From NCBI RefSeq assembly GCF_000069225.1, contig NC_010407.1, positions 1,116,001-1,180,000 of the forward strand: a DNA stretch of 64,000 bases. The letters are read 5' to 3'. Below are positions 1 to 64,000 of this stretch, piece by piece (within the stretch, counting starts at the first letter, position 1; every line of letters starts with the position of its first letter). The notes under the pieces are model-generated. The model had not been told where the DNA came from. It searched no databases and was given only the letters and a program-made list of their open reading frames with translations. This stretch comes from Clavibacter sepedonicus (lineage in GTDB: Bacteria > Actinomycetota > Actinomycetes > Actinomycetales > Microbacteriaceae). The position numbers and the translations under genes are program-made.

Positions 1-2565
1 GTAGACGGCGACCTGGGCGGGGGAGTGCGTGAGGGCGAGCCCCGCCACGACCGTCCGGAGGAACGTCGTCCGACCGGACTGCGGTGCGCCGAAGACGGCC
101 GCGTGGCCGCCGCTGCGGGTGAGGTCGAGGATCCACGGCTCCTGCCGCTGACGGTCGGGCTCGTCGAGCACGCCCACCGGCACCGAGAGGGCCCGGTACT
201 GCTCGGCGCGGTCGACCAGCGACGCGAGCGTGAGCCGCTCGGGCAGGGGCGGCAGCCACACCGGGGCGACGGGCTCGCCCCGGGTGCGGATGCGCTCCAC
301 GGCGAGGTCGACGAGCACGCGGCCGACGACCGGCCGGGCGAGCGCCTCCTCGGCGCTCTGACTGCTCTCGCGCGTGGCCATCCCGTTGTAGGTGGGCAGG
401 CGGATCATGCCGCGGGGCGCGTCGGAGCCCGTCGCCTGCGGATCCGGGTCGGACTCCGCGATGGCCCCGGAGACGTATCCGGAGCGGAAGCGCCGGAGCG
501 TGGTGTCGAACTTGAGGTAGGAGTAGCCGGGCACCGCGGGCAGGCGGAAGGCGTCGTTGGTGTCGATGATCATGCTGCTCTCCGCCTCGGAGAACGTGCG
601 CAGCGCGATCCGGTAGGAGAGGTACGTGTCGAGGCCGCGGAGCTTGCCGGCCTCGAGGCGCTGGCTCGAGAGGAGCATGTGGATCCCGAGGGTGCGCCCG
701 ATGCGCCCGATCTGGATGAGCAGGTCGATGAGGTCCGGCTCGGCCGTCAGGAGCTCGCCGAACTCGTCGATGATGAGCAGCAGGTGCGGCATGCCGGGGA
801 GCTCGGGACGGGTGCTGCGCAGCTCGGCGTAGTGCGTGATGGACGGCACGTTGCCGGCGTCCTTGAGCATCTTCTGCCGGCGGACCACCTCCCCGGAGAG
901 GCTGGCGCGGGCGCGCTGTGTGAGCTGCGGGTCGTCGGCGAGGTTGTCGATGAGGCCGGCCACGTGCGGGAGGCTCGCGAACGGCGCGAAGGCGGCGCCG
1001 CCCTTGTAGTCGACGAGGATCATGGCGAGGTCCGCGGGGCTGTGCGACGACGCGAGGGCGAGTACGAACGTCCGCAGGAACTCGCTCTTGCCGGATCCGG
1101 TGGCGCCCACGCACAGGCCGTGCGGCCCGATGCCGAGCTGCGACGCCTCCTTGATGTCGAGGAGCAGCGGCTCGCCGAAGTCGTCGAGCCCGACGGGCAC
1201 GCGCAGGAAGTCCCGAGGGGAGCGCGGCGCCTGCGTGATTGCGGGATCGAGCACGCCCACCTCGCCGATGCCGAGCAGCTCGGAGATGTCGATGGCGCGC
1301 GCCGACTCCGCCTCGTCCTTGCGCGACATGCTGAGGCGCAGCGGGGCCAGCGCGCGCGTGAGCACGTCGAGGAGCGCCACCGGCATCCGGTCGGGCGCGA
1401 CCTCGGAGACGGGGTGCGCGAGACGCGCGTCGGAGACGACAGCCGACCCGCCGTCGACGAGGATGCGCAGCGTCACGTCGGACGGCTCGTGCAGGCGGTC
1501 GCTGAGGAGGTGGACGATCGTGATCCGCAGGTCGCGCAGGTCGAGCTCGGCGTCGGGGACGGGGAGGGACCCCGCGATGCTGCCGTAGTCGTCCATGAAC
1601 ACCACGAGCCGCGGGATGTCCGCCGGCCCCTGGTCGAGCCCGCCGCGCCGGGCGGTCGCGGCGAGCTGGGCGCGGTCGGCGAGGTCCTCGCCGATGACCG
1701 TGCGGAGCGCCTGCGGGGTGGGGGCGACCCGGCGCGCGGGCACGGGCCCGTCGAACACGTCCTCCACCACGAGGTGCGGGAGCCGGTCGACGCCGCGCCA
1801 GTCCGCCGCGGCGCGCTCGGGGAAGGTGAGCGCCATCACCATGTCGTCCGGCGCGTGGAAGACGGCGAGCTGGGCGATGAGCGTGCGCGCGGCGTTCAGC
1901 ACGTCTTCCCGCGGGCCGATGACGGACACGTGCCCGGCTCCGGCGAGGTCGACCGTGATGGGCATCCCGCGCACGACCTCGTGCTGGGCCACGACCTGCT
2001 CCGCCTCCGCGGCCATGATCGGGTCGTACGGCTCGACGGGGTTCGGTTCGGCCGGGAGGGCCAGCTCGAGCCAGCGCCGCGTGCCCGATCCGAGCCGCAC
2101 GCGGAGGAAGTCGGCGTCGCTCCGGCGGCGTTCCCACAGGCGCGCGGGATCGCGGACGATCTCCGTGAGGGCGACGGGCGCCGGATCCAGCAGGGCAGCC
2201 TGCGCGCGCGCCTCGAAGGCGCGGGCTCGGGTGCGGGACCGCACGCGCTCCAGGTAGTCGAGGTAGCGCTCGCGCTGCACGCGGCGCGTGCGGGCGGAGC
2301 TGCTGCGCTGGGTGAACGCCATCGCGAGGCCGCCGACGGCGGCCACGACCAGGACGAGCGCCCCGATGACCATGTAGATCTGCTGGCCGCGGAGCAGCGT
2401 CATCATCGTGACGCTGACGGTGGCGCCGAGGATGGGGATGAGCGACTGGATGGGGAATCCGCCCTGGGGGCCGTCCAACATGGCGGGCGGCGCCGACAGC
2501 GCCTCCGCCTCGGGCTGCTCCAGCGGTCGGGTGACGCGGCTCGGCCGGTGGACGAGGCGGTTCAC
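1..2565 (-). CDS. eccC: EccC-type FtsK/SpoIIIE ATPase of the type VII secretion system (3' end outside window)
   Basis: This is the membrane motor ATPase of a T7SS, which drives export of WXG100 substrates. The start is the GTG at 2565, overlapping the TGA of the preceding gene (GTGA). Two membrane segments lie at about residues 40-58 and 64-84. A canonical first ATPase domain follows, with Walker A GATGSGKSE near residue 485 and Walker B LLLIIDEF near 597. A second P-loop, GAPQSGRTT, lies near residue 825, and the reading frame is still open at position 1. At least 855 codons are visible, and family members usually have two or three ATPase modules, so the missing part is the C-terminal end. 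It is the last visible gene of a five-gene minus-strand operon. Identity as EccC rests on the domain order and the neighbours. Confidence 0.93.
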   Translation of the reverse strand, partial: MNRLVHRPSRVTRPLEQPEAEALSAPPAMLDGPQGGFPIQSLIPILGATVSVTMMTLLRGQQIYMVIGALVLVVAAVGGLAMAFTQRSSSARTRRVQRERYLDYLERVRSRTRARAFEARAQAALLDPAPVALTEIVRDPARLWERRRSDADFLRVRLGSGTRRWLELALPAEPNPVEPYDPIMAAEAEQVVAQHEVVRGMPITVDLAGAGHVSVIGPREDVLNAARTLIAQLAVFHAPDDMVMALTFPERAAADWRGVDRLPHLVVEDVFDGPVPARRVAPTPQALRTVIGEDLADRAQLAATARRGGLDQGPADIPRLVVFMDDYGSIAGSLPVPDAELDLRDLRITIVHLLSDRLHEPSDVTLRILVDGGSAVVSDARLAHPVSEVAPDRMPVALLDVLTRALAPLRLSMSRKDEAESARAIDISELLGIGEVGVLDPAITQAPRSPRDFLRVPVGLDDFGEPLLLDIKEASQLGIGPHGLCVGATGSGKSEFLRTFVLALASSHSPADLAMILVDYKGGAAFAPFASLPHVAGLIDNLADDPQLTQRARASLSGEVVRRQKMLKDAGNVPSITHYAELRSTRPELPGMPHLLLIIDEFGELLTAEPDLIDLLIQIGRIGRTLGIHMLLSSQRLEAGKLRGLDTYLSYRIALRTFSEAESSMIIDTNDAFRLPAVPGYSYLKFDTTLRRFRSGYVSGAIAESDPDPQATGSDAPRGMIRLPTYNGMATRESSQSAEEALARPVVGRVLVDLAVERIRTRGEPVAPVWLPPLPERLTLASLVDRAEQYRALSVPVGVLDEPDRQRQEPWILDLTRSGGHAAVFGAPQSGRTTFLRTVVAGLALTHSPAQVAVY

Positions 2566-3455
2566 GCGACGGCCGCCGTGCGCGTGTCGTCCGGGCGGTC
2601 CGAGGGTGCGCTGTTGGACGGCAGCGAGGCGACCGCCTCCGTCATCACGGTGCTGGCGAGCCGGAGCACGGCCGTGCGGGAGGCGAGCGAGAGACGCCGG
2701 CTCGCGGTGGGGATGGCGGTCGACCAGGCGGCGTCGTAGGGCAGGCCGATGAGGGGGACCCCGACCTCGCGAGCGATCACGTCGCGGGCGTCGTGCCGAC
2801 CACGGGCGCCCACGTCGACGCTCACGACGACGATGCGCGGCGGATCCGGCTCGGCGCGGAGCGCGGGGACCATGGCCACCACGTCCTCCAGCGCGTGGCG
2901 CTCGGCCCGGCACACCAGGCAGAGCACGTGGCTCGCGACGGCGGTGAGTGCCAGGTCCGCGGCGGCCGGCCGCACGCCCCAGTCGGTGACGACGAGATCG
3001 AAGAAGCGGGAGATCGGGTTCACCTCGTCGAACCAGGTGCGGGCGTCCGCGGCCGTGGTGGGCCGGTCCCGGCGCTGGAGGTCGAGGGCGGCGAGGCGCG
3101 GGAGCGGGAAGACCAGGTCGGACGCGGCCTCCCGCAACGTGGTGGGCAGGGCGTCGCGACGCTCGCGCGGGTCGGCGGTCTCGGACGGGAGGCGGCGGAG
3201 GATGTGCGTGGATCCGCCGGAGGCGTTGACCGCGAGCGAGACGCCGGTGCGGCGCGCGGCCAGCGCGGCCGCGACCGCTGCGGACGCAGCCGAGGTGCCG
3301 CTCCCGCCGGCGAGCTGGACGAAGCCGACGCGTCGGGACACGGGCAACGGCACGCGCACGACCGCGTCGGCCTCGGTCGCCTCGCGGAACGCCGAGGCGG
3401 GGCTCGCGAGGAGCATGTGCGCGGCCGTGGACATCGAGCTGGTCAGGCGTCCCAT
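2562..3455 (-). CDS. MinD/ParA-like protein of the T7SS operon with a degenerate P-loop
   Basis: A 297-residue protein with the overall look of a MinD/ParA (SIMIBI) ATPase. The stretch VGFVQLAGGSGTSAA at residues 43-57 occupies the place of the Walker A loop but lacks the usual lysines (the KGGxGKT pattern). DLVVTDWG and IVVVSVDV are further strand-like motifs typical of the fold. The ATG at 3455 lies four bases upstream of the preceding EccD stop codon, and its own stop overlaps the EccC start, so translation is probably coupled throughout. MinD-like proteins are common T7SS accessory factors. Whether this one still binds nucleotide is uncertain because of the altered loop. Confidence 0.75.
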   Translation of the reverse strand: MGRLTSSMSTAAHMLLASPASAFREATEADAVVRVPLPVSRRVGFVQLAGGSGTSAASAAVAAALAARRTGVSLAVNASGGSTHILRRLPSETADPRERRDALPTTLREAASDLVFPLPRLAALDLQRRDRPTTAADARTWFDEVNPISRFFDLVVTDWGVRPAAADLALTAVASHVLCLVCRAERHALEDVVAMVPALRAEPDPPRIVVVSVDVGARGRHDARDVIAREVGVPLIGLPYDAAWSTAIPTASRRLSLASRTAVLRLASTVMTEAVASLPSNSAPSDRPDDTRTAAVA

Positions 3456-3457
3456 CG

Positions 3458-4768
3458 TCAGAACGTCCCGAGCAGGGAGGGGTACACGCCGAAGACGCCG
3501 ATCACGCAGGGCACGAGGGCGACGACCGCGAGCGTCTCCAGGCGGTTGCCCATGCGGCGGAGTCGCGCGCGCGTCTGCAGCGACGGGCGCGCGACGCCGA
3601 TCACGGCGCAGGCGAGGACGATGACCCCGAGGCCGGCGGCGACTGCGTCGCGCTCCGCGGCGTGCGCGAGCGCGGCGACCACGATCACGGCCGCGACGGC
3701 TCCCCACAGCGGGAGCGACTGCCAGGCCAGGGGGAACGCCCGCGTGCGCAGGGCGAGGACCAGGGTGAGGCAGACGCCGAGTGCGAGCGGCCAGGGATCC
3801 TCGGTGGCGACGAGCGCGCTCGCGGCGATGGCCGCGGGGACCGCTGCGGCGAGGGCCGCCCAGCTGAGCGACCGGTAGGACTCGTCGACCGTGCCACGGA
3901 GCGTGTCCCGGTCGGAGAGCGTGCCGGCTATGACCAGGTCGTCGAGCCCCGTGAGACCCGACGCCGTCATGGAGTACCACGGCAGCAGGCCGATGAGGAC
4001 GACGGCGGCGGTGCCCACGATCGCGGACTCCTGCGTCACCGTCCAGCCGAGCAGGTCGACACCGAGGGCCACGGCGCTGGCCGCGACCCCCACGACGCTC
4101 CCGCGGAGGAGGGTGCGCCGCCGCAGCCCGACGCCGATCCCGATGCCGACCACGAGCCAGACCGCGCCGGCGACCCCGAAGGCGAGGACGGGGAGCGAGC
4201 CGCCCTGCGGCATCCACGTGCCCACGGCGGCGACGGTCGCGGGCACCGCGAGTCCGGCCGACGCGGCCGTGACCACGAGGGCGGGGCGGTCCTCGCGGAC
4301 GAGCCCGAGCACCGCCGCCGCGAGCGCGAGCAGGACGGCGACGCCGCCGAGCACGGGGAGCCGGGTGGGCGAGACGAGGAGCGCGCCGGCCACCCCGGAG
4401 AGCAGCGCGATGCCGATGCAGGTCGCGGAGACGCGGTGCACGTCGCCCCACAGCGCGCCCTGGTCGTCACGCGCCTCGGCGACCACGTCGGTGACGTCGG
4501 CGACCTCGGGCGGGGCGGGCGCGTCGTCGACGCGCACGAGCCGGAGCACGTCGCCCGCGAGGACGCCCTGGTCGTCGAGGGACTCCTCGGCGCCGAGCTG
4601 GTCGCCCGACGCGCGGATGAGCGTCATCGGGCGCGCCGCCGACTCCGTGCGCTCGCCCAGCAGCTCCACCAGCTGCGCGATGAGGGAGGCGACGGCCTCA
4701 TCGCTCGGCGCCACGAGGTCGGCGCGGCGGTGCGAGCCGAGGACGGTCACCCGCGTGAAGGTGCTCAC
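3458..4768 (-). CDS. eccD: EccD-type integral membrane protein of the type VII secretion system
   Basis: A 436-residue polytopic membrane protein. The first 95 residues look like the ubiquitin-like (YukD) domain typical of EccD, containing MTLIRASGDQLGAEESL. About eleven hydrophobic helices then run from residue 125 to the C-terminus. EccD forms the main membrane chamber of the T7SS around EccC. The start is a GTG at 4768 overlapping the TGA of the upstream small gene (GTGA), and the stop is followed at once by the MinD-like gene. Length is close to that of actinobacterial EccD proteins (about 450-500 residues). Position between a small membrane protein and EccC supports the assignment. Confidence 0.9.
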   Translation of the reverse strand: MSTFTRVTVLGSHRRADLVAPSDEAVASLIAQLVELLGERTESAARPMTLIRASGDQLGAEESLDDQGVLAGDVLRLVRVDDAPAPPEVADVTDVVAEARDDQGALWGDVHRVSATCIGIALLSGVAGALLVSPTRLPVLGGVAVLLALAAAVLGLVREDRPALVVTAASAGLAVPATVAAVGTWMPQGGSLPVLAFGVAGAVWLVVGIGIGVGLRRRTLLRGSVVGVAASAVALGVDLLGWTVTQESAIVGTAAVVLIGLLPWYSMTASGLTGLDDLVIAGTLSDRDTLRGTVDESYRSLSWAALAAAVPAAIAASALVATEDPWPLALGVCLTLVLALRTRAFPLAWQSLPLWGAVAAVIVVAALAHAAERDAVAAGLGVIVLACAVIGVARPSLQTRARLRRMGNRLETLAVVALVPCVIGVFGVYPSLLGTF

Positions 4769-5022
4769 GGGCTGGGCACCGGGGTCGCGACGACGCCGGC
4801 GGTCGCGCCGGGTGCGGCGCCGCCCAGGAGGTGGCCGACGAAGGAGGCGCCCACGCAGCCCGCGCAGATGACCGCGGCGACCACGACGCTGGCGATGAAC
4901 CGCTTGGAGTTGTCGTCGACGATGCGGCGCTCGGTGAGCTCGCCGAAGATGAACGCCGACCGGAGCCGGGAGCGGTGGGTGCGGATCGTCTCCAGGAGGA
5001 TGACGTCGGGATCAGTCGGCAC
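4765..5022 (-). CDS. Small single-pass membrane protein of the T7SS operon
   Basis: An 85-residue protein starting at the GTG at 5022, preceded by AGAGGAC as a plausible ribosome binding site; longer in-frame starts would overlap the upstream gene heavily. The N-terminal half is polar and contains the motif ERRIVDDNSKRFI, followed by one hydrophobic segment (ASVVVAAVICAGCVGASFV, residues about 45-63) and a short Pro/Ala-rich tail. It overlaps the FHA gene by 11 bases and the EccD gene by four. I do not recognise a named family. Its single helix preceded by a basic motif is reminiscent of the EccB membrane anchor without the large periplasmic domain, but that is only a suggestion. Confidence 0.7.
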   Translation of the reverse strand: MPTDPDVILLETIRTHRSRLRSAFIFGELTERRIVDDNSKRFIASVVVAAVICAGCVGASFVGHLLGGAAPGATAGVVATPVPSP

Positions 5023-6169
5023 GGGGCGACGTCCTCTCGGTGGGGGTCGGTGCGGCGGCCGGAGCGGCCATGCGATCGGTGGCGCTCGATCCGGCGTCCG
5101 GGTGGGGAGCGGTCGCCGATCCGGATGCGGCGGAGGCACCCGCGTCCGGCCCGCCGATGTCCCGGGCCGCAGCAGCCGGTGCGTCGGCGGATGCGGCGGA
5201 GGTCGTGTCCGATGCGTCCGGCTCGATCGTGATGCGGCGACGCCCGAGCTCGACGATCCAGCCGACGCTCGCCGCGGTGGGCACGCCGGCGACGAGCGGA
5301 CGACGCTCCCCGGCGGCGGTGATGATCGCGGTGCCCGACAGGCTGCCGAGGTCGGTGATCCACATGGTCGATCCCGACCAGGCGAAGAGGGCGTGGGACT
5401 TCGCGACAGTGCGCGAGAGGTCGGCCCACGGGTGGACGCGGTAGGTCACCCCGTCGACCTGCGCCTCGGGCTTCCGGCCGATCATCAGGGGCTCGGAGAC
5501 GGAGACACGCTCCGAGGAGTCGAGGACGAGCGCCGCGGCCGTGGCCACGGGAGCCTCGGCGAGCGGTGCCGCGGAGCGGCGGTGCGCGCGTCGGACCGCC
5601 TCGTCCACGCTGGGGGCGGCGTCGTCGGCATCGGAGGCGTCCTCGCCGAGCGCGTCCGCGGGCGGCCGGGCCACGCCGAGCGGATCCCGGCCCGCGCGGA
5701 GGTCCGCGGTCATGGTGGTGCGCAGACGCAGCACGCGGGGGATCCGACCCAGGCGGTCCATCGCGGTGAGCGGCGCCCCCGAGAGGTCGTCCACGGTCCG
5801 GAGGCGGAGCGCGCGGCGGCCGAGCGTCTGCCCGCTGCGGACCGACGAGACCGCGTTGGCGGCGATCAGCAGGAGTGCGGCGAGCACCAGGGCCGCCACG
5901 ACGAGCACGGCCCAACGGCCGTCGAACGCGCCGACCGCGGCCGCGGCGAGGAGGGCCAAGGGCGGGAGGGCGTCCACCGCGCGGGCGGCGTACCTGCGTC
6001 CGGCCGTGGCGGGGACGACGCCGATGAGCATGCCCTGGTAGGGACCGGTGGCGGTTCCCGGCGCGGCGTCAAGGCGCGGCGACGTGCAGCGGGCGCAGGC
6101 GGAGACGGTTGCCGCGACGCGCGCGCCGCAGCGGCCGCAGGTCACCGCGCCGAGGAGAGCATGCGCCAT
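5012..6169 (-). CDS. Zinc-ribbon, RDD membrane and FHA domain protein, first gene of the T7SS minus operon
   Basis: A 385-residue protein. The ATG at 6169 was chosen because AGGAGG lies seven bases upstream. The N-terminus carries a zinc ribbon with Cys11, Cys14, Cys25 and Cys28. Two hydrophobic helices (about 55-120) followed by SGQTLGRRALRLR resemble an RDD membrane domain. A disordered acidic stretch follows, and then a forkhead-associated (FHA) domain at about 225-325 with the phosphothreonine-loop signatures IGRKPE and SHALFAW. FHA domains read Ser/Thr phosphorylation, so this may couple the secretion apparatus to kinase signalling. The last 60 residues are Ala/Pro/Asp-rich low complexity. 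It heads the minus operon, divergent from the WXG100 genes. Confidence 0.85.
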   Translation of the reverse strand: MAHALLGAVTCGRCGARVAATVSACARCTSPRLDAAPGTATGPYQGMLIGVVPATAGRRYAARAVDALPPLALLAAAAVGAFDGRWAVLVVAALVLAALLLIAANAVSSVRSGQTLGRRALRLRTVDDLSGAPLTAMDRLGRIPRVLRLRTTMTADLRAGRDPLGVARPPADALGEDASDADDAAPSVDEAVRRAHRRSAAPLAEAPVATAAALVLDSSERVSVSEPLMIGRKPEAQVDGVTYRVHPWADLSRTVAKSHALFAWSGSTMWITDLGSLSGTAIITAAGERRPLVAGVPTAASVGWIVELGRRRITIEPDASDTTSAASADAPAAAARDIGGPDAGASAASGSATAPHPDAGSSATDRMAAPAAAPTPTERTSPRAD

Positions 6170-6256
6170 CGATGCCTCCTCAGGGGGTCCGGCCCGACGC
6201 CTGAGCCAGCGTGATCCTAGCGTCCTGGATCCGTATCTCTGTCTGCTGTTCCCGCG

Positions 6257-6271
6257 CCCCCGAATCGGGGG
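6257..6271. promoter_or_regulatory. Near-perfect palindrome in the divergent T7SS promoter region
   Basis: CCCCCGAATCGGGGG is a 15-base palindrome, symmetric apart from its central base. It lies midway between the divergent FHA gene (start 6169) and the first WXG100 gene (start 6357), where both T7SS operons must be controlled. It could be a repressor site or a small hairpin. No function is shown. Confidence 0.3.
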
Positions 6272-6356
6272 TACCATCCGGTGCGATCGGTCGGGCGTCG
6301 TCCGGTCGCATCAGCGAGCAGCCGCGACCTCCGTCGGGGTTGAAGAGGAGCAAGAC

Positions 6357-6698
6357 ATGGGCATGAAATTCGCGATGGGGGCGAGCACCCTCACGCAGCT
6401 GGGACAGCGGACGAGCTCCTCCCACGAGGACCTGGGGGCGCTGGTGCGTCGCCTGGAGCAGTCGGCCGCACCCCTCGAGGGGCGGTTCAACGGGGCGGGG
6501 CGACAGGCCTTCGACCAGTTCAAGGCCAACACCGATTCCATCGCGGCGGAGCTGAACGCCGCGCTCGCTGCGGTCCTCGAGGGCATCCAGGGGCAGGACA
6601 TGGCCTTCCAGCAGGGCGACTCCGACATGTCGGACCAGACGCGCGCCGCGCAGAGCGGCGCCGGGTTCGATTCCGCGCGCTTCTCCGGCCGGGCATAG
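6357..6698 (+). CDS. WXG100-family small secreted protein (first of a pair)
   Basis: A 113-residue helical protein. The ATG at 6357 is preceded by AAGAGGAG. It has the helix-turn-helix size and the hinge position of ESAT-6-like WXG100 proteins, but the hinge reads FNG (residues 44-46) in place of WxG, followed by AGRQAFDQFK. WXG100 proteins are exported by the EccC/EccD machine as helical-hairpin dimers, usually with a partner encoded next door, which here is the gene at 6717. The C-terminus is Ser/Gly-rich. Long in-frame upstream extensions were rejected because they cross the intergenic region and have no ribosome site. Confidence 0.85.
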   Translation: MGMKFAMGASTLTQLGQRTSSSHEDLGALVRRLEQSAAPLEGRFNGAGRQAFDQFKANTDSIAAELNAALAAVLEGIQGQDMAFQQGDSDMSDQTRAAQSGAGFDSARFSGRA

Positions 6699-6716
6699 GA
6701 CGAGGGGATCCGGATT

Positions 6717-7031
6717 ATGAGCGGGAACAGCACAGACCGCCGCGACTACGACATCGCGGCATCGCAATCGGCCCAGGACGAGTTCCAGGCCGTCGCGAGC
6801 CACCTGGAGTCGCTGCTCGACCAGCGCGACTCCGACGTCAAGGCCGCCATGGCCGACTACCAGGCCGACGGCGTCTCCACGGAGTACGCGGCCAAGGAGG
6901 CCCGCTGGAACGCGGTCGCCCAGCAGGTGCGCGACATCATCCACGCGCTGCGCCAGGCGATGGCACGCAACGACGAGACCGCACAGACGGCCATGTCACG
7001 GGGGAAGGCCGCAGTCGACTCCATCGGCTAG
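6717..7031 (+). CDS. WXG100-like small secreted protein (second of a pair)
   Basis: A 104-residue, strongly helical protein that starts 18 bases after the first WXG100 gene and is probably its dimer partner. It has no WxG motif; RWNAVAQQVRDIIHAL (around residues 63-78) is the only tryptophan-containing helix. Polar, Ala/Asp/Gln-rich helices with no signal peptide fit a T7SS substrate. Position, size and composition support the ESX-type assignment more than any motif does, so confidence in the exact family is moderate. Confidence 0.72.
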   Translation: MSGNSTDRRDYDIAASQSAQDEFQAVASHLESLLDQRDSDVKAAMADYQADGVSTEYAAKEARWNAVAQQVRDIIHALRQAMARNDETAQTAMSRGKAAVDSIG

Positions 7032-7036
7032 GGGTC

Positions 7037-8059
7037 GTGCGGGACACCGAGATGGACGAGACGCGCTCCACTGTCGCTGACCCGATGCTCCACCCGCTCA
7101 TCGACGAGCAGGGCGACGGCTACGTGGTCTGCCGCACGGCGGCGCGCGTCCTCCATCTCAGCGCGCTGCGGGCGGGCCTCCTCGCCGACGCCGGTGCCGC
7201 GGGCTCTCGGGTTCTGGTCATCACGCCCGAGGACACGCGTCTCACCTTCGCGTCGCTCGGGGCCCTGAGGTCGTTCGGCGGACGGTGGGCGGTGCCGTCG
7301 GGCGGCGGACTCCGGCTCGCCGGCACCACCGCCGTCGTCGCCCACGCGCAGGAGGCGTTCGTATCGCGGATCCCCGGCGGATGGCAGACGCCTCCCGCCC
7401 CGGGGTCCGTGCCGTGGACGCAGGTCACCATCACCGCGCGACACATGCTGACCGGGGAGTTCGAGATGGGGAGCATCGCCGAGCTGATCGCGGCCGAGGC
7501 GGAGTCGCGCGTGGATGCGTGGGGCGTGGTCGAGCCCGCCGTCAGCGCGTTCAGCCCGGCCGGGGTCACCGCGTGGTCGCGTTCGCGGCTTCCGCAGACG
7601 GTCCGGCTCCTGCTGCACGGCGATGGCCTCAGCGGGAGCATCCGCGTGTGGTCCGAGCCGGCCGCCGTCTTCGAGGAGACGAAGCTGGTGGTGCGCGGCG
7701 AGCTGTCCGCGACGCGATCCGCCGAGCTCCTGCGGCTCCTGCAGCGCGCGGCGCAGATCCACTTCGCCTTCGTCTGCACCATGCACGGAGCGCCGGACAT
7801 GACCTTCACGGCGGATGTCCCCGCACCCGTCGAGCCGCGGGCCGCGTTGGTCGGGCCTCGCGCCGTGCGCGACAAAGACTTCCCCACGGCCGCTCTGGAG
7901 TGGGCGGCCCTCGTGGAGCGCATCGGGCATCCGCGCACCCCGTCGCTCCTGATGTCGTTCGGCGGGGGAGAGGCGGCGGCCTGGGCGGATCTCGCGACCA
8001 CCGCGCGGCACCTGGGTCCGGAGACGATCGCCGCGGCGTTCTCGGGGAGGCCGTCGTGA
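7037..8059 (+). CDS. DUF6177-like protein of the T7SS locus
   Basis: A 340-residue soluble protein with no signal peptide or membrane helix. It resembles DUF6177 proteins, which occur beside T7SS genes in Microbacteriaceae. The GTG at 7037 follows the previous stop by five bases; an ATG 15 bases later (7052) is an alternative start. The C-terminus ends in the GTGA overlap with the next gene, suggesting coupled translation. Function is unknown. Conserved position next to WXG100 genes suggests a chaperone or adaptor for substrate recognition, as EspG does in mycobacteria, but I see no sequence link to EspG. Confidence 0.65.
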   Translation: MRDTEMDETRSTVADPMLHPLIDEQGDGYVVCRTAARVLHLSALRAGLLADAGAAGSRVLVITPEDTRLTFASLGALRSFGGRWAVPSGGGLRLAGTTAVVAHAQEAFVSRIPGGWQTPPAPGSVPWTQVTITARHMLTGEFEMGSIAELIAAEAESRVDAWGVVEPAVSAFSPAGVTAWSRSRLPQTVRLLLHGDGLSGSIRVWSEPAAVFEETKLVVRGELSATRSAELLRLLQRAAQIHFAFVCTMHGAPDMTFTADVPAPVEPRAALVGPRAVRDKDFPTAALEWAALVERIGHPRTPSLLMSFGGGEAAAWADLATTARHLGPETIAAAFSGRPS

Positions 8060-8445
8060 ACCGCGAATGGGCCATCGTCTCGCCGCGCCCGGTGTCGATG
8101 GCCGAGTGCATCGTGGGGGCCGCGTCGGTGGATCCGGAGCTGGGTGTCACCGATCTCTGGGACGGGGGCGCCGCGTTCGTGACCCGCATCGGTGTCCCGA
8201 CGCACCTCACGGTCACCAGGTCACGCGAGCTCCAGCACACCGGCGATGCGGAACGCATCCTCGGCGGCAGCGTGCCGGTGCCAGGAGACGAGCACGAGCT
8301 GTATTGGACGGACCTCCACGCCTGCGGGTGGGGCGCGGAGGAGGACGCTGCGCTGGTCGAGGCCATCGCGGCCGCGGCGGACGGGTCCGCGCACGCATTG
8401 GCCGGAGAGGCGGGGGAGGGATCCCATGACGAGCTACAGCATTGA
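8056..8445 (+). CDS. Hypothetical protein in the T7SS plus-strand operon
   Basis: A 129-residue protein that starts at the GTG overlapping the stop of the DUF6177 gene (GTGA) and overlaps the next gene by 20 bases. The sequence begins VNREWAIVSPRPVSMAEC and contains ELYWTDLHACGWG near the middle. It has no signal peptide and no membrane segment. I do not recognise a family. The tight overlaps on both sides mark it as a genuine operon member, probably soluble and working with the DUF6177 protein. Confidence 0.6.
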   Translation: MNREWAIVSPRPVSMAECIVGAASVDPELGVTDLWDGGAAFVTRIGVPTHLTVTRSRELQHTGDAERILGGSVPVPGDEHELYWTDLHACGWGAEEDAALVEAIAAAADGSAHALAGEAGEGSHDELQH

Positions 8446-8794
8446 TCCGCAGGGGGTGAGGGACGTGCTCACGGCCGTCCAGAAGGCGTCCGACGACCTG
8501 ACGACCGCGGTGGGCGGCGTGTCCGGTGCGCACGACGACGTGACATCCGGGGCGGCGACCTGCACCGCGGTGCCGGCTTCCCTGGCGGCGTTCCTCGACG
8601 CCCAATCAGCAGCGGTCACGGATGTCACGAATCGGATCTCGGCGTGCCTCTTCGGTGCGGCGACGGCGACGACCGACTACGTGCAGGCCGATGAGACCAT
8701 GGCGTCCGACGTGACGCAGGCGCAGACGGCGGCGGTGGATGCCGCGTCGAACGGTGACTTCAGCTGGTTCACCTCTCGGGCGGGTGGTCGGTGA
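8426..8794 (+). CDS. DUF6507-like helical protein, probable T7SS substrate or toxin partner
   Basis: A 122-residue, Ala/Thr-rich helical protein beginning MTSYSIDPQGVRDVLTA, a start typical of DUF6507 proteins found with actinobacterial T7SS loci. The ATG at 8426 is preceded by GGGAGGGA. It has the size and composition of a WXG100-like subunit and lies directly before the large toxin, overlapping its start. Small helical proteins in this position often dimerise with the toxin N-terminus and guide export. That role is inferred from context. Confidence 0.65.
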   Translation: MTSYSIDPQGVRDVLTAVQKASDDLTTAVGGVSGAHDDVTSGAATCTAVPASLAAFLDAQSAAVTDVTNRISACLFGAATATTDYVQADETMASDVTQAQTAAVDAASNGDFSWFTSRAGGR

Positions 8795-11109
8795 TGTACG
8801 CGCCTGCGTCGACCGCGGGTGGCGGCATGTGCCGTGCGGACGGATTGATCGATCCGGGCAGCATCCCCGGGGTGGGCATGTCCCCGGATCTCATCCGGAG
8901 CGCTGCGTCGACGTTGGCGACGGCGTCGACGGGGGTCTCGCAGCACGGTGCGTCGGCGGTGGCATCGTGGCAGACCATGTCGACGGTGTACCAGGCGCCG
9001 GAGTCGGAGGCGTTGCTGGCGGTGATGGCGCCGGTCGGACAGGAGACCACGGCCCTCGCCGACGGGTTCACCAAGGTGGCGAAGGCCCTGAAGGACTTCG
9101 CGGACACCGTGGAGCCGATCGTGGTGACGCTGAAGGATCTCCAGACCCAGGCGGTCGCGTTCGTGGCGTTGGCGGAGCAGGGATACGACCTGCCGGCGGT
9201 GGGGGATCAGCCGACGACGCAGTTGACGGATTACGGCTCGGTGCAGACCTCGCCCGGGGGGATGTACTCGTCTCCTGCGCATCACGTGGAGTGGACGGAT
9301 TACCCGCCGTACAACCAGCGCAACGACGAGTTGATCAAGGCGGTGGCGGTTCAGGCGACGGCGTTGGACGAGGCGCAGGCGGATTGCGTGAACGCGATCG
9401 CCGCGGCGGATCCCACGCGGGCGTCGTGTGCGGTGCCGGTGCAGGGGACGGATTTCACGGCGGCGGCCGTGGCGGGGACGGCGTTGCCGTTCGGGCAGAT
9501 GGCGTCGGGTCGTCAGACGTGCGTGGGCTCGTTCCTGGGTGGTGCGGGGGATGCGGTCACGAGCATGGCCGAGGGGTTGGGGAGCCTGATCTCGTACAAC
9601 CCGGAGACGAGCGCGTGGGGTGATTGGGGTCATGCGGGGGCGTCGGCTCTGGGTGTGGTGGAGGGGTTGGGTGCATTGATCGCGCCGACGCCGATCTTCC
9701 AGATGCTGGCCGATGATTCCAGCGGTGTGACGCCGGGGTGGATGCGGGACTTCTCGAGGTCGACGGTGGACAAGCAGCGCCAGATGGTGGAGGGGTTCGT
9801 CGGCAGCGGGGAGCAGTGGGAGTCGGATCCGGCGCGGGCGGCGGGGTCGTTGTTCGTGAATGTGGGGTCGTTGTTGATCCCGGTGGGGGGTGAGGTCGCG
9901 GCGGGGGCGAAGGTGGTGTCGGTCGGGGCGCGGGTCGCGTCGGTCGGTGGTCGTGTTGCGGAGGCGGCCGATGCGGCGTCTGTCGCGGGCCGTGTGGCGG
10001 GTGCGGGTGCGCGGGCCACGGTCGCTGCGGGTACGGGGCTGGTGCGGGTCGGGGATCTGTTGACGCAGGCCATGGCCAAGGCGGATGCGGTGGGGCATGC
10101 GGCGACGGCGCCCGTGATGAATGCGTTGCGGGACGCGGTCGGGCGGGTGCCGTTGGTGCGGGTGGTGGTGGAGCATGCGGTGACGCCGGAGGGGTTCCGG
10201 GTGCCGGCGGGTCTGCGGGTGGAGGTGGAGGGTCGTGTGCGTTCGCAGATCGCGGATGCGGCGGGGCACGGTGTTCTGGAACGTGGGACGGTGGAGGCGC
10301 CCGCGGGTTCGGGGCATGCGCCGGGGGTGGGGCGTGCTGCGGGTGCGGATGCGGTGCGTGGGGTCGAGCAGCACGGGGCGGACGCTCGCGGGGGAGCCGA
10401 AGAGCGCGCGACGTCCGAGTCGACACCCGAGGAGGTGAGGCATCATGCCGGGGACGCCCATGCGTCACACAGTGACCAGATCGGACGTCACGATCGTGGT
10501 GGAGTAACCGGCGACCCAAGTCGCGGATCGGACGGGATCCACTCACGCGAAGCGACTTCCGTTGCCCATCCGCTACCCAGCGAGCCCCTCGACTACTTTG
10601 AAGACGACTATTGGCGGTCGTTGAGTCCGCAGGAGATCCACGATCTGCCTGTTGTCCGTGACGGTAGTCATCTGCGGCCGGATAGGAGTCTCGAACCCAG
10701 CACCTGGTACCAGGCAGGTGAGCACGAGTACCTTTACAGGACGAACGAGCACGGACACATCGACCGTGTCATCATCCAGGATCTGCAGCTCAAGACCCAT
10801 GAAGGACGTCTTCCGCATCAAAGAAATCCTGTGGGCAAGCTCCAGGGGGATCATGCGGGACATCTCGCCGCGGACGCTGCCGGGGGCTCTCCGAAGCTGG
10901 ACAACATCGTCGCGATGTCCCAAAAGAACAACCTGGTAGAATACGCCCGCCTCGAGAGGAAGCTACTCGGTCGCAAGGCTGCTCATCCTGATGAACGAAT
11001 TTTCCTCGACATCCGGCTGGATCCTGACCCGCTCACAGGCAGGTCGCCCCGCTTCGAGGTCGAATACAAGATCAACGGCAGAATCTACCGGAGCAATTTC
11101 AAGCAGTAG
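8791..11109 (+). CDS. T7SS-exported polymorphic toxin with C-terminal DNA/RNA non-specific endonuclease domain
   Basis: A 772-residue protein with three parts. Residues 1-150 are helical and WXG/LXG-like, without a signal peptide. Residues 260-480 form a hydrophobic Gly/Val/Ala-rich linker that includes SVGGRVAEAADAASVAGRV. Residues from about 540 are polar and end in a nuclease tail. GDHAGHLAADAAGGSPKLDN (686-705) matches the Endonuclea_NS_2 (DNA/RNA non-specific endonuclease) signature, with the catalytic His in the GHL motif and a metal-binding Asn. It is followed by NNLVEYARLE. Bacillus YeeF has the same tail type and is neutralised by YezG, matching the immunity gene next door. The start is GTG 8791 or ATG 8794; both overlap the upstream stop. 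Base composition becomes AT-richer from about 10,430, as expected if the tail was acquired separately. Confidence 0.82.
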   Translation: MMYAPASTAGGGMCRADGLIDPGSIPGVGMSPDLIRSAASTLATASTGVSQHGASAVASWQTMSTVYQAPESEALLAVMAPVGQETTALADGFTKVAKALKDFADTVEPIVVTLKDLQTQAVAFVALAEQGYDLPAVGDQPTTQLTDYGSVQTSPGGMYSSPAHHVEWTDYPPYNQRNDELIKAVAVQATALDEAQADCVNAIAAADPTRASCAVPVQGTDFTAAAVAGTALPFGQMASGRQTCVGSFLGGAGDAVTSMAEGLGSLISYNPETSAWGDWGHAGASALGVVEGLGALIAPTPIFQMLADDSSGVTPGWMRDFSRSTVDKQRQMVEGFVGSGEQWESDPARAAGSLFVNVGSLLIPVGGEVAAGAKVVSVGARVASVGGRVAEAADAASVAGRVAGAGARATVAAGTGLVRVGDLLTQAMAKADAVGHAATAPVMNALRDAVGRVPLVRVVVEHAVTPEGFRVPAGLRVEVEGRVRSQIADAAGHGVLERGTVEAPAGSGHAPGVGRAAGADAVRGVEQHGADARGGAEERATSESTPEEVRHHAGDAHASHSDQIGRHDRGGVTGDPSRGSDGIHSREATSVAHPLPSEPLDYFEDDYWRSLSPQEIHDLPVVRDGSHLRPDRSLEPSTWYQAGEHEYLYRTNEHGHIDRVIIQDLQLKTHEGRLPHQRNPVGKLQGDHAGHLAADAAGGSPKLDNIVAMSQKNNLVEYARLERKLLGRKAAHPDERIFLDIRLDPDPLTGRSPRFEVEYKINGRIYRSNFKQ

Positions 11110-11117
11110 GGAACTCA

Positions 11118-11567
11118 ATGCCAAAGAGACAAGAAGAGATTCTGCAGGACTTTGCGACGGGCTGCGTGTCAATCGCGATGGAGTTCAGCGAGGGCGCGCC
11201 AGATCTATCAAAGATCTACGTCTACGTCGGGTCCGAGCGCGGGCACTCGTACGCGAATGCGTTCTTCGAGCAAGCCGGGGAGATCGTCTACGCCAACGAT
11301 CTACGCGGAGTCGACTCTGGGGACGACCGCGTCTCTGCAGTTCAAAGGTATCTACTCAAATACTTGGCGGAGGCTGAGGCGCAGTTCGAGGAGGCCGGTG
11401 CCCCATCTCCTACCCAATACCGCTTGACATATGATTTGCTCACTCGTCAACTGGACATGCAGTTGTCCCACGAGCTCGTGTATTCGAACCACCCGACCAA
11501 GGTATTAGAAGAAGGTGCAGAGGATTGGCTCGACGGGCGTCTTGAGAAGATGTTCGGAGGCTTTTGA
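11118..11567 (+). CDS. YezG/DUF600-type immunity protein for the nuclease toxin
   Basis: A 149-residue acidic, soluble protein starting eight bases after the toxin stop. The arrangement QEEILQDFATGCVSIAMEF, then KIYVYVGSE, then YRLTYDLLT, and a C-terminal EDWLDGRLEKMFGG matches the layout of YezG-like (DUF600) immunity proteins. In Bacillus, YezG binds and blocks the nuclease tail of YeeF. Here it should protect the producer, and clonal kin, from the toxin encoded at 8791. The gene is AT-richer than the T7SS genes upstream, like the toxin tail, consistent with the two having moved together. A decayed paralogue lies at 12002. Confidence 0.78.
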   Translation: MPKRQEEILQDFATGCVSIAMEFSEGAPDLSKIYVYVGSERGHSYANAFFEQAGEIVYANDLRGVDSGDDRVSAVQRYLLKYLAEAEAQFEEAGAPSPTQYRLTYDLLTRQLDMQLSHELVYSNHPTKVLEEGAEDWLDGRLEKMFGGF

Positions 11568-12000
11568 TCGAACACGCGACCACCGTGCATGGTCAACCGG
11601 CCGAACGGGCGAGCGCGAGTACCTGTATCGGACGAATGAGCATTGGTACATCGACCGAGTGATCGCGGAGAACCTGCAGCTCAAGACGCACATCGGGCGG
11701 CTGCGGCGCAAACGACGTGCCTGAGGTAAGCTCTTCGGCGACCACGCGGGGCATGTGATTGCGGACTGGTTCGGCGGATCACCCAAGCTCGACGACCGCG
11801 TGTCGCAATTCGGGGACATCAACAGGCGTGCTATGCGGACATCGACCGACAACGGGCGAGGGCGCTGAAATCCACACCCCCGGGTCACGTTGGCGTCGAC
11901 GTCCGAGTCGACGCCGTCACGGGCCGACCAGATGGTCTTCATATTGATTCCGTGTTCAACGGGAAGTCGGTATTCGCGGAATCCTACCGATGGGGGCGAG
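11560..12000 (+). pseudogene. Decayed orphan toxin tail (second nuclease cassette)
   Basis: A fragment homologous to the nuclease tail of the intact toxin, without any N-terminal part. REYLYRTNEHWYIDRVI parallels HEYLYRTNEHGHIDRVI of the intact copy. The reading frame is then interrupted by a TGA at 11722-11724 and resumes with GKLFGDHAGHVIADWFGGS, preserving the catalytic motif. A frameshift follows near 11830, after which the other frame reads ARALKSTPPGHVGVDVRVDA and continues to SVFAESYRWG. No usable start codon or ribosome site precedes it. Orphan tails of this kind act as donors for toxin-tail exchange in polymorphic toxin loci. With a stop and a frameshift, this one can be expressed only after repair by recombination. 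Confidence 0.75.
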
Positions 12001-12001
12001 A

Positions 12002-12499
12002 GTGTCAAGAACTGAACAAGAAGCCATCCAGAGCCTCACCAATAGTTGGATACCTCTTGGTGTCGAGTATGCACGCGGAGCCAAAGGGGTGAACGCGATG
12101 TGCATCTATGCGGCGTCGGAACCCGGGCAATGATATGCCAATATGCTCTTCGAGCAGGATGGCCGAGTTGTCTACCCGGATGACCTGTGTGGTGTGGATG
12201 CCAGTTCCTCGCGCATGCTCCGCTTGCAGCATCAGATGGTTGCGGTGCTGCGAGATGCGGAAAAGCAACTTGCGCAGCAAGGGGCAGGGCACCCGACGGA
12301 GTACCGAATCACCTACGAGCCGGGTCCGGGGAGATCGGATGTACAGCTCTCTCGCGAGATCAAGTACGTGGATCATCCGGTCAAGACGTTGCAGAATGGT
12401 CCCGAGGACTGGCTCGATGGTCGGCTGGAAAAAGTATTCGGCAAGCTGCTCCCTCCCGAAGATGAATGGCCAAAGTATCGAGGAAAGCGAAAGATTTAG
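12002..12499 (+). pseudogene. Second YezG-type immunity gene with an in-frame stop
   Basis: A paralogue of the immunity gene at 11118. Read from GTG 12002 it gives VSRTEQEAIQSLTNSWIPLG and continues for 43 codons to a TGA at 12131-12133, exactly where the intact copy has the serine before YAN. The frame then continues as YANMLFEQDGRVVYPDD and ends with EDWLDGRLEKVFGK, clearly matching the intact copy. A single-base change from TCA to TGA would explain it. An internal ATG at 12143 could give a 118-residue truncated protein lacking the first strand region. It was once probably the partner of the decayed toxin tail just upstream. Confidence 0.72.
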
Positions 12500-12510
12500 C
12501 TAGGGTCTCC

Positions 12511-12545
12511 GCGAGCGAGCGAGCGAGCGCGCGAGCGAGCGCGCG
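12511..12545 (+). repeat. Short GCGA/GC-rich simple repeat
   Basis: A run of GCGAGC-type units sits exactly at the junction between the second immunity pseudogene and the stray toxin-linker fragment. Such tracts are prone to slippage and may mark a recombination joint. Confidence 0.6.
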
Positions 12546-12755
12546 GGTCGTGCGGTGGGGGATCGTGTCGCGGAGGCGGCCGATGTGGCGTCTGTCGCGG
12601 GGCGTGTGGTGGGCGCGGGTGCGCGGGTGACGGTCGCTGCAGGTTCCGGGTTGGTGCGGGTGGAGGATCTGCTCACGCAGGCGGTGGCCAAGGCGGATGC
12701 GGTGACGCCGGAGGGGTTCCGGGTGCCGGCGGGTGTGCGGATAACGCCGATGTGA
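12546..12755 (+). pseudogene. Stray fragment of toxin linker with an internal deletion
   Basis: This stretch repeats the linker of the intact toxin (about 9,946-10,220). It encodes DRVAEAADVASVAGRVVGAG, then GSGLVRVEDLLTQAVAKADA, and then jumps directly to VTPEGFRVPAGVR before stopping at TGA 12753-12755. Relative to the intact copy, about 90 bases between KADAV and VTPEGF are missing. The missing part is bounded in the intact gene by two copies of ATGCGGTG, so the deletion probably arose by pairing of those repeats. The fragment has no start codon context and no downstream toxin tail. It marks the far edge of the toxin locus and forms an approximately 200-base direct repeat with the functional gene. 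Confidence 0.75.
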
Positions 12756-12789
12756 CGGCGCCGTCGCGTCGATGCCACCGACGCACGCG

Positions 12790-14238
12790 TCACATCGAGA
12801 GGTCCGGCCCGCGCTCGATCCCGAACTCGTGCCGCAGCGCGCTGCGTGCCGCCTGGTACCCGGCCATGCCGTGCACGCCGGGCCCGGGCGTCGCCGAGCT
12901 CGAGGCCAGGTAGACTCCCGCGGCGGGCGTGCGCCACGGGTCTGGCGAGAGCACGGGACGGGCAAGCAGCTGCCACACGCTCGCGGCGCCGGCCGCGATG
13001 TCGCCGGCGATGTAGTTGGGGTCGTGCTCTTCCATGCCCACGGCGTCGATGCTGGACGAGGCGAGGATCAGGTCGCGGAAGCCCGGGGCGAAGCGCTCGA
13101 TCTGCCGCGTGATGACCTCGGTCTGGTCGACCGTGGATCCCGCGGGCACGTGCGTGTAGGCCCAGAGCACGTGTTTCCCCTCGGGCGCGCGGCCGGGGTC
13201 GTCGATGGAGGGCTGCGCGACGAGCACGTACGGGTCGTCGCTGTGTCGCCCCGCGGCGACCTCGTGCTCGGCGCGCTGGATCTCCGCGCGGGTGCCGCCC
13301 ACGTGCAGCGTGCCCGCCTTCCGCAGCTCGGGATCCGTCCACGGAACGGGGCCCGAGAGCGCGAAGTCGACCTTGGAGGCTGCGTTGCCGTAGCGGAAGC
13401 GGCGGATCGCGCGGAGGTAGCGGGCGGGCAGCCGGTCGCTCGCGATGCGCGAGAGTGCCCGGGCGCTGGTGTCGAGGAGCACCGCGCGGGCGGCCGGCAG
13501 CTCGTGCAGCGTCCGGACCTCGGATCCCGTGACGACCTCGCCGCCATGGGCCCGCAGGTCGGCGACCATCGCGTCGACGATGGACTGGCTGCCGCCGATC
13601 GGCACCGGCCAGCCGCGCGCGTGCGCGTACGCGCCGAGGGAGAGCGCAGCCGCGGCCGTGGACACGCTCGGCATGGTCTGGATCGCGTGGGCCGCGATGC
13701 CCGTGAACATGGCCGGCGCCACGTCGCCCCGAAAGCGCGCGTTCCACAGCGGCGAGCCCTGCTCGAGCGCGCGGAGCCCCAGGCGGATGGCGGTGGGCGG
13801 GTGGCGCGGCACCTGGAGGAGCGGGCCGTTGGTGAATTGCGCGACCCGGTCGGCGGAGGCCGCGAGCGACCCCATGAGCTGCCGCCATGCGCGCCCGTCG
13901 ACGCCGAGCGCGTCCGCCGTGCGGTCGATGTCGCGGTAGGCGATGCCCGAGACGCCGCCGTCGAGGGGGTGCCCGTAGGAGATCTCCGGCACGACGAGGT
14001 CGATCCGCCGGTCGAGCTGGAACGCCCGGAAGAACCCGGACGCGAGCGCCATCGGGTGCACCGCCGAGCAGATGTCGTGGTGGAAGCCCGGGAGCGTGAG
14101 CTCGGCCGTGCGGCTGCCGCCGCCGATCGTGTCCGCCCGCTCGTGCACCTCGACCCGCAGGCCCGCGCGCGCCATCGTCACGGCCGCGGCCAGCCCGTTC
14201 GGCCCGGAGCCGACCACGATCGCGTCGATGTCACCCAT
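12790..14238 (-). CDS. Phytoene-desaturase-like FAD-dependent oxidoreductase
   Basis: A 482-residue flavoprotein. The N-terminus MGDIDAIVVGSGPNGLAAAV carries the dinucleotide-binding GxGxxG motif (GSGPNG, residues 10-15), followed by a conserved acidic residue in VEVHERADTIGGG. The C-terminus has the FAD-contacting stretch GVYLASSSATPGPGVHGMAG. This is the pattern of the phytoene desaturase/amine oxidase superfamily, closest in look to PYROXD2-like enzymes rather than a true carotenoid CrtI. No carotenoid genes are nearby, so the substrate is unknown. It starts nine bases downstream of the SDR gene at 14248 and is probably cotranscribed with it. Confidence 0.82.
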   Translation of the reverse strand: MGDIDAIVVGSGPNGLAAAVTMARAGLRVEVHERADTIGGGSRTAELTLPGFHHDICSAVHPMALASGFFRAFQLDRRIDLVVPEISYGHPLDGGVSGIAYRDIDRTADALGVDGRAWRQLMGSLAASADRVAQFTNGPLLQVPRHPPTAIRLGLRALEQGSPLWNARFRGDVAPAMFTGIAAHAIQTMPSVSTAAAALSLGAYAHARGWPVPIGGSQSIVDAMVADLRAHGGEVVTGSEVRTLHELPAARAVLLDTSARALSRIASDRLPARYLRAIRRFRYGNAASKVDFALSGPVPWTDPELRKAGTLHVGGTRAEIQRAEHEVAAGRHSDDPYVLVAQPSIDDPGRAPEGKHVLWAYTHVPAGSTVDQTEVITRQIERFAPGFRDLILASSSIDAVGMEEHDPNYIAGDIAAGAASVWQLLARPVLSPDPWRTPAAGVYLASSSATPGPGVHGMAGYQAARSALRHEFGIERGPDLSM

Positions 14239-14247
14239 GCGTCGAGG

Positions 14248-15246
14248 CTATCGGCGACGCAGGGCGGCGGCCCCGGCGACGACGCCGGAGAGGAGGGCGC
14301 CCGCGCCGATCGCGACGGTCTTCGCGCGGTTGCGGATGATCCAGACCTGCGGGCTCATCGTGCGGGCCCGGTCGCTGAAGATGCCGCGCGCACCCTGGTC
14401 GCCCGCGGTGGGCGTGTACAGGTTGGTCGTCAGCATCGGCTGCGTCTTGTCCGCGGCCTGCTGGCCGGAGTAGCCGGTCTTCGCGAGGTAGCCGTCGAGC
14501 CAGTTCGCGACGAAGCGGTTGCCGAGCACCGTCATGACCGTGGGCTCGCCCACCCAGTTGCGGCGCTTCGGCTTCTCGGCGACGGCGGCGATGGCCTGCG
14601 CGCCCACCTCGGGCTCGAAGATCGGCGGCACGGGCTGCGGGTGGTGCGGCAACTGTGACTTCACCCAGTTGAACTGGATCGTGTTGAGCGCGGGCATGTC
14701 GACCGTGGAGATCGTGACCGAGCTCTTGTTGTGGATCAGCTCGGTCGTCACCGACTCCGTAAAGCCCTGCACGGCGTGCTTGGCCGCGCAGTAGGCGGCC
14801 TGCAGCGGGATCCCGCGGTGGGCGAGCGCCGAGCCGACCTGGATCACGTGGCCGCTGTCGCGCGGCACCATGCGGCTGAGGGCGGCGCGCGTCCCGTTGA
14901 CGAAGCCGAAGTAGTTGACCGCGGTGGCGCGCTCGAAGTCGGCCGGATCCGTGGTGAGGAACTCGCCGAAGACGCCGACCATGGCGTCGTTGACCCAGAG
15001 GTCGATGGGGCCGAGCTCGTCCTCGACGCGATCGGCGGCGGCCTCGACGGCCAGGCGGTCGGCGACGTCGGTGGAGATGCCGAGACCGCGGCGCCCGCGC
15101 GCCTCGATGTCGGCGACGGCGCCCGCGAGCCCGTCCTCGCCGCGCGCGAGGACGGCGACGTCCCAGCCGCGGTTCGCGAGCTCCCGTACGGTCGCTCGGC
15201 CCAGTCCGGCCGATCCTCCGGTGACGACGGCGATGCCTCGAGTCAT
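14248..15246 (-). CDS. SDR family oxidoreductase
   Basis: A 332-residue short-chain dehydrogenase/reductase. GAAGGAG precedes the ATG at 15246. The cofactor motif TGGSAGLG lies at residues 9-16 and the catalytic YCAAK near residue 150. The chain is longer than classical SDRs (about 250) because of a C-terminal extension ending in a hydrophobic helix (VAIGAGALLSGVVAGAAAL), which may tether it to the membrane. It lies in a minus-strand series with an acyl-CoA ligase upstream and the FAD oxidoreductase downstream, suggesting a lipid-modifying or detoxifying pathway. The substrate cannot be named. Confidence 0.85.
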   Translation of the reverse strand: MTRGIAVVTGGSAGLGRATVRELANRGWDVAVLARGEDGLAGAVADIEARGRRGLGISTDVADRLAVEAAADRVEDELGPIDLWVNDAMVGVFGEFLTTDPADFERATAVNYFGFVNGTRAALSRMVPRDSGHVIQVGSALAHRGIPLQAAYCAAKHAVQGFTESVTTELIHNKSSVTISTVDMPALNTIQFNWVKSQLPHHPQPVPPIFEPEVGAQAIAAVAEKPKRRNWVGEPTVMTVLGNRFVANWLDGYLAKTGYSGQQAADKTQPMLTTNLYTPTAGDQGARGIFSDRARTMSPQVWIIRNRAKTVAIGAGALLSGVVAGAAALRRR

Positions 15247-15344
15247 GTGGCTCCTTCGATGGTTGGTGCACGAAGCGTGCTCATCCACCGTAGGACGGTC
15301 GCGTCCCGCCGACCGTGCCCGGGGCCGGTCCTGCCAGGCGGCGG

Positions 15345-17033
15345 TCAGCCTTCGCGCTGCAGGTCCTCGCGCACCTGGCGGCGCAGCACCTTGCCGATGA
15401 GCGAGGTGGGGAGCGCATCCACCCGCACGACGCGGCGCGGCACCTTGTAGGCGGTGAGGTGCTCGCGGCAGTACGCGCGGATCGCGGCCTCGTCGAGCCT
15501 GGCACCCGGATCCAGCACGACCGCGGCCGTGACGTCCTCCCCGCCGTCCGCCGACGGGAGCCCGACCACGGCGACGCCCTGCACGCCCGGCGCGCCGCGC
15601 ACGACGTCCTCGACCTCGCTGGGGGAGACATTGAAGCCGCCCGTGATGATGAGCTCCTTCATCCGGTCGACGATGGTCGTGAAGCCGTCGGCGTCGACGC
15701 GCACGATGTCGCCCATGCGGAACCAGCCGCCGTCGAGGAGCGCGGCGCGCGTCTCGTCGGGCCGACGCCAGTAGCCCTGGAACACCTGCGGCCCGCGGAT
15801 GAGCAGCTCGCCCTCCTCGCCCGGCGCGCGGTCGACGTCGGGATCCTCGGGATCCACCACCCGCACCTCGGTGCTCGGGAACGGGACGCCCACGGTGCCG
15901 GGCCGGCGCGACGGGCCGATGGGGTTGCCAAGCGCGACGGGCGACGTCTCGGTGAGGCCGTAGCCCTCCACGAGGTAGCCGCCCGTGAGGCCCTCCCACA
16001 GCTCGACGGTGGACACCGGCAGGTTCATGGCGCCGGAGATCGCGAAGCGGACGCCCGTGAGGTCGACGCGCTTCTCCTTCGCGCCGCGCGCGAGCCGCTC
16101 GTAGATGGGCGGGACGGCGGGCAGGAACGTCGGCGGGTGCTTCCGCGCGGCGGCGAGCACGAGGTCCACGTCGAACTTGGGGAAGAGCACGAGGCGGGCG
16201 CCGATCGCCATGGCGAAGGTGAGGCAGAGCGTGAGGCCGTAGGCGTGGAACATGGGCAGCACGCCGTAGACGGTCTCGCCGCCGTCCGCGAGGCCGGGCA
16301 CCCAGGCGCGGCCCTGCATGGCGTTGGCGTGCAGGTTGCGATGGGTGAGGATCGCTCCCTTCGGGCTCGCCGTGGTGCCGCTCGTGTACTGGAGGATCGC
16401 GACGTCGTCGAGCTCGGGCTTCGGGCGGGACGCGGCGATCCGGCGGTGGTCGACGAGCTGCTCCCAGGTGACGGTGTCCTCGACGGGCGCGGTGATCGCG
16501 GCGCGGGCGCGGCGGGCGGCCGGCACCGGGAGGCGGAGCTTGAGGCGCGTGGCGAGAGGCATCGCGGCGGGCAGGTCGACCGAGACGATGGTGTCGACGG
16601 GCACGTCGCGCGGCATGTCCTGGATGGTGCCGACGACCGTGTTCCAGGCGATGACGACGCGGGCCCCGTGGTCCTCGAACTGGTGGCGCAGCTCGCGCGG
16701 CGTGTAGAGCGGGTTGTGCTCCACGACGATCGCGCCGAGCCGGAGCACCGCGTAGAAGGCGACGATGTGCTGCGGGCAGTTCGGCAGCACGAGCGCGACG
16801 CGGTCGCCCTTCCGGACGCCCAGGCGGCGCAGGCCCTCCGCGGCGCGGGAGATATGGTCGCCCATCTCGCGGTAGGTCGTCTCGCGCCCGAAGAACTCGA
16901 GCGCGACCGCCTTCGCGTGCCGCTGGATCGAGCGCTCGACCATGTCGACCAGGGACCCGATGACGGGAGGGATGTCGGCCGACACCCCGTCCGCGTAGCT
17001 GCGTACCCAGGGGCGGTCGGCGTCGAAGATCAT
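15345..17033 (-). CDS. Long-chain fatty-acid-CoA ligase (FadD-like)
   Basis: A 562-residue AMP-forming acyl-CoA synthetase of the ANL superfamily. The P-loop-like motif YTSGTTASPKG is near residue 214, GYGLTETSP near 360, GWFRMGDIVRVDADGF near 440, and the C-terminal GKVLRRQVRED contains the catalytic lysine. It activates fatty acids to acyl-CoA through an acyl-adenylate. The ATG at 17033 has GGTGGGGAC upstream; a GTG-type extension to 17087 would run through the terminator hairpin at 17050 and was rejected. Exact chain-length preference is not visible. Confidence 0.88.
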   Translation of the reverse strand: MIFDADRPWVRSYADGVSADIPPVIGSLVDMVERSIQRHAKAVALEFFGRETTYREMGDHISRAAEGLRRLGVRKGDRVALVLPNCPQHIVAFYAVLRLGAIVVEHNPLYTPRELRHQFEDHGARVVIAWNTVVGTIQDMPRDVPVDTIVSVDLPAAMPLATRLKLRLPVPAARRARAAITAPVEDTVTWEQLVDHRRIAASRPKPELDDVAILQYTSGTTASPKGAILTHRNLHANAMQGRAWVPGLADGGETVYGVLPMFHAYGLTLCLTFAMAIGARLVLFPKFDVDLVLAAARKHPPTFLPAVPPIYERLARGAKEKRVDLTGVRFAISGAMNLPVSTVELWEGLTGGYLVEGYGLTETSPVALGNPIGPSRRPGTVGVPFPSTEVRVVDPEDPDVDRAPGEEGELLIRGPQVFQGYWRRPDETRAALLDGGWFRMGDIVRVDADGFTTIVDRMKELIITGGFNVSPSEVEDVVRGAPGVQGVAVVGLPSADGGEDVTAAVVLDPGARLDEAAIRAYCREHLTAYKVPRRVVRVDALPTSLIGKVLRRQVREDLQREG

Positions 17034-17049
17034 GTCCCCACCATAGGGA

Positions 17050-17076
17050 ATGCGCCCGGGCGTGGCCCGGGCGCAT
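17050..17076 (-). terminator. Perfect 12-bp hairpin downstream of the SDR gene at 17098
   Basis: ATGCGCCCGGGC, a three-base loop and GCCCGGGCGCAT form a perfect stem between the stop of the SDR gene (17098) and the start of the acyl-CoA ligase (17033). There is no T-tract, as is usual in high-GC actinobacteria. Confidence 0.65.
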
Positions 17077-17097
17077 CGGCCGTCCATCGATCAGGGG

Positions 17098-18027
17098 CTA
17101 CGCGGGGTAGACGACCCCGGTGAGCTGCTCGGACGCGTCCCAGAGACGGCGGGCGAGCTCGGGGTCCTTCGACCACGGGCTCGAGACGGCGAGGTGCGGC
17201 ATGCCTCTCATCCCGCCGGGGCCCGCGGGCCCGTAGTAGTCGCCCGGGTGCACGCCGAGGCCGGTCGCCGCCTGGATCTGCGGGAGCGCGCCCACGCGCA
17301 CGTCCTGGCCCATCGCGGCCGGCCCGAACTTGGCCGCCAGGTCGCTCATGACGCCCTGGGGCCCGGATCCCGGACCGTTCTTCGCGAGGTTCGTGGAGGT
17401 GACGCCGGGGTGCGCGGCGACGGACGTGAGGCCCCACGCGCGCTCATCCGACAGCGCCTGCAGGCGGCGCATGAAGAGCAGGTTCGCGAGCTTGGCCTGG
17501 CCGTAGGCCGCCCAGGGGCTGTAGCGCCGCTCGGACTGGAGGTCGCCGAACGCGATGCGGCCCATCCAGTGCGCGAGGCTCGAGACGACGACCACGCGAG
17601 GCGCGTCGGCCGCCCGGAGCGCAGGCAGCAGCAGGCCGGTCAGCGCGAAGTGGCCGAGGTGGTTCGTGCCGAGCTGGATCTCGAAGCCGTCGCGCGTCTC
17701 GCGCCGGTCCGGCGGGGCCATGACGCCGGCGTTGTCGACGAGGATGTCGATCGGCCCGCGCTCGACCTCGCGGTCGGCGAAGGCGCGCACGGAGGCGAGG
17801 TCGGCGAGGTCGAGGGATCCGACCTCCACGTGGACGCCGGGGTGGCGGTCGCGGATGGTGCCCGCCGCGTCCTCGCCGCGCTCCGGGTCGCGCGAGGTGA
17901 GCACGACGGAGGCGCCGGCCGCGGCGAGCCGACGGGCGGTCTCGAGGCCGAGGCCGCTGTTGCCGCCGGTGACGACGGCGCGCTTCCCGTCGAGCGGGCT
18001 GATGATGATGTCGGTGGGACGGGGCAC
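17098..18027 (-). CDS. SDR family oxidoreductase (retinol-dehydrogenase-like)
   Basis: A 309-residue short-chain dehydrogenase of the extended retinol-dehydrogenase/WWOX-like type. AVVTGGNSGLGLETARRLA is the NAD(P)-binding motif, followed by NAG in LVDNAGVMAP and the catalytic YGQAKLANL near residue 175. The GTG at 18027 was chosen because AGAGGAG lies just upstream. The upstream region is shared with a divergent gene at 18154. A hairpin terminator follows at 17050. Substrate unknown. Confidence 0.85.
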   Translation of the reverse strand: MPRPTDIIISPLDGKRAVVTGGNSGLGLETARRLAAAGASVVLTSRDPERGEDAAGTIRDRHPGVHVEVGSLDLADLASVRAFADREVERGPIDILVDNAGVMAPPDRRETRDGFEIQLGTNHLGHFALTGLLLPALRAADAPRVVVVSSLAHWMGRIAFGDLQSERRYSPWAAYGQAKLANLLFMRRLQALSDERAWGLTSVAAHPGVTSTNLAKNGPGSGPQGVMSDLAAKFGPAAMGQDVRVGALPQIQAATGLGVHPGDYYGPAGPGGMRGMPHLAVSSPWSKDPELARRLWDASEQLTGVVYPA

Positions 18028-18153
18028 GCGGACTCCTCTGGCGGATGGGATCCCCACGCTACCGAGGTCGGCCGGGCGTCGCCCGTGCGGGCGGCGCGGG
18101 CCGCGCGCCGGACGGCCGTCGGGAGCCGCCGATGGGAGGATCGGGGCACGTGG

Positions 18154-18501
18154 ATGAGACGCGGCCGGGACGGATTAGAGGGCGAGCGGGGGAGCGCGGA
18201 GACGCACGCGATCGGGGTCGGGGCCGTGGTCGTGATCCTCGACGGCGCGGCCGCCACCGGCGACCCCGCGCTCGACGGCGAGCCCGTCGGCCTCGTGGTC
18301 GCCTCCGCATCCGACGGCCTGCGCAGCGTCAGCCCCGTGCCGACCGCGCGCGGCCGCGCCTGGGTCGTGGAGCTCGGCTCGGACGACGACGGCGCCGCCG
18401 GTCGCCGGGTCGTCGTGCCGCAGAGCGCGCTGCGCCTGGTCGACGACGCCGACGAGACTGTCTCCGCGCTGCCCGCCGACGACCTGCCGCCGCGCGCGTG
18501 A
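18154..18501 (+). CDS. Hypothetical 115-residue protein
   Basis: A small protein starting at ATG 18154, with GGAGGA about a dozen bases upstream. After a basic start it forms alternating strands such as IGVGAVVVILDG, GLVVASASDGL and RAWVVELGSDDD, ending in an acidic tail. No signal peptide or membrane helix is evident. The stop overlaps the GTG of the M20 peptidase gene (GTGA), so the two are probably translated together. I do not recognise a family; it may be a small beta-barrel accessory protein. Confidence 0.55.
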   Translation: MRRGRDGLEGERGSAETHAIGVGAVVVILDGAAATGDPALDGEPVGLVVASASDGLRSVSPVPTARGRAWVVELGSDDDGAAGRRVVVPQSALRLVDDADETVSALPADDLPPRA

Positions 18502-19736
18502 GCGGCGCCGTGCCGGGGTCCGACGCCGGCACCGTCGGCACCGCCGGCCTCGTGGATCCCGTCGACCTCGCCGCCGAGCTGATCCGCATCGACTCGACCA
18601 ACCCCGACCTCGTGGCTGGAGCCGCGGGCGAGACCGCCGTCGCCGCCCACGTCGCCGCCTGGCTCCGCGCCCGCGGCTTCGACGTGCGCGTGCTCGAGGA
18701 CGCCCCCGGGCGTCCGACCGTGCTCGCCACCGCGCGCGGCACGGGCGGCGGCCGCACGATCCTGCTGGACGGGCACCTCGACACCGTCCCGCCCGGCGAC
18801 CCCGAGCGCGGCGGCCTGCGTCCCCGGGTCGAGGACGGACGCCTCCTCGGCCGCGGCGCCTTCGACATGAAGGCGGGCCTCGCCGCGATGATGGTCGCGG
18901 CCGACCGCGCCCGGCGGATCGGCACGCGCGGGGACGTCGTGCTCGCGCTCGTCGCCGACGAGGAGTTCGCGAGCCTCGGCACCGAGGAGGCGCTGCGGGC
19001 CCTCGCCGCGGCCGACACGCGGATCGACGGCGCGGTGATCTCCGAGCCCAGCCAGTCGGAGGCGATCGTGGCCCACCGCGGCTTCGGCTGGTACGAGGTC
19101 CGCCTGCGCGGGCGCGCGGCGCACGGATCGATGCCGGAGCAGGGCGTCGACGCGATCGCGCACGCGGGCCTCGTGCTGCGCGACCTCGACGCGCTCGCCG
19201 AGCGCCTCGCGGCCGGGCCGCGCCACCCGCTCCTCGGCACGGGCGCGGTGCGCGTCTCCCGGATCCACGGCGGCTCGGATGCGGCCACGGTCGCCGACTC
19301 CTGCGTGCTCACGCTCGAGCGGCGGTTCCTCCCCGGCCAGTCGACGGCGGACGTGGAGGCCGAGCTGCGAACGGCGCTCGACGCGGTCGCCGCCCGCACG
19401 CCGGGCATGGACGCCGAGCTCGGGGTCCTCGTCGCCCGCGCCGCCTTCGAGGCCGACGTCGACGGGCCGCTCGCGCGCGCCGTGCTCGACAGCGGGATGC
19501 GCGTCACCGGATCGCCCGTCCCGCACCGCGGCGAGCCCTTCTGGACCGACGCGGGACTCGTGCACGAGGCCGGCATCCCGTGCATCCTCCTGGGCGTCAC
19601 GGGCGGCGGCGCGCACGCGGACGAGGAGTGGGCCGAGGTCGACTCCGTCCGGCAGCTCGCCGACGTGCTCGAGGGCGCGATCCTCGACTTCTGCGGGAGC
19701 GACGCCGCCCTGCCGACGAGCCGCCCGGTCGCCTAG
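18498..19736 (+). CDS. M20 family metallopeptidase (ArgE/DapE/CPG2 type)
   Basis: A 412-residue zinc-dependent peptidase or deacylase. GHLDTVPPGD supplies the first zinc histidine and catalytic Asp, GAFDMKAG the bridging Asp, ADEEFAS the Glu pair, and a dimerisation domain begins near HRGFGWYEVRLRG. The GTG start overlaps the preceding stop. The stop codon TAG (19734-19736) lies directly at the left edge of the IS481 element, and the duplicated target CCTAG includes it, so the protein is intact. Before the insertion this gene was followed immediately by the S9 peptidase now at 20805, hinting at a former peptide-degrading operon. Confidence 0.87.
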   Translation: MSGAVPGSDAGTVGTAGLVDPVDLAAELIRIDSTNPDLVAGAAGETAVAAHVAAWLRARGFDVRVLEDAPGRPTVLATARGTGGGRTILLDGHLDTVPPGDPERGGLRPRVEDGRLLGRGAFDMKAGLAAMMVAADRARRIGTRGDVVLALVADEEFASLGTEEALRALAAADTRIDGAVISEPSQSEAIVAHRGFGWYEVRLRGRAAHGSMPEQGVDAIAHAGLVLRDLDALAERLAAGPRHPLLGTGAVRVSRIHGGSDAATVADSCVLTLERRFLPGQSTADVEAELRTALDAVAARTPGMDAELGVLVARAAFEADVDGPLARAVLDSGMRVTGSPVPHRGEPFWTDAGLVHEAGIPCILLGVTGGGAHADEEWAEVDSVRQLADVLEGAILDFCGSDAALPTSRPVA

Positions 19737-19737
19737 T

Positions 19738-20790
19738 TGTAGTTCCTCGGGAGGTTGTGAACGCTGGGGCGGATAGCGAAGACCTCCGGGACGATGTGAG
19801 TTACCAAGCACACGTCATCACCGGAGGTCTTCGTGACTCACGCTAATGCCCCGTTCGCTCCCGTGGGCAGGCTTCGGCTTGCTCGGTTGATCGTTGAGGA
19901 CGGGTGGCCGGTCCGGCGTGCGGCGGAGAGGTTCCAGTGCTCGCCGGCGACGGCGTCGAGATGGGCTCGCCGGTATCGGGCCGGGTTGCCGATGACGGAT
20001 CGCTCATCCCGCCCGCACCGGCAACCGACCCGCACGAGTCAGCGTCGGGAGCGGCGGATCGTCGCGCTGAGATTCACCCGCCGGTGGGGCCCGCACCGCA
20101 TCAGCTACCACCTGCGTATCCCCCGTTCCACGGTCGAGCGGGTCCTCCGTCGCTACCGGATGCCGTTGCTCACGCACCTGGATTCCGCGACGGGACTCCC
20201 CGTCCGACGCTCGCCCGCGCGACGTTACGAGCACTCCTCACCGGGAGATCTGGTCCACGTCGACATCAAGAAGCTCGGCCGCATCCCGGACGGCGGCGGG
20301 CACCGAGTCCTCGGCAGAGCGGCCGGCCGGAGGAACACTCCCCGGACCGGGCGGGGATACGCGTTCCTGCATCACGCCGTGGATGACCACTCCCGACTCG
20401 CGTACTCCGAGATCCTCACCGACGAGCGCAAGGAGACCGCTGCCGCGTTCTGGGCCCGCGCGAACGCGTTCTTCACCGCCGCGGGCATCACCGTGATCCG
20501 TGTCCTGACGGACAACGGCTCCTGCTACCGCTCCCACGCCTTCACCGAGGCGCTCGGCACCATCGCCCACACACGCACCCGCCCCTACCGGCCCCAGACC
20601 AACGGGAAGGTCGAGCGCTTCAACCGCACCCTCGCCACCGAGTGGGCCTACGCCCATCCCTATCGCACCGACGAGGCCCGCGCCGCGACCTACGACGCCT
20701 GGCTGCATCACTACAACCACCACCGCCCCCACACCGGCATCGGCGGACTCACGCCCGCCGAACGCGTTCACAACCTCACTGGGAACTACA
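19738..20790 (+). mobile_element. IS481-family insertion sequence, complete
   Basis: An element of 1,053 bases with imperfect terminal inverted repeats. The left end begins TGTAGTTCCTCGGGAGG (19738) and the complement of the right end begins TGTAGTTCCCAGTGAGG (ending 20790). Both continue TTGTGAACGC. The flanks CCTAGT (left) and CCTAGC (right) suggest a 5-6 base target duplication. It carries one transposase gene. The size and the ends are reminiscent of IS1121-type elements of Clavibacter, which I cannot confirm. It sits between two intact genes and disrupts neither. Confidence 0.88.
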
Positions 20791-20795
20791 CCTAG
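19833..20795 (+). CDS. IS481-family DDE transposase
   Basis: A 320-residue transposase. The N-terminal helix-turn-helix is ERFQCSPATASRWARRYRAG. The integrase (rve) domain has catalytic Asp in VHVDIKKLG (near 145), Asp in VLTDNGSCY (near 226) and Glu in NGKVERFNR (near 259). The GTG at 19833 lies inside the element. The last sense codon uses the terminal A of the element plus two target bases, and the stop codon TAG (20793-20795) is wholly target DNA. The gene therefore depends on the insertion site for termination. No frameshift or internal stop is present, so it looks active. Confidence 0.92.
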   Translation: MTHANAPFAPVGRLRLARLIVEDGWPVRRAAERFQCSPATASRWARRYRAGLPMTDRSSRPHRQPTRTSQRRERRIVALRFTRRWGPHRISYHLRIPRSTVERVLRRYRMPLLTHLDSATGLPVRRSPARRYEHSSPGDLVHVDIKKLGRIPDGGGHRVLGRAAGRRNTPRTGRGYAFLHHAVDDHSRLAYSEILTDERKETAAAFWARANAFFTAAGITVIRVLTDNGSCYRSHAFTEALGTIAHTRTRPYRPQTNGKVERFNRTLATEWAYAHPYRTDEARAATYDAWLHHYNHHRPHTGIGGLTPAERVHNLTGNYT

Positions 20796-20804
20796 CGTGG
20801 GAGC

Positions 20805-22946
20805 ATGTCCGACACCCGCACCCCCTTCTCCGAGCTCGACGAGTTCATCGCCATGCCGCGCCTCGGCGGCCTCGTGCTCTCCCCCGACGGACGCCGCGCC
20901 GTGCTCACCGTCACGACCCTCGACGCCGCGCGGACCGGCTACCGCCACGCCCTCTGGGCCGTGCCCGCGTCGGGCGGCGGCGTGCCGCGGCGCCTCACCC
21001 GCTCGGCGAAGAGCGAGGCGGGCGCGGCCTTCACGGCATCCGGCGACCTCCTGTTCGTCTCGTCCCGGCCCGACGCCGACGACGCCGAGGAGAAGGACGC
21101 CGCGCAGCTGTGGATCCTCCCGGCCGACGGCGGCGAGGCCCGCGCGCTCACCCGGCTCGCCGGCGGGGTGGACGGCATCGCGGCCGTCGCGCGCGACGCG
21201 GCCACGCTGATCCTGCGGGCGCCGCTGCTGCCCGGGTCCGGCTCGCTCGAGGCCGACGCCGTGGAGCGGAAGAAGCGGTCGGATCTGAAGGTCAACGCGA
21301 TCCTGCACGAGAGCTACCCCGTGCGCTACTGGGACCACGACCTCGGCCCCGACGAGCCGCACCTGCTCGCGCTCGACCTCGCCGACGCGCTCGTCGAGGA
21401 GCCCGCGCGTCCCACGACGGCGGACGCGGCCACCGCGCTCGCCGCCGAGGCCGCCACCGAGGACGGCGGATCCGCAGCAGCCGCGCCCGCCGCCAACGCC
21501 CAGCCGTACCCGGCCTCGCTGCCGCGTCCGCGGGACCTCACGCCGCGGCCCGGCCGCACGCTCGACCACGCGGCCGCCGCCATCTCGCCGGACGGCCGCA
21601 CGCTCGTCGTCGCGGTCGGCGTGAAGGAGCGCCGCGGCGACCGGCAGGCGCTCGTGTCGATCGACGTCGCGACCGGCGAGCGGACCACGCTCCTCGACGT
21701 GCCCGGCGTCGACCTCGAGATGCCCGCCATCAGCCCGGACGGCGCCCTCCTCGCCTACATGCGCACCGACCGGGCCACGCCCGCCGCGCCCACGCAGCAG
21801 GAGATCTGGGTGTCGGCCCTCGACGGATCCGGCGCCCGCCGCGTCGCCGCCGGGTGGGACCGCTGGCCGTCGTCGCTGCGGTTCGACGCGGACTCGCAGG
21901 GACTCGTCGTCACGGCCGACCAGGACGGGCGCGGACCCGTGTTCCGCATCGGCCTCGACGACGCCGTCACGCAGCTCATGACCGACGACCACACCTACAC
22001 GGACGTGCAGGTCGACCCCGGGACGGGCGACGTGGTCGCCCTGCGCTCCTCGTGGATGGCGCCCGCGCACCCCGTGCGCGTGTCGGCCGCCGACGGATCC
22101 GTGACGGAGCTCGCGACGCCGGCGCCCGTTCCCGCGACGACCGGCACCATGACCGAGGTCGAGACGACGGCCGCCGACGGCGCCCGCGTGCGCGGCTGGC
22201 TGATGCTGCCGGACGGCGCGTCGGCCGAGGCGCCCGCGCCGCTGCTGCTCTGGATCCACGGCGGACCGCTCAACAGCTGGAACGCCTGGAGCTGGCGCTG
22301 GACCCCGCAGGTGATGGTGGCGCGCGGCTACGCGGTGCTGCTCCCGGATCCCGCGCTCAGCACCGGCTACGGCCTCGACTTCATCGCGCGCGGCTGGGAC
22401 GCGTGGGGCGAGGCGCCCTTCACCGACCTCATGTCGATCACGGACGCCGTCGAGGCGCGCGACGACGTCGACGAGACCCGGACGGCTGCGATGGGCGGCT
22501 CGTTCGGCGGCTACATGGCCAACTGGGTCGCGGGCCACACCGATCGCTTCCGCGCGATCGTCAGCCACGCGAGCCTGTGGGCGCTCGACCAGTTCGGGCC
22601 GACCACCGACTCGTCGCAGTACTGGCAGAGCATCTTCTCGGCGCAAGGGCTCGACCGGAACTCGCCGCACCACTCGGTGCGCGACATCGTGACGCCCATG
22701 CTCGTGATCCACAGCGACCGCGACTACCGCGTGCCCGTGGGCGAGAGCCTGCGCCTCTGGTCGGAGCTCGCCGAGCACCACGCCTCCGACGACGGCACGA
22801 CGCCGCACCGGTTCCTGATCTTCCCGGACGAGAACCACTGGATCCTGAAGCCCCAGCAGTCGGTGGTCTGGTACCGGACGGTGCTCGCGTTCCTCGACCA
22901 GCACGTGCACGGGAAGGACTGGGTGCGGCCCGAGGCGCTCGGCTAG
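20805..22946 (+). CDS. S9 family prolyl oligopeptidase-type serine peptidase
   Basis: A 713-residue cytoplasmic peptidase. The N-terminal two thirds have WD-like beta-propeller strands (LSPDGRRAVLTV, ISPDGRTLVVAV, ISPDGALLAYM). The C-terminal alpha/beta-hydrolase domain has the nucleophile in MGGSFGGYMANW (Ser near 566), Asp in IHSDRDYRVPVGE (near 637) and His in FPDENHWIL (near 676). This is the acylaminoacyl-peptidase branch of S9. The ATG at 20805 has GTGGGAG upstream, only a few bases from the IS481 right end, so its promoter may lie within the element or further upstream. Confidence 0.9.
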   Translation: MSDTRTPFSELDEFIAMPRLGGLVLSPDGRRAVLTVTTLDAARTGYRHALWAVPASGGGVPRRLTRSAKSEAGAAFTASGDLLFVSSRPDADDAEEKDAAQLWILPADGGEARALTRLAGGVDGIAAVARDAATLILRAPLLPGSGSLEADAVERKKRSDLKVNAILHESYPVRYWDHDLGPDEPHLLALDLADALVEEPARPTTADAATALAAEAATEDGGSAAAAPAANAQPYPASLPRPRDLTPRPGRTLDHAAAAISPDGRTLVVAVGVKERRGDRQALVSIDVATGERTTLLDVPGVDLEMPAISPDGALLAYMRTDRATPAAPTQQEIWVSALDGSGARRVAAGWDRWPSSLRFDADSQGLVVTADQDGRGPVFRIGLDDAVTQLMTDDHTYTDVQVDPGTGDVVALRSSWMAPAHPVRVSAADGSVTELATPAPVPATTGTMTEVETTAADGARVRGWLMLPDGASAEAPAPLLLWIHGGPLNSWNAWSWRWTPQVMVARGYAVLLPDPALSTGYGLDFIARGWDAWGEAPFTDLMSITDAVEARDDVDETRTAAMGGSFGGYMANWVAGHTDRFRAIVSHASLWALDQFGPTTDSSQYWQSIFSAQGLDRNSPHHSVRDIVTPMLVIHSDRDYRVPVGESLRLWSELAEHHASDDGTTPHRFLIFPDENHWILKPQQSVVWYRTVLAFLDQHVHGKDWVRPEALG

Positions 22947-22964
22947 CGGCGGCGGTCCGGTCGC

Positions 22965-23666
22965 TCAGGCGAGCGCCCGGACCAGCTCGCCGAGGTCGGC
23001 GACCTCCAGGTCCACGAGGTCGCCGGCTCCGGGGCGCTCGGCGCCCGGGCGCGCGACGTACGCCGTGCGGAAGCCGTGCGCGGAGGCCGCGCGCAGGTCC
23101 CACGGGTGGGCGGCGAGGAACAGGGTGCGCGCGGGATCCAGGTCGAGCGCGTCGATGGCGTGCCGGTAGGCGGCGGGCGCGGGCTTGAAGGTGCGGACGG
23201 ATCCGCTGGAGAGGATGGCGTCCCACGCGATCGCCTCCGCGTGCGCCAGTCGGGCGAGCGCGGCGAGGTCCCCGTTGCTGAGACCGGCGACGAGACGCTC
23301 TCGACGGAGCGCGGCCGTCGCCTCTGGGACGTCGGGCCACGCGCGGTGCTCGCGGTCGGAACGTGCGGCTCGCGCGCGGATCCCCGGGGTGGGGTCCCCG
23401 CCGAGCCCGGCGACCGCCTCGACCGCCGCCGCGCCCATGAGCTCGGCATGCGGCTGCCACGGGGCGTCACCCCTGACGACGGCGGACATCCGCGCGTCGA
23501 GGTTCCCCTCCCGCCGCCGCCGGAGTTCCGTCGCGGAGGCCAGCCCTGCCTCGGCGGCGATCTCGTCGGCCACGCGCGCCCAGGTCGCGTCCTCGTCGAC
23601 GAGCGTGCCGATGACGTCGAAGACGACGGCGTCGACGCGGTCCGGAAAAAGGGGTGTCCTGTCCAT
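22965..23666 (-). CDS. HAD superfamily hydrolase, haloacid dehalogenase type II-like
   Basis: A 233-residue HAD-fold protein. Motif I is VVFDVIGTLVDED (nucleophile Asp17), motif II is LSNGD, motif III is FKPAPAAY, and FLAAHPWDLRAASAHGF carries the C-terminal acidic motif region. This matches 2-haloacid dehalogenase-like proteins, though the substrate may be another small molecule. The gene is convergent with the S9 peptidase (18 bases apart). It probably starts a short minus-strand unit of its own. Confidence 0.82.
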   Translation of the reverse strand: MDRTPLFPDRVDAVVFDVIGTLVDEDATWARVADEIAAEAGLASATELRRRREGNLDARMSAVVRGDAPWQPHAELMGAAAVEAVAGLGGDPTPGIRARAARSDREHRAWPDVPEATAALRRERLVAGLSNGDLAALARLAHAEAIAWDAILSSGSVRTFKPAPAAYRHAIDALDLDPARTLFLAAHPWDLRAASAHGFRTAYVARPGAERPGAGDLVDLEVADLGELVRALA

Positions 23667-23721
23667 GGATCGCAGTCAACCAGGCGAGGGCGCGGGAACC
23701 CCGGCCCGGCGCAGCCGCGGC

Positions 23722-24447
23722 TCAGGCCTCGTCGCGGTAGACCACCTGGCGCTCGCCCGCCCGGACGGCCGCGGTCAGCCGGTTGCCGGCGGGCGGGAGC
23801 GGGCAGTTCATCCAGTCGGAGAAGCCGCAGGGCGGGACGACGGCGCGCGTGAAGTCGAGGGTCACGGGCCCGTCGCCGTCGGGGCGGGGGAGGAAGAGGA
23901 AGCGGCTGGGCGCGTAGCTCTCGCGGCCGGTGGTGGCGTCCGCGAAGACGAGCTGGAGGCGGTCGCCGTCGGCGAAGGCGCTGAGGCGCACCTCGGACCC
24001 CTCGATCTCCACGACGATGTCGCCGGGCACGGGCAGCTCGCGCGTGCGACCGGCGTCGGCGATGTGCTCGAAGGGGATCACGCGGTCGTCGTCGACGCGC
24101 TCGAAGCGGCCCTCGAGGATCCACTCGGGCGCGTACGGGTAGACCTCGATGTCCTCGAACGCGCGGTTCTTCGGGCTCGCCGAGTCCCAGAGCCGGTAGC
24201 CGTACTCGGGCTCGCCGGTGTCGAGCGAGGTGCGCTCGATCCGCGTGAGCTGCACGGTGTCGGGCTGGCCGTCGAGCGCCTCGAGGTCGCTGACCTCCCG
24301 GCCGGGCTCGAGCCACGTCGTCTGGATGAGCGCGAGGCTGCCGAAGGGGCTCGTCACGGCGGCGAGACGGGCGCGGTGCCAGGCGTCGTATGCGGCGAGG
24401 GCGTCGGGGTCGGCGGGTCGGGCGGGATCGGTCGTCGTGTCGGTCAC
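23722..24447 (-). CDS. DUF1684 domain-containing protein
   Basis: A 241-residue soluble protein. The GTG at 24447 was chosen as start because the sequence upstream is intergenic in character and the divergent poxB-like gene begins at 24555. The C-terminal half contains TLDFTRAVVPPCGFSDWMNC, the hallmark of DUF1684 proteins, and earlier SPFGSLALIQTTWL. The function of this widespread actinobacterial family is not established. Conserved Cys, His-poor core and Trp residues do not suggest a known catalytic site. It shares an intergenic region of about 107 bases with the divergent gene. Confidence 0.8.
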   Translation of the reverse strand: MTDTTTDPARPADPDALAAYDAWHRARLAAVTSPFGSLALIQTTWLEPGREVSDLEALDGQPDTVQLTRIERTSLDTGEPEYGYRLWDSASPKNRAFEDIEVYPYAPEWILEGRFERVDDDRVIPFEHIADAGRTRELPVPGDIVVEIEGSEVRLSAFADGDRLQLVFADATTGRESYAPSRFLFLPRPDGDGPVTLDFTRAVVPPCGFSDWMNCPLPPAGNRLTAAVRAGERQVVYRDEA

Positions 24448-24554
24448 CTGATGGTCAACGCGCCTGGCGCGGTCGCATTCCCGGAGGGCGCGTCGCGCGG
24501 AGGTCGCGCGGAGGCGGCGGGTATTGACTGGAGGCACCGACGGAAGGACGCACC

Positions 24555-26309
24555 ATGGCACGCACGGTCGCCGATCAGCTCATCTCCCAGCTCCTCGCGG
24601 CGGGGGTCAGTCGCATCTACGGGGTGGTGGGCGATAGCCTCAACCCGGTCGTGGACGCGGTGCGGCGCACGGGCGGGAGCCGCAAGGGCGGCATCGACTG
24701 GATCCACGTGCGGAACGAGGAGGCGGGCGCGTTCGCCGCATCCGCCGAGGCGCAGCTCACGGGGAAGCTCGCCGTGTGCGCCGGATCCTGCGGGCCGGGC
24801 CACCTGCACCTCATCAACGGCCTGTACGACGCGCACCGCTCGGGCGCGCCCGTGCTCGCGATCGCGAGCCACATCACGACGAACCAGATCGGGTCCGGCT
24901 ACTTCCAGGAGACCCACCCCGACCGCCTCTTCGTCGAGTGCTCGCACTACACGGAGATGATCTCGACCGCGGTGCAGGCGCCGCGCGTCGTCGACCAGGC
25001 GATGCGGCACTCCCTCGCGCTCGGCGGCGTCAGCGTCATCACGCTGCCCGGCGACGTGGCGGAGTTCGAGGCGGAGGGCGAGGCGCCGGTCTTCTCGGTC
25101 CCGCGGCGACCGGCGATCGTCCCGGCCGAGGAGGACGTGCGCGCGCTCGCCGCCGCCATCGACGAGGCGGGGAGCGTCGCGATCTTCGCGGGCCGCGGCG
25201 CGGGATCCGCGCACGCCGAGCTCATGGAGCTCGCCGACAAGATCGCCGCGCCCGTCGGCCACTCGCTGCGCGGCAAGGACGTCATCCAGCACGACAACCC
25301 GTTCGACGTCGGCATGACCGGCCTCATCGGCTACGGCGCCGCGGCCGCAGGCATCGCGGGCGCCGACCTGCTGATCCTCATCGGCACCGACTTCCCCTAC
25401 GACCAGTTCCTGCCGGGCAAGGAGGTGCGGACCGCGCAGATCGACATCGCGCCCGAGCGCCTCGGCCGCCGCACCGACGTCGACATCGCGATCCACGGCG
25501 ACGCCCTCTCCACGATCCGCGCCGTGCTGCCGCTGGTCGAGCGGAAGACGGACCGCCGGTTCCTCGACAAGCTGCTCAAGGAGCAGGACAAGAAGGTCGA
25601 GCAGGTCGTCGGCGCGTACACGACGAAGGCGGAGAAGCTGACGCCGATCCACCCCGAGTACGCGGCCAGCATCCTCGACGAGGTCGCGAGCGACGATGCC
25701 GTCTTCCTGAGCGACACCGGCATGTGCAACGTGTGGACGGCGCGCTACATCACCCCGAACGGGCGCCGGCGAATGCTCGGGTCGCTCGTGCACGGATCCA
25801 TGGCCAACGCGCTGCCGATGGCGATCGGCGCGCAGATCGCGTACCCGGAGCGCCAGGTCGTGTCGGTCTCGGGCGACGGCGGGCTCTCGATGCTCATGGG
25901 GGAGCTCGTGACGGTCGCGGCGTACCAGCTGCCCGTCAAGGTCGTCGTCTTCAACAACTCGACGCTCGGGCTCGTGAAGGTCGAGATGCTCGTCGACGGG
26001 ATCCCGGACTTCGGCGTCGACGTGCCCATGGTCGACTACGCCGCGGTGGCGGCCGCGCTCGGGATCCACTCCCAGCGCGTCGAGGACCCGGCCGACATCC
26101 GCGGCGCGCTCGAAGCGGCGTTCGCGCACGACGGGCCCGCGCTCGTCGACCTCGTCACCGACCCGATGGCGCTCTCCATCCCGCCGGAGATCACGGCCGC
26201 GCAGGTGAAGGGCTTCGCGCTCTCGATGTCGAAGATCGTGATGAACGGCGGCGTCGGCGAGGCCGTGAAGCTCGCCCGCTCGAACCTGCGGAACATCCCG
26301 CGGCCGTGA
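24555..26309 (+). CDS. poxB: Pyruvate dehydrogenase (quinone), PoxB-like
   Basis: A 584-residue thiamine-diphosphate and FAD-dependent enzyme that oxidises pyruvate to acetate and CO2, passing electrons to membrane quinones. The catalytic Glu lies in VRNEEAGAFAASAEA (near 55), the ThDP motif begins GDGGLSMLMGE near 440 and ends VVFNN, and the middle domain IFAGRGAGSAHAEL binds FAD. The C-terminus, ending in VKLARSNLRNIPRP, resembles the lipid-binding tail region. AAGGAC precedes the ATG. It is followed after 62 bases by a small monooxygenase-like gene, probably in the same transcript. Confidence 0.9.
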   Translation: MARTVADQLISQLLAAGVSRIYGVVGDSLNPVVDAVRRTGGSRKGGIDWIHVRNEEAGAFAASAEAQLTGKLAVCAGSCGPGHLHLINGLYDAHRSGAPVLAIASHITTNQIGSGYFQETHPDRLFVECSHYTEMISTAVQAPRVVDQAMRHSLALGGVSVITLPGDVAEFEAEGEAPVFSVPRRPAIVPAEEDVRALAAAIDEAGSVAIFAGRGAGSAHAELMELADKIAAPVGHSLRGKDVIQHDNPFDVGMTGLIGYGAAAAGIAGADLLILIGTDFPYDQFLPGKEVRTAQIDIAPERLGRRTDVDIAIHGDALSTIRAVLPLVERKTDRRFLDKLLKEQDKKVEQVVGAYTTKAEKLTPIHPEYAASILDEVASDDAVFLSDTGMCNVWTARYITPNGRRRMLGSLVHGSMANALPMAIGAQIAYPERQVVSVSGDGGLSMLMGELVTVAAYQLPVKVVVFNNSTLGLVKVEMLVDGIPDFGVDVPMVDYAAVAAALGIHSQRVEDPADIRGALEAAFAHDGPALVDLVTDPMALSIPPEITAAQVKGFALSMSKIVMNGGVGEAVKLARSNLRNIPRP

Positions 26310-26371
26310 GCGATCCCGCGCACGCGTCCCGTCCTACCCCGAACCGTCCCACACCGAACCGAGGAGATCCC

Positions 26372-26689
26372 ATGTCCCAGCCCGTCGTCGTCACCGCCGT
26401 CTTCACGCCCGTCGAGGGCAAGCACGACGAGGCGGTCGCCGCCCTGTCCCGCGGCATCGCCGAGGTGCACGAGGAGGAGGGCTGCGAGGTCTACGCGATC
26501 CACGACGCCCCCGACGGCACCATCGTGATGCTCGAGAAGTGGTCGTCCGAGGAGGACCTCGACGCGCACGGCGCGGGCGAGGCGGTGGCGCGCATGGGCG
26601 CGTCGCTCGCCGGCCTCATCACGGGGCCCGCCGTCGTCACCCGGCTCACGCCCATCCCGGCCGGCTCGGAGCTGCAGGGCGCGCTGTAG
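26372..26689 (+). CDS. Antibiotic biosynthesis monooxygenase (ABM) family protein, putative quinol monooxygenase
   Basis: A 105-residue ferredoxin-like protein with GAGGAG just before the ATG. VTAVFTPVEGKHDEAVAAL and EEGCEVYAIHDAP, then IVMLEKWSSEEDLDAH, match the ABM/YgiN-type dimeric barrel. Such proteins oxidise quinols or act in redox balance without a metal cofactor. Placement behind a quinone-reducing pyruvate oxidase suggests a role with quinones, but that link is inferred. Confidence 0.82.
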   Translation: MSQPVVVTAVFTPVEGKHDEAVAALSRGIAEVHEEEGCEVYAIHDAPDGTIVMLEKWSSEEDLDAHGAGEAVARMGASLAGLITGPAVVTRLTPIPAGSELQGAL

Positions 26690-26704
26690 CGGCCCGCGCT
26701 CCGC

Positions 26705-27745
26705 TCAGCCGACCTCGACCAGCGTGATCCCCGCCGAGCGGTCGCCCGACGCGAGCGCCTCGAGCGCGGCCGGAGCCTCGTCGAGCGTGATGCGGTGCTC
26801 GATGAGCAGCTCGGGCTTCAGCGCGCCCGAGGCGACCATGGCCATCAGCTCGGCGTAGTCGTGCGCGGGCATGCCGTGGCTGCCGTGCATGCTCAGCTCC
26901 TGGCTGATGACGAACGGCACGGGCACGGTCGGCTCGGTCGCGAACAGGCCGATCTGCACCTGCCGGCCGGTCGGCGCGAGCGCGAGCACGCTGATCCGCA
27001 GCGTGGACTCGCGGCCGAGCGCCTCGACCGACACCTGCACGCCGTCGGGCGAGACCGCGTGGATCGCGTCGAGGACGTCGAGCTCCGAGAGGTCCGAGGA
27101 GTCGATCGTGTACTCGGCACCGAGCTCCGACGCGCGCGCGAGGGCCGCGGGATCCACGTCGACCGCGATGACCTCCGCGCCCACGGCGACGCCGATCATC
27201 ACCGCGCTGAGGCCGACGCCGCCGCAGCCGATGACGAGGAGGTGCTCGCCGCGCCGGATCCTGGCGCGGTGCACCAGCCCGCGGAAGGCGGTGGCGAAGC
27301 GGCAGCCGAGGAGGGCGGCGGCGCCCGCGTCGAGCTCGTCGGGCACGGGGATGAGGTTCACGTCGGCGTCGTGCAGCGCGACGAGCTCGGCGAACGACCC
27401 CCAGTGCGTGAAGCCCGGCTGCGTCTGGTCCCGGCACACCTGGCCGTTCCCGGCGCGGCACTCGGCGCAGCGGCCGCACGCGCAGACGAACGGGACGGTG
27501 ACGCGGTCGCCCACGTGGAAGCGCGTCACCTCGGGTCCGACCTGGTGGATCCGCCCGACCAGCTCGTGCCCCGGCACCTGCGGGAGCTCGATGCCGTCGT
27601 CATGGCCGAGCCAGCCGTGCGCGTCGCTGCGGCAGACGCCCGTCGCCTCGACGCGCACGACGACGCCGCCGGCGGACGGCACGGGATCCGGCAGCTCGCG
27701 GACGACGGGCGTCTCGCCGAACCTCTCGTAGACGACGGCGCGCAT
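26705..27745 (-). CDS. Zinc-dependent alcohol dehydrogenase (MDR superfamily)
   Basis: A 346-residue medium-chain dehydrogenase. Catalytic zinc ligands lie in TGVCRSDAHG and GHELVG. The structural zinc lobe has four cysteines in CACGRCAECRAGNGQVC (about residues 88-104). The Rossmann motif is VIGCGGVGLSAVMIG, and VDVDPAALARA supplies the acidic residue that favours NAD. The ATG at 27745 is preceded by CGAGGAG. It is convergent with the ABM gene and divergent from the small membrane protein at 27834. Likely an alcohol/aldehyde oxidoreductase of unknown range. Confidence 0.9.
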   Translation of the reverse strand: MRAVVYERFGETPVVRELPDPVPSAGGVVVRVEATGVCRSDAHGWLGHDDGIELPQVPGHELVGRIHQVGPEVTRFHVGDRVTVPFVCACGRCAECRAGNGQVCRDQTQPGFTHWGSFAELVALHDADVNLIPVPDELDAGAAALLGCRFATAFRGLVHRARIRRGEHLLVIGCGGVGLSAVMIGVAVGAEVIAVDVDPAALARASELGAEYTIDSSDLSELDVLDAIHAVSPDGVQVSVEALGRESTLRISVLALAPTGRQVQIGLFATEPTVPVPFVISQELSMHGSHGMPAHDYAELMAMVASGALKPELLIEHRITLDEAPAALEALASGDRSAGITLVEVG

Positions 27746-27833
27746 GGGGGCTCCTCGGGGTCGGGGCGGGTCGGGCTCGTCCACGCTATCCGAGCCACGG
27801 CCCGCACCCGGCGCGCGCTGGCAGACTGGCCCG

Positions 27834-28208
27834 GTGACCCGCACCCCCGCCGCCCCCGCGTTCACCCGTCCCTCGCTCGCGCCCGGGCTCCTGGGCGCCA
27901 TCGTGCTGCTGGCCGGCTTCGCGGTGATCGACGGCGAGCTGTTCACGGTCGTGCGCTTCGCGGTCGCGATCTTCGCGCTCATCATGATCGTGTTCTCGGT
28001 GCGCGCCCGCAGCTGGTGGAGCGCCGCGCTGCTCGCGGCCGTCGCCGTGATGTGGAACCCGGTCGCCGTGATCCCGGTCGAGGCTGTCACGTGGCAGTCG
28101 CTGCAGTACGTCGCCGCGATCGTGTTCATCGCCGCGGGCATCCTCGTGAAGGTGCCCGTGGACGACGCCCCTACGCCGGGCCGACCCCGAACGCGCGCTC
28201 CTCGGTGA
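27834..28208 (+). CDS. DUF6804-like small membrane protein
   Basis: A 124-residue protein starting at GTG 27834, with about four hydrophobic segments (for example GLLGAIVLLAGFAVI, VRFAVAIFALIMIVFSV, WWSAALLAAVAVMWNP and YVAAIVFIAAGILV). The pattern WWSAALLAAVAVMWNPV fits DUF6804 proteins of actinobacteria. Function unknown. Its 3' end overlaps the convergent hydrolase gene by 38 bases, so antisense interference between the two transcripts is possible. Confidence 0.7.
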   Translation: MTRTPAAPAFTRPSLAPGLLGAIVLLAGFAVIDGELFTVVRFAVAIFALIMIVFSVRARSWWSAALLAAVAVMWNPVAVIPVEAVTWQSLQYVAAIVFIAAGILVKVPVDDAPTPGRPRTRAPR

Positions 28209-28962
28209 GGCCCCGCCGCAGGTAGGCGACGATCTCGTCGAGCGACCGGCGTGCGAGCGCCGGGTCGGCCGCCGGGTAGGCGAGCCAGCCCTGGTCGGCG
28301 CGGGGGATCCGCACGAGCCGCGCCTTCATCCCCGCCGCCTTCAGCGCCGCGACGCCCTCGACGACGTGGTCCAGGCGCGGATCCGCGGCGCCCACGTGCA
28401 CGAGCGCGTCGGGCAGCCGGTCGAGGCCGTGGCCCTGGTGGTCGGCGGATCCGACGCTCGGCACGTCGCCGGACGGGCTCACGAGCACGAGCCGCAGCAC
28501 GGCGGGACCGTCCGCGTCGCGGGCGAGCGCCGTGATGCGGAGCGCGCGATCGGCGCCCTCGCCGTCGCCCAGGATCCCGAGCCGCTCCGGCGTGCCGTTC
28601 CAGCCGGCCGCGTGCGACGCGATCCACGACAGCCCGCCGAGCGCCTGCGCGTCGTCGTCCGGCGCCATGGTCACGACCACCGCGCGGAGGTCCTTCGCGA
28701 GCGTCGAGGGCAGCCAGTCGCCGTCGTGCCGCGCGAGGACGACGAGCACGGGGGATCCGGTCGCCGAGCGGTCGTGGCCGGGCGGCGTCCACACGGCGAC
28801 CTCGAGCGGGACGCCCTGCTGGCCGGCGGCGAAGCGGACGACGCGCGTGCCCGCCGCCGGGGTGCCGCGGAGCGAGCGCGCGACGGCCGGGACGTGCCGG
28901 ATGGCGATGCCGAGGATCCGGCGACGGCGGGTGAGCGTGCCGGGAGCGGTGCGCCCGGCCAT
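28171..28962 (-). CDS. Alpha/beta hydrolase-like protein
   Basis: A 263-residue protein with an alpha/beta-hydrolase layout. The oxyanion region is VLVVLARHDGDWLPSTLA, the nucleophile elbow position reads LGILGDGEGADRAL, and the C-terminal VHVGAADPRLDHVVEG and RADQGWLAYPA lie where the catalytic Asp and His are expected. The elbow has Asp in GDGEG in place of GxSxG, so it may act like a dienelactone-type enzyme or be catalytically altered. The ATG overlaps the stop of the GST-like gene (ATGA), implying coupled translation. Confidence 0.65.
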   Translation of the reverse strand: MAGRTAPGTLTRRRRILGIAIRHVPAVARSLRGTPAAGTRVVRFAAGQQGVPLEVAVWTPPGHDRSATGSPVLVVLARHDGDWLPSTLAKDLRAVVVTMAPDDDAQALGGLSWIASHAAGWNGTPERLGILGDGEGADRALRITALARDADGPAVLRLVLVSPSGDVPSVGSADHQGHGLDRLPDALVHVGAADPRLDHVVEGVAALKAAGMKARLVRIPRADQGWLAYPAADPALARRSLDEIVAYLRRGLTEERAFGVGPA

Positions 28963-30110
28963 CAGGCGGGACCTGCGGATCCGGCGTCGGCCGTCCCGGG
29001 CACGGGCGTCCCGGAGACCGATGCCCGCGCCTCGGAGGGCCGCGTCTCGCGCTCGCCGCGCGGGACCGCGCCGTGGCCCTCGGGCACGCGCTCGCCCTCG
29101 CGGACCGGGCCGGGAGGCGTGCCGTCGCCGAACGGGCGGCCGCCCAGCTCCTCGCGCCCGTGCGGCTCGAGCCAGCCCCACGTCTCGGGGCCTACCGGCA
29201 CGACGCGCGTCGGGTTGATGTCGGTGTGCGTCAGGTAGTAGTGCTGCTTGATCTGCACGAAGTCGATGGTGTCGCCGAAGCCGGGAGTCTGGAACAGGTC
29301 GCGCGCGTACGCCCACAGCACGGGCATCTCGTCGAGCTTCTGCCGGTTGCACTTGAAGTGCCCGTGGTAGACGGCGTCGAAGCGGGCGAGCGTGGTGAAG
29401 AGGCGCACGTCGGCCTCGGTGATGGTGTCGCCCACGAGGTAGCGCTGCGTGGCGAGCCGGTCGCTCAGCCAGTCGAGCCGGCCGAAGAGGCGGTCGTAGG
29501 CCTTCTCGTAGGCCTCCTGCGATCCCGCGAACCCGCAGCGGTAGACGCCGTTGTTCACGTCGCGGAAGACGAGGTCGGCCACCTCGTCGATCTCCGCTCG
29601 CAGGGGAACGGGGTAGAGGTCGGGGGCGCCCTCGCGGTGGTGCTCGGTCCACTCGGTGGAGAGGTCGAGCGTGATCTGCGGGTAGTCGTTGGTGACCACC
29701 TGACCGGAGGGGATGTCGACGAGCGCCGGCACGGTGATCCCGCGCGGGTAGTCGGGGAAGCGCGCGAAGAACGACTCCTGCAGGCGCTCGGTGCCGAGGA
29801 CCGGGTCACGGCCGGCGGGGTCGAGGTCGAAGGTCCAGCTGCGGGCGTCGTGCGTAGGGCCGGGGAGGCCGAGGGAGATGGCGTCCTCGAGGCCGAGGAG
29901 GCGTCGGACGATGACCGAGCGGTTCGCCCACGGGCACGCGCGCGCCGCGACGAGGCGGTAGCGGCCGGCCTCGACGGGCCAGCCCTGCGAGCCGTCGCGG
30001 AGGATCCGGTCCTCGATGTAGTTCGTGTCGCGGGTGAACTCACCCTCTTCCACGTAGCGGCCGGGAGCGCCCGCCTCGTTGCTGGCTGCGGGTGTCGCCT
30101 GATCCGTCAT
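28962..30110 (-). CDS. Xi-class glutathione S-transferase-like protein (glutathionyl/mycothiol-hydroquinone reductase type)
   Basis: A 382-residue protein with the Xi-class signature. The catalytic cysteine lies in VAARACPWANRSVIVRR, and GVYRCGFAGSQEAYEKA plus YLVGDTITEADVRLF form the C-terminal helical domain. Xi-class enzymes reduce glutathionyl-hydroquinones. Actinobacteria usually use mycothiol, so the thiol partner here may be mycothiol. The last 60 residues are a Pro/Gly/Glu-rich extension beyond the usual about 320-residue family length. It is followed by the overlapping hydrolase gene. Confidence 0.85.
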   Translation of the reverse strand: MTDQATPAASNEAGAPGRYVEEGEFTRDTNYIEDRILRDGSQGWPVEAGRYRLVAARACPWANRSVIVRRLLGLEDAISLGLPGPTHDARSWTFDLDPAGRDPVLGTERLQESFFARFPDYPRGITVPALVDIPSGQVVTNDYPQITLDLSTEWTEHHREGAPDLYPVPLRAEIDEVADLVFRDVNNGVYRCGFAGSQEAYEKAYDRLFGRLDWLSDRLATQRYLVGDTITEADVRLFTTLARFDAVYHGHFKCNRQKLDEMPVLWAYARDLFQTPGFGDTIDFVQIKQHYYLTHTDINPTRVVPVGPETWGWLEPHGREELGGRPFGDGTPPGPVREGERVPEGHGAVPRGERETRPSEARASVSGTPVPGTADAGSAGPA

Positions 30111-30405
30111 GCATCCACCCTAGGCCGGGGCCGTCCGCGGCGACCGGGCCGGGCCGAGCCGCACCGCGCACACCGGCGCGCACCGGCTCCCGCGTGCCCT
30201 AAACTCTCCGTGTGCCCGTCCTCCCCGAGGCGGCCGGGTGCAGGCGGCGGACCCACATCCCACCCCCCGACCCGGAACCCCGGTTGCTCGAGGCAGGTCC
30301 CCTCGCCACCGTCCGACCGCACGCGTCACCGTGCGCGACGGGCTCACGTCCTTCCGATCCGGGAGCGCAGGCAGCGCCTGGCCCCGGCAGTGAACAAGGA
30401 GTTGC
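30111..30405 (+). other. Intergenic region upstream of the SNF2 ATPase
   Basis: Nothing coding was found here on either strand. It contains the divergent promoter space for the GST-like gene and the SNF2 gene. CCCTAAACTCTC near 30198 is the only AT-rich stretch that could be a -10 region for the SNF2 gene. AAGGAG precedes the ATG at 30406. Confidence 0.4.
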
Positions 30406-32541
30406 ATGGCTCGCACCGGCCAGCGGCGGTCCTCCGCCCGCACGCGCACGATCGACAACGAGGGGCTCATCCCCGTGCTGGCCCGCGCCGTGCGCGAGAT
30501 CGAGCAGGCCGCCCAGCGCGGCAAGCTCAAGCCCGTCAACCGCACGAAGTTCCAGGTCATCGCCGTGCTGATGCGCGAGGAGCGCACGCACGCGAAGGAC
30601 CCGGCCACCCCGCTCAGCGACCCCGAGCGCGCCGAGACCCTGAAGCGCCTCGACGGCATCGCGAGCATCCTGGCCCGCACGGCCGCGCGGGACACCTCGG
30701 TGCTGCCGCTGCTGGATCCCGACGCCAAGCTCTCCGAGACCGCCCGCGCCATGCGCAAGCACATGCTCTTCGACGGCGGCGTGGAGATGGTCGTGGAGGA
30801 GGAGCCGGAGCCCGAGCCCGAGGATCCCGCCCTCGCCAAGCTCGTCGAGCGCCAGGTGGTGCCGCCGTCCGTCAAGGCCCGCGTGCTCGCGAACCCGTTC
30901 CTCGAGCCCGACCTCGACCGGCCCGCGCCCGCCGCGCCGCCCACCCGGAGGCTCGCGAACTGGGAGCTGCTCGGCCCGCTGTTCAAGTCGTTCGAGTACG
31001 GCGCCGGCGGCGGCATCGCGAGCATGGATCTGCCCGAGAGCCCCCGCATCGACCGCCTCTCGCCGCACGGCCTCGAGCTCATGCGCCACCAGGCGCGCTT
31101 CCTCGAGAGCGTGCGCCTCGGCCACCGCGAGTTCCTGCTCGCCGACGAGCCGGGCCTCGGCAAGACCGCGCAGGCGCTGCTCGCGGCGTCCGTCGCCGAC
31201 GCGTACCCGCTGCTCGTCGTCGTGCCGAACGTCGTGAAGATGAACTGGAAGCGCGAGGTCGAGCGGTGGACGCCGCACCGCCGCGCCACGGTGATCCACG
31301 GCGACGGCCTCGGCCTCGACGCCTTCGCCGACGTGGTCATCGTCAACTACGAGGTGCTCGACCGGCACATCGGCTGGCTGCGCACGCTCGGCTTCCGCGG
31401 CATGGTCGTCGACGAGGCGCACTTCATCAAGAACCTGCAGTCGCAGCGCTCCAAGTTCGTGCTCGCGCTCGCCGAGAGCATCCGCCAGCGCCAGTCGAAC
31501 CCGCTGCTCATGGCGCTGACGGGCACGCCGCTCATCAACGACATCGACGACTTCCGCGCCATCTGGCAGTTCCTCGGCTGGATCGACGGCGACAAGCCCA
31601 CGTCGCGCCTCATGGGGGAGCTGGAGGAGGCGGGCCTCACGCCGGCCGATCCCGGCTTCTTCGCCGAGGCGCGTCGCGCGGTCATCGACCTCGGCATCGT
31701 GCGCCGCCGCAAGATCGACGTGGCCACCGACCTGCCGTCCAAGCGCATCGCGGATCTCCCGGTCGAGCTCGACGACGACCTGGGCCGCTCCATCCGCCAG
31801 GCCGAGCGCGAGCTCGCCGCCCGCCTCGTCAAGCGCTTCACGGCGCTCGTCGGCGCGCGCGGCACCACCGTCGCCGACGTCATGGACGGACCGGCGTCCG
31901 AGCGCGCGAGCCTCGTGCGGCTCGTCGCGCAGTCCGAGCTCGACGAGGCCAAGGCGCAGAAGACCGGCGAGAACGTGTTCACCATGGTCCGCCGCATCGG
32001 TCAGGCCAAGGCCGTGCTCGCGGCCGACTACGCTGCGCAGCTCGCCCGCTCCGTGGGCAAGGTCGTGTTCTTCGCGAAGCACGTCGACGTGATGGACCAG
32101 GCCGAGGCCACGTTCGCGAAGCGCGAGCTGAAGAGCGTGTCCATCCGCGGCGACCAGTCGCCGGCCGCGCGCCAGAACGCGATCGACTCCTTCCAGAACG
32201 ACCCCGAGGTGAAGGTCGTGGTGTGCTCGCTCACCGCGGCGGGCGTCGGGCTCAACCTGCAGGCCGCGTCGAACGTCGTGCTTGCGGAGCTCAGCTGGAC
32301 GAGCGCCGAGGAGACGCAGGCCATCGACCGCGTGCACCGCATCGGCCAGGAGGAGCCCGTCACCGCGTGGCGGATCATCGCGGCGCAGACCATCGACGCG
32401 AAGCTCGCCGAGCTCATCGACGGCAAGGCGGGCCTCGCGGCGCGCGCGCTCGACGGCGAGGACTTCGACGAGGCCGGATCCACGTCCGTCCAGCTCGACG
32501 CCCTGTCGCACCTCCTCGAGGAGGCGCTGGCGGCGGGCTGA
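30406..32541 (+). CDS. SNF2-family DEAD/DEAH-box ATPase (helicase-like)
   Basis: A 711-residue SNF2-type ATPase. Motif I is ADEPGLGKTAQALL (near 246), motif II is VVDEAHFIKN (DEAH, near 335), motif III is LTGTPLIND, motif V is LTAAGVGLNLQAAS and motif VI is QAIDRVHRIGQEEP (near 640). An N-terminal extension of about 200 residues is helical and acidic. Such proteins move along double-stranded DNA to remodel bound proteins. RapA-like or repair roles are possible, and some SNF2 proteins work in phage defence, though no partner is visible here. A copy of its 3' end is repeated at 33584. Confidence 0.9.
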   Translation: MARTGQRRSSARTRTIDNEGLIPVLARAVREIEQAAQRGKLKPVNRTKFQVIAVLMREERTHAKDPATPLSDPERAETLKRLDGIASILARTAARDTSVLPLLDPDAKLSETARAMRKHMLFDGGVEMVVEEEPEPEPEDPALAKLVERQVVPPSVKARVLANPFLEPDLDRPAPAAPPTRRLANWELLGPLFKSFEYGAGGGIASMDLPESPRIDRLSPHGLELMRHQARFLESVRLGHREFLLADEPGLGKTAQALLAASVADAYPLLVVVPNVVKMNWKREVERWTPHRRATVIHGDGLGLDAFADVVIVNYEVLDRHIGWLRTLGFRGMVVDEAHFIKNLQSQRSKFVLALAESIRQRQSNPLLMALTGTPLINDIDDFRAIWQFLGWIDGDKPTSRLMGELEEAGLTPADPGFFAEARRAVIDLGIVRRRKIDVATDLPSKRIADLPVELDDDLGRSIRQAERELAARLVKRFTALVGARGTTVADVMDGPASERASLVRLVAQSELDEAKAQKTGENVFTMVRRIGQAKAVLAADYAAQLARSVGKVVFFAKHVDVMDQAEATFAKRELKSVSIRGDQSPAARQNAIDSFQNDPEVKVVVCSLTAAGVGLNLQAASNVVLAELSWTSAEETQAIDRVHRIGQEEPVTAWRIIAAQTIDAKLAELIDGKAGLAARALDGEDFDEAGSTSVQLDALSHLLEEALAAG

Positions 32542-32560
32542 CCTCAGACCGGCTCTACAC

Positions 32561-32605
32561 GACGATGCCCGGGCTATCTCAACTCGAGGTAGCCCGGGCA
32601 TCGTC
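32561..32605. terminator. Bidirectional hairpin terminator between the SNF2 gene and module A
   Basis: GACGATGCCCGGGCTA pairs with TAGCCCGGGCATCGTC across a 13-base loop, giving a 16-bp perfect stem. It lies 20 bases after the SNF2 stop and just before the convergent small membrane gene ends, so it can serve both transcripts. Confidence 0.8.
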
Positions 32606-32619
32606 GCATGGAACTCCTA

Positions 32620-32850
32620 TTAGTCGCGTCGACGATGAAGTCGTCCCGACAATTTTACGGAGACAAGATATGTCGCGCCGAAGAGCATTATCGCTCCTAT
32701 GGTCGCAGGGATCGCGTGCGAGGAAATCGTCGTCCCTCCCACAAGAGGCACGACAACCAGCTGCGAGAAGAGAAAAAAGGCGACCACGATGCTCGATGAC
32801 GTGAAGGCGCGGGTGCGCCGTGAACTTTGACGGTTTTCTGATTCAGTAAT
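32620..32850 (-). CDS. Small two-helix membrane protein, module A partner, probable ATT start
   Basis: A 76-residue protein if read from the ATT at 32850: after a basic stretch (SSRRTRAF) come two hydrophobic helices (VVAFFLFSQLVVVPLV and IGAIMLFGATYLVSV) and a basic end (HRRRD). It aligns with the ATG-started protein at 35265 (RRTRA, AFxLF, LVVxPL, YLV). In that copy the ATG overlaps the stop of the secreted gene; in this copy the same position is ATT, a rare but real start codon. An ATG at 32916 would overlap the secreted gene by 74 bases and has no match in the paralogue. A two-helix protein coupled to a secreted peptide looks like an immunity or export factor, as inference only. Confidence 0.6.
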   Translation of the reverse strand: MTESENRQSSRRTRAFTSSSIVVAFFLFSQLVVVPLVGGTTISSHAIPATIGAIMLFGATYLVSVKLSGRLHRRRD

Positions 32851-33469
32851 GGCGACACTGTGCGGCAAGCGTAGCGAGGTAGATGCGGAGATTTTGCCCA
32901 CCCGGGCAGATGCCATGAGCAGTCAGAATACCGATGACCGTCGCGCCAAGTCCGGCGCCGATGCCGCACCCTACTCCTGCGGTTTCCGGCCCGACCGCCG
33001 CGCACACGGCAAGCGCAATGGTCCGCGCCGCGCCCACGGCCCCGGCGGCCTGTTCGCTGGAGTCGAGGCTGATGTAGGGGAACGGGTCAGCGCCGACTCC
33101 CACCAACGATTCGCCTGGGCCACCTTCCGAGCCTGGGTCGACTAAGGCGTCTCCATTGGGTGTATAGGTGAAGGAGATAAGCGCGTGGCCGGAGAGGTGG
33201 TAGGTCACACGCTGTCCGTACGGCGTAGTAGCGGTGGTGCGGTCTGCTGGGCCGCGCGTAAGATCGCTCGCGAGCTCACGACGCTCAGCCGAGTCGCGGA
33301 GAATGGACGCGTGAGTGGTTTGCGCTGAATTCGAGTGGCTCATGCTCGCCTGCACTTTAGAGGGAGTGCGGCTGGCTGACGGTTCCGCGTAAACGGATGG
33401 TGTTACTGCAAAGGACGACATGGCTAGCACCGCGACTGCGGCCACCTGTGTCAGTAATTGTTTTTTCAT
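32843..33469 (-). CDS. Secreted four-cysteine glycine-rich protein, module A (unrecognised family)
   Basis: A 208-residue protein. TAAGAGGAAAA precedes the ATG at 33469. The N-terminus MKKQLLTQVAAVAVLAMSS and following residues to SVYA form a clear Sec signal peptide. A polar propeptide-like region of about 110 residues follows, then a hydrophobic Gly/Ala-rich C-terminal core with four cysteines: AVCAAVGPETAGVGC, then GILTAHGICPGGQN, and QCRHY at the end. The core is shared with module B at 35479, where GPETxGVGC, AHGxCP and QNxRIY are conserved. A secreted precursor with a disulphide-capable hydrophobic core plus a tiny coupled membrane protein resembles a bacteriocin-immunity pair, but no known family is recognised. 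Confidence 0.72.
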   Translation of the reverse strand: MKKQLLTQVAAVAVLAMSSFAVTPSVYAEPSASRTPSKVQASMSHSNSAQTTHASILRDSAERRELASDLTRGPADRTTATTPYGQRVTYHLSGHALISFTYTPNGDALVDPGSEGGPGESLVGVGADPFPYISLDSSEQAAGAVGAARTIALAVCAAVGPETAGVGCGIGAGLGATVIGILTAHGICPGGQNLRIYLATLAAQCRHY

Positions 33470-33477
33470 TTTTCCTC

Positions 33478-33580
33478 TTAGCTGGTTGTGGTGAAGGTCA
33501 CCATCCTCCATGAGTGGCTGTCGAGCACGACTTGTCCGCAGGGTCCGCCAGCGGTAGGAGAGGAAGTGCTAGGTCGGTCA
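33478..33580 (-). pseudogene. Truncated 3' end of an unknown gene upstream of module A
   Basis: On the minus strand an open frame ending CGQVVLDSHSWRMVTFTTTS stops at TAA 33480-33478, nine bases before the module A secreted gene, whose ribosome site overlaps that stop region. Going upstream, the frame soon runs into the duplicated SNF2 fragment on the other strand. This looks like the last 30 or so codons of a gene that was once upstream in the same operon and was cut off at the duplication joint. Confidence 0.45.
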
Positions 33581-33583
33581 GTG

Positions 33584-33721
33584 ATCGCCGAGCTCATCGA
33601 CAGCAAGGCGGGCCTCGCGGCGCGCGCGCTCGACGGCGAGGACTTTGACGAGTCCGGATCCACCTCCGTCCAGCTCGACGCGCTCTCGCACCTCCTCGAG
33701 GAGGCGCTGGCGGCGGGCTGA
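33584..33721 (+). pseudogene. Duplicated 3' end of the SNF2 ATPase gene
   Basis: About 138 bases nearly identical to the end of the SNF2 gene (32404-32541). They encode AELIDSKAGLAARALDGEDF and run on to EEALAAG with the same stop codon and only a few substitutions. The similarity begins abruptly near 33584. No promoter or start is associated. It shows that a block containing the SNF2 tail and the adjoining module has been duplicated, giving the series SNF2-module A-SNF2 tail-module B. Confidence 0.85.
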
Positions 33722-33761
33722 CCCGCTCGACGCACGACATGACGACGCCCCCGCGACCTGC

Positions 33762-35220
33762 GGCGGATTCTCGTGGTCCCCGCAACACCCTGAGTTCAGG
33801 GGGTTGCGGGGATCGTGGTTTCGGGTGAGTTGCGGCGGGAGTTCTTCGAGGTACTGGACCGGGTCGATGGCAGCATCACGGCTGCTGCGGCTGTGGTCGG
33901 GGTGAGTCGGAACACCGCGTACGGGTGGGCGCGCACGGCTGGTGTGCGTGGGCGCGGGAAGTCCGGTACAGCGGGGCATCCAGGGCGTGGCGAGTACGAG
34001 CGGCTCCGCGTGGAGGGGATGTCCCGGCGGGTAGCCGCGTCGCGGGTCGGTGTGCATGAGCGCACTGCGCAGGACTGGGACCGCGGCTGGATGAAGCGGG
34101 GCAGTGTTCGGATTCATGCTGATGGTCGGCGGATCGAGTACAACACCGGGATGGCTACCATCACGGGACCGCGTCTGCCCGCTGTCGACGCTGTTCTGCA
34201 TCCGCGGTTCCTGACCGTGATCGAGCGGGAGACGATCGCGGATCTGCGCCGTCAGGACCTGTCGCTGCGCGCGATCGGGCGGGTTCTGGGTCGGCCGGCA
34301 TCGACGATCAAACGCGAGCTCGATGCCCGCACGGTCGCGGGGACCTACCAGCCCCACGCGGCGCACCGGGCCTGGGCAGCGAGCCGCTCTCGTCCGAAGC
34401 GGGCGAAGCTCGCTCAGGACGGGCCGCTGCGGGACTACGTCGCACGCAAGCTGATGCTGCGCTGGTCACCGGAGCAGATCTCCCGCCTGCTGGTTCGGGA
34501 GTTCCCGGGCGAGGAGAGTATGCGGGTGAGCACGGAGACGATCTACCAAGCGATCTACGTCCAGGCCCGCGGCGGACTGCGCCGCGAAGTCGCCGACGCG
34601 TTACGCACCGGCCGCACCCGCCGCAGACCCCGCACCCGCCCAGAGCATCGCACTCAACGGTTCGTGGACCCGATGGTCATGATCGCTGACCGGCCCGCGG
34701 AGATCGAGGACCGGGCAGTCCCTGGGCATTGGGAGGGTGATCTGATCGTCGGCACGAGCTCACAGTCCGCGATCGTGACTCTGGTCGAACGCACCACCCG
34801 CTACGTCATGCTCGGCCATCTCCCCGGCGGGCATACCGCCGAGGAAGTCCGTGACGTGCTCGTGCCCTTGATCAGCACCCTGCCTGCACACCTACGTGGA
34901 TCGTTGACCTGGGACCAGGGCGCTGAGATGGCGAGCCACCGCCAGATCAGCATCCAGGCCGGAATCCCGGTCTATTTCTGCGATCCGCACTCACCCTGGC
35001 AACGCGGCAGCAACGAGAACACCAACGGACTCCTGCGCCAGTACTTCCCTAAGGGCACCGATCTCGCCGCCCATACCTCCGCCGACCTCGAACATGTCGC
35101 TCAGCAGCTCAACGGCCGACCACGCAAAACGCTCGACTGGGACACCCCAGCCGAGCGAATGCGTGCTCTACTGACAACCATCTAAATCATCAGGTGTTGC
35201 GACGACCACGAGAATCCGCC
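33762..35220 (+). mobile_element. IS30-family insertion sequence, complete, inserted in a terminator loop
   Basis: An element of 1,459 bases. The left end GGCGGATTCTCGTGGTC and the complement of the right end GGCGGATTCTCGTGGTC match over 17 bases and continue with related CGCAACACC/TGA stretches. TGC directly flanks both sides (33759-33761 and 35221-35223), a three-base target duplication of the usual IS30 type. An internal hairpin at 33778-33811 (CCCCGCAAC pairing with GTTGCGGGG) sits just before the transposase start and may block read-through transcription from outside. The flanking arms form a broken terminator, described separately. Confidence 0.88.
33815..35185 (+). CDS. IS30-family DDE transposase
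   Basis: A 456-residue transposase starting at GTG 33815. The N-terminal part has a helix-turn-helix (AAAAVVGVSRNTAYGWART) and a second HTH typical of IS30 (LRAIGRVLGRPASTIKREL). The catalytic core has GHWEGDLIVG (Asp near 308), LTWDQGAEM (Asp near 366) and RGSNENTNGLLRQYFPKGT (Glu near 400), the classic IS30 DDE set. The frame is intact with no internal stop. It is the only gene in the element. Confidence 0.93.
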   Translation: MVSGELRREFFEVLDRVDGSITAAAAVVGVSRNTAYGWARTAGVRGRGKSGTAGHPGRGEYERLRVEGMSRRVAASRVGVHERTAQDWDRGWMKRGSVRIHADGRRIEYNTGMATITGPRLPAVDAVLHPRFLTVIERETIADLRRQDLSLRAIGRVLGRPASTIKRELDARTVAGTYQPHAAHRAWAASRSRPKRAKLAQDGPLRDYVARKLMLRWSPEQISRLLVREFPGEESMRVSTETIYQAIYVQARGGLRREVADALRTGRTRRRPRTRPEHRTQRFVDPMVMIADRPAEIEDRAVPGHWEGDLIVGTSSQSAIVTLVERTTRYVMLGHLPGGHTAEEVRDVLVPLISTLPAHLRGSLTWDQGAEMASHRQISIQAGIPVYFCDPHSPWQRGSNENTNGLLRQYFPKGTDLAAHTSADLEHVAQQLNGRPRKTLDWDTPAERMRALLTTI

Positions 35221-35264
35221 TGCTGGTCGCGGGGGCGTCGTGCGTGCTCGGTTTCGGCTTACTG

Positions 35265-35486
35265 CTACCTTCCTCGGCCGAGGAGACGAGGGATCTTCAG
35301 GAGCACTAGGTAGCTGAATGCGAAGAGGGGCACACCGAACACGCCCGCTGGAAACGTGCGAGTCATCGCATTCTCGCCCGCGGCTAGGGGAGCCACTACG
35401 AGCGTGGCGAAGAGGTAAAAAGCGGTGATGACAGCGGTGAGCACGACAGCGCGCGTCCTGCGATTACGAATCGTCGGTTCAGTCAT
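35265..35486 (-). CDS. Small two-helix membrane protein, module B partner
   Basis: A 73-residue protein starting MTEPTIRNRRTRAVVLTA. It has two hydrophobic helices (VITAFYLFATLVVAPLA and VPLFAFSYLVLLKI) and a basic tail (LLGRGR). The ATG lies inside the last codons of the secreted gene (ATGACTGA), so the two are translationally coupled. It is homologous to the module A protein at 32620. Both copies retain the overlapping gene order, which suggests that coupled dosage matters. A role as an immunity or export factor for the secreted peptide is inferred from context. Confidence 0.68.
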   Translation of the reverse strand: MTEPTIRNRRTRAVVLTAVITAFYLFATLVVAPLAAGENAMTRTFPAGVFGVPLFAFSYLVLLKIPRLLGRGR

Positions 35487-35790
35487 TTCGGCACTGCCCT
35501 TCCAAGCTGAGGATGTAGATGCGGTAGTTCTGATTGTTGGGGCAGACCCCATGGGCCGCGACGATGGCCACGATCGTAACGCCGAGGCCCCCAGCGGCGA
35601 TGCATCCGACACCACCAGTCTCGGGTCCGAGTGCAGCACAGATCGTGGCGGCGAGACCCCCGGCCGCGGCGGTGGCACCGGTGGCTTAGGCAGCGGAGGG
35701 AGCGGAGGCGAAGGCGGGTGCAGCAGCGGCGAGCGGCACCAGCGTGAGCGCTACCAGGAGCGAGAGTCGTTTGAGCGATAGCGATCTCAT
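35479..35790 (-). pseudogene. Secreted four-cysteine glycine-rich protein, module B, with in-frame TAA
   Basis: AGAAGGAAGCG precedes the ATG at 35790. The frame encodes a signal peptide (MRSLSLKRLSLLVALTLVPL continuing to AFASAPSAA), then meets TAA at 35688-35686. It continues in the same frame as ATGATAAAGGLAATICAALG, then GGVGC, AHGVCPNNQNYRIYI and QCRND. The C-terminal core matches module A, including all four cysteines, but the roughly 110-residue region between signal peptide and core is absent. The stop prevents production unless bypassed or a sequencing error. Its downstream partner gene is intact. Confidence 0.7.
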
Positions 35791-36061
35791 CGCTTCCTTC
35801 TGTACGGGATTGAAGGAACGGTCCTCTTTCAGTGCCTCCTGAGCGCGAGTTCTCCACAGTGTTCGAATGCCGGGACGGAAGTGTGCTCGCTCGCTCTGTC
35901 GCGCGTCGGGCTGACGCTGCGGGCGTCGTCGCAAGGTGTTCGCCGAACTCGTCACCTCCCGGGGTCCCGCTTGCAGTCCTGCCGGCGCCGCAGCTGCTCG
36001 GGGTGCATGACGCCATGATTGGCGATCCGCGGGCGCGCGGGCCGACGCTCCCCAGGGCGGA

Positions 36062-36238
36062 TCAGCCGCGTTCAGTCCTCCGACGCTGGCGCTCCGCCTT
36101 GCGGGCCGCGCGGCGTTCGCGGGCGACGGCGTCCTGCGCGTCCTGCGTCGGGTTCGAGCGTCTGGTGCCGATGACGGCGAAGGCGATGAGGATCGCCACG
36201 ATGGCCATGACGGGGTAGAGGACGAAGTTCAGGATCAC
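36062..36238 (-). CDS. Small single-pass membrane protein with a basic C-terminus
   Basis: A 58-residue protein starting at GTG 36238 with GAGGAG upstream. One membrane helix (FVLYPVMAIVAILIAFAVIG) is followed by a highly charged helix rich in Arg, Lys and Glu (ARERRAARKAERQRRRTERG). The strong ribosome site and the classical membrane-plus-basic tail support a real gene. It lies just downstream of the MFS transporter gene on the same strand, 50 bases after that gene's stop. Function unknown. Confidence 0.62.
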   Translation of the reverse strand: MILNFVLYPVMAIVAILIAFAVIGTRRSNPTQDAQDAVARERRAARKAERQRRRTERG

Positions 36239-36288
36239 GTCTGCTCCTCGCGGTCGGGACTCCGAGCGTATCGAGCGGATCCGCGCAC

Positions 36289-37662
36289 TCAGTCCTCGAG
36301 CGTCGCGCCGCGGAGATCCGGCAGCGTGAGCGCGGCGGCCGCGGCCAGCGCGAAGACGCCCGCGAAGACGCCGAACGGCAGCGCGACGCCGCCGAGCGCC
36401 AGCAGCGGCGGCACGCACAGCGGTGCGGCGATGGAGGCGAGCCGGCCGAAGCCCGCCGCGCTGCCGGCGCCCGTCGCGCGCACGCGGGTCGGGTACAGCT
36501 CGGGCGTCACGGCGTAGAGCGCGCCCCACGCGCCGAGGTTCGAGAACGACATGAGGGCGCCGAACACGAGGATCGCGGTCACGGAGTCCGCGGTGCCGAA
36601 GAGGCCGGCCGAGACCGCGGATCCCGCGAGGAAGACCGCGAGAGTCACACGGCGCCCCCACTTCTCGACGATCCAGGCGGAGACCGCGTAGCCCGGCAGC
36701 TGCGCGAGCGTGATGAGCAGCGTGTACTCGAACGACCGCACGAGCGAGAAGCCCTGCGCGACGAGCAGCGTCGGCAGCCAGATGAAGGCGCCGTAGTAGG
36801 CGAAGTTGACGCAGAACCACACGATCCAGAGGGAGAGCGTGCGGCGGCGCAGGCGCACGCCGAACAGGCGCTCGCGGGGCGTGGCGTCTGCCGGCGCGGC
36901 ATCCGTGCCGGTGGCCGCGTCCGCCGCCCGGGCCTCGGCCGTCGACGCCGCGGCGGCATCCGTCGCGGGATCCGCCCCCGCCGCGACCTCGAGGTCGCGC
37001 ACGACCCGCTCGGCCTCCCGGTGCCGCCCCTTGGCCTCGAGGAACCGCACCGACTCCGGTAGGCGCAGCCGCACGACGATCGCCCACACCGCGGGCACGG
37101 CGCCGAGCGCGAGCGCCCACCGCCAGCCGTCGTCGCTCGCGGTGATCACGAGGTAGCCGATGAGCGCCGCGGCCGTCCAGCCGACAGCCCAGGACGACTC
37201 GAGGATCACGATGACGCGTCCCCGGATCCGGGCGGGCGAGAACTCGCTCACGAGCGTCGAGGCGACGGGCAGCTCCGCGCCGAGACCGAGCCCCACGACG
37301 AAGCGGAGCGCGATGAGCGCGCCCACCGACATGGCGAGCGCCGAGACGCCCGTCGCCACCCCGTAGACGAGCAGCGTGAGCGCGAACACCTGGCGGCGGC
37401 CGATGCGGTCCGCGACGAGGCCCCCGACGCTCGCGCCGATCGCCATGCCGAGGAAGCCCGCGGACGCGACGAGGCCGAGCTGCCCGGCGTCCGCCTCCCA
37501 CACCACCGCGAGCTGGGCGATGACGAACGAGATGAGGCCGACGTCCATCGCGTCGAGCGCCCAGCCGACGCCGCTCCCGCCGAGGATGCGCGAGTGCGCG
37601 CGGGTCCAGGGGAGGGCGTCGAGGCGCTGGCCGCGGGTGCGCGGCGAGGTGGTGGTGGTCAT
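36289..37662 (-). CDS. MFS transporter (metabolite:H+ symporter / sugar-porter type)
   Basis: A 457-residue, twelve-helix transporter. The start is the ATG at 37662. The A-motif between helices 2 and 3 reads GGLVADRIGRRQVFAL, and the corresponding motif between helices 8 and 9 is AWIVEKWGRRVTLAV. PESVRFLEAKGRHREAERVV after helix 6 is a sugar-porter/AAHS signature. The central loop is expanded by an Ala-rich stretch of about 40 residues. Likely substrates are organic acids or sugars; nothing nearby fixes which one. Confidence 0.85.
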   Translation of the reverse strand: MTTTTSPRTRGQRLDALPWTRAHSRILGGSGVGWALDAMDVGLISFVIAQLAVVWEADAGQLGLVASAGFLGMAIGASVGGLVADRIGRRQVFALTLLVYGVATGVSALAMSVGALIALRFVVGLGLGAELPVASTLVSEFSPARIRGRVIVILESSWAVGWTAAALIGYLVITASDDGWRWALALGAVPAVWAIVVRLRLPESVRFLEAKGRHREAERVVRDLEVAAGADPATDAAAASTAEARAADAATGTDAAPADATPRERLFGVRLRRRTLSLWIVWFCVNFAYYGAFIWLPTLLVAQGFSLVRSFEYTLLITLAQLPGYAVSAWIVEKWGRRVTLAVFLAGSAVSAGLFGTADSVTAILVFGALMSFSNLGAWGALYAVTPELYPTRVRATGAGSAAGFGRLASIAAPLCVPPLLALGGVALPFGVFAGVFALAAAAALTLPDLRGATLED

Positions 37663-37776
37663 GGTCCTGGCTTCCGGGAGGCGCTCGGCTCGGGTCGCGT
37701 GCCTCACCAGCAGAGGAGGAGGCGCTCGGGTGGATCGAGTGTAGCGCCGGGGCGGGCCGCGGACCGCCCCGTCACG

Positions 37777-38667
37777 TCAGAGCTGCCGCACGCGCTCCGC
37801 GAGGCGCTCGAACGAGGCCGCGTGCGTGACCCGCAGCGTGTCCCACGACGCCGTCATGTCGACGCGCTCGGGATCCGCGACCACCTCCGCGAAGCCGTGC
37901 TGCGCGCGCGGCACCGCGTCGCCGGGCAGCACGAGCGACTGGATGAAGGCGCCCGTGTCGTCGGAGAACGTGAGCGTGTGGCTGGCGACGTTGCGGTGCC
38001 AGTCGTCCGACGGCCACGACAGGAACGCGACGTGCCGCGGCGCGACGCCCGTCTCCGACGCCGACACGTAGCTGCCGTAGTGCTCCTCGCCGGGGGAGAG
38101 GATCTTGTACGAGCCGTTGTCGAGGTACACGAGCAGCGCCTCGTCGAACGGCTTCTCGCCGTACATCGCCGTGTAGCGCAGCGCGTGCACGAGCACGGGC
38201 GCTCCGAGCGGGACGGGGAGCGCGGCGGCCGGGGTGGCGGTCGGCGTCGCCACGGATGCGGGGGCGGCCGGCCGGAGGAACTCCTCGTCCGTCACGTGCG
38301 GGCCCCAGGTGGTCGCGTCGACCGGGTCGTCGCCGTCCTCGAGCACCGCGATGTGCTCCATCGGCGCGTGGGCCGTTGCGCCGTGCCAGTGCTCCTCGCC
38401 CGCCTCGATGTAGACGGATCCGCCGGGCCCGACCTCGACCACCTCGCCGCCGCGCGTGCCCACGCGGGCGATGCCCGAGGTCACGTGCAGCGTCTGGCCG
38501 AGGACGTGGGAGTGCCACACGGTGCGGGCGCCCGGCGGGAAGGTGACGGCCGCGACGACCGCGCGCTGCTCGGGGGTCTGCGGGGTGGAGAGCCAGCGCA
38601 GGCGGACCTCGCCCGTGAACTGGTGGTCGGGCATCGTGATCGCGGGGGTCTCGGCCTGGACGCGCAT
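37777..38667 (-). CDS. Two-domain cupin protein (cupin plus MoaF-like domain)
   Basis: A 296-residue protein. The N-terminal cupin (residues about 30-110) has metal-binding motifs in VWHSHVLGQTLHVTSGIARV and AGEEHWHGATAHAPMEHIAV, as in small Mn/Fe cupins related to carboxymuconolactone-decarboxylase-associated proteins and bacterial hydroxynitrile lyases. The C-terminal half (MYGEKPFDEALLVYLDNGSY and beyond) looks like a lipocalin-type MoaF-like domain with DDWHRNVASHTLTFSDDTG. The ATG at 38667 is preceded by GGAGAGGACACC. The reaction is unknown; a lyase or decarboxylase on a hydroxylated substrate is plausible. Confidence 0.68.
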   Translation of the reverse strand: MRVQAETPAITMPDHQFTGEVRLRWLSTPQTPEQRAVVAAVTFPPGARTVWHSHVLGQTLHVTSGIARVGTRGGEVVEVGPGGSVYIEAGEEHWHGATAHAPMEHIAVLEDGDDPVDATTWGPHVTDEEFLRPAAPASVATPTATPAAALPVPLGAPVLVHALRYTAMYGEKPFDEALLVYLDNGSYKILSPGEEHYGSYVSASETGVAPRHVAFLSWPSDDWHRNVASHTLTFSDDTGAFIQSLVLPGDAVPRAQHGFAEVVADPERVDMTASWDTLRVTHAASFERLAERVRQL

Positions 38668-38840
38668 GCGGTGTCCTCTCCGTCGGGCACGCGGGTGCCC
38701 GGGTCGTGGAACGGGGAGCCCCGGCGCGGTGTCGCGTCGGGGCACGAGGATCCTCCCGCGGGGACGGCTGGAAGCGGGCCGGGGCATCCCCAGGGTGCAC
38801 GCCGGCGGCGGAGGGCGCATCCCGGGGAGCGCGCCCCGTG

Positions 38841-41099
38841 TCAGCCGAGCGCCTCCGGGGCGTGGAAGAAGTCGCGCTCGTACGCGGACGACAGGAGCGA
38901 CGCCTCGAGCATCGCCGCGCGCCGGGTCGGACCCGCGAGCACCGCCGCCTCGTCGACCAGCTCGGACGCGCGCCGGGTCGCCTCCGCGAACGCCGGATCC
39001 GCGTAGGTCGCCAGCCACGCCGCGTATGGGTGCGCGACGCCCGCGGCCGCCGCCTCGGATCCCGCCGCCCGGAGCCGGGTCCCCACGTCGGCGTAGATGG
39101 TGAAGCAGGGCAGCAGCGCCGCGACGAGCACCGCGTAGTCGCTCGTGGCCGCGTGCGCGAGCAGGTGGTCGACGTAGGCGCGCGTCACCGGGCCGGCGAC
39201 CGCGGGCGCGGGATGCCGGGACAGCCACTCCTCGTGCAGCGCCGACTCCGCGGCGATCGCGTCCGCCGCCGAGCGCGCCCAGACCACCTGCGCGTCGGGC
39301 GCGGGCGCGAGCTGGCTCGCCCGCGCGAGCACCCGCGAGTACGCGCGGAGGTAGATGGCGTCCTGCGCGAGGTAGTGCGAGAACCACGCCTCGGGGAGGG
39401 TGCCGTCGCCCAGGCGGCGGACGAAGGGGAGGTCGTCGATCTCGCGGCGGAGGCCGGCGGATCCCGCCCACATCTCCGCCGAGATCGGCCCGGCATGCGT
39501 GCCCGCGGCGTCCCACAGCGCGCGCAGGTGGTCGAGCGGGCCGGCGCCGGATCCGACCCCGAGGTCCTCCGCGTGCGCGAGCGATCCGGTGAGCCAGGCC
39601 TTCGCCTCCGTGAGCGCCGCCCGCCAGTCGTCGCGACGCGGCTGCAGGGTCGCGAGCGCGCTCGAAAGGGAGCAGCCGGTGCCGTGGGTGCTGGTGGTCG
39701 CGATGCGCGGCCCGTCGACGACGTGCGCCGTCGGACCCGCGCCGCCCGCGCCCGGCGTGACGAGCGCGTCCGGGCAGTCGTCGACGCGCAGGTGCCCGCC
39801 CTTGACGACCACGCGGACGCCGTGCCGGGTCGCGAGGGTCCGCCCCTGCGCGAGGGCCGCCTCCCAGCCGTCGGCCTCGCGCTCGCCGAGGAGCGCGGCG
39901 AGCTCGGGCAGGTTCGGGGTGACGACGTCGGCGAGCGGCAGCAGGCGGCGGAGCGCCTCGGTCGCGTCGGCGTCGAGGAGCGCGTCGCCGGATTGCGCGA
40001 CCATCACCGGATCCAGCACCACGACCGGCGGGCGCACCGCACCGAGCCAGGCGGCGACCTCGTCGACCACGGCGGCGGATCCGAGCATGCCGATCTTCAC
40101 GGCGTCGATCGCGACGTCGTCGGAGACCGCGTCGAGCTGCGCGCGCAGGAACGCGACGGGCGGCACGTGGATCTCGCGGACGCCCGTCGTGTTCTGCGCG
40201 ACGAGCGCCGTGACGACGGCCATGCCGTAGCCGCCGTTCGCCGCGATGGACTTAAGGTCGGCCTGGATGCCCGCTCCGCCGGTCGGATCCGTGCCGGCGA
40301 TGCTGAGGACGCGGGGGACCGGGCGGAGCGGGGGCGCGTGGTCCTCGGACGATGCGACGACCTCGGCCGGGTCGTCCGTCGCATCGCCCGTCGTCGCGGG
40401 ACGCGCCCGCGCCCGCGCCCGCGCCTCCGCGAGCTCGCGCGCCGCCGCCTCGGGATCCTCCGCCGCGCAGATGGCGGAGACGACGGCCGTCCCCGCGCCG
40501 CCCGCCGCCGCGATCGCGTCCACGTCGCGCACATCCACCCCGCCGATCGCGACGCACGGCACGGGGGAGAGCCCGGCGATGATCCCGAACCCGTCGTGCC
40601 CGAGCGGCGCCGGGTGGTCCGGCTTGGTGCTCGTGGGCCGGATCACGCCGACGCCGAGGTAGTCGACCGTGCCCGCGGGGAGCGCGCGCAACGCCTCCAC
40701 GTGCGCGGGCGTGTTCGCCGTGAGGCCGACGACGAGGCGGCGGTCGGGGCTCGCGGCGTCGAGCATCCGCCGCACGAGGTCGGCCGGCACGTCCGACTGG
40801 CCGACGTGCACGCCGTCCACGCGGGCACCGCGGGCGAGGGCCGCGAGCACGACGTCGACGCGGTCGTCCACGAGGAGCAGCGGCCGCGGGGCCGTCGGAT
40901 GCGCGGAGGCATGCGCGTCGATGGCATCCGCCGCCGCGACGACCGTCGCCAGCAGCTCCGCCGCGCTCGCGTGCTTGTCGCGGATCTGCACCGCCGTCGC
41001 CCCGCCCGCCACCGCCGCGGCGACGACCGCGGGCACGCCGCGCGCGCCGCAGAGCGCGGGGTCGGTGACGAGGTAGACGGAGAGGTCGAGCCCGATCAC
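38841..41099 (-). CDS. thiE: Trifunctional thiamine biosynthesis fusion ThiE-ThiD-TenA
   Basis: A 752-residue fusion of three enzymes. Residues 1-220 are thiamine-phosphate synthase ThiE ([53 protein letters not shown]). Residues 260-520 are HMP/HMP-P kinase ThiD ([54 protein letters not shown]). Residues 530-752 are a TenA-type thiaminase II domain ([33 protein letters not shown] with the catalytic Cys, [14 protein letters not shown]). It makes thiamine phosphate and salvages HMP. It overlaps the ThiM gene (ATGA), so the two form one riboswitch-controlled operon. Confidence 0.94.
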
Positions 41100-41923
41100 G
41101 ACAGGCGCTCACTTTGGGCGACGAGCTCGGGCGTGACGGCGTCGAGCGCGTCGAGCAGCCCGACCGCGAAGGATCCCGGCCCGCGCGCCCCCTCGGCGGC
41201 GATGTCGGCCGCGATCGTGTAGCCGCTGGTCGCGGCGACGGCGGCCCGCAGCGGATCCGGATCCGTCGACGCGAACGCCGTCATCACGGCCCCAAGCGCG
41301 CAGCCGCCGCCCGTCACCTTCGTGAGCCACGCGTCACCCGTGTGCACGCGCACGAGCCGGTGGCCGTCCGTGATGTGGTCGACCGCGCCGGAGACCGCGA
41401 CGACCGTGCCGTAGGTGCGCGCCAGCAGGCTCGCGGCGTCGAGCGCGGCCTCGACCTCGTCGGTGGCGTCGACCCCGCGGCCGCCCGCGCCGCCCGTCGC
41501 GAGCGCGATGATCTCCGACGCGTTGCCGCGCACGATGGTCGGCGACAGCGCCACGAGCTCGTGCGCGAGCCGCGTGCGCACCGGCAGGGCGCCGACCGCG
41601 ACGGGATCCAGCACCCACGGCGTCCCCGCGTCGCGCGCCGCGTGCGCGGCCTCGACCGCGGCCTCCCGCTGCTCGGCGTGCGGCGTGCCGAGGTTGATGA
41701 GCACGCCTGACGCGATGCGCGCGAACGGCCCGGACTCGGTCGGCACGTCCGTCATCGCGGGCGCGGCACCCAGCGCGAGCAGGACGTTCGCGGTGAAGCC
41801 GGTGACGACCGCGTTGGTGATGCACTGCACGAGCGGCTGGCGCTCCCGCAGCTGGAGGAGGAGATCCGCCGAGGTCGGCGTCCCCCGCGTGATCGTTCCC
41901 GTGGATGGGCGCAGAGCGCTCAT
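41096..41923 (-). CDS. thiM: Hydroxyethylthiazole kinase ThiM
   Basis: A 275-residue kinase that phosphorylates 4-methyl-5-hydroxyethylthiazole for thiamine salvage. Signatures include [63 protein letters not shown] and [16 protein letters not shown] (phosphate-binding glycines and catalytic Cys). The length is typical for the family. It is the first gene after the TPP riboswitch and overlaps ThiE-ThiD-TenA by four bases. Together they supply the salvage half of the pathway. Confidence 0.95.
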
Positions 41924-41927
41924 GATG

Positions 41928-42013
41928 ACATCCCTCCGCCGGTGCGAACCGGATCAGGTGCGACGGGTCTCATCTCAGCCCTCGTGGGCACCCCGTGTCA
42001 GGGACCCACCCTA
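41928..42013 (-). promoter_or_regulatory. TPP riboswitch (THI box)
   Basis: Read on the minus strand, GGGGTGCC, then GAGGGCTGAGA, then ACCCGTCGCACCTGATCCGG and GGCGGAGGGA appear in the order and spacing of the THI-box aptamer. The TPP-sensing CTGAGA and ACCTGATC loops are intact. The aptamer ends a few bases before the ThiM start, and its GGAGGGA can itself act as the ribosome site, so TPP binding probably blocks translation initiation. Confidence 0.95.
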
Positions 42014-42087
42014 GGGCGAGGGCTGCTCTGTTTTGGCAGAGCTAGTCGCCAAGGTGGCGTACGGTGCCACACGACCTGTCCCAAACG

Positions 42088-43860
42088 TCACCAGCGCGTA
42101 TTTCTCTGAAGCTTTTCTTCCATAGCACTTAGTGTCACGGCCAGAGAAGGAGCCTGGCTGGAAGTGTAAGCAGTCATCATGCTGGGATTAAGGGCGTCTA
42201 CTAGAAGGCGTCTGGTGACTGTCCTCGTACCATCGCTGTCATAACTGCCTTCGCTTAAATATTCCCCTGACTGAGGATTACGACTACCAGAAAGCCATTG
42301 CAGTACAGCGATGCGATACTCGAGATCATCAAACAAGTTTGGCAAGCTAATGTCGTCGAGCAATTTCGACAAAGGCGCATCGATGAGTTCTCGGGCAAGA
42401 TGGCTTTGCGGGTAAAGCCAGTTCCCTCCGCGACCGTTATTCCATCGTGGTAACGATTGAACTAGGTCAAAGTTGAGTAAACTGTTTAGCCCCAATGTTT
42501 TGCAGGCTTTTTTCGCTGGCGACGCATTGTACGGCTCTTGCCAAGTGGGTTCGAAGGCAAGTCGGGTTAGTAAAGCGTCTCGATGTTCGTTTACTAAAAC
42601 CGCGCCCATGGTGAAGAATGCCAATTGTGCAGGGAGATGCTGCAGGGCTAAAGCGTACGCACTGTATGAGCCGGAAGGAGGCGTGCGTAGGTTTAAAAGA
42701 GTTTGAAGAGTGCGCACCCAGAGGGCCTCATGGGTGCCGTCGTCGTGGAAAACGCCCGCGGAAAGCATTTGCAGGAGGTCGCTGCAATGCTCGAAGGACT
42801 CCGCAACAACCTTGTCGTAGCCCGTGGAACCGAGCTGTGTTCTAGTGGCGACTGTCTCCGTATGGGTTCGAATGGACTTTATTTCGGAATTGATCAAATC
42901 ATAAAGTTCGATTCGACGAGACGGCGCCGGCAAGCATCTCTTCAATTTAGCGATCTTCAAATCCACGCTCAATGATTCTTGCTGCATGTCAGTCAATGCT
43001 TCTATGTTCGCGAGCAGGCCCGCGAACATGCCGTCGGCACTGGAACATGGAACTATTGACGCTTGCAGAATGTTGGCGAATTTTTGTGCTGCGGGGCCCG
43101 TCCCGGAGTGCGAGTCCCAGAAAATAGGATAGCGCCGGCTTGAGGCAGCTTCTAGTTCGCGCACGAGGGCAACGTCCCACTCGGCGGACCAGCCAGATAT
43201 CACAAGACCATATTGTTCAAAAATTTGGCCGAGTACCGATTTCCATGGTTCGGCATATTCCGACAGCTCCTCGCTTGTGTTCAACGATTCAATATCACGA
43301 TAGTCGCCGTGGATCTTGATTATCGTCGCGGGAGCATGGGCAAGCGGCTGTAAGCCCGCGACGGCCTCTGGTCTTGCGGCTACTTGCGCGCCAATCCCAA
43401 CTTCTGACAATGCGACTTCTAGTAGGCGATCAAAGTTGGTGGTAATTATGACTTTGATGTATCCACGCTTGACTAATTGCGCGATTGCCCTATGTGCTCT
43501 GGTCGGTTGTTTATCGATATCCGTGTCATCGGTTGACGGGGGTTCGAAATAGGGGGCAAGGAGTCCTTGTCGAGCTGCCGGCGTAGTGGCTAGGGTCGCG
43601 AGAAGAGTCGAGTATCCCAGCTTCTCCCCATGGTGCTCAAGCCACCATGCCTCGGGGTCTTGAGTCGCCCCGGCGACCGCGTCCCGATCCGCTCCATGCT
43701 CAAGCGTCGCGACTTTTCGGATCAGGTCCTGTATGACGCCCCATCCGGTGGGAATTCCGGAGGCCTGTGACACGCCTGAGCCGAGGAGTAACGCGTAAAC
43801 GCCAGGCTGAGCGTGCACAGACGTCGCGAGTGTGATTGTCGGACTTAGAGGTGTGGCCAT
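42088..43860 (-). CDS. SIR2-domain protein, candidate single-gene anti-phage NADase
   Basis: A 590-residue protein. Residues 20-240 form a SIR2-like NAD-binding domain: LLGSGVSQASGIPTGW (GSG at 27-29), TTNFDRLLE (Asn142, Asp144), IIKIHGDY (His184) and LVISGWSAEWD. The remaining 350 residues are helical and unrecognised, with no zinc-binding cysteine cluster, so this is not a protein deacetylase. SIR2 domains of this stand-alone kind deplete NAD in phage defence (as in DSR and Thoeris ThsA). The gene is strikingly AT-richer than its neighbours and uses many rare codons for this genome, a sign of recent transfer. No obvious partner, tRNA or integrase flanks it. Confidence 0.75.
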   Translation of the reverse strand: MATPLSPTITLATSVHAQPGVYALLLGSGVSQASGIPTGWGVIQDLIRKVATLEHGADRDAVAGATQDPEAWWLEHHGEKLGYSTLLATLATTPAARQGLLAPYFEPPSTDDTDIDKQPTRAHRAIAQLVKRGYIKVIITTNFDRLLEVALSEVGIGAQVAARPEAVAGLQPLAHAPATIIKIHGDYRDIESLNTSEELSEYAEPWKSVLGQIFEQYGLVISGWSAEWDVALVRELEAASSRRYPIFWDSHSGTGPAAQKFANILQASIVPCSSADGMFAGLLANIEALTDMQQESLSVDLKIAKLKRCLPAPSRRIELYDLINSEIKSIRTHTETVATRTQLGSTGYDKVVAESFEHCSDLLQMLSAGVFHDDGTHEALWVRTLQTLLNLRTPPSGSYSAYALALQHLPAQLAFFTMGAVLVNEHRDALLTRLAFEPTWQEPYNASPAKKACKTLGLNSLLNFDLVQSLPRWNNGRGGNWLYPQSHLARELIDAPLSKLLDDISLPNLFDDLEYRIAVLQWLSGSRNPQSGEYLSEGSYDSDGTRTVTRRLLVDALNPSMMTAYTSSQAPSLAVTLSAMEEKLQRNTRW

Positions 43861-43990
43861 GGCACAAGTGTGCCTTGGGAGGGCTCATTTGTCAGCAGGT
43901 CGAGTTCGCGTCAAAGCAGAAGCAGGCTTTAGCTCGTCGAAAACCGCCTGAGCCCCGCTTGCGCAGAACGCGACCTGTGTCTGTTGACCC

Positions 43991-46156
43991 CTAGGCCAGC
44001 CCCGCCACGTCGAGCACCCACGCGTAGTCGGAGGCGCGCTCGCGCCACGCGTCGTAGCGGCCCGACTTGCCGCCGTGGCCGGCCTGCATCTCGGTGCGCA
44101 GCAGCACGGGCGCGCCGACCTCGCGGAGGCGGGTCGTCCACTTGGCGGGCTCGACGTAGAGCACGCGCGTGTCGTTGAGGCTCGTGACCGCGAGGATCCG
44201 CGGGTACTCCACGCCCTCCCGCACGTTCTCGTACGGCGTGTACGACTTCATGTACGCGTACACCTCGGGGTCGTGCAGCGGGTCGCCCCACTCGTCCCAC
44301 TCGATCACGGTGAGCGGCAGCGACGGGTCGAGGATGCTCGTCAGCGCGTCCACGAACGGCACGCCCGCGAGGATCCCGGCGAACCGGTCGGGCGCGATAT
44401 TCGCGACCGCGCCCATCAGGAGCCCGCCGGCGCTGCGGCCCTCGGCGACGAGCTTCTCCGGGCTGGTCCACCCGCGCGCGATGAGGTGGTCGGCCGCCGC
44501 CACGAAGTCGGTGAAGGTGTTCTTCTTGGTGAGCGTCTTGCCCTCGTCGTACCAGCGCCGGCCCATCTCGCCGCCGCCGCGCACGTGCGCGATGACGAAC
44601 GCCATGCCCCGGTCGAGCAGCGACAGCCGCGCGATGGAGAACGATGGGTCGATGCTCGCCTCGTAGGAGCCGTAGCCGTAGAGCAGGAGCGGCGCCGGCG
44701 TGCCCGGGTGCACGAGGCCGCGCTTGTAGATCACCGAGAGCGGGATCTCCGTGCCGTCCTCCGCGGTCGCCCACTCGCGGGTCTGCACGTAGTCGTCCGG
44801 GTCGTAGCCGCCGCGCACGGGCTGCTGCTTGAGGAGGCGCAGCTCGCGCGTCGCGAGCACGTAGTCATAGGTGGTGGCCGGCGTCGCGAGGCTCGTGTAG
44901 CCGAGGCGGACGGTGGGCTGCGCGAACTCGGGGTTGCCCGCTGTTCCGACCGTGTAGATCGGCTCGTCGAACGCGATCTCGTGCAGCTGCTCGCCGTCGA
45001 GGACGCGGTCGAAGGGGATCACCCCGACGCGCGTGAGGCCCTCGCGGCGGTAGGAGATCACGAGGTGGTCGGCGAACGCGCTGGCGTCCTCGAGGCGGAC
45101 CTCGTCGTCGTGGGGGATGACGACCTGCCGGTCGGTCGTGGACGTCGGGTCGTCGGCCGGCACGTCGATCAGCTCGAAGTTGGTGGCGCCGTCGTTGTGC
45201 AGGATGAGGAGCCGGTCGGATCCGTCGATGACCGCGTGGTCGACGTCGTACTCGACCCCGTGCCGGCGCGGCCACACCGAGCGGAACGCGCCCGTGGGAT
45301 CCCCGGCGTCGAGCAGGAGCACCTCGGTCGTGATCTTCGAGCCGACCTCGATGACGAGGTACTGGCGGCTGCGCGTCATGCCGAAGCCGACGAAGTAGCT
45401 CTCGTCGGGCTCGGTGAACACCTTCACGTCCTGCGACGCGGGGCTGCCGACGCGGTGGCGCCACACGGTGTCGGGGCGCCACGCGTCATCCACCGTGACG
45501 TAGAAGAGGTGGTCGCCGTGGGCCGAGAAGGTGGCGCCGTGGCTGGTGCCGGGGATCTCGTCGGCGAGGTCCTCGCCCGTCGTGAGGTCCCGGATCTTGA
45601 GCAGGAAGCGCTCGTCGCCCTCGACGTCGACGGAGTAGGCGAGGAGCGATCCGTCGGGGCTGACCTCGAACGCGCCGAGCGAGAAGAACTCGTGGCCGTC
45701 GGCCTCGGCGTTGGAGTCGAGCAGCACCTGCTCGCCGGGGGTGGCCGTGCCGTCGGCGGCGGGCTCGATGACGGGCGGGGTCCAGTCGTCCGGGCCGGCG
45801 ACGGGGCGGCGGCAGCGGATCGCGTACTGCGACCCCTCGACCGTGCGCGCGTAGTACCACCAGTCGCCCTCGCGGACGGGGACGGAGAGGTCGGTCTCCT
45901 GCGTGCGGTCCTTGATCTCCGTGAACAGCTGCTCGCGCAACGGCTCCAGATGCGCGGTGGCCTGATCCGTGTACGCGTTCTCGGCCTCGAGGTGCGCGAT
46001 GACGTCGGCGTCGTCCTTGTCGCGCAGCCACTCGTAGCGGTCCACGAACGTGTCGCCGTGGAAGGTGCGCTCGATGGGGCGCTGCTCCGCGACGGGAGGG
46101 GTGGCGGAGGAGTCGGATGCGGGGGAGGAGACGGCCGGGACGGCGGGGTCGGTCAT
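43991..46156 (-). CDS. ptrB: Oligopeptidase B (S9A prolyl oligopeptidase family)
   Basis: A 721-residue cytosolic serine peptidase that cuts small peptides after basic residues. The N-terminal propeller begins after HGDTFVDRYEWLRDK. The catalytic domain has YGYGSYEASIDPSFS, AHVRGGGEMGRRWYDEGK, the nucleophile in EGRSAGGLLMGA (near 574), and His in QAGHGGKSGRYD near the end. The Asp lies in TSLNDTRVLYVEP. All these are oligopeptidase B signatures and the length is normal. The ATG at 46156 follows a short gap after the small membrane gene, on the same strand. Confidence 0.93.
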   Translation of the reverse strand: MTDPAVPAVSSPASDSSATPPVAEQRPIERTFHGDTFVDRYEWLRDKDDADVIAHLEAENAYTDQATAHLEPLREQLFTEIKDRTQETDLSVPVREGDWWYYARTVEGSQYAIRCRRPVAGPDDWTPPVIEPAADGTATPGEQVLLDSNAEADGHEFFSLGAFEVSPDGSLLAYSVDVEGDERFLLKIRDLTTGEDLADEIPGTSHGATFSAHGDHLFYVTVDDAWRPDTVWRHRVGSPASQDVKVFTEPDESYFVGFGMTRSRQYLVIEVGSKITTEVLLLDAGDPTGAFRSVWPRRHGVEYDVDHAVIDGSDRLLILHNDGATNFELIDVPADDPTSTTDRQVVIPHDDEVRLEDASAFADHLVISYRREGLTRVGVIPFDRVLDGEQLHEIAFDEPIYTVGTAGNPEFAQPTVRLGYTSLATPATTYDYVLATRELRLLKQQPVRGGYDPDDYVQTREWATAEDGTEIPLSVIYKRGLVHPGTPAPLLLYGYGSYEASIDPSFSIARLSLLDRGMAFVIAHVRGGGEMGRRWYDEGKTLTKKNTFTDFVAAADHLIARGWTSPEKLVAEGRSAGGLLMGAVANIAPDRFAGILAGVPFVDALTSILDPSLPLTVIEWDEWGDPLHDPEVYAYMKSYTPYENVREGVEYPRILAVTSLNDTRVLYVEPAKWTTRLREVGAPVLLRTEMQAGHGGKSGRYDAWRERASDYAWVLDVAGLA

Positions 46157-46165
46157 CCGGCCAGC

Positions 46166-46354
46166 CTACCGACGGGCGCCCGAGGCGGATCCGCGTCGGC
46201 GACGGCCGCGGACCACCGCAGCGATGGCCCCGACCACGATGAGCGCCCCTCCCACCACGCCCCACCAGGCGGATGGCGCATCGCCCGTCGCGTCGGGCAA
46301 TGACAGTGCGAGGATCCCGAGGCCCACCAGGGCGAGCAACACCTGACCGAGCAT
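46166..46354 (-). CDS. Small two-helix membrane protein
   Basis: A 62-residue protein starting at ATG 46354, with GGAGGCCCCC just upstream. Helices LGQVLLALVGLGILALSLP and WWGVVGGALIVVGAIAAVV are followed by a basic tail (RGRRRRGSASGARR). It ends nine bases before the oligopeptidase B gene begins on the same strand. Unknown function; composition and ribosome site support a real gene. Confidence 0.6.
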   Translation of the reverse strand: MLGQVLLALVGLGILALSLPDATGDAPSAWWGVVGGALIVVGAIAAVVRGRRRRGSASGARR

Positions 46355-46466
46355 GGGGGCCTCCGGGGACCGGCACCCCGAGCGGGTGCGCATCCGCCGA
46401 CCCTAGGGGCGCAGGCACCCCACTCGTCGGGCGCTCGCACAACGCACACTCGAGGACGGCCTCGGG

Positions 46467-47936
46467 TCAGGAGGTGAGCGGCCCCGCCTCGCGCGGCCCG
46501 GTCGCGCCGGGCGTCGTGACGGCGCCGAGCGTGCTCGAGCGGGTCGCGAGGCGCGCGACGGCCTGCAGCGGGATGGAGAGCCAGCCGGGCCGGTTACGGA
46601 CCTCGTAGATCGCCTCGTACACGGCCTTGTCGATCTCGAACGCGTCGAGCAGGGCCCGGTTCGCGCGGAGGTCGGTGCCGGAGCGGGCGATGTAGCCGTC
46701 GACGAACGCGCGGCGCGAGGCGCTTGCCCACGCGGCCGCGGACTTGCCGGGGTGCGCGAGCGCGTACGAGCCGGCCACGTAGTCGAACGACCGGAGCATG
46801 CCGGCGACGTCGCGGAGCGTGACGTCGGCGAGCGACCGCTCGTGCATGGGCCGCATCGGCTCGCCCTCGAAGTCGAGGAGGACCCAGCCGCGGTTCGGCA
46901 CCGAGAGCACCTGGCCGAGGTGGTAGTCGCCGTGGATGCGCTGCAGCTTCGGCCACTCGCCCTTCTCGGCGGCGTCGTACACGCTCGAGATGGCGTCGTG
47001 GAAGGCGGCGATCTCGGGCACCTCGCGCTCGGCCGTCGCGTGGCGGCGGCGGAAGCTGACCATGATCCCCTCGATGACGTCGGGCGTGGCCTCGACGGTG
47101 GGGAGCGCGGCCGCGAGCGTGGCGTGCACGTCTGCGGTGGCCTCGCCGAGCGCGCGGGCCTCGGCCTGGAAGTCAGCGTCGGCCTCGGCGGCGCGGAGTG
47201 CGACCCGCCACGCGTCGGTCACGCCGGGCAGGAACTCCTGCGCGAAGGCGACGTGCCCGATGGCGCGCCCCTCCTCGCGGCCGGAGTCGCTCCACTCGGC
47301 GAGCACGCTGCCCATGGTCTGCGGCACGAGCCGGGATCCGGCGCCCGCGATGGCGGACTGGAGCACGACGTCGGGATTCTCGCCGTGGTGCAGCGCGCGG
47401 AAGACCTTGACGATCATCGGGTTCACGGCGTGGCCGTCGGCCGAGACCATGTCGTAGATGATCGACGTGTTCGACTGCTCGCCCGAGAGCACGTGGGATC
47501 CGACGACGGTCGCGATCTCCACGCCCGGCTGGCGCTGGCCGCGCGCGGTCGCGCCGAGCGAGGTCTCGTCGACGTCGGCGTCGCGGTCGTCGAGGATCGT
47601 GCGGATGAGCGCCCACGCGTACGCGGGGTCGTGCGGGCCGTCGTAGACGTGCAGCTCGACGCCGTCGTCCTCGACCGTGGTGCCGATGTGGAAGGGCTTC
47701 AGCTCCTCCAGCGGCGCCTGCCGGTAGGTGAGCGGCACCTGGTACAGCACGGGCTTGGCGCTGCCGTGGTCGATGATCAGGTGCGTCTCGATGCGGGCGA
47801 ACCAGCCCTCGTCGCTGAAGCTCCAGCCGCCGATGCGCTCGAGGCGGGGCTCGGTGCCCTTCGAGGCGAACCAGCGCTGCTCGCGCATCCACGCGGCGAG
47901 GAAGTCGGGGATCACGCTGAGGTCGTGGTGCTGCAT
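46467..47936 (-). CDS. mak: Maltokinase
   Basis: A 489-residue ATP-dependent kinase of the Mak/Pep2 family that makes maltose-1-phosphate for GlgE-type alpha-glucan synthesis. The N-terminal cap begins FLAAWMREQRWFASKG. Aminoglycoside-phosphotransferase-like motifs are IHGDYHLGQVL (catalytic Asp near 335) and WVLLDFEGEPMRP (metal-binding). DVAGMLRSFDYVAGSY is also typical. The stop is three bases from the C-terminal mycoredoxin-order neighbour. GlgE and TreS genes are not in this window. Confidence 0.9.
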   Translation of the reverse strand: MQHHDLSVIPDFLAAWMREQRWFASKGTEPRLERIGGWSFSDEGWFARIETHLIIDHGSAKPVLYQVPLTYRQAPLEELKPFHIGTTVEDDGVELHVYDGPHDPAYAWALIRTILDDRDADVDETSLGATARGQRQPGVEIATVVGSHVLSGEQSNTSIIYDMVSADGHAVNPMIVKVFRALHHGENPDVVLQSAIAGAGSRLVPQTMGSVLAEWSDSGREEGRAIGHVAFAQEFLPGVTDAWRVALRAAEADADFQAEARALGEATADVHATLAAALPTVEATPDVIEGIMVSFRRRHATAEREVPEIAAFHDAISSVYDAAEKGEWPKLQRIHGDYHLGQVLSVPNRGWVLLDFEGEPMRPMHERSLADVTLRDVAGMLRSFDYVAGSYALAHPGKSAAAWASASRRAFVDGYIARSGTDLRANRALLDAFEIDKAVYEAIYEVRNRPGWLSIPLQAVARLATRSSTLGAVTTPGATGPREAGPLTS

Positions 47937-47939
47937 GGC

Positions 47940-48209
47940 TCAGGCCACCTTCGCGGTCACGTCGGCGAGCGACGGGTTGGTGGCGGACGATCCGTCGGGG
48001 AAGAGGACGGTCGGGACGGTCTGGTTGCCGCCGTTGATGGCCTCCACGAGCTCCGCGGTGCCGGGCACCTGCTCGATGTCCACCTCGTCGTAGCCGATGC
48101 CGGCTCGATCGAGCTGGGCCTTCAGCCGGCGGCAGTAGCCGCACCAGGTGGTGGAGAACATCGTGATCCGCCCGGGGGCAGGTACGTAGGAGGAGGTCTC
48201 GGGCGCCAT
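47940..48209 (-). CDS. Mycoredoxin / glutaredoxin-like protein
   Basis: An 89-residue thioredoxin-fold protein starting at ATG 48209. The active site is TTWCGYCRRLKAQ (Cys23 and Cys26). CGYC is the typical mycoredoxin-1 motif, and the cis-Pro loop is NQTVPTVLF. Mycoredoxins reduce mycothiolated proteins, fitting an actinobacterium. An in-frame upstream extension to 48287 was rejected since it is basic and without a ribosome site. It is the upstream partner of the maltokinase gene with only three bases between them. Confidence 0.88.
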   Translation of the reverse strand: MAPETSSYVPAPGRITMFSTTWCGYCRRLKAQLDRAGIGYDEVDIEQVPGTAELVEAINGGNQTVPTVLFPDGSSATNPSLADVTAKVA

Positions 48210-48321
48210 GGTGCTCACCCTACGCGCCGTTCTCGCCGCCGACCCGGGATCCGCGGCGCGCGAGGAGGTGCTCGGCGCGTCGCGCATCCCGGGTGCGGTC
48301 CCGGTCAGGGGCGGATGCGGA

Positions 48322-49608
48322 TCAGCCGAGCAGCGAGCGCTCGTACCACGCGTTGCGGAACTTGTGCGTCGGATCCAGGCGCTCGGCGAGGGCGAGGAAG
48401 TCGCCGGATCGCGGGTACAGCGGCACGATGTCGGCCGCCTCAGCGGTGAAGACCTTGCCCCAGTGCGGGCGCGCGCCGAACGGCCGGATGGCCGCCTCCA
48501 GCTCGACGAGGAGCGCCTCGACGGCCTCCTGGTCGCGCTTCCAGGTGAAGTGCAGGCCGATGGTCGTCTGCCCGTACTGGGGGCTCAGCCACAGCCGGTC
48601 CTCGGCCACGGCGCGCAGCTCGCAGACGAGGAGGATCGGCCGGATCCGGTCGCCCATGGCCCGCAGCGCCTGCACGGCCTCGACCGCCCGGTCGAGCGGC
48701 ACGTGGAACTCCGACTGGATCTCCTCGCCGTCGCTCGGCGTGAATCCCATCTTGAAGTGCGACAGGCGGTCGGACCAGAGGCCGACGACGCCGAGCTGCG
48801 AGGTGCTGTGGACGGGGTCGATCCCGAGGATGGGGTGGCGCTCCTCGGTGGCGGCGGGCGCCCCGAAGTAGTCGGCCACGACGACCTCGTCCTCGGGCTG
48901 GCCGTCGACGCCGAGCTGCACGCGGCTCTTCAGCCACACCTGGTCGGTGGTCTCGCCGAAGCGCGTGAAGACGCTGACGCTGTACGCGCCGCCGAAGACG
49001 TCCTCGAGGTTCTCGTCGAACGCGTCCCACGACAGGCCCTCGAACACGCGCTGGCGCACGAGGTAGGACGGCTCGACGTCGAGGGTCACGCGGGTGACGA
49101 CGCCGAGCGCGCCGAGGCCCACCACGACGCCGTCGAAGTCGTCGTCCCCGCGGCGGTACGTGACGGTCTCGCCGTCGGCGGTGATCATCTCGAGGGCCGC
49201 GACCGCGGTGCCGAGGTTGCCGTTGCCGATGCCGGATCCGTGGGTCGCCGTCGCGATGGCGCCGCCGACCGAGATGTGGGGCAGCGACGCGAGGTTGTGG
49301 ATCGCGAGGCCCTCCGCGCCGAGGAGCTCCGCGAGCTTGCCGTAGGGGAGGCCCGCGGAGAAGGTGGCGGTGCTGGCGTCGCGGTCGATCACGAGGTCGG
49401 CCGGCAGCTCGGCGAGCGAGACCAGCACCTCCGAGTCGGCGATGTCGTTGAACGAGTGGCGGGATCCCAGCACGCGGATCGTCGGCGCGTCACGGACGAT
49501 GGCCCGCAGCTCCTCGACGCTCGTCGGCGTGCGGACTTCGCGGGCCGTGTACGCGTAGTTGCCGGCCCAGTTGGTGCCCGCGGTGCCCTGCTCGATGGTG
49601 TCGGTCAT
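48322..49608 (-). CDS. FAD-binding alditol/xylitol-oxidase-like protein
   Basis: A 428-residue vanillyl-alcohol-oxidase-family flavoprotein. The start at ATG 49608 has GAGGAGGAC upstream. IRVLGSRHSFNDIADSEV contains the histidine (His51) that holds FAD covalently in alditol oxidase. HISVGGAIATATHGSGIGNG is the FAD pyrophosphate loop, and RPHWGKVFTAEAADIVPLYP with KFRNAWYERSLLG closes the C-terminus. Such enzymes oxidise polyols such as xylitol or sorbitol with O2, releasing H2O2. It is downstream of the lacZ transcript, separated by a hairpin. Confidence 0.87.
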   Translation of the reverse strand: MTDTIEQGTAGTNWAGNYAYTAREVRTPTSVEELRAIVRDAPTIRVLGSRHSFNDIADSEVLVSLAELPADLVIDRDASTATFSAGLPYGKLAELLGAEGLAIHNLASLPHISVGGAIATATHGSGIGNGNLGTAVAALEMITADGETVTYRRGDDDFDGVVVGLGALGVVTRVTLDVEPSYLVRQRVFEGLSWDAFDENLEDVFGGAYSVSVFTRFGETTDQVWLKSRVQLGVDGQPEDEVVVADYFGAPAATEERHPILGIDPVHSTSQLGVVGLWSDRLSHFKMGFTPSDGEEIQSEFHVPLDRAVEAVQALRAMGDRIRPILLVCELRAVAEDRLWLSPQYGQTTIGLHFTWKRDQEAVEALLVELEAAIRPFGARPHWGKVFTAEAADIVPLYPRSGDFLALAERLDPTHKFRNAWYERSLLG

Positions 49609-49652
49609 GCGTCCTCCTCGCGCCCGCCATCGGACGCCGTCGTCTCCAGCTT

Positions 49653-49678
49653 GCTCGCCCTCCGGCCGGAGGGCGAGC
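49653..49678. promoter_or_regulatory. Perfect 26-base palindrome upstream of the alditol-oxidase gene
   Basis: GCTCGCCCTCCGG and CCGGAGGGCGAGC are exact reverse complements with no spacer. It lies 45 bases upstream of the alditol-oxidase start and 30 bases from the lacZ terminator. It could be an operator or a second hairpin. Confidence 0.4.
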
Positions 49679-49707
49679 GTGTCGTGCGGTCGTGCCGTGC
49701 GCGATGC

Positions 49708-49736
49708 GGCGGCGGGCCCGGCGCGGGCCCGCCGCC
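49708..49736 (-). terminator. Hairpin terminator after lacZ
   Basis: GGCGGCGGGCCC pairs perfectly with GGGCCCGCCGCC across a five-base loop, beginning six bases past the lacZ stop. No T-tract is present. Confidence 0.75.
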
Positions 49737-49742
49737 GGTCCG

Positions 49743-53897
<4,155 letters not shown>

Positions 53898-53901
<4 letters not shown>

Positions 53902-54914
53902 GCGCGCGCCCCCTTCTTCCTCGCTGCGGCGGCTTCCCGCTCCTCCTTGGGCTTCCTGTTGGTGAACGCCAGGAACACGAACGACAGCACGAACGCGGCG
54001 AGGGCGATGATGACCGCCTGCGCCGCGGCGACGCCGTAGTCGTTGTACGCGAACGCCGTGGTGTACGCCGACAGGTTCGGCGTGTACTGCGAGTCGATCG
54101 CGGGGGCGGAGGTGGCGAGCACCTGCGGCTCCGCGAACAGCTGCAGCGTCCCGATGATCGAGAACACGGTCGCGAGCACGAGCGCCGGCCGGATCAGCGG
54201 CAGCTGGATCGACATCGCCGTCCGCCAGGCGCCCGCCCCGTCGATGCGCGCGGCCTCGTAGACGTCCCCGGGGATCGACTTCAGCTGGGCGATGATGATG
54301 AGCATGTTGTAGCCCGTGTAGGTCCAGGTCACGATGTTCGCGATGGACCACAGCACCGTGTCGGCGCCGAGGAAGTCCAGCTGGATCCCGAACATCTGCC
54401 CGATGTCGATGATGGGCGAGAGCCCCGGGATGTAGAGGAAGCCCCAGAGGATCGTCGCGATGACGCCCGGCACCCCGTACGGCATGAAGTACGCCGCCCG
54501 GAAGAACTGGGGCCACTTCGCCGACGCCGACTCGAGCAGGAGCGCGAGGATCGTGCAGAGGATGATCATCACCGGCACCTGCACGATGCCGAACAGCAGC
54601 ACCCGGCCGATGGACGCGGTGAACGCGTCGTTGGCGAGCGCCAGGGAGTAGTTCTCGAACCCGGCGAAGACGGTGGTGACGCCCTGCTCGCCGAACAGGC
54701 CCTCCCGCCGAACGGTCGTGAACGACTGGAACACCGCGTAGATGATCGGCAGCACGAAGGTCAGCACGAAGACCGCGAGGAACGGCGCGAGCATGACCCA
54801 CGGCGCGATCGTCTGCGACTTCTTCAGCTGGCCGCGGCTGACGCCCGAGCGCTGCGCGCGGACGGGGCGGGCAGCGGCGCGCTCGCCGCTGGCGGGACGC
54901 GTGTCGACGCTCAT
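53898..54914 (-). CDS. Carbohydrate ABC transporter permease (MalF-type)
   Basis: A 338-residue permease with six helices, beginning QTIAPWVMLAPFLAVFVLTF after a basic tail. The EAA loop is YEAARIDGAGAWRTAMSIQL. Its ATG at 54914 overlaps the stop of the solute-binding gene, and its own stop overlaps the next permease, both as ATGA. With the lacZ gene it forms a beta-galactoside uptake and hydrolysis operon. Confidence 0.9.
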
Positions 54915-56266
54915 GCGGACGCCGCCTCGACCGTGAGGCCCTTGTTGCGGAAGGCCTCGATCACGGCCTCCTGCGCGAGCGGCAGCGACTCGACGAGGGT
55001 CTGGCCGCTCGTGAGCTTGCGGCGGAACTCGTCCTGCAGGGTGTTGAGGGTGAACTGCGTGAGCGGGCACCAGGACCAGTCGAGGTTCTGCTCCTTCGCC
55101 GCGGGCGCGAACACCTCCTCGTTGTAGCTCTGGCCGCTGAACCACTCGCTCGGCTCCTGCCGGGAGGCGCCGATGTAGTCGGGCGACGGCGACCAGCCGA
55201 TGCCGGAGTTCTTGATCATCGCGTCGATGCCCTCGGGGGAGGTCGTCATCCACGTCATGAACTTGAGCGCCTCCGCGGGGTGCTTGCTGTTGGCGAGCAC
55301 GGCCGCGGTGGATCCCCCGAGGTAGCTGGATCCGTATGCCCCGTCGAAGCCCCAGGTCTGCATGGGCGCGACCTTCCACTTGCCCTCGCCGCCCGAGACC
55401 GACTGGATGAGGGCGTCGCCCCAGCTGGCGCTCGTGACGCCGAAGACCTTGCCGTCCGCGGCGGCTGCGGTCCACGGCGGGGAGAAGGCCGAGTACGAGG
55501 TGTTGACCACGTCGTCGTCGATGGCCTTGTCGAAGAACGCGGCGACCTCCATGGTGCGCTCGTCGAGCATGCCGACGACCCAGCGCTCGCCGTCGATCCG
55601 GAACCAGTTCGCGCCGGCCTGCGTCGCGTAGGAGGTGAAGACGCTGGCGTCGGCGACGGGGAAGCAGTCGAGGTAGTTGCCGGCGCCGGTCTTGCGGACC
55701 TCGGCGCCGAGCGTCGCCCAGTCGTCTCAGGTCGCGGGCGGCTGGCCGCCCACCTGCTCGAGGAGCTCGCGCTGGTAGTAGAAGGCCATGGGGCCGGAGT
55801 CCTGCGGGATCCCGAAGACGCCGTCCTGGAAGCTGACCTGCTTCCACAGCGCCTCGTCGTACTTGTCCCTGTACTCCTCGACGCCGTAGCGGGTGAGGTC
55901 GACGAGGCCGTTGGCGAGGAGGAACTCGGGCAGCTGCCGGAGCTCGACCTGGCCGATGTCGGGGCCGCCGCCCGCGGTGATCGCGGAGTACATCTTCTGG
56001 TACCCGCCCGCGTTGCCGCCGGGGATCCAGACCGCCTCGACCTGGATGTCGGGGTTCTGCGCGTTCCAGACGTCGGCGACCTTCTGCAGGTCCTTCAGCC
56101 ACGCCCAGTACGTGAGCGTGACCTTCTCGCCGGCCGCCGCAGCGGGGATGACCGGATCGGAGTTGACCAGCCTCCCGCCCGGCGCCGAGCACGACGCGAG
56201 GGCCAGCGTGCCCACGGCGGCGGCTCCCACCCCCAGTGCCTGTCTCCTGCTGATCGAATGCGTCAT
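54911..56266 (-). pseudogene. Extracellular sugar-binding lipoprotein gene with an in-frame TGA
   Basis: The gene encodes a solute-binding lipoprotein. The N-terminus MTHSISRRQALGVGAAAVGT has a twin-arginine motif and ends in the lipobox LASC (Cys26), followed by a type 1 sugar-binding fold (VTLTYWAWLKDLQKVADVW, then PDIGQVELRQLPEFLLANGL). At codon 180 the sequence GQPPAT is followed by TGA (55729-55727). The same frame then continues DDWATLGAEVRKTGAGNYLD and runs on unbroken to the normal end at 54911. Related proteins have PxTWDDW here, so TGG to TGA is the simplest change. GGGAGGG precedes the ATG. If real, the transporter has lost its binding protein, though a truncated 179-residue form might be secreted. 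Confidence 0.82.
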
Positions 56267-56324
56267 CGCATCCCTCCCGTCGTCGTTGATGGCAGATGGG
56301 CTGGAGCCCGCGGCCACTCTAAGC

Positions 56325-56362
56325 GCGCGACGAAACTTATTCCTAACCTCTGGTAGGGATTC
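56325..56362 (-). promoter_or_regulatory. Promoter/operator region of the sugar operon
   Basis: This is an unusually AT-rich stretch about 70 bases upstream of the binding-protein gene. It reads CTACCAGAGGTTAGGAATAA followed by GTTTCGTCG on the minus strand. The TTAGGAA/TTTCG halves and the CCTA-TAGG repeat resemble operator half-sites of ROK- or LacI-type sugar repressors. No regulator is encoded nearby. Confidence 0.35.
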
Positions 56363-56385
56363 CTGGGAGAACGGCGCGAGCCGGC

Positions 56386-56646
56386 TCAGCGGCGCGCGCC
56401 CCGGTTCCGCACGGCCCACTCGAGGGCGTGCATCGCCTGGTCCTTCGTGAGCCGCGTCTCGAGCCCGCAGTTCGGGCACTCGACGCGGTAGGTCGAGCGC
56501 AGCGGGATCAGCGGCACGAAGAACAGCGTGAAGCGGAGGGTGCGGTGGAGCACGCGCTGGGCGCTCGTCACGCCGCAGCGGAGGCATGCGAAGGTCACGA
56601 TGACGATGAGGGCGTCGCGCGCGCGCGTGCCGAACAGGAGGATCAC
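56386..56646 (-). CDS. Zinc-ribbon membrane-associated small protein
   Basis: An 86-residue protein starting with GTG 56646 (MILLFGTRARDAL), immediately after GGGAGG. FACLRCGV and VECPNCGLET provide four cysteines of a zinc ribbon split by a hydrophobic segment (TLRFTLFFVPLIPL). This layout is common in actinobacterial zinc-ribbon proteins of unknown function. The ribosome site touches the start codon, so the true start is slightly uncertain. Confidence 0.65.
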   Translation of the reverse strand: MILLFGTRARDALIVIVTFACLRCGVTSAQRVLHRTLRFTLFFVPLIPLRSTYRVECPNCGLETRLTKDQAMHALEWAVRNRGARR

Positions 56647-56829
56647 CTCCCGAGGCTACGCGCGACGCGCGGAGCATAGGCGGTGGGGCGGCCCCCGGAC
56701 GAGGAGGCGACGCCCGGCGGATCACCCGCTACGGTCGGAGGACACGCTCCCAGCAGATCGGCCCCGCATGACCACGCACCACGTCGGCGCGCACGTCACC
56801 TCTGCGGCGGCCTGCCCGGGAGCCGCGGC

Positions 56830-57261
56830 GTGATCGTCTTCGTGGTCGTAGGGGCCGTGGGACTCCTGCTCCTCCTCTCCAGCGTCGCGCTCGGCGCGGC
56901 CCTCGCCATCTACGGCGTCGGCGGCCTGCTCGCCGACCAGGCGGGCATCGGATCCGGCGGGGCCATCGCGATCGCCGTCGCCCTCGCGCTCGTCGCCCTC
57001 GTGGTGGTGCAGCTCACCGTCCGCTTCGTCGCGAAGCAGGAGAGCGGCGGCTCGTACTCGCCCGTCGGGATGGTCGGCGTCGTCACCTCGCCCACCTCGC
57101 CCACGGGCGGCGAGGTGCGGCTCAAGCACATCCGCGAGCTGGAGCGCCGGCTCGCCATGAGCCCCGAGCCGCTGGCCGTCGGCACCCGCATCCGCGTCGT
57201 CTCGGAGGACGGGTTCCGCGTGCGCGTGGAGCCCGACGCCGACGCCGCCCCCACCACCTAG
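56830..57261 (+). CDS. NfeD-like membrane protein paired with flotillin
   Basis: A 143-residue protein beginning at GTG 56830 with two hydrophobic helices (VFVVVGAVGLLLLLSSVALG and AIAIAVALALVALVVVQLTV) and a C-terminal small beta-barrel (YSPVGMVGVVTSPTSPTGGE, then TRIRVVSEDGFRVRVEPD). That is the NfeD short-form layout: helices plus OB fold. NfeD proteins are encoded next to flotillin/SPFH genes and stabilise membrane microdomains. The flotillin gene follows 31 bases later. Confidence 0.78.
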   Translation: MIVFVVVGAVGLLLLLSSVALGAALAIYGVGGLLADQAGIGSGGAIAIAVALALVALVVVQLTVRFVAKQESGGSYSPVGMVGVVTSPTSPTGGEVRLKHIRELERRLAMSPEPLAVGTRIRVVSEDGFRVRVEPDADAAPTT

Positions 57262-57292
57262 CAGCACCCGTCCCAACGAGAGGAACCATCCC

Positions 57293-58744
57293 GTGGACTT
57301 GATCTCCGGCGGCACCACCGCGATCGCCGTCATCGTCATCATCGTCATACTCGTGGCGCTGGTGGCGTTCATCGCCTCCCGCGTCCGCCGCGTGCCGCCG
57401 AACCAGGCGCTCGTCATCGTCGGCCGCAACGCCGAGAAGAGCGAGGGCGGCGCCGGCTTCTCCAGCCCGCAGAAGGTCATCATCGGCGGCCGGACCTTCA
57501 TCTGGCCGATCTTCCAGGAGGGCTTCACGCTCTCCCTGGAGCAGTACCAGACGAGCGTCACGGCCGAGGCGCGTGACGCGAACTTCATCAACACCGCCGT
57601 CGTCGCGACCGTCAACTTCAAGGTGACGGGCACCGAGGACGGCGTGCGCCGCGCCGTGCAGCGCTACCTCCTCCAGCAGGACGCCCTGCCGGAGATCGTG
57701 CGCCAGTCGCTCGAGGGCGCGATCCGCGGCCTCATCGGCGACCGGCCCGTGGACGAGCTCGTGAAGAGCTTCTCCGTCGTGGCGCAGGAGGCCGTGAACC
57801 AGACGAAGAACGACCTCGCGGAGCTCGGCCTCCAGATCGAGACGCTCAACGTCCGCGAGATCACGACGCCCGGCAGCACCTACCTCGACGACCGGGCCCG
57901 CTCGAACGCCGCGCGCGCCCGCCAGATCGCCGAGGTCGCCGAGGCCGAGAACAAGCGGATCTCCGCGCTCGCCGCGATCGAGAACGACCAGCAGACCGCC
58001 GAGCGCCAGCTCGAGCTCGACCTGCGTCGCGCCGCCATCAAGGCGGACACCGACCGCGCCAACGCCACCGCGTACGCGGCCGGCGAGCTGGCGAAGGCCG
58101 AGCAGGACCGCCTGGTCGCCGACCAGGAGCGCACCGCCGTCGCCGCGCAGGCCGAGGTGTCGAAGGAGCGCCTGCGCATCGACGTCGAGCTCCCCGCCGA
58201 GGCCCGCAAGTACGCGACCGTCCAGGACGCGCAGGCGGCACGCGACGCCGAGAAGGCGAAGGTCGACGTGGAGGTCTACCAGCGCACGCAGAACGCCGAG
58301 GCGGCGAAGACCGCTGCCGTGAACGAGGCCGCGTCCATCACCGCGCTCGGGAAGGCGAACGCCGACGCGATCCAGGCCCGCGGACAGGCCGAGGCCGAGG
58401 CGGCCGCCGCGCTCGCCGAGGCGCAGAACAAGCTGTCGCGCGAGGCGCTGCAGGCCCGCATCATCGCGTCGATGCCGGAGATCGCACGCGAGATGGCGGC
58501 GCCGCTCGCCAACGTCGACAACATGACGATCATCTCGGCGGACGGCGCGAACACGCTGAACCGCTCGGTGGCGGAGAACATGGCGACCCTGCCCAAGCTG
58601 CTGAAGGACACCACGGGCATCGACGTCGCGACGGCGCTGAGCTCGTTCCTCGGCTCGACCGCCGCGGGCACGTCCGCCGGCGCCGGCTCCACCTCGACGG
58701 ATGTCGGCCCCGGGACGGCCGCGTCCGAGGGCGCCGGGATCTGA
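57293..58744 (+). CDS. Flotillin-like SPFH/band 7 protein
   Basis: A 483-residue membrane scaffold. One helix (IAVIVIIVILVALVAFIAS) is followed by the SPFH domain (VPPNQALVIVGRNAEKSEGG, IWPIFQEGFTLSLEQYQTSV) and a long coiled coil rich in Ala-Glu repeats (AEAENKRI, AEKAKVDVEVYQ, QAEAEAAAALAEAQNKL) to about residue 420. The tail is Gly/Ser/Thr-rich. Flotillins organise lipid microdomains and multimeric complexes. The GTG at 57293 follows AGAGGAA. Confidence 0.88.
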   Translation: MDLISGGTTAIAVIVIIVILVALVAFIASRVRRVPPNQALVIVGRNAEKSEGGAGFSSPQKVIIGGRTFIWPIFQEGFTLSLEQYQTSVTAEARDANFINTAVVATVNFKVTGTEDGVRRAVQRYLLQQDALPEIVRQSLEGAIRGLIGDRPVDELVKSFSVVAQEAVNQTKNDLAELGLQIETLNVREITTPGSTYLDDRARSNAARARQIAEVAEAENKRISALAAIENDQQTAERQLELDLRRAAIKADTDRANATAYAAGELAKAEQDRLVADQERTAVAAQAEVSKERLRIDVELPAEARKYATVQDAQAARDAEKAKVDVEVYQRTQNAEAAKTAAVNEAASITALGKANADAIQARGQAEAEAAAALAEAQNKLSREALQARIIASMPEIAREMAAPLANVDNMTIISADGANTLNRSVAENMATLPKLLKDTTGIDVATALSSFLGSTAAGTSAGAGSTSTDVGPGTAASEGAGI

Positions 58745-58755
58745 TCCCGGTGCCG

Positions 58756-58790
58756 GTGCTCCCCGAGGCGCACGCCGCCTCGAGGAGCAC
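58756..58790 (+). terminator. Hairpin between flotillin and MFS genes, covering a ribosome site
   Basis: GTGCTCC...GAGGCG pairs with CGCCTC...GGAGCAC, giving a stem of about 14 pairs with a five-base loop. Its 3' arm contains GAGGAG, the ribosome site of the MFS gene at 58794, so folding would hide that site as well as terminate the flotillin transcript. Confidence 0.6.
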
Positions 58791-58793
58791 GGC

Positions 58794-60002
58794 GTGAGAT
58801 CCACGAGCCCGTTCCGGGCGTTGTGGGGCGCGAACGCGCTCTCCAACCTCGCGGACGGGCTCGTCTTCGTCACCATGCCGCTCGTCGCGGCGGGCCTCAC
58901 CGACGACCCGCGCGGCGTCGCCGGGCTCGCGACCACGTACGCGCTCGTGCGGCTCCTGGTCGCGCTGCCCGTGGGCGTGTACGTCGACCGGCTCGACCGG
59001 CGCACGCTGATCGTCGTCGCCGACGCGCTCCGCGGCGTCGCCGTGCTGGGGCTCGCGGTGTCGATCCAGTCCGGCGTCGCGTCGCTCTCGGTGCTCTACG
59101 CCGTGATGGCCGTGGTCGGCGTGCTCGAGAGCGCGGCCGACGGGGCCGCGGTCGCGGTGCTGCCGTCGATCGTGCCGGCTGGCCGCCTCGACCGGGCGAA
59201 CGCGCGCATCACGGGCACGCAGCTCGTGGCCGACGAGTTCGTGGGGCCGCCGCTCGGCGGGATCCTCTTCGCGCTCGCCGCCGCCGTGCCCGTGTACGCG
59301 ACCGGCGGGCTGTGGGTGGCGGCGGGCGCTGTGGCGCTCGCGCTGCCGCGGCGCACGCGCGACGTCCCTCCCTCCTCCGAGGCGCCGGGCGCGCCGCCGT
59401 CCGTGTTCCGCGAGGCCGCGGAGGGCGTGCGCTGGCTCGCCGGGCACCGCGTCGTCGGATCACTGGCCCTCATCGGCGGCCTCGCCAGCGTCGGCTACAT
59501 GCTCCCGTTCTCGGTGCTCGTGCTGTTCGTGGATCAGCGGCTCGGGCTGGATGCGGCCGGCTACGGCGTGCTGCTCGCGGTGTCCGCGCTCGGCGGCCTC
59601 GCCGGATCCGCCATCGCCGCGCCGCTCCGCGCCCGCCTCGGCTCCTGCTGGACCATCATGGCTGCCCTCGTGCTCGGGGCCCGGAGCCTCGCGGCCCTGG
59701 CGGTCACACGCGATCCGATCGTCGCGGGGATCCTGCTCGCGCTCTACATCCTGCACGCCGTGGTCTGGAGCATCTGCGCCACCTCGCTCCGCCAGCGGCT
59801 CGTGCCGGGGGACCTCCTCGGACGCGTGGGCTCCGCGGGCCGCGTGGTGAGCCTCGTCGGCCTCGCCGCCGGATCCGCGCTGGGCGGCGTGCTCGCGACG
59901 GTGGGGATCGCGCTGCCGACCATCGCGGGTGCCGTCGTGTTCACGGGATGCGCGGTGCTCGCGGTCGTCGCGCTGCGCGGGGCGGGGGAGGCGACGTCCT
60001 GA
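58794..60002 (+). CDS. MFS transporter, EntS-like exporter family
   Basis: A 402-residue, twelve-helix MFS protein. The start is GTG 58794 (MRSTSPFRALWGANALSNLA) with GAGGAGCAC upstream. VGVYVDRLDRRTLIVVAD is the A-motif, ADEFVGPPLGGILFALAAAV is the helix 5 region typical of EntS-like exporters, and CATSLRQRLVPGDLLGRVGS is the C-terminal half loop. These transporters export siderophores, drugs or similar. The next downstream sequence is a decayed HTH regulator, a common partner of such exporters. Confidence 0.85.
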   Translation: MRSTSPFRALWGANALSNLADGLVFVTMPLVAAGLTDDPRGVAGLATTYALVRLLVALPVGVYVDRLDRRTLIVVADALRGVAVLGLAVSIQSGVASLSVLYAVMAVVGVLESAADGAAVAVLPSIVPAGRLDRANARITGTQLVADEFVGPPLGGILFALAAAVPVYATGGLWVAAGAVALALPRRTRDVPPSSEAPGAPPSVFREAAEGVRWLAGHRVVGSLALIGGLASVGYMLPFSVLVLFVDQRLGLDAAGYGVLLAVSALGGLAGSAIAAPLRARLGSCWTIMAALVLGARSLAALAVTRDPIVAGILLALYILHAVVWSICATSLRQRLVPGDLLGRVGSAGRVVSLVGLAAGSALGGVLATVGIALPTIAGAVVFTGCAVLAVVALRGAGEATS

Positions 60003-60081
60003 TGCCGGACCCCAGCTGTGGAGGACGCGCGCGCCGCGGACGCTGCATCACGACCAGTCAAAGACGTCCTTCGCTGCACGG

Positions 60082-60475
60082 TCCCGCCAGAGGCGCGTCG
60101 CCGGCGCCGCCGAGCCGCGAGCGCTCGCCCATCCCCTGCGGCTCGCGATCCTCGAGGAGCTGACGCTCGGGGGCCCGCTCACCGCGTCGCAGCTCGCGCC
60201 TTGAGTGGGGGGGGGCGTCGCCCAGCGACGGCTGGCGCGGTACGCCACGTGGCGCGAGACGGAGACCGTACTCCGAGGAGTGGCGCACGGCCGCCGTGGA
60301 CGGCCAGTACGGGTGCTGGCTCACACCGGCGGAGCTCGGGCAGCTGCGGCAGCGCACCGAAGACCTGCTCCTCTCGCGTCACCGCGAGCGCCGGACGGAT
60401 GCCGGGTCGCGCCCTCCGAGCGCGCTGCCTGTGGAGCTGCTCGTGCGAGGTCGCCCGATACGGACCGCTCCGTGA
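60082..60475 (+). pseudogene. Decayed HTH (ArsR-type) transcriptional regulator
   Basis: The stretch AAEPRALAHPLRLAILEELT continuing to LGGPLTASQLAP is the start of a winged-helix (ArsR-type) DNA-binding domain. It meets TGA at 60202-60204, followed by a run of nine Gs (60207-60215). Downstream in a different frame, EEWRTAAVDGQYGCWLTPAE and QLRQRTEDLLLSRHRERRTD, ending in VELLVRGRPIRTAP and a TGA, match the C-terminus of the same regulator type. About 20-30 residues of the middle are missing. It probably once controlled the MFS gene upstream. Confidence 0.68.
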
Positions 60476-60793
60476 CGCACGTCGCGACCCGCCCGCCGTG
60501 CGCCTCGTCCGGGATCGCCGGTCGCGCGCATACCTCAGCGGTCAGATCGTGTCGGTCCTCGGCGACACCGCCCCGGAAGGCATCAGTCGCCGTGATGCGG
60601 TGGTGGCTGCCGCTGGTCGGATGCGAGACGTCGATCACGATGCGGTCCTGGTGGAAGGATGCCCGTGCCCGGGAGGCGGAGGGTGGCCTCCCGGACGGGT
60701 ACCGTCGTACCACTTGTCGCGCTAGCGCCGAGGGAGGGCGTACGGCTTGCCGAAGGGCGATACCTCCCACACGTTGGACTGCTTCATGTCGAC
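60476..60793 (+). other. Remnant-bearing region without an intact gene
   Basis: Translation of 60496-60575 in one plus frame gives VRLVRDRRSRAYLSGQIVSV then LGDTA, which looks like the first helix of an MFS transporter, but it does not continue into further membrane helices. The rest to 60793 has no credible frame on either strand. It is best read as debris of a second transporter lost together with the HTH regulator. Confidence 0.5.
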
Positions 60794-61189
60794 CTACCCC
60801 TTGGTCTCCCGAGCCACACTCCTCCAGCCACAGATGCTGGTGTCGATGTAGTTCTGGACGAAATACCTCCCCGTCGCGGACACGGTGATCTTTCCCTCCC
60901 CGACATTGGGGAAGTAGTTGTTGGGCGGGTCCACCGCGACGCACGCGCCCGCCTGGGGCAGCCCGTCCCCGAACACGCGGACGGAGCGGACGAGGTGCGA
61001 CAGCGTCTTCTCGTAGGTCGAGTTCAAGTACAGCGTCGTCGTGCCGCTGGCGGCCTGCGGCACGATGGTCTGGGCAGAGGCCGGGACGGCACCGAGACCG
61101 AAGAGGAGGGTGCCCGTGGCGAGGGCGAGGCCGGCGACCTGGAGCAACGAGGTGCGAGGTCGTCGGCCTGTGGGGGCGTGATGCTGCAT
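60794..61189 (-). CDS. Secreted hypothetical protein with two cysteines
   Basis: A 131-residue protein with a long signal peptide (LLQVAGLALATGTLLFGLGA followed by VPASAQT), so cleavage near residue 39-40 is likely. The mature part of about 92 residues is beta-rich with two cysteines (AGACVAVDPP and TSICGW) that could form one disulphide. The ATG is at 61189. I do not recognise a family. The AT-poor surroundings and clear signal peptide support it as a real small exported protein, perhaps an inhibitor or an apoplastic effector, which is speculation. Confidence 0.62.
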   Translation of the reverse strand: MQHHAPTGRRPRTSLLQVAGLALATGTLLFGLGAVPASAQTIVPQAASGTTTLYLNSTYEKTLSHLVRSVRVFGDGLPQAGACVAVDPPNNYFPNVGEGKITVSATGRYFVQNYIDTSICGWRSVARETKG

Positions 61190-61589
61190 GGGACGGTGTT
61201 CCTGTCTCTCAGGCTTTCCGCTGAGCCGACGCCGTGTGGGTCGGCCTTCTCATTCACGGATGCGATCCCGAGGTCAGGGCCTGGGGGTGGCACCTGCGCC
61301 GGACTGTGCACATGGGGAGCGCGGCTCGGCGCTGTCGTCCGCGGTCGTGCGGGGCTGCCCTCGCAGGCCGACCCGCGTGGCGCACCCGTCCGGGTGAGGA
61401 CACGCGTCGGGTCGGTTCGCTGCGGTCTCGGATGCGCCGCGGAGTCGCGATCCGCGGGAGGTGCTGCCGCGCTGCGCCGCGCCGGGGCTGGCGACAGGCG
61501 ATCATCGCGGCCCTGTCCGCGGCGTCCGCCGCCAGGTCCCCGCGGTCCGGGCTCATCCGCGCCGAGGTAGCGCTGCTCCACCGCCGGGG
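61190..61589. other. Intergenic region without a supported gene
   Basis: No frame in this 400-base stretch shows protein-like sequence or a ribosome site. It must contain the promoter of the secreted protein at 61189 and the 3' end of the MBL-fold transcript. I see no convincing promoter boxes, hairpin or repeat. Confidence 0.4.
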
Positions 61590-62339
61590 TCAGGCTGATG
61601 GAGAGGCCGCCAGCGGACCGTGACCGGGGAGGAACCGGACCGGCCGCGGCCAGGCCGCGAGCCGCTCGAAGGTCGAGCGGCTCGCGACGGTGTCGGCATG
61701 GAACATGTCGTGCAACGGTTGGGGGCCCGTGATCCGCGAGGTCGCGTGCCCGGTGACGAGCGCGTCGCCCGTGATGAGGGCCCCGACGTGCTCGAGCACG
61801 AAGCTCGAGTGCCCGGTCGTGTGGCCGGGGGTGGCGATCGGCACCGGACGCCCGGGAACGTCCAGGGGAGCGTCGAGGGCGAAGTCCTCGACATCGGCGT
61901 ACCCCACCTCCTCGAGCCCGCCGTGCCGGACCGCCGCAACGAGCCACGCGAGAACCCGCGGATCGTACGCGTGGCGCAACGCCGTCTGCAGGGTCACCTG
62001 CTGGACGACTTCGCGTCGGACGTGGGCCCGCTCCTCGGCGGAACAGAGGACGCGGGGCTCATTCGGCACGGCCGCGAGGATCCGTTCCAGGCCGCCGATG
62101 TGATCCGTGTGCGCGTGCGTGATGAGGACGGCCTCGAGGTCTCCCGCGCCGGTGCGTGCCGTGATCTCCGCGAGGCTGGCGAGGACGGCGTCCGCGTCGC
62201 GCGGGTATCCCGCATCCACCAGGGTCATCGCCGAACCCTCCGTGAGGATCGTCCAGTTGACATGAGCTCCGCGGACGAGGAACACGCCGGCTTCGGCATC
62301 GATGATCGTGTACGCATCCTCCCTGCGGGTTCCGAGCAT
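61590..62339 (-). CDS. MBL-fold metallo-hydrolase
   Basis: A 249-residue metallo-beta-lactamase-fold enzyme. The zinc motif ITHAHTDHIGGLERIL (HxHxDH near residue 75), the third histidine in IATPGHTTGHSSFVL and the bridging Asp in LITGDALVTG are intact, and the final His is in RFLPGHGPLA. This is a generic hydrolase branch, possibly glyoxalase II- or lactonase-like. The start is ATG 62339. Confidence 0.85.
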   Translation of the reverse strand: MLGTRREDAYTIIDAEAGVFLVRGAHVNWTILTEGSAMTLVDAGYPRDADAVLASLAEITARTGAGDLEAVLITHAHTDHIGGLERILAAVPNEPRVLCSAEERAHVRREVVQQVTLQTALRHAYDPRVLAWLVAAVRHGGLEEVGYADVEDFALDAPLDVPGRPVPIATPGHTTGHSSFVLEHVGALITGDALVTGHATSRITGPQPLHDMFHADTVASRSTFERLAAWPRPVRFLPGHGPLAASPSA

Positions 62340-62548
62340 GAGCGTGTCTCCATCCGATCCGGTGCGCGGGGCGGGCCGTGCGAGGTGGCGAGCCGCAGCA
62401 CGAGCGCACCGCGGCGGGACATCACACGGTAACGCGTGCGCGCAACCCCCCGCGGCACGATCGAACAGGCTCGTATCCGGAGCACGGGGCTTCTCCTGCG
62501 CCGCGTCGTCGTGCGCAGGCTCGGATATCCCGACCCCGCGGGTGCTGC

Positions 62549-63430
62549 CTATCCGGCGTCGGGCAGCCGCACCTCCACGAGCCCGGCGGTGACGCGCGTC
62601 TCGAAGCGCGGCTGCGGCGCGGTGGCGGGGCCGTGGATCACCTCACCGCTCTTCAGGCTGAAGACGCTGTCGTGCCACGGGCAGGTGACGCACGCCTCGC
62701 CCGTCTTCGGATCGGTGCCCAGCTCGCCCTCGTCGAGCGGCGCTGAGAGGTGGCTGCAGGTGTTGCTCAGCGCATCCACCGTCATGCCGTTGCGGCGGAC
62801 GAGGAGCGGGAGGCCGGCGACGTCGCGCTTCGCGAGGCGGCCGTCGGGCAGCTCGGCGAGGTGGCCTAGCTCCTGCCAACCCGCGGGGAACCGGTGTGGC
62901 ACGTCCTCGGCGTGGTTGGCGCCCGCCGCCTGGCGGTAGGCGAGGTGGCCGCCGAGGAAGCCGCCCGCCGAGACGAGGCCGAGACCCGCGAGCCCGAGGA
63001 CCTTGCCGCTGGTGTGCTTGCCGCGGGTGCGCTGGATCCAGGAGAGGCCGTAGAGGCCCGTCGCGAGCGCGTTGGCCGCGGAGTGCACGATGCCGACGCG
63101 CATCTGCTGCTCGTGCAGCTGCGACCAGTCGGCATAGCCGGAGACGATGGAGGGCGCTGCGCTCAGCACGCCGACGCCGACCAGCGCCCTGCTGGCCTTG
63201 TCGTTGCCGGGCAGGAAGTCCAGTACCGCCGAGGAGACCCACGCACCGGTGGGGATCAGGACGGCGACCGGGTGCAGCGGGTGGCCGAACGGCACGCCGT
63301 GCAGCAGGTCGGCCAGCGCCCGCGGCTTGAGCAGCGCGGTGACGACGCCCTTCACGCGATCCACGATCGGATCCAGCGCCTTCGCGTCCTCGATCCTCGC
63401 GATGGCCGCGACGAGCTTCAGCTCCCTCAT
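62549..63430 (-). CDS. DUF2231 membrane and Rieske [2Fe-2S] protein
   Basis: A 293-residue protein. The N-terminal DUF2231 region has about four membrane helices (FGHPLHPVAVLIPTGAWVSS and ANALATGLYGLSWIQ, VLGLAGLGLVSAGGFLGGHL). The C-terminal Rieske domain has cluster ligands in NTCSHLSAPLD (near 223) and VTCPWHDSVF (near 247), with a typical Rieske end. It is likely an electron-transfer protein at the membrane. The ATG at 63430 has CAGGAGATCCC upstream. Confidence 0.88.
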   Translation of the reverse strand: MRELKLVAAIARIEDAKALDPIVDRVKGVVTALLKPRALADLLHGVPFGHPLHPVAVLIPTGAWVSSAVLDFLPGNDKASRALVGVGVLSAAPSIVSGYADWSQLHEQQMRVGIVHSAANALATGLYGLSWIQRTRGKHTSGKVLGLAGLGLVSAGGFLGGHLAYRQAAGANHAEDVPHRFPAGWQELGHLAELPDGRLAKRDVAGLPLLVRRNGMTVDALSNTCSHLSAPLDEGELGTDPKTGEACVTCPWHDSVFSLKSGEVIHGPATAPQPRFETRVTAGLVEVRLPDAG

Positions 63431-63533
63431 GGGATCTCCTGCCGGTTCCGGCGCCGCATTCGACGCTCTCCTCCCAGGCAACGCCTGCGCGACGCCCGCG
63501 ACAAGGGCGCGGGCGTCCCGGTGGAGGCGCGCG

Positions 63534-64000
63534 TCAGGCGTCGGGGTCGTGCGCGACGTGCCGGGAGGCGACCGGCCGGCCGTGCCGCGCGATCCGGTAG
63601 CCGGGGGAGCGGAGCCGACGCGTCCAGGGGTACGTGGTGTCGCCGGGCGGTGCGGCGAGCACGGGATCCGCGCGCGTCGCCGTGTCGAGCGGCCCGGCGG
63701 AGTCGTGCGCCAGCTCGATCCGCGCGGCGACGTGCCAGAGCCCGCGCGGCGTCGCGTGCACGAGGCGCATGCGCACCGGCCGCGTCGCGAGCGCGCGCCC
63801 GAGGTCGTCGGCACCGGCCGGCAGCGGCGGATCCGCGTCCACCAGCACGCCGAGCAGCACCGGCCCCGCGGATCCGCGGTACGGCATGAGCGTCGACAGG
63901 CACGCGCCCGAGACGGACCGATGCGGCGCGAGCAGGAAGCGCCCGGCAGGCGAGAGACCGGTGGATGCGAGCAGCACGTCGACCGTGGTCCCGCCGCTGT
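63534..64000 (-). CDS. Hypothetical protein, 5' end outside window
   Basis: An open frame that enters from the right edge and ends at TGA/63534, leaving 154 visible codons ending SRHVAHDPDA. The part SGGTTVDVLLASTGLSPAGR continues to SGACLSTLMPYRGSAGPVLL and has no signal peptide or metal motif in view. I do not recognise a family. It lies on the same strand as the Rieske gene, about 100 bases upstream. Confidence 0.6.
   Translation of the reverse strand, partial: SGGTTVDVLLASTGLSPAGRFLLAPHRSVSGACLSTLMPYRGSAGPVLLGVLVDADPPLPAGADDLGRALATRPVRMRLVHATPRGLWHVAARIELAHDSAGPLDTATRADPVLAAPPGDTTYPWTRRLRSPGYRIARHGRPVASRHVAHDPDA

What the first reader, a model, noticed from the sequence alone, without database searches (positions are those of the whole stretch)
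32620..35790. Duplicated module: secreted four-cysteine glycine-rich peptide overlapping a tiny two-helix membrane protein
Seen: two copies, at 32620-33469 and 35265-35790, encode a signal-peptide protein ending in a hydrophobic core with conserved GPETxGVGC, AHGxCP, QNxRIY and QCR. Each is followed by a two-helix membrane protein whose start lies inside the last codons of the secreted gene. Known: secreted hydrophobic peptides coupled to small membrane proteins are typical of bacteriocin-immunity pairs. Inference: this may be an undescribed bacteriocin or contact-toxin family of Microbacteriaceae. Copy A has a propeptide-like region of about 110 residues that copy B lacks.
Basis: partly seen in the sequence, partly recalled or inferred. 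Interest (0 to 1): 0.78.

Follow-up and report, generated by a model that had tools for sequence, protein, structure and literature searches.

The report
Actinobacterial bacteriocin–immunity gene pair
Two neighbouring gene pairs, one of them broken, look like a secreted bacterial weapon protein and the small membrane protein that protects its maker, and the same kind of pair turns up on chromosomes and plasmids of related bacteria, including species from skin and permafrost.

Summary
The two copies are real and homologous (46% identical in the core), but copy B is a pseudogene: it has an in-frame stop and lacks about 100 codons that an orthologue in a genome of the same genus keeps. Its missing "propeptide" is therefore decay. 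No member scanned meets a Pfam, NCBIfam or PHROGs family convincingly. Relatives reach plasmids of Arthrobacter, Corynebacterium and Rhodococcus. Four cysteines are invariant in 15 of 15 aligned members. Of 30 family genes, 22 are followed at once by a 45–100 aa two-helix membrane protein; of 158 control ORFs 6 are, all 6 being this family's own partners. At one locus in 18 genomes of the genus, 3 carry the pair, 11 only the membrane gene, 1 a degenerate one, 3 neither; the secreted gene never occurs there alone. Orphan membrane genes (11 tested) have dN/dS below 1 in all 55 comparisons. That asymmetry is what an immunity gene should show. Best reading: a Sec-secreted, disulphide-bonded, membrane-inserting bacteriocin with a two-helix immunity protein. 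It is laid out like RapA/RapB and resembles dysgalacticin/DysI, but shows no sequence relation to the first and could not be compared with the second. Killing is inferred, not shown.

The parts
32843..33469 (-). copy A: secreted four-cysteine protein, 208 aa (signal-like residues 1-29, linker 30-66, N domain 67-122, core 123-208; limits chosen by eye)
   Evidence: ORF and translation; family profile hits; limits from alignment A6 and predicted secondary structure
32620..32850 (-). partner A: two-helix membrane protein, candidate immunity protein; start codon uncertain (ATT where relatives start; in-frame TTG/GTG/ATG further upstream)
35479..35790 (-). copy B: decayed copy of the secreted gene (in-frame TAA at 35686-35688, about 100 codons missing relative to an orthologue)
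35265..35486 (-). partner B: intact two-helix membrane protein, 73 aa, start overlaps the end of copy B
32405..32543 (+). 3' end of the helicase gene (30406-32541; SNF2 type by reading, not scanned), reference copy of a 139-nt direct repeat that bounds module A
33585..33723 (+). second copy of the helicase tail (96% identical), on the far side of module A
32560..32606 (.). terminator-like hairpin (21-nt arms, 95% complementary) between the helicase and module A
   Evidence: inverted repeat I4
33815..35185 (+). transposase ORF (456 aa; IS30 type by reading) separating module A from module B; inverted ends at 33762-33789 and 35193-35220

Best explanation
Each module is a two-gene bacteriocin system. 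The first gene makes a Sec-exported protein of about 180 residues after signal removal (inferred): a variable N-terminal alpha/beta domain (receptor binding, solubility or pro-domain; inferred) followed by a conserved, glycine-rich, hydrophobic helical hairpin and a beta hairpin held by four cysteines, probably two disulphides (inferred). It would act outside the cell on close relatives by inserting the hairpin into the target membrane (inferred). The second gene, often overlapping the first, makes a two-helix membrane protein that protects the producer (inferred from genetics). Modules spread as pairs, also on plasmids; once the weapon is lost the immunity gene may be kept alone. In the window, module A looks intact and module B has a dead weapon gene with an intact partner.
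For: Shown: 4 invariant Cys, one Gly and one Gln in 15 of 15 sequences, the others being 17-52% identical to copy A; core (36% mean pairwise identity) more conserved than N domain (21%) or linker (17%); helices 137-158 and 161-185 and strands 193-197 and 202-206 predicted, block pLDDT 67-88 there. Shown: 22 of 30 family genes, against 6 of 158 control ORFs, followed by a two-helix small ORF; the 6 are all this family's own partners, which leaves 0 of 152. Shown: similarities of the two genes correlate, Spearman 0.36, 1 of 2000 permutations as high, 24 pairs, not corrected for relatedness. Shown: plasmid-borne pairs in Arthrobacter, Corynebacterium (one plasmid of 9.7 kb) and Rhodococcus. Shown: at the helicase locus 3 of 18 genomes have the pair, 11 only the partner, 1 a degenerate partner, 3 neither; 11 orphan partner genes have dN/dS 0.17-0.72, median 0.44, in 55 comparisons, without a significance test; all 11 have their best score against the partner of A or of L007, above those of B and L079. 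Precedents in print: RapA/RapB, RapB being an immunity protein that may be in the membrane (PMC7502451, passages); dysgalacticin/DysI (PMC8308785, passages).
Against: No activity data. Signal peptide and topology rest on hydropathy. Two family loci (L014, frameshifted; L023) have no partner, three (L019, L024, L085) have a 3-4-helix protein instead, and L025 counts as two-helix only from some start codons. With a looser helix threshold the count is 24 of 30 against 8 of 158, two of the 8 being unrelated. Ten more distant relatives, with 3-4 cysteines in the last 100 residues, have no two-helix partner, 0 of 10. The model is low-confidence overall (mean pLDDT 63.8, pTM 0.45) with no significant fold match. 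L081 has lost the last cysteine, and P0025 lacks C168.
Confidence: 0.72

Rival explanations
1. The secreted protein is not a killer but a surface or envelope protein, and the two-helix protein is its membrane anchor, chaperone or secretion helper.
For: Overlapping genes and co-inheritance fit any obligate pair; ten distant relatives and L023 do without a two-helix partner.
Against: A helper has no use without its client, yet 11 of 18 genomes keep only the two-helix gene at the locus, with dN/dS below 1 in the 11 orphan genes compared; patchy, partly plasmid-borne distribution is unusual for an envelope housekeeping function.
Confidence: 0.13
2. The two-helix gene is an independent membrane gene with its own old function, and the secreted gene was inserted upstream by recombination.
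For: In the genus the two-helix gene at the helicase locus is commoner than the pair.
Against: Pairing recurs at unrelated loci, in other families and on plasmids, with strongly diverged partners; in G1132 the locus holds a pair and an orphan side by side.
Confidence: 0.08
3. A plant-directed virulence factor of the window's organism.
Against: Homologous pairs in Mycetocola saprophilus, a permafrost Arthrobacter, Rhodococcus and Corynebacterium, one from human skin.
Confidence: 0.04
4. Chance similarity of low-complexity glycine/alanine-rich sequence.
For: The core is rich in glycine and alanine.
Against: Profile E-values down to 1e-47 for other proteins in the database search and 4e-63 within genomes, invariant Cys/Gln, recurring partner, an orthologue 66 of 68 identical in the core.
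Confidence: 0.01

Closest known systems
RapA/RapB of Rhodococcus erythropolis JCM 2895 (5.4-kb plasmid)
   Same: Two genes on a small actinobacterial plasmid: a small secreted bacteriocin-like protein and an immunity protein that may sit in the membrane (PMC7502451, passages; PMC9753674, whole text). On pREC01 I read a 93-aa ORF with a signal-like start and four cysteines (705-986), 33 nt ahead of a 65-aa two-helix ORF (1020-1217). That pREC01 is the plasmid meant and that these are rapA and rapB is my inference; the original paper was not held.
   Different: No detectable sequence relation: the 37-sequence family profile run with filters off over all stop-to-stop ORFs of 30 or more residues of pREC01 gives a best E of 0.39. 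The RapA candidate has no N domain of about 100 residues.
Dysgalacticin/DysI and streptococcin A-M57 (class III streptococcal bacteriocins)
   Same: Dysgalacticin: Sec-exported, 21.5 kDa, 28-residue leader, plasmid-borne, adjacent gene for a membrane-associated immunity protein; disturbs membrane potential (PMC8308785, passages). A disulphide needed for activity is recalled, not read.
Lactococcin 972 family
   Same: Sec-secreted bacteriocin of Gram-positive bacteria (recalled); one is annotated about 6 kb from the family gene on the Arthrobacter alpinus plasmid.
   Different: No match of copy A to Pfam or NCBIfam, and no such family among those listed for 13 and 22 members.
Michiganin A (Clavibacter lantibiotic; recalled, paper listing only)
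   Same: A bacteriocin of the genus to which the window's organism appears to belong.
   Different: A lanthipeptide needs modification enzymes; none was noticed by reading the ORFs beside the window's modules or the Mycetocola pair (no profile scan of neighbours).

Membership tests
RapA/RapB | detectable sequence similarity to RapA | tested here: not met
   family profile against all pREC01 ORFs of 30+ residues, filters off: best E 0.39; which ORF is RapA is inferred
RapA/RapB | two-gene arrangement: small secreted Cys protein followed by two-helix membrane protein | tested here: met
   for pREC01, for the family; identity of rapA/rapB inferred
RapA/RapB | antibacterial activity against close kin and immunity by the second gene | not testable with these tools
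   needs bench work
Dysgalacticin-type class III bacteriocins | sequence or fold similarity to DysA | not tested
   record AY907345 not held
Dysgalacticin-type class III bacteriocins | Sec-type leader and precursor of about 20 kDa | tested here: inconclusive
   copy A 208 aa with a hydrophobic N-terminal stretch; most relatives 176-213 aa; no signal-peptide predictor available
Lactococcin 972 family | match to the family models in Pfam/NCBIfam | tested here: not met
   0 families for copy A; not among the families listed for 13 and 22 members
Lanthipeptides | modification enzymes next to the precursor | tested here: inconclusive
   neighbouring ORFs read by eye as helicase, transposase, small membrane protein, transporter; not scanned with profiles
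Known or candidate anti-phage defence proteins | significant PADLOC match | tested here: inconclusive
   none for copy A; 3 of 22 members match PDC-M09A at E <= 0.1, best 0.0069

The most novel reading that the evidence does not exclude
An unnamed family of Sec-secreted, two-disulphide, membrane-inserting bacteriocins with two-helix immunity proteins, spread across Actinomycetota, accounts for at least some of the kin-directed bacteriocins of Clavibacter known since the 1970s and for an overlooked weapon of skin corynebacteria; and the genus keeps orphan immunity genes at a helicase-end hotspot into which whole pairs, carrying a copy of the helicase tail, are swapped.
Probability: 0.5. Interest if true: 0.75.

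Novelty: new variant of a known kind. Interest (0 to 1): 0.62.

Why it matters
Bacteriocins of Clavibacter (CN1, CN2 and others) have been typed by growth inhibition, with papers from 1979 and 1981 cited; the passages I saw name no gene for them (PMC11748494, PMC12628682). This family gives sequence-level candidates, and the presence and orphan-immunity patterns predict who should resist whom. It is also on a small plasmid of a human-skin Corynebacterium, with a related Corynebacterium cluster of 90 member sequences. In the plasmid records the secreted gene is called hypothetical protein, and in 4 of 6 records the partner has no listed gene (the PLSDB gene table is incomplete).
Full report
What is there. 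On the minus strand, 32843-33469 encodes a 208-aa protein with a hydrophobic N terminus and a cysteine-bearing, glycine-rich C terminus; 32620-32850 follows with a two-helix protein. At 35265-35790 the same arrangement recurs. A protein search of the own genome finds copy A, copy B (with one TAA inside) and a third paralogue at G000:C2:162276. The own genome is 3,403,786 bases in three contigs, the window's contig 3,258,645. From memory these are the sizes of Clavibacter sepedonicus ATCC 33113; no call names the organism, so 'Clavibacter' for the own genus is an inference throughout.

Copy B is broken. Its N-terminal piece matches residues 1-31 and its C-terminal piece residues 135-202 of a 202-aa orthologue in G1138 (24 of 31 and 66 of 68 identical). 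Copy B has 34 and 68 codons around a stop, so about 100 codons are gone. Most chromosomal pseudogenes of C. sepedonicus ATCC 33113 are put down to nonsense mutation, frameshift and partial deletion, with 106 IS elements and 3.4% pseudogenes (PMC9190974, passages). The partner of copy B is intact.

The family. Iterated protein searches raised the hits from 3 to 5 to 21; of the 7 with an organism name, 5 are Corynebacterium. Alignment A6 (15 sequences, the others 17-52% identical to copy A) has six invariant positions: G126, Q140, C156, C168, C188 and C205. In A7 (22 sequences) C156 and C205 are invariant, C168 and C188 at least 90%. The core is more conserved (36% mean pairwise identity) than the N domain (21%), the linker (17%) and the signal region (26%). 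Copy A matches no Pfam or NCBIfam model at E <= 1, and the weak matches of single members are listed under Tried and rejected. Ten distant relatives in the genus, with 3-4 cysteines in the last 100 residues, extend the superfamily.

Where it occurs. Microbacteriaceae: 11 of 398 genomes; class: 4 of 394; phylum: 2 of 396, the own genome and one doubtful. All counts include the own genome and are lower bounds, since only a few candidates per genome were scored. In the own genus, with all candidates scored, 12 of 18 genomes have a match, 7 of 8 and 5 of 10; in three of the twelve (G1136, G1139, G356) only distant relatives are found. Plasmids: Arthrobacter alpinus, Corynebacterium maris and C. 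bovis, a 9.7-kb plasmid of C. tuberculostearicum from human skin, and two Rhodococcus plasmids. No match in phages or viral contigs, each searched with one protein.

The partner. Under one rule (45-100 aa, exactly two hydrophobic segments, start within -60 to +120 nt) 22 of 30 family genes have it. Of 158 non-overlapping control ORFs of at least 150 aa, from the window and the other loci I listed for the control, 6 do, and all six are partners of this very family: partner B seen from another frame and five orphans. At a looser helix threshold it is 24 of 30 against 8 of 158, two of the eight being unrelated. The eight misses under the strict rule: L012, L013 and L034 have a small ORF with a weaker helix; L019, L024 and L085 a 3-4-helix protein; L014 (frameshifted) and L023 nothing. 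In nine loci (copy B, L005, L020, L007, L008, L015, L028, L078, L079) the partner's start lies 7 nt before the last base of the secreted gene. Similarity matrices of the two genes correlate (Spearman 0.356; 1 of 2000 permutations as high; 24 pairs); this is not corrected for relatedness.

The locus test. The helicase 3' end was found in 18 of 18 genus genomes. Behind it, in the stretches read (0.8 kb for G1133, about 4 kb for the others): pair present in 3 (G000 with A and broken B; G1132; G1138); partner gene alone in 11 (G381, G1135, G1136, G109, G259, G1133, G1137, G217, G1139, G166, G1134); degenerate partner in G034; neither in G297, G329 and G356. In G1132 the pair is followed by a helicase-tail copy and then an orphan partner. 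A second copy of the helicase tail (137-198 nt, 96% identical) was found in the three genomes with a pair and in none of the other fifteen, which suggests that pairs enter by recombination together with the tail (inferred). Eleven orphan partner genes (ten of the eleven above, G1133 being left out, plus the orphan of G1132) give dN/dS 0.17-0.72, median 0.44, over 55 pairs, without a significance test. All eleven have their best score against the partner of A or L007, above those of B and L079. Keeping the membrane gene without the secreted gene, never the reverse at this locus, is the asymmetry expected of immunity. [quoted passage not shown]

How it most likely works. Shown: sequence family, overlap, co-inheritance, orphan partners. 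Inferred: Sec export, two disulphides, hairpin insertion into target membranes, protection by the two-helix protein. The second model (22 sequences; mean pLDDT 63.8, pTM 0.45) puts helices at 137-158 and 161-185 and a beta hairpin at 193-206, with block pLDDT 67-88 there, and strands between 76-102 and 123-135 before them. No significant fold match.

Known comparisons. RapA/RapB: a 5.4-kb plasmid carries rapA and rapB; RapA acts on other R. erythropolis strains and RapB is an immunity protein that may be in the membrane (PMC7502451, passages; PMC9753674, whole text). On pREC01 the candidate genes have the same layout but no profile match. Dysgalacticin/DysI: Sec leader, 21.5 kDa, membrane-associated immunity protein. 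Neither membership is claimed. Clavibacter bacteriocins are known as phenotypes (PMC11748494, PMC12628682, passages). In the listings I saw no paper that names this family; most of the listed papers were not opened, and the library holds open-licence papers only.

Noticed in passing
L004:5851-7254 (own genome, C2:161850-163253): Third paralogue in the own genome is followed not by a two-helix gene but by a four-helix protein and an ORF read as a helix-turn-helix regulator; L081 in G1134 shows a two-helix ORF and then a similar multi-helix protein, so the unit can be longer.
   Followed up: partly
window 32405-32543 and 33585-33723; L062, L076: Tail of the helicase gene is duplicated beyond the module in three of 18 genomes of the genus, the same three that carry a pair there: a possible route of cassette entry by recombination.
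   Followed up: partly
L083, L084, L087, L088, L090, L091, L092, L096, L099, L101: A more distant group of secreted-looking proteins with a similar C-terminal hydrophobic region and 3-4 cysteines in the last 100 residues but no two-helix partner (0 of 10); L101 has a three-helix protein.
   Followed up: partly
window 33742-33789 and 35193-35241: The IS30-like element's 28-nt inverted ends are directly flanked by 20-nt inverted arms, as if it had entered a palindrome.
   Followed up: no
L005:1471-4506 (Arthrobacter alpinus plasmid): A lactococcin 972 family bacteriocin with a following large hypothetical protein and ABC ATPase is annotated about 6 kb from the family gene, so the plasmid may carry two different bacteriocin systems.
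   Followed up: no
window 41914-42005 (-): TPP riboswitch (Rfam RF00059, 66.2 bits), ordinary.
   Followed up: no
L010: Core with an intact overlapping two-helix partner, but no start codon or signal-like stretch seen in the core's own frame: perhaps another decayed weapon gene beside an intact partner.
   Followed up: partly
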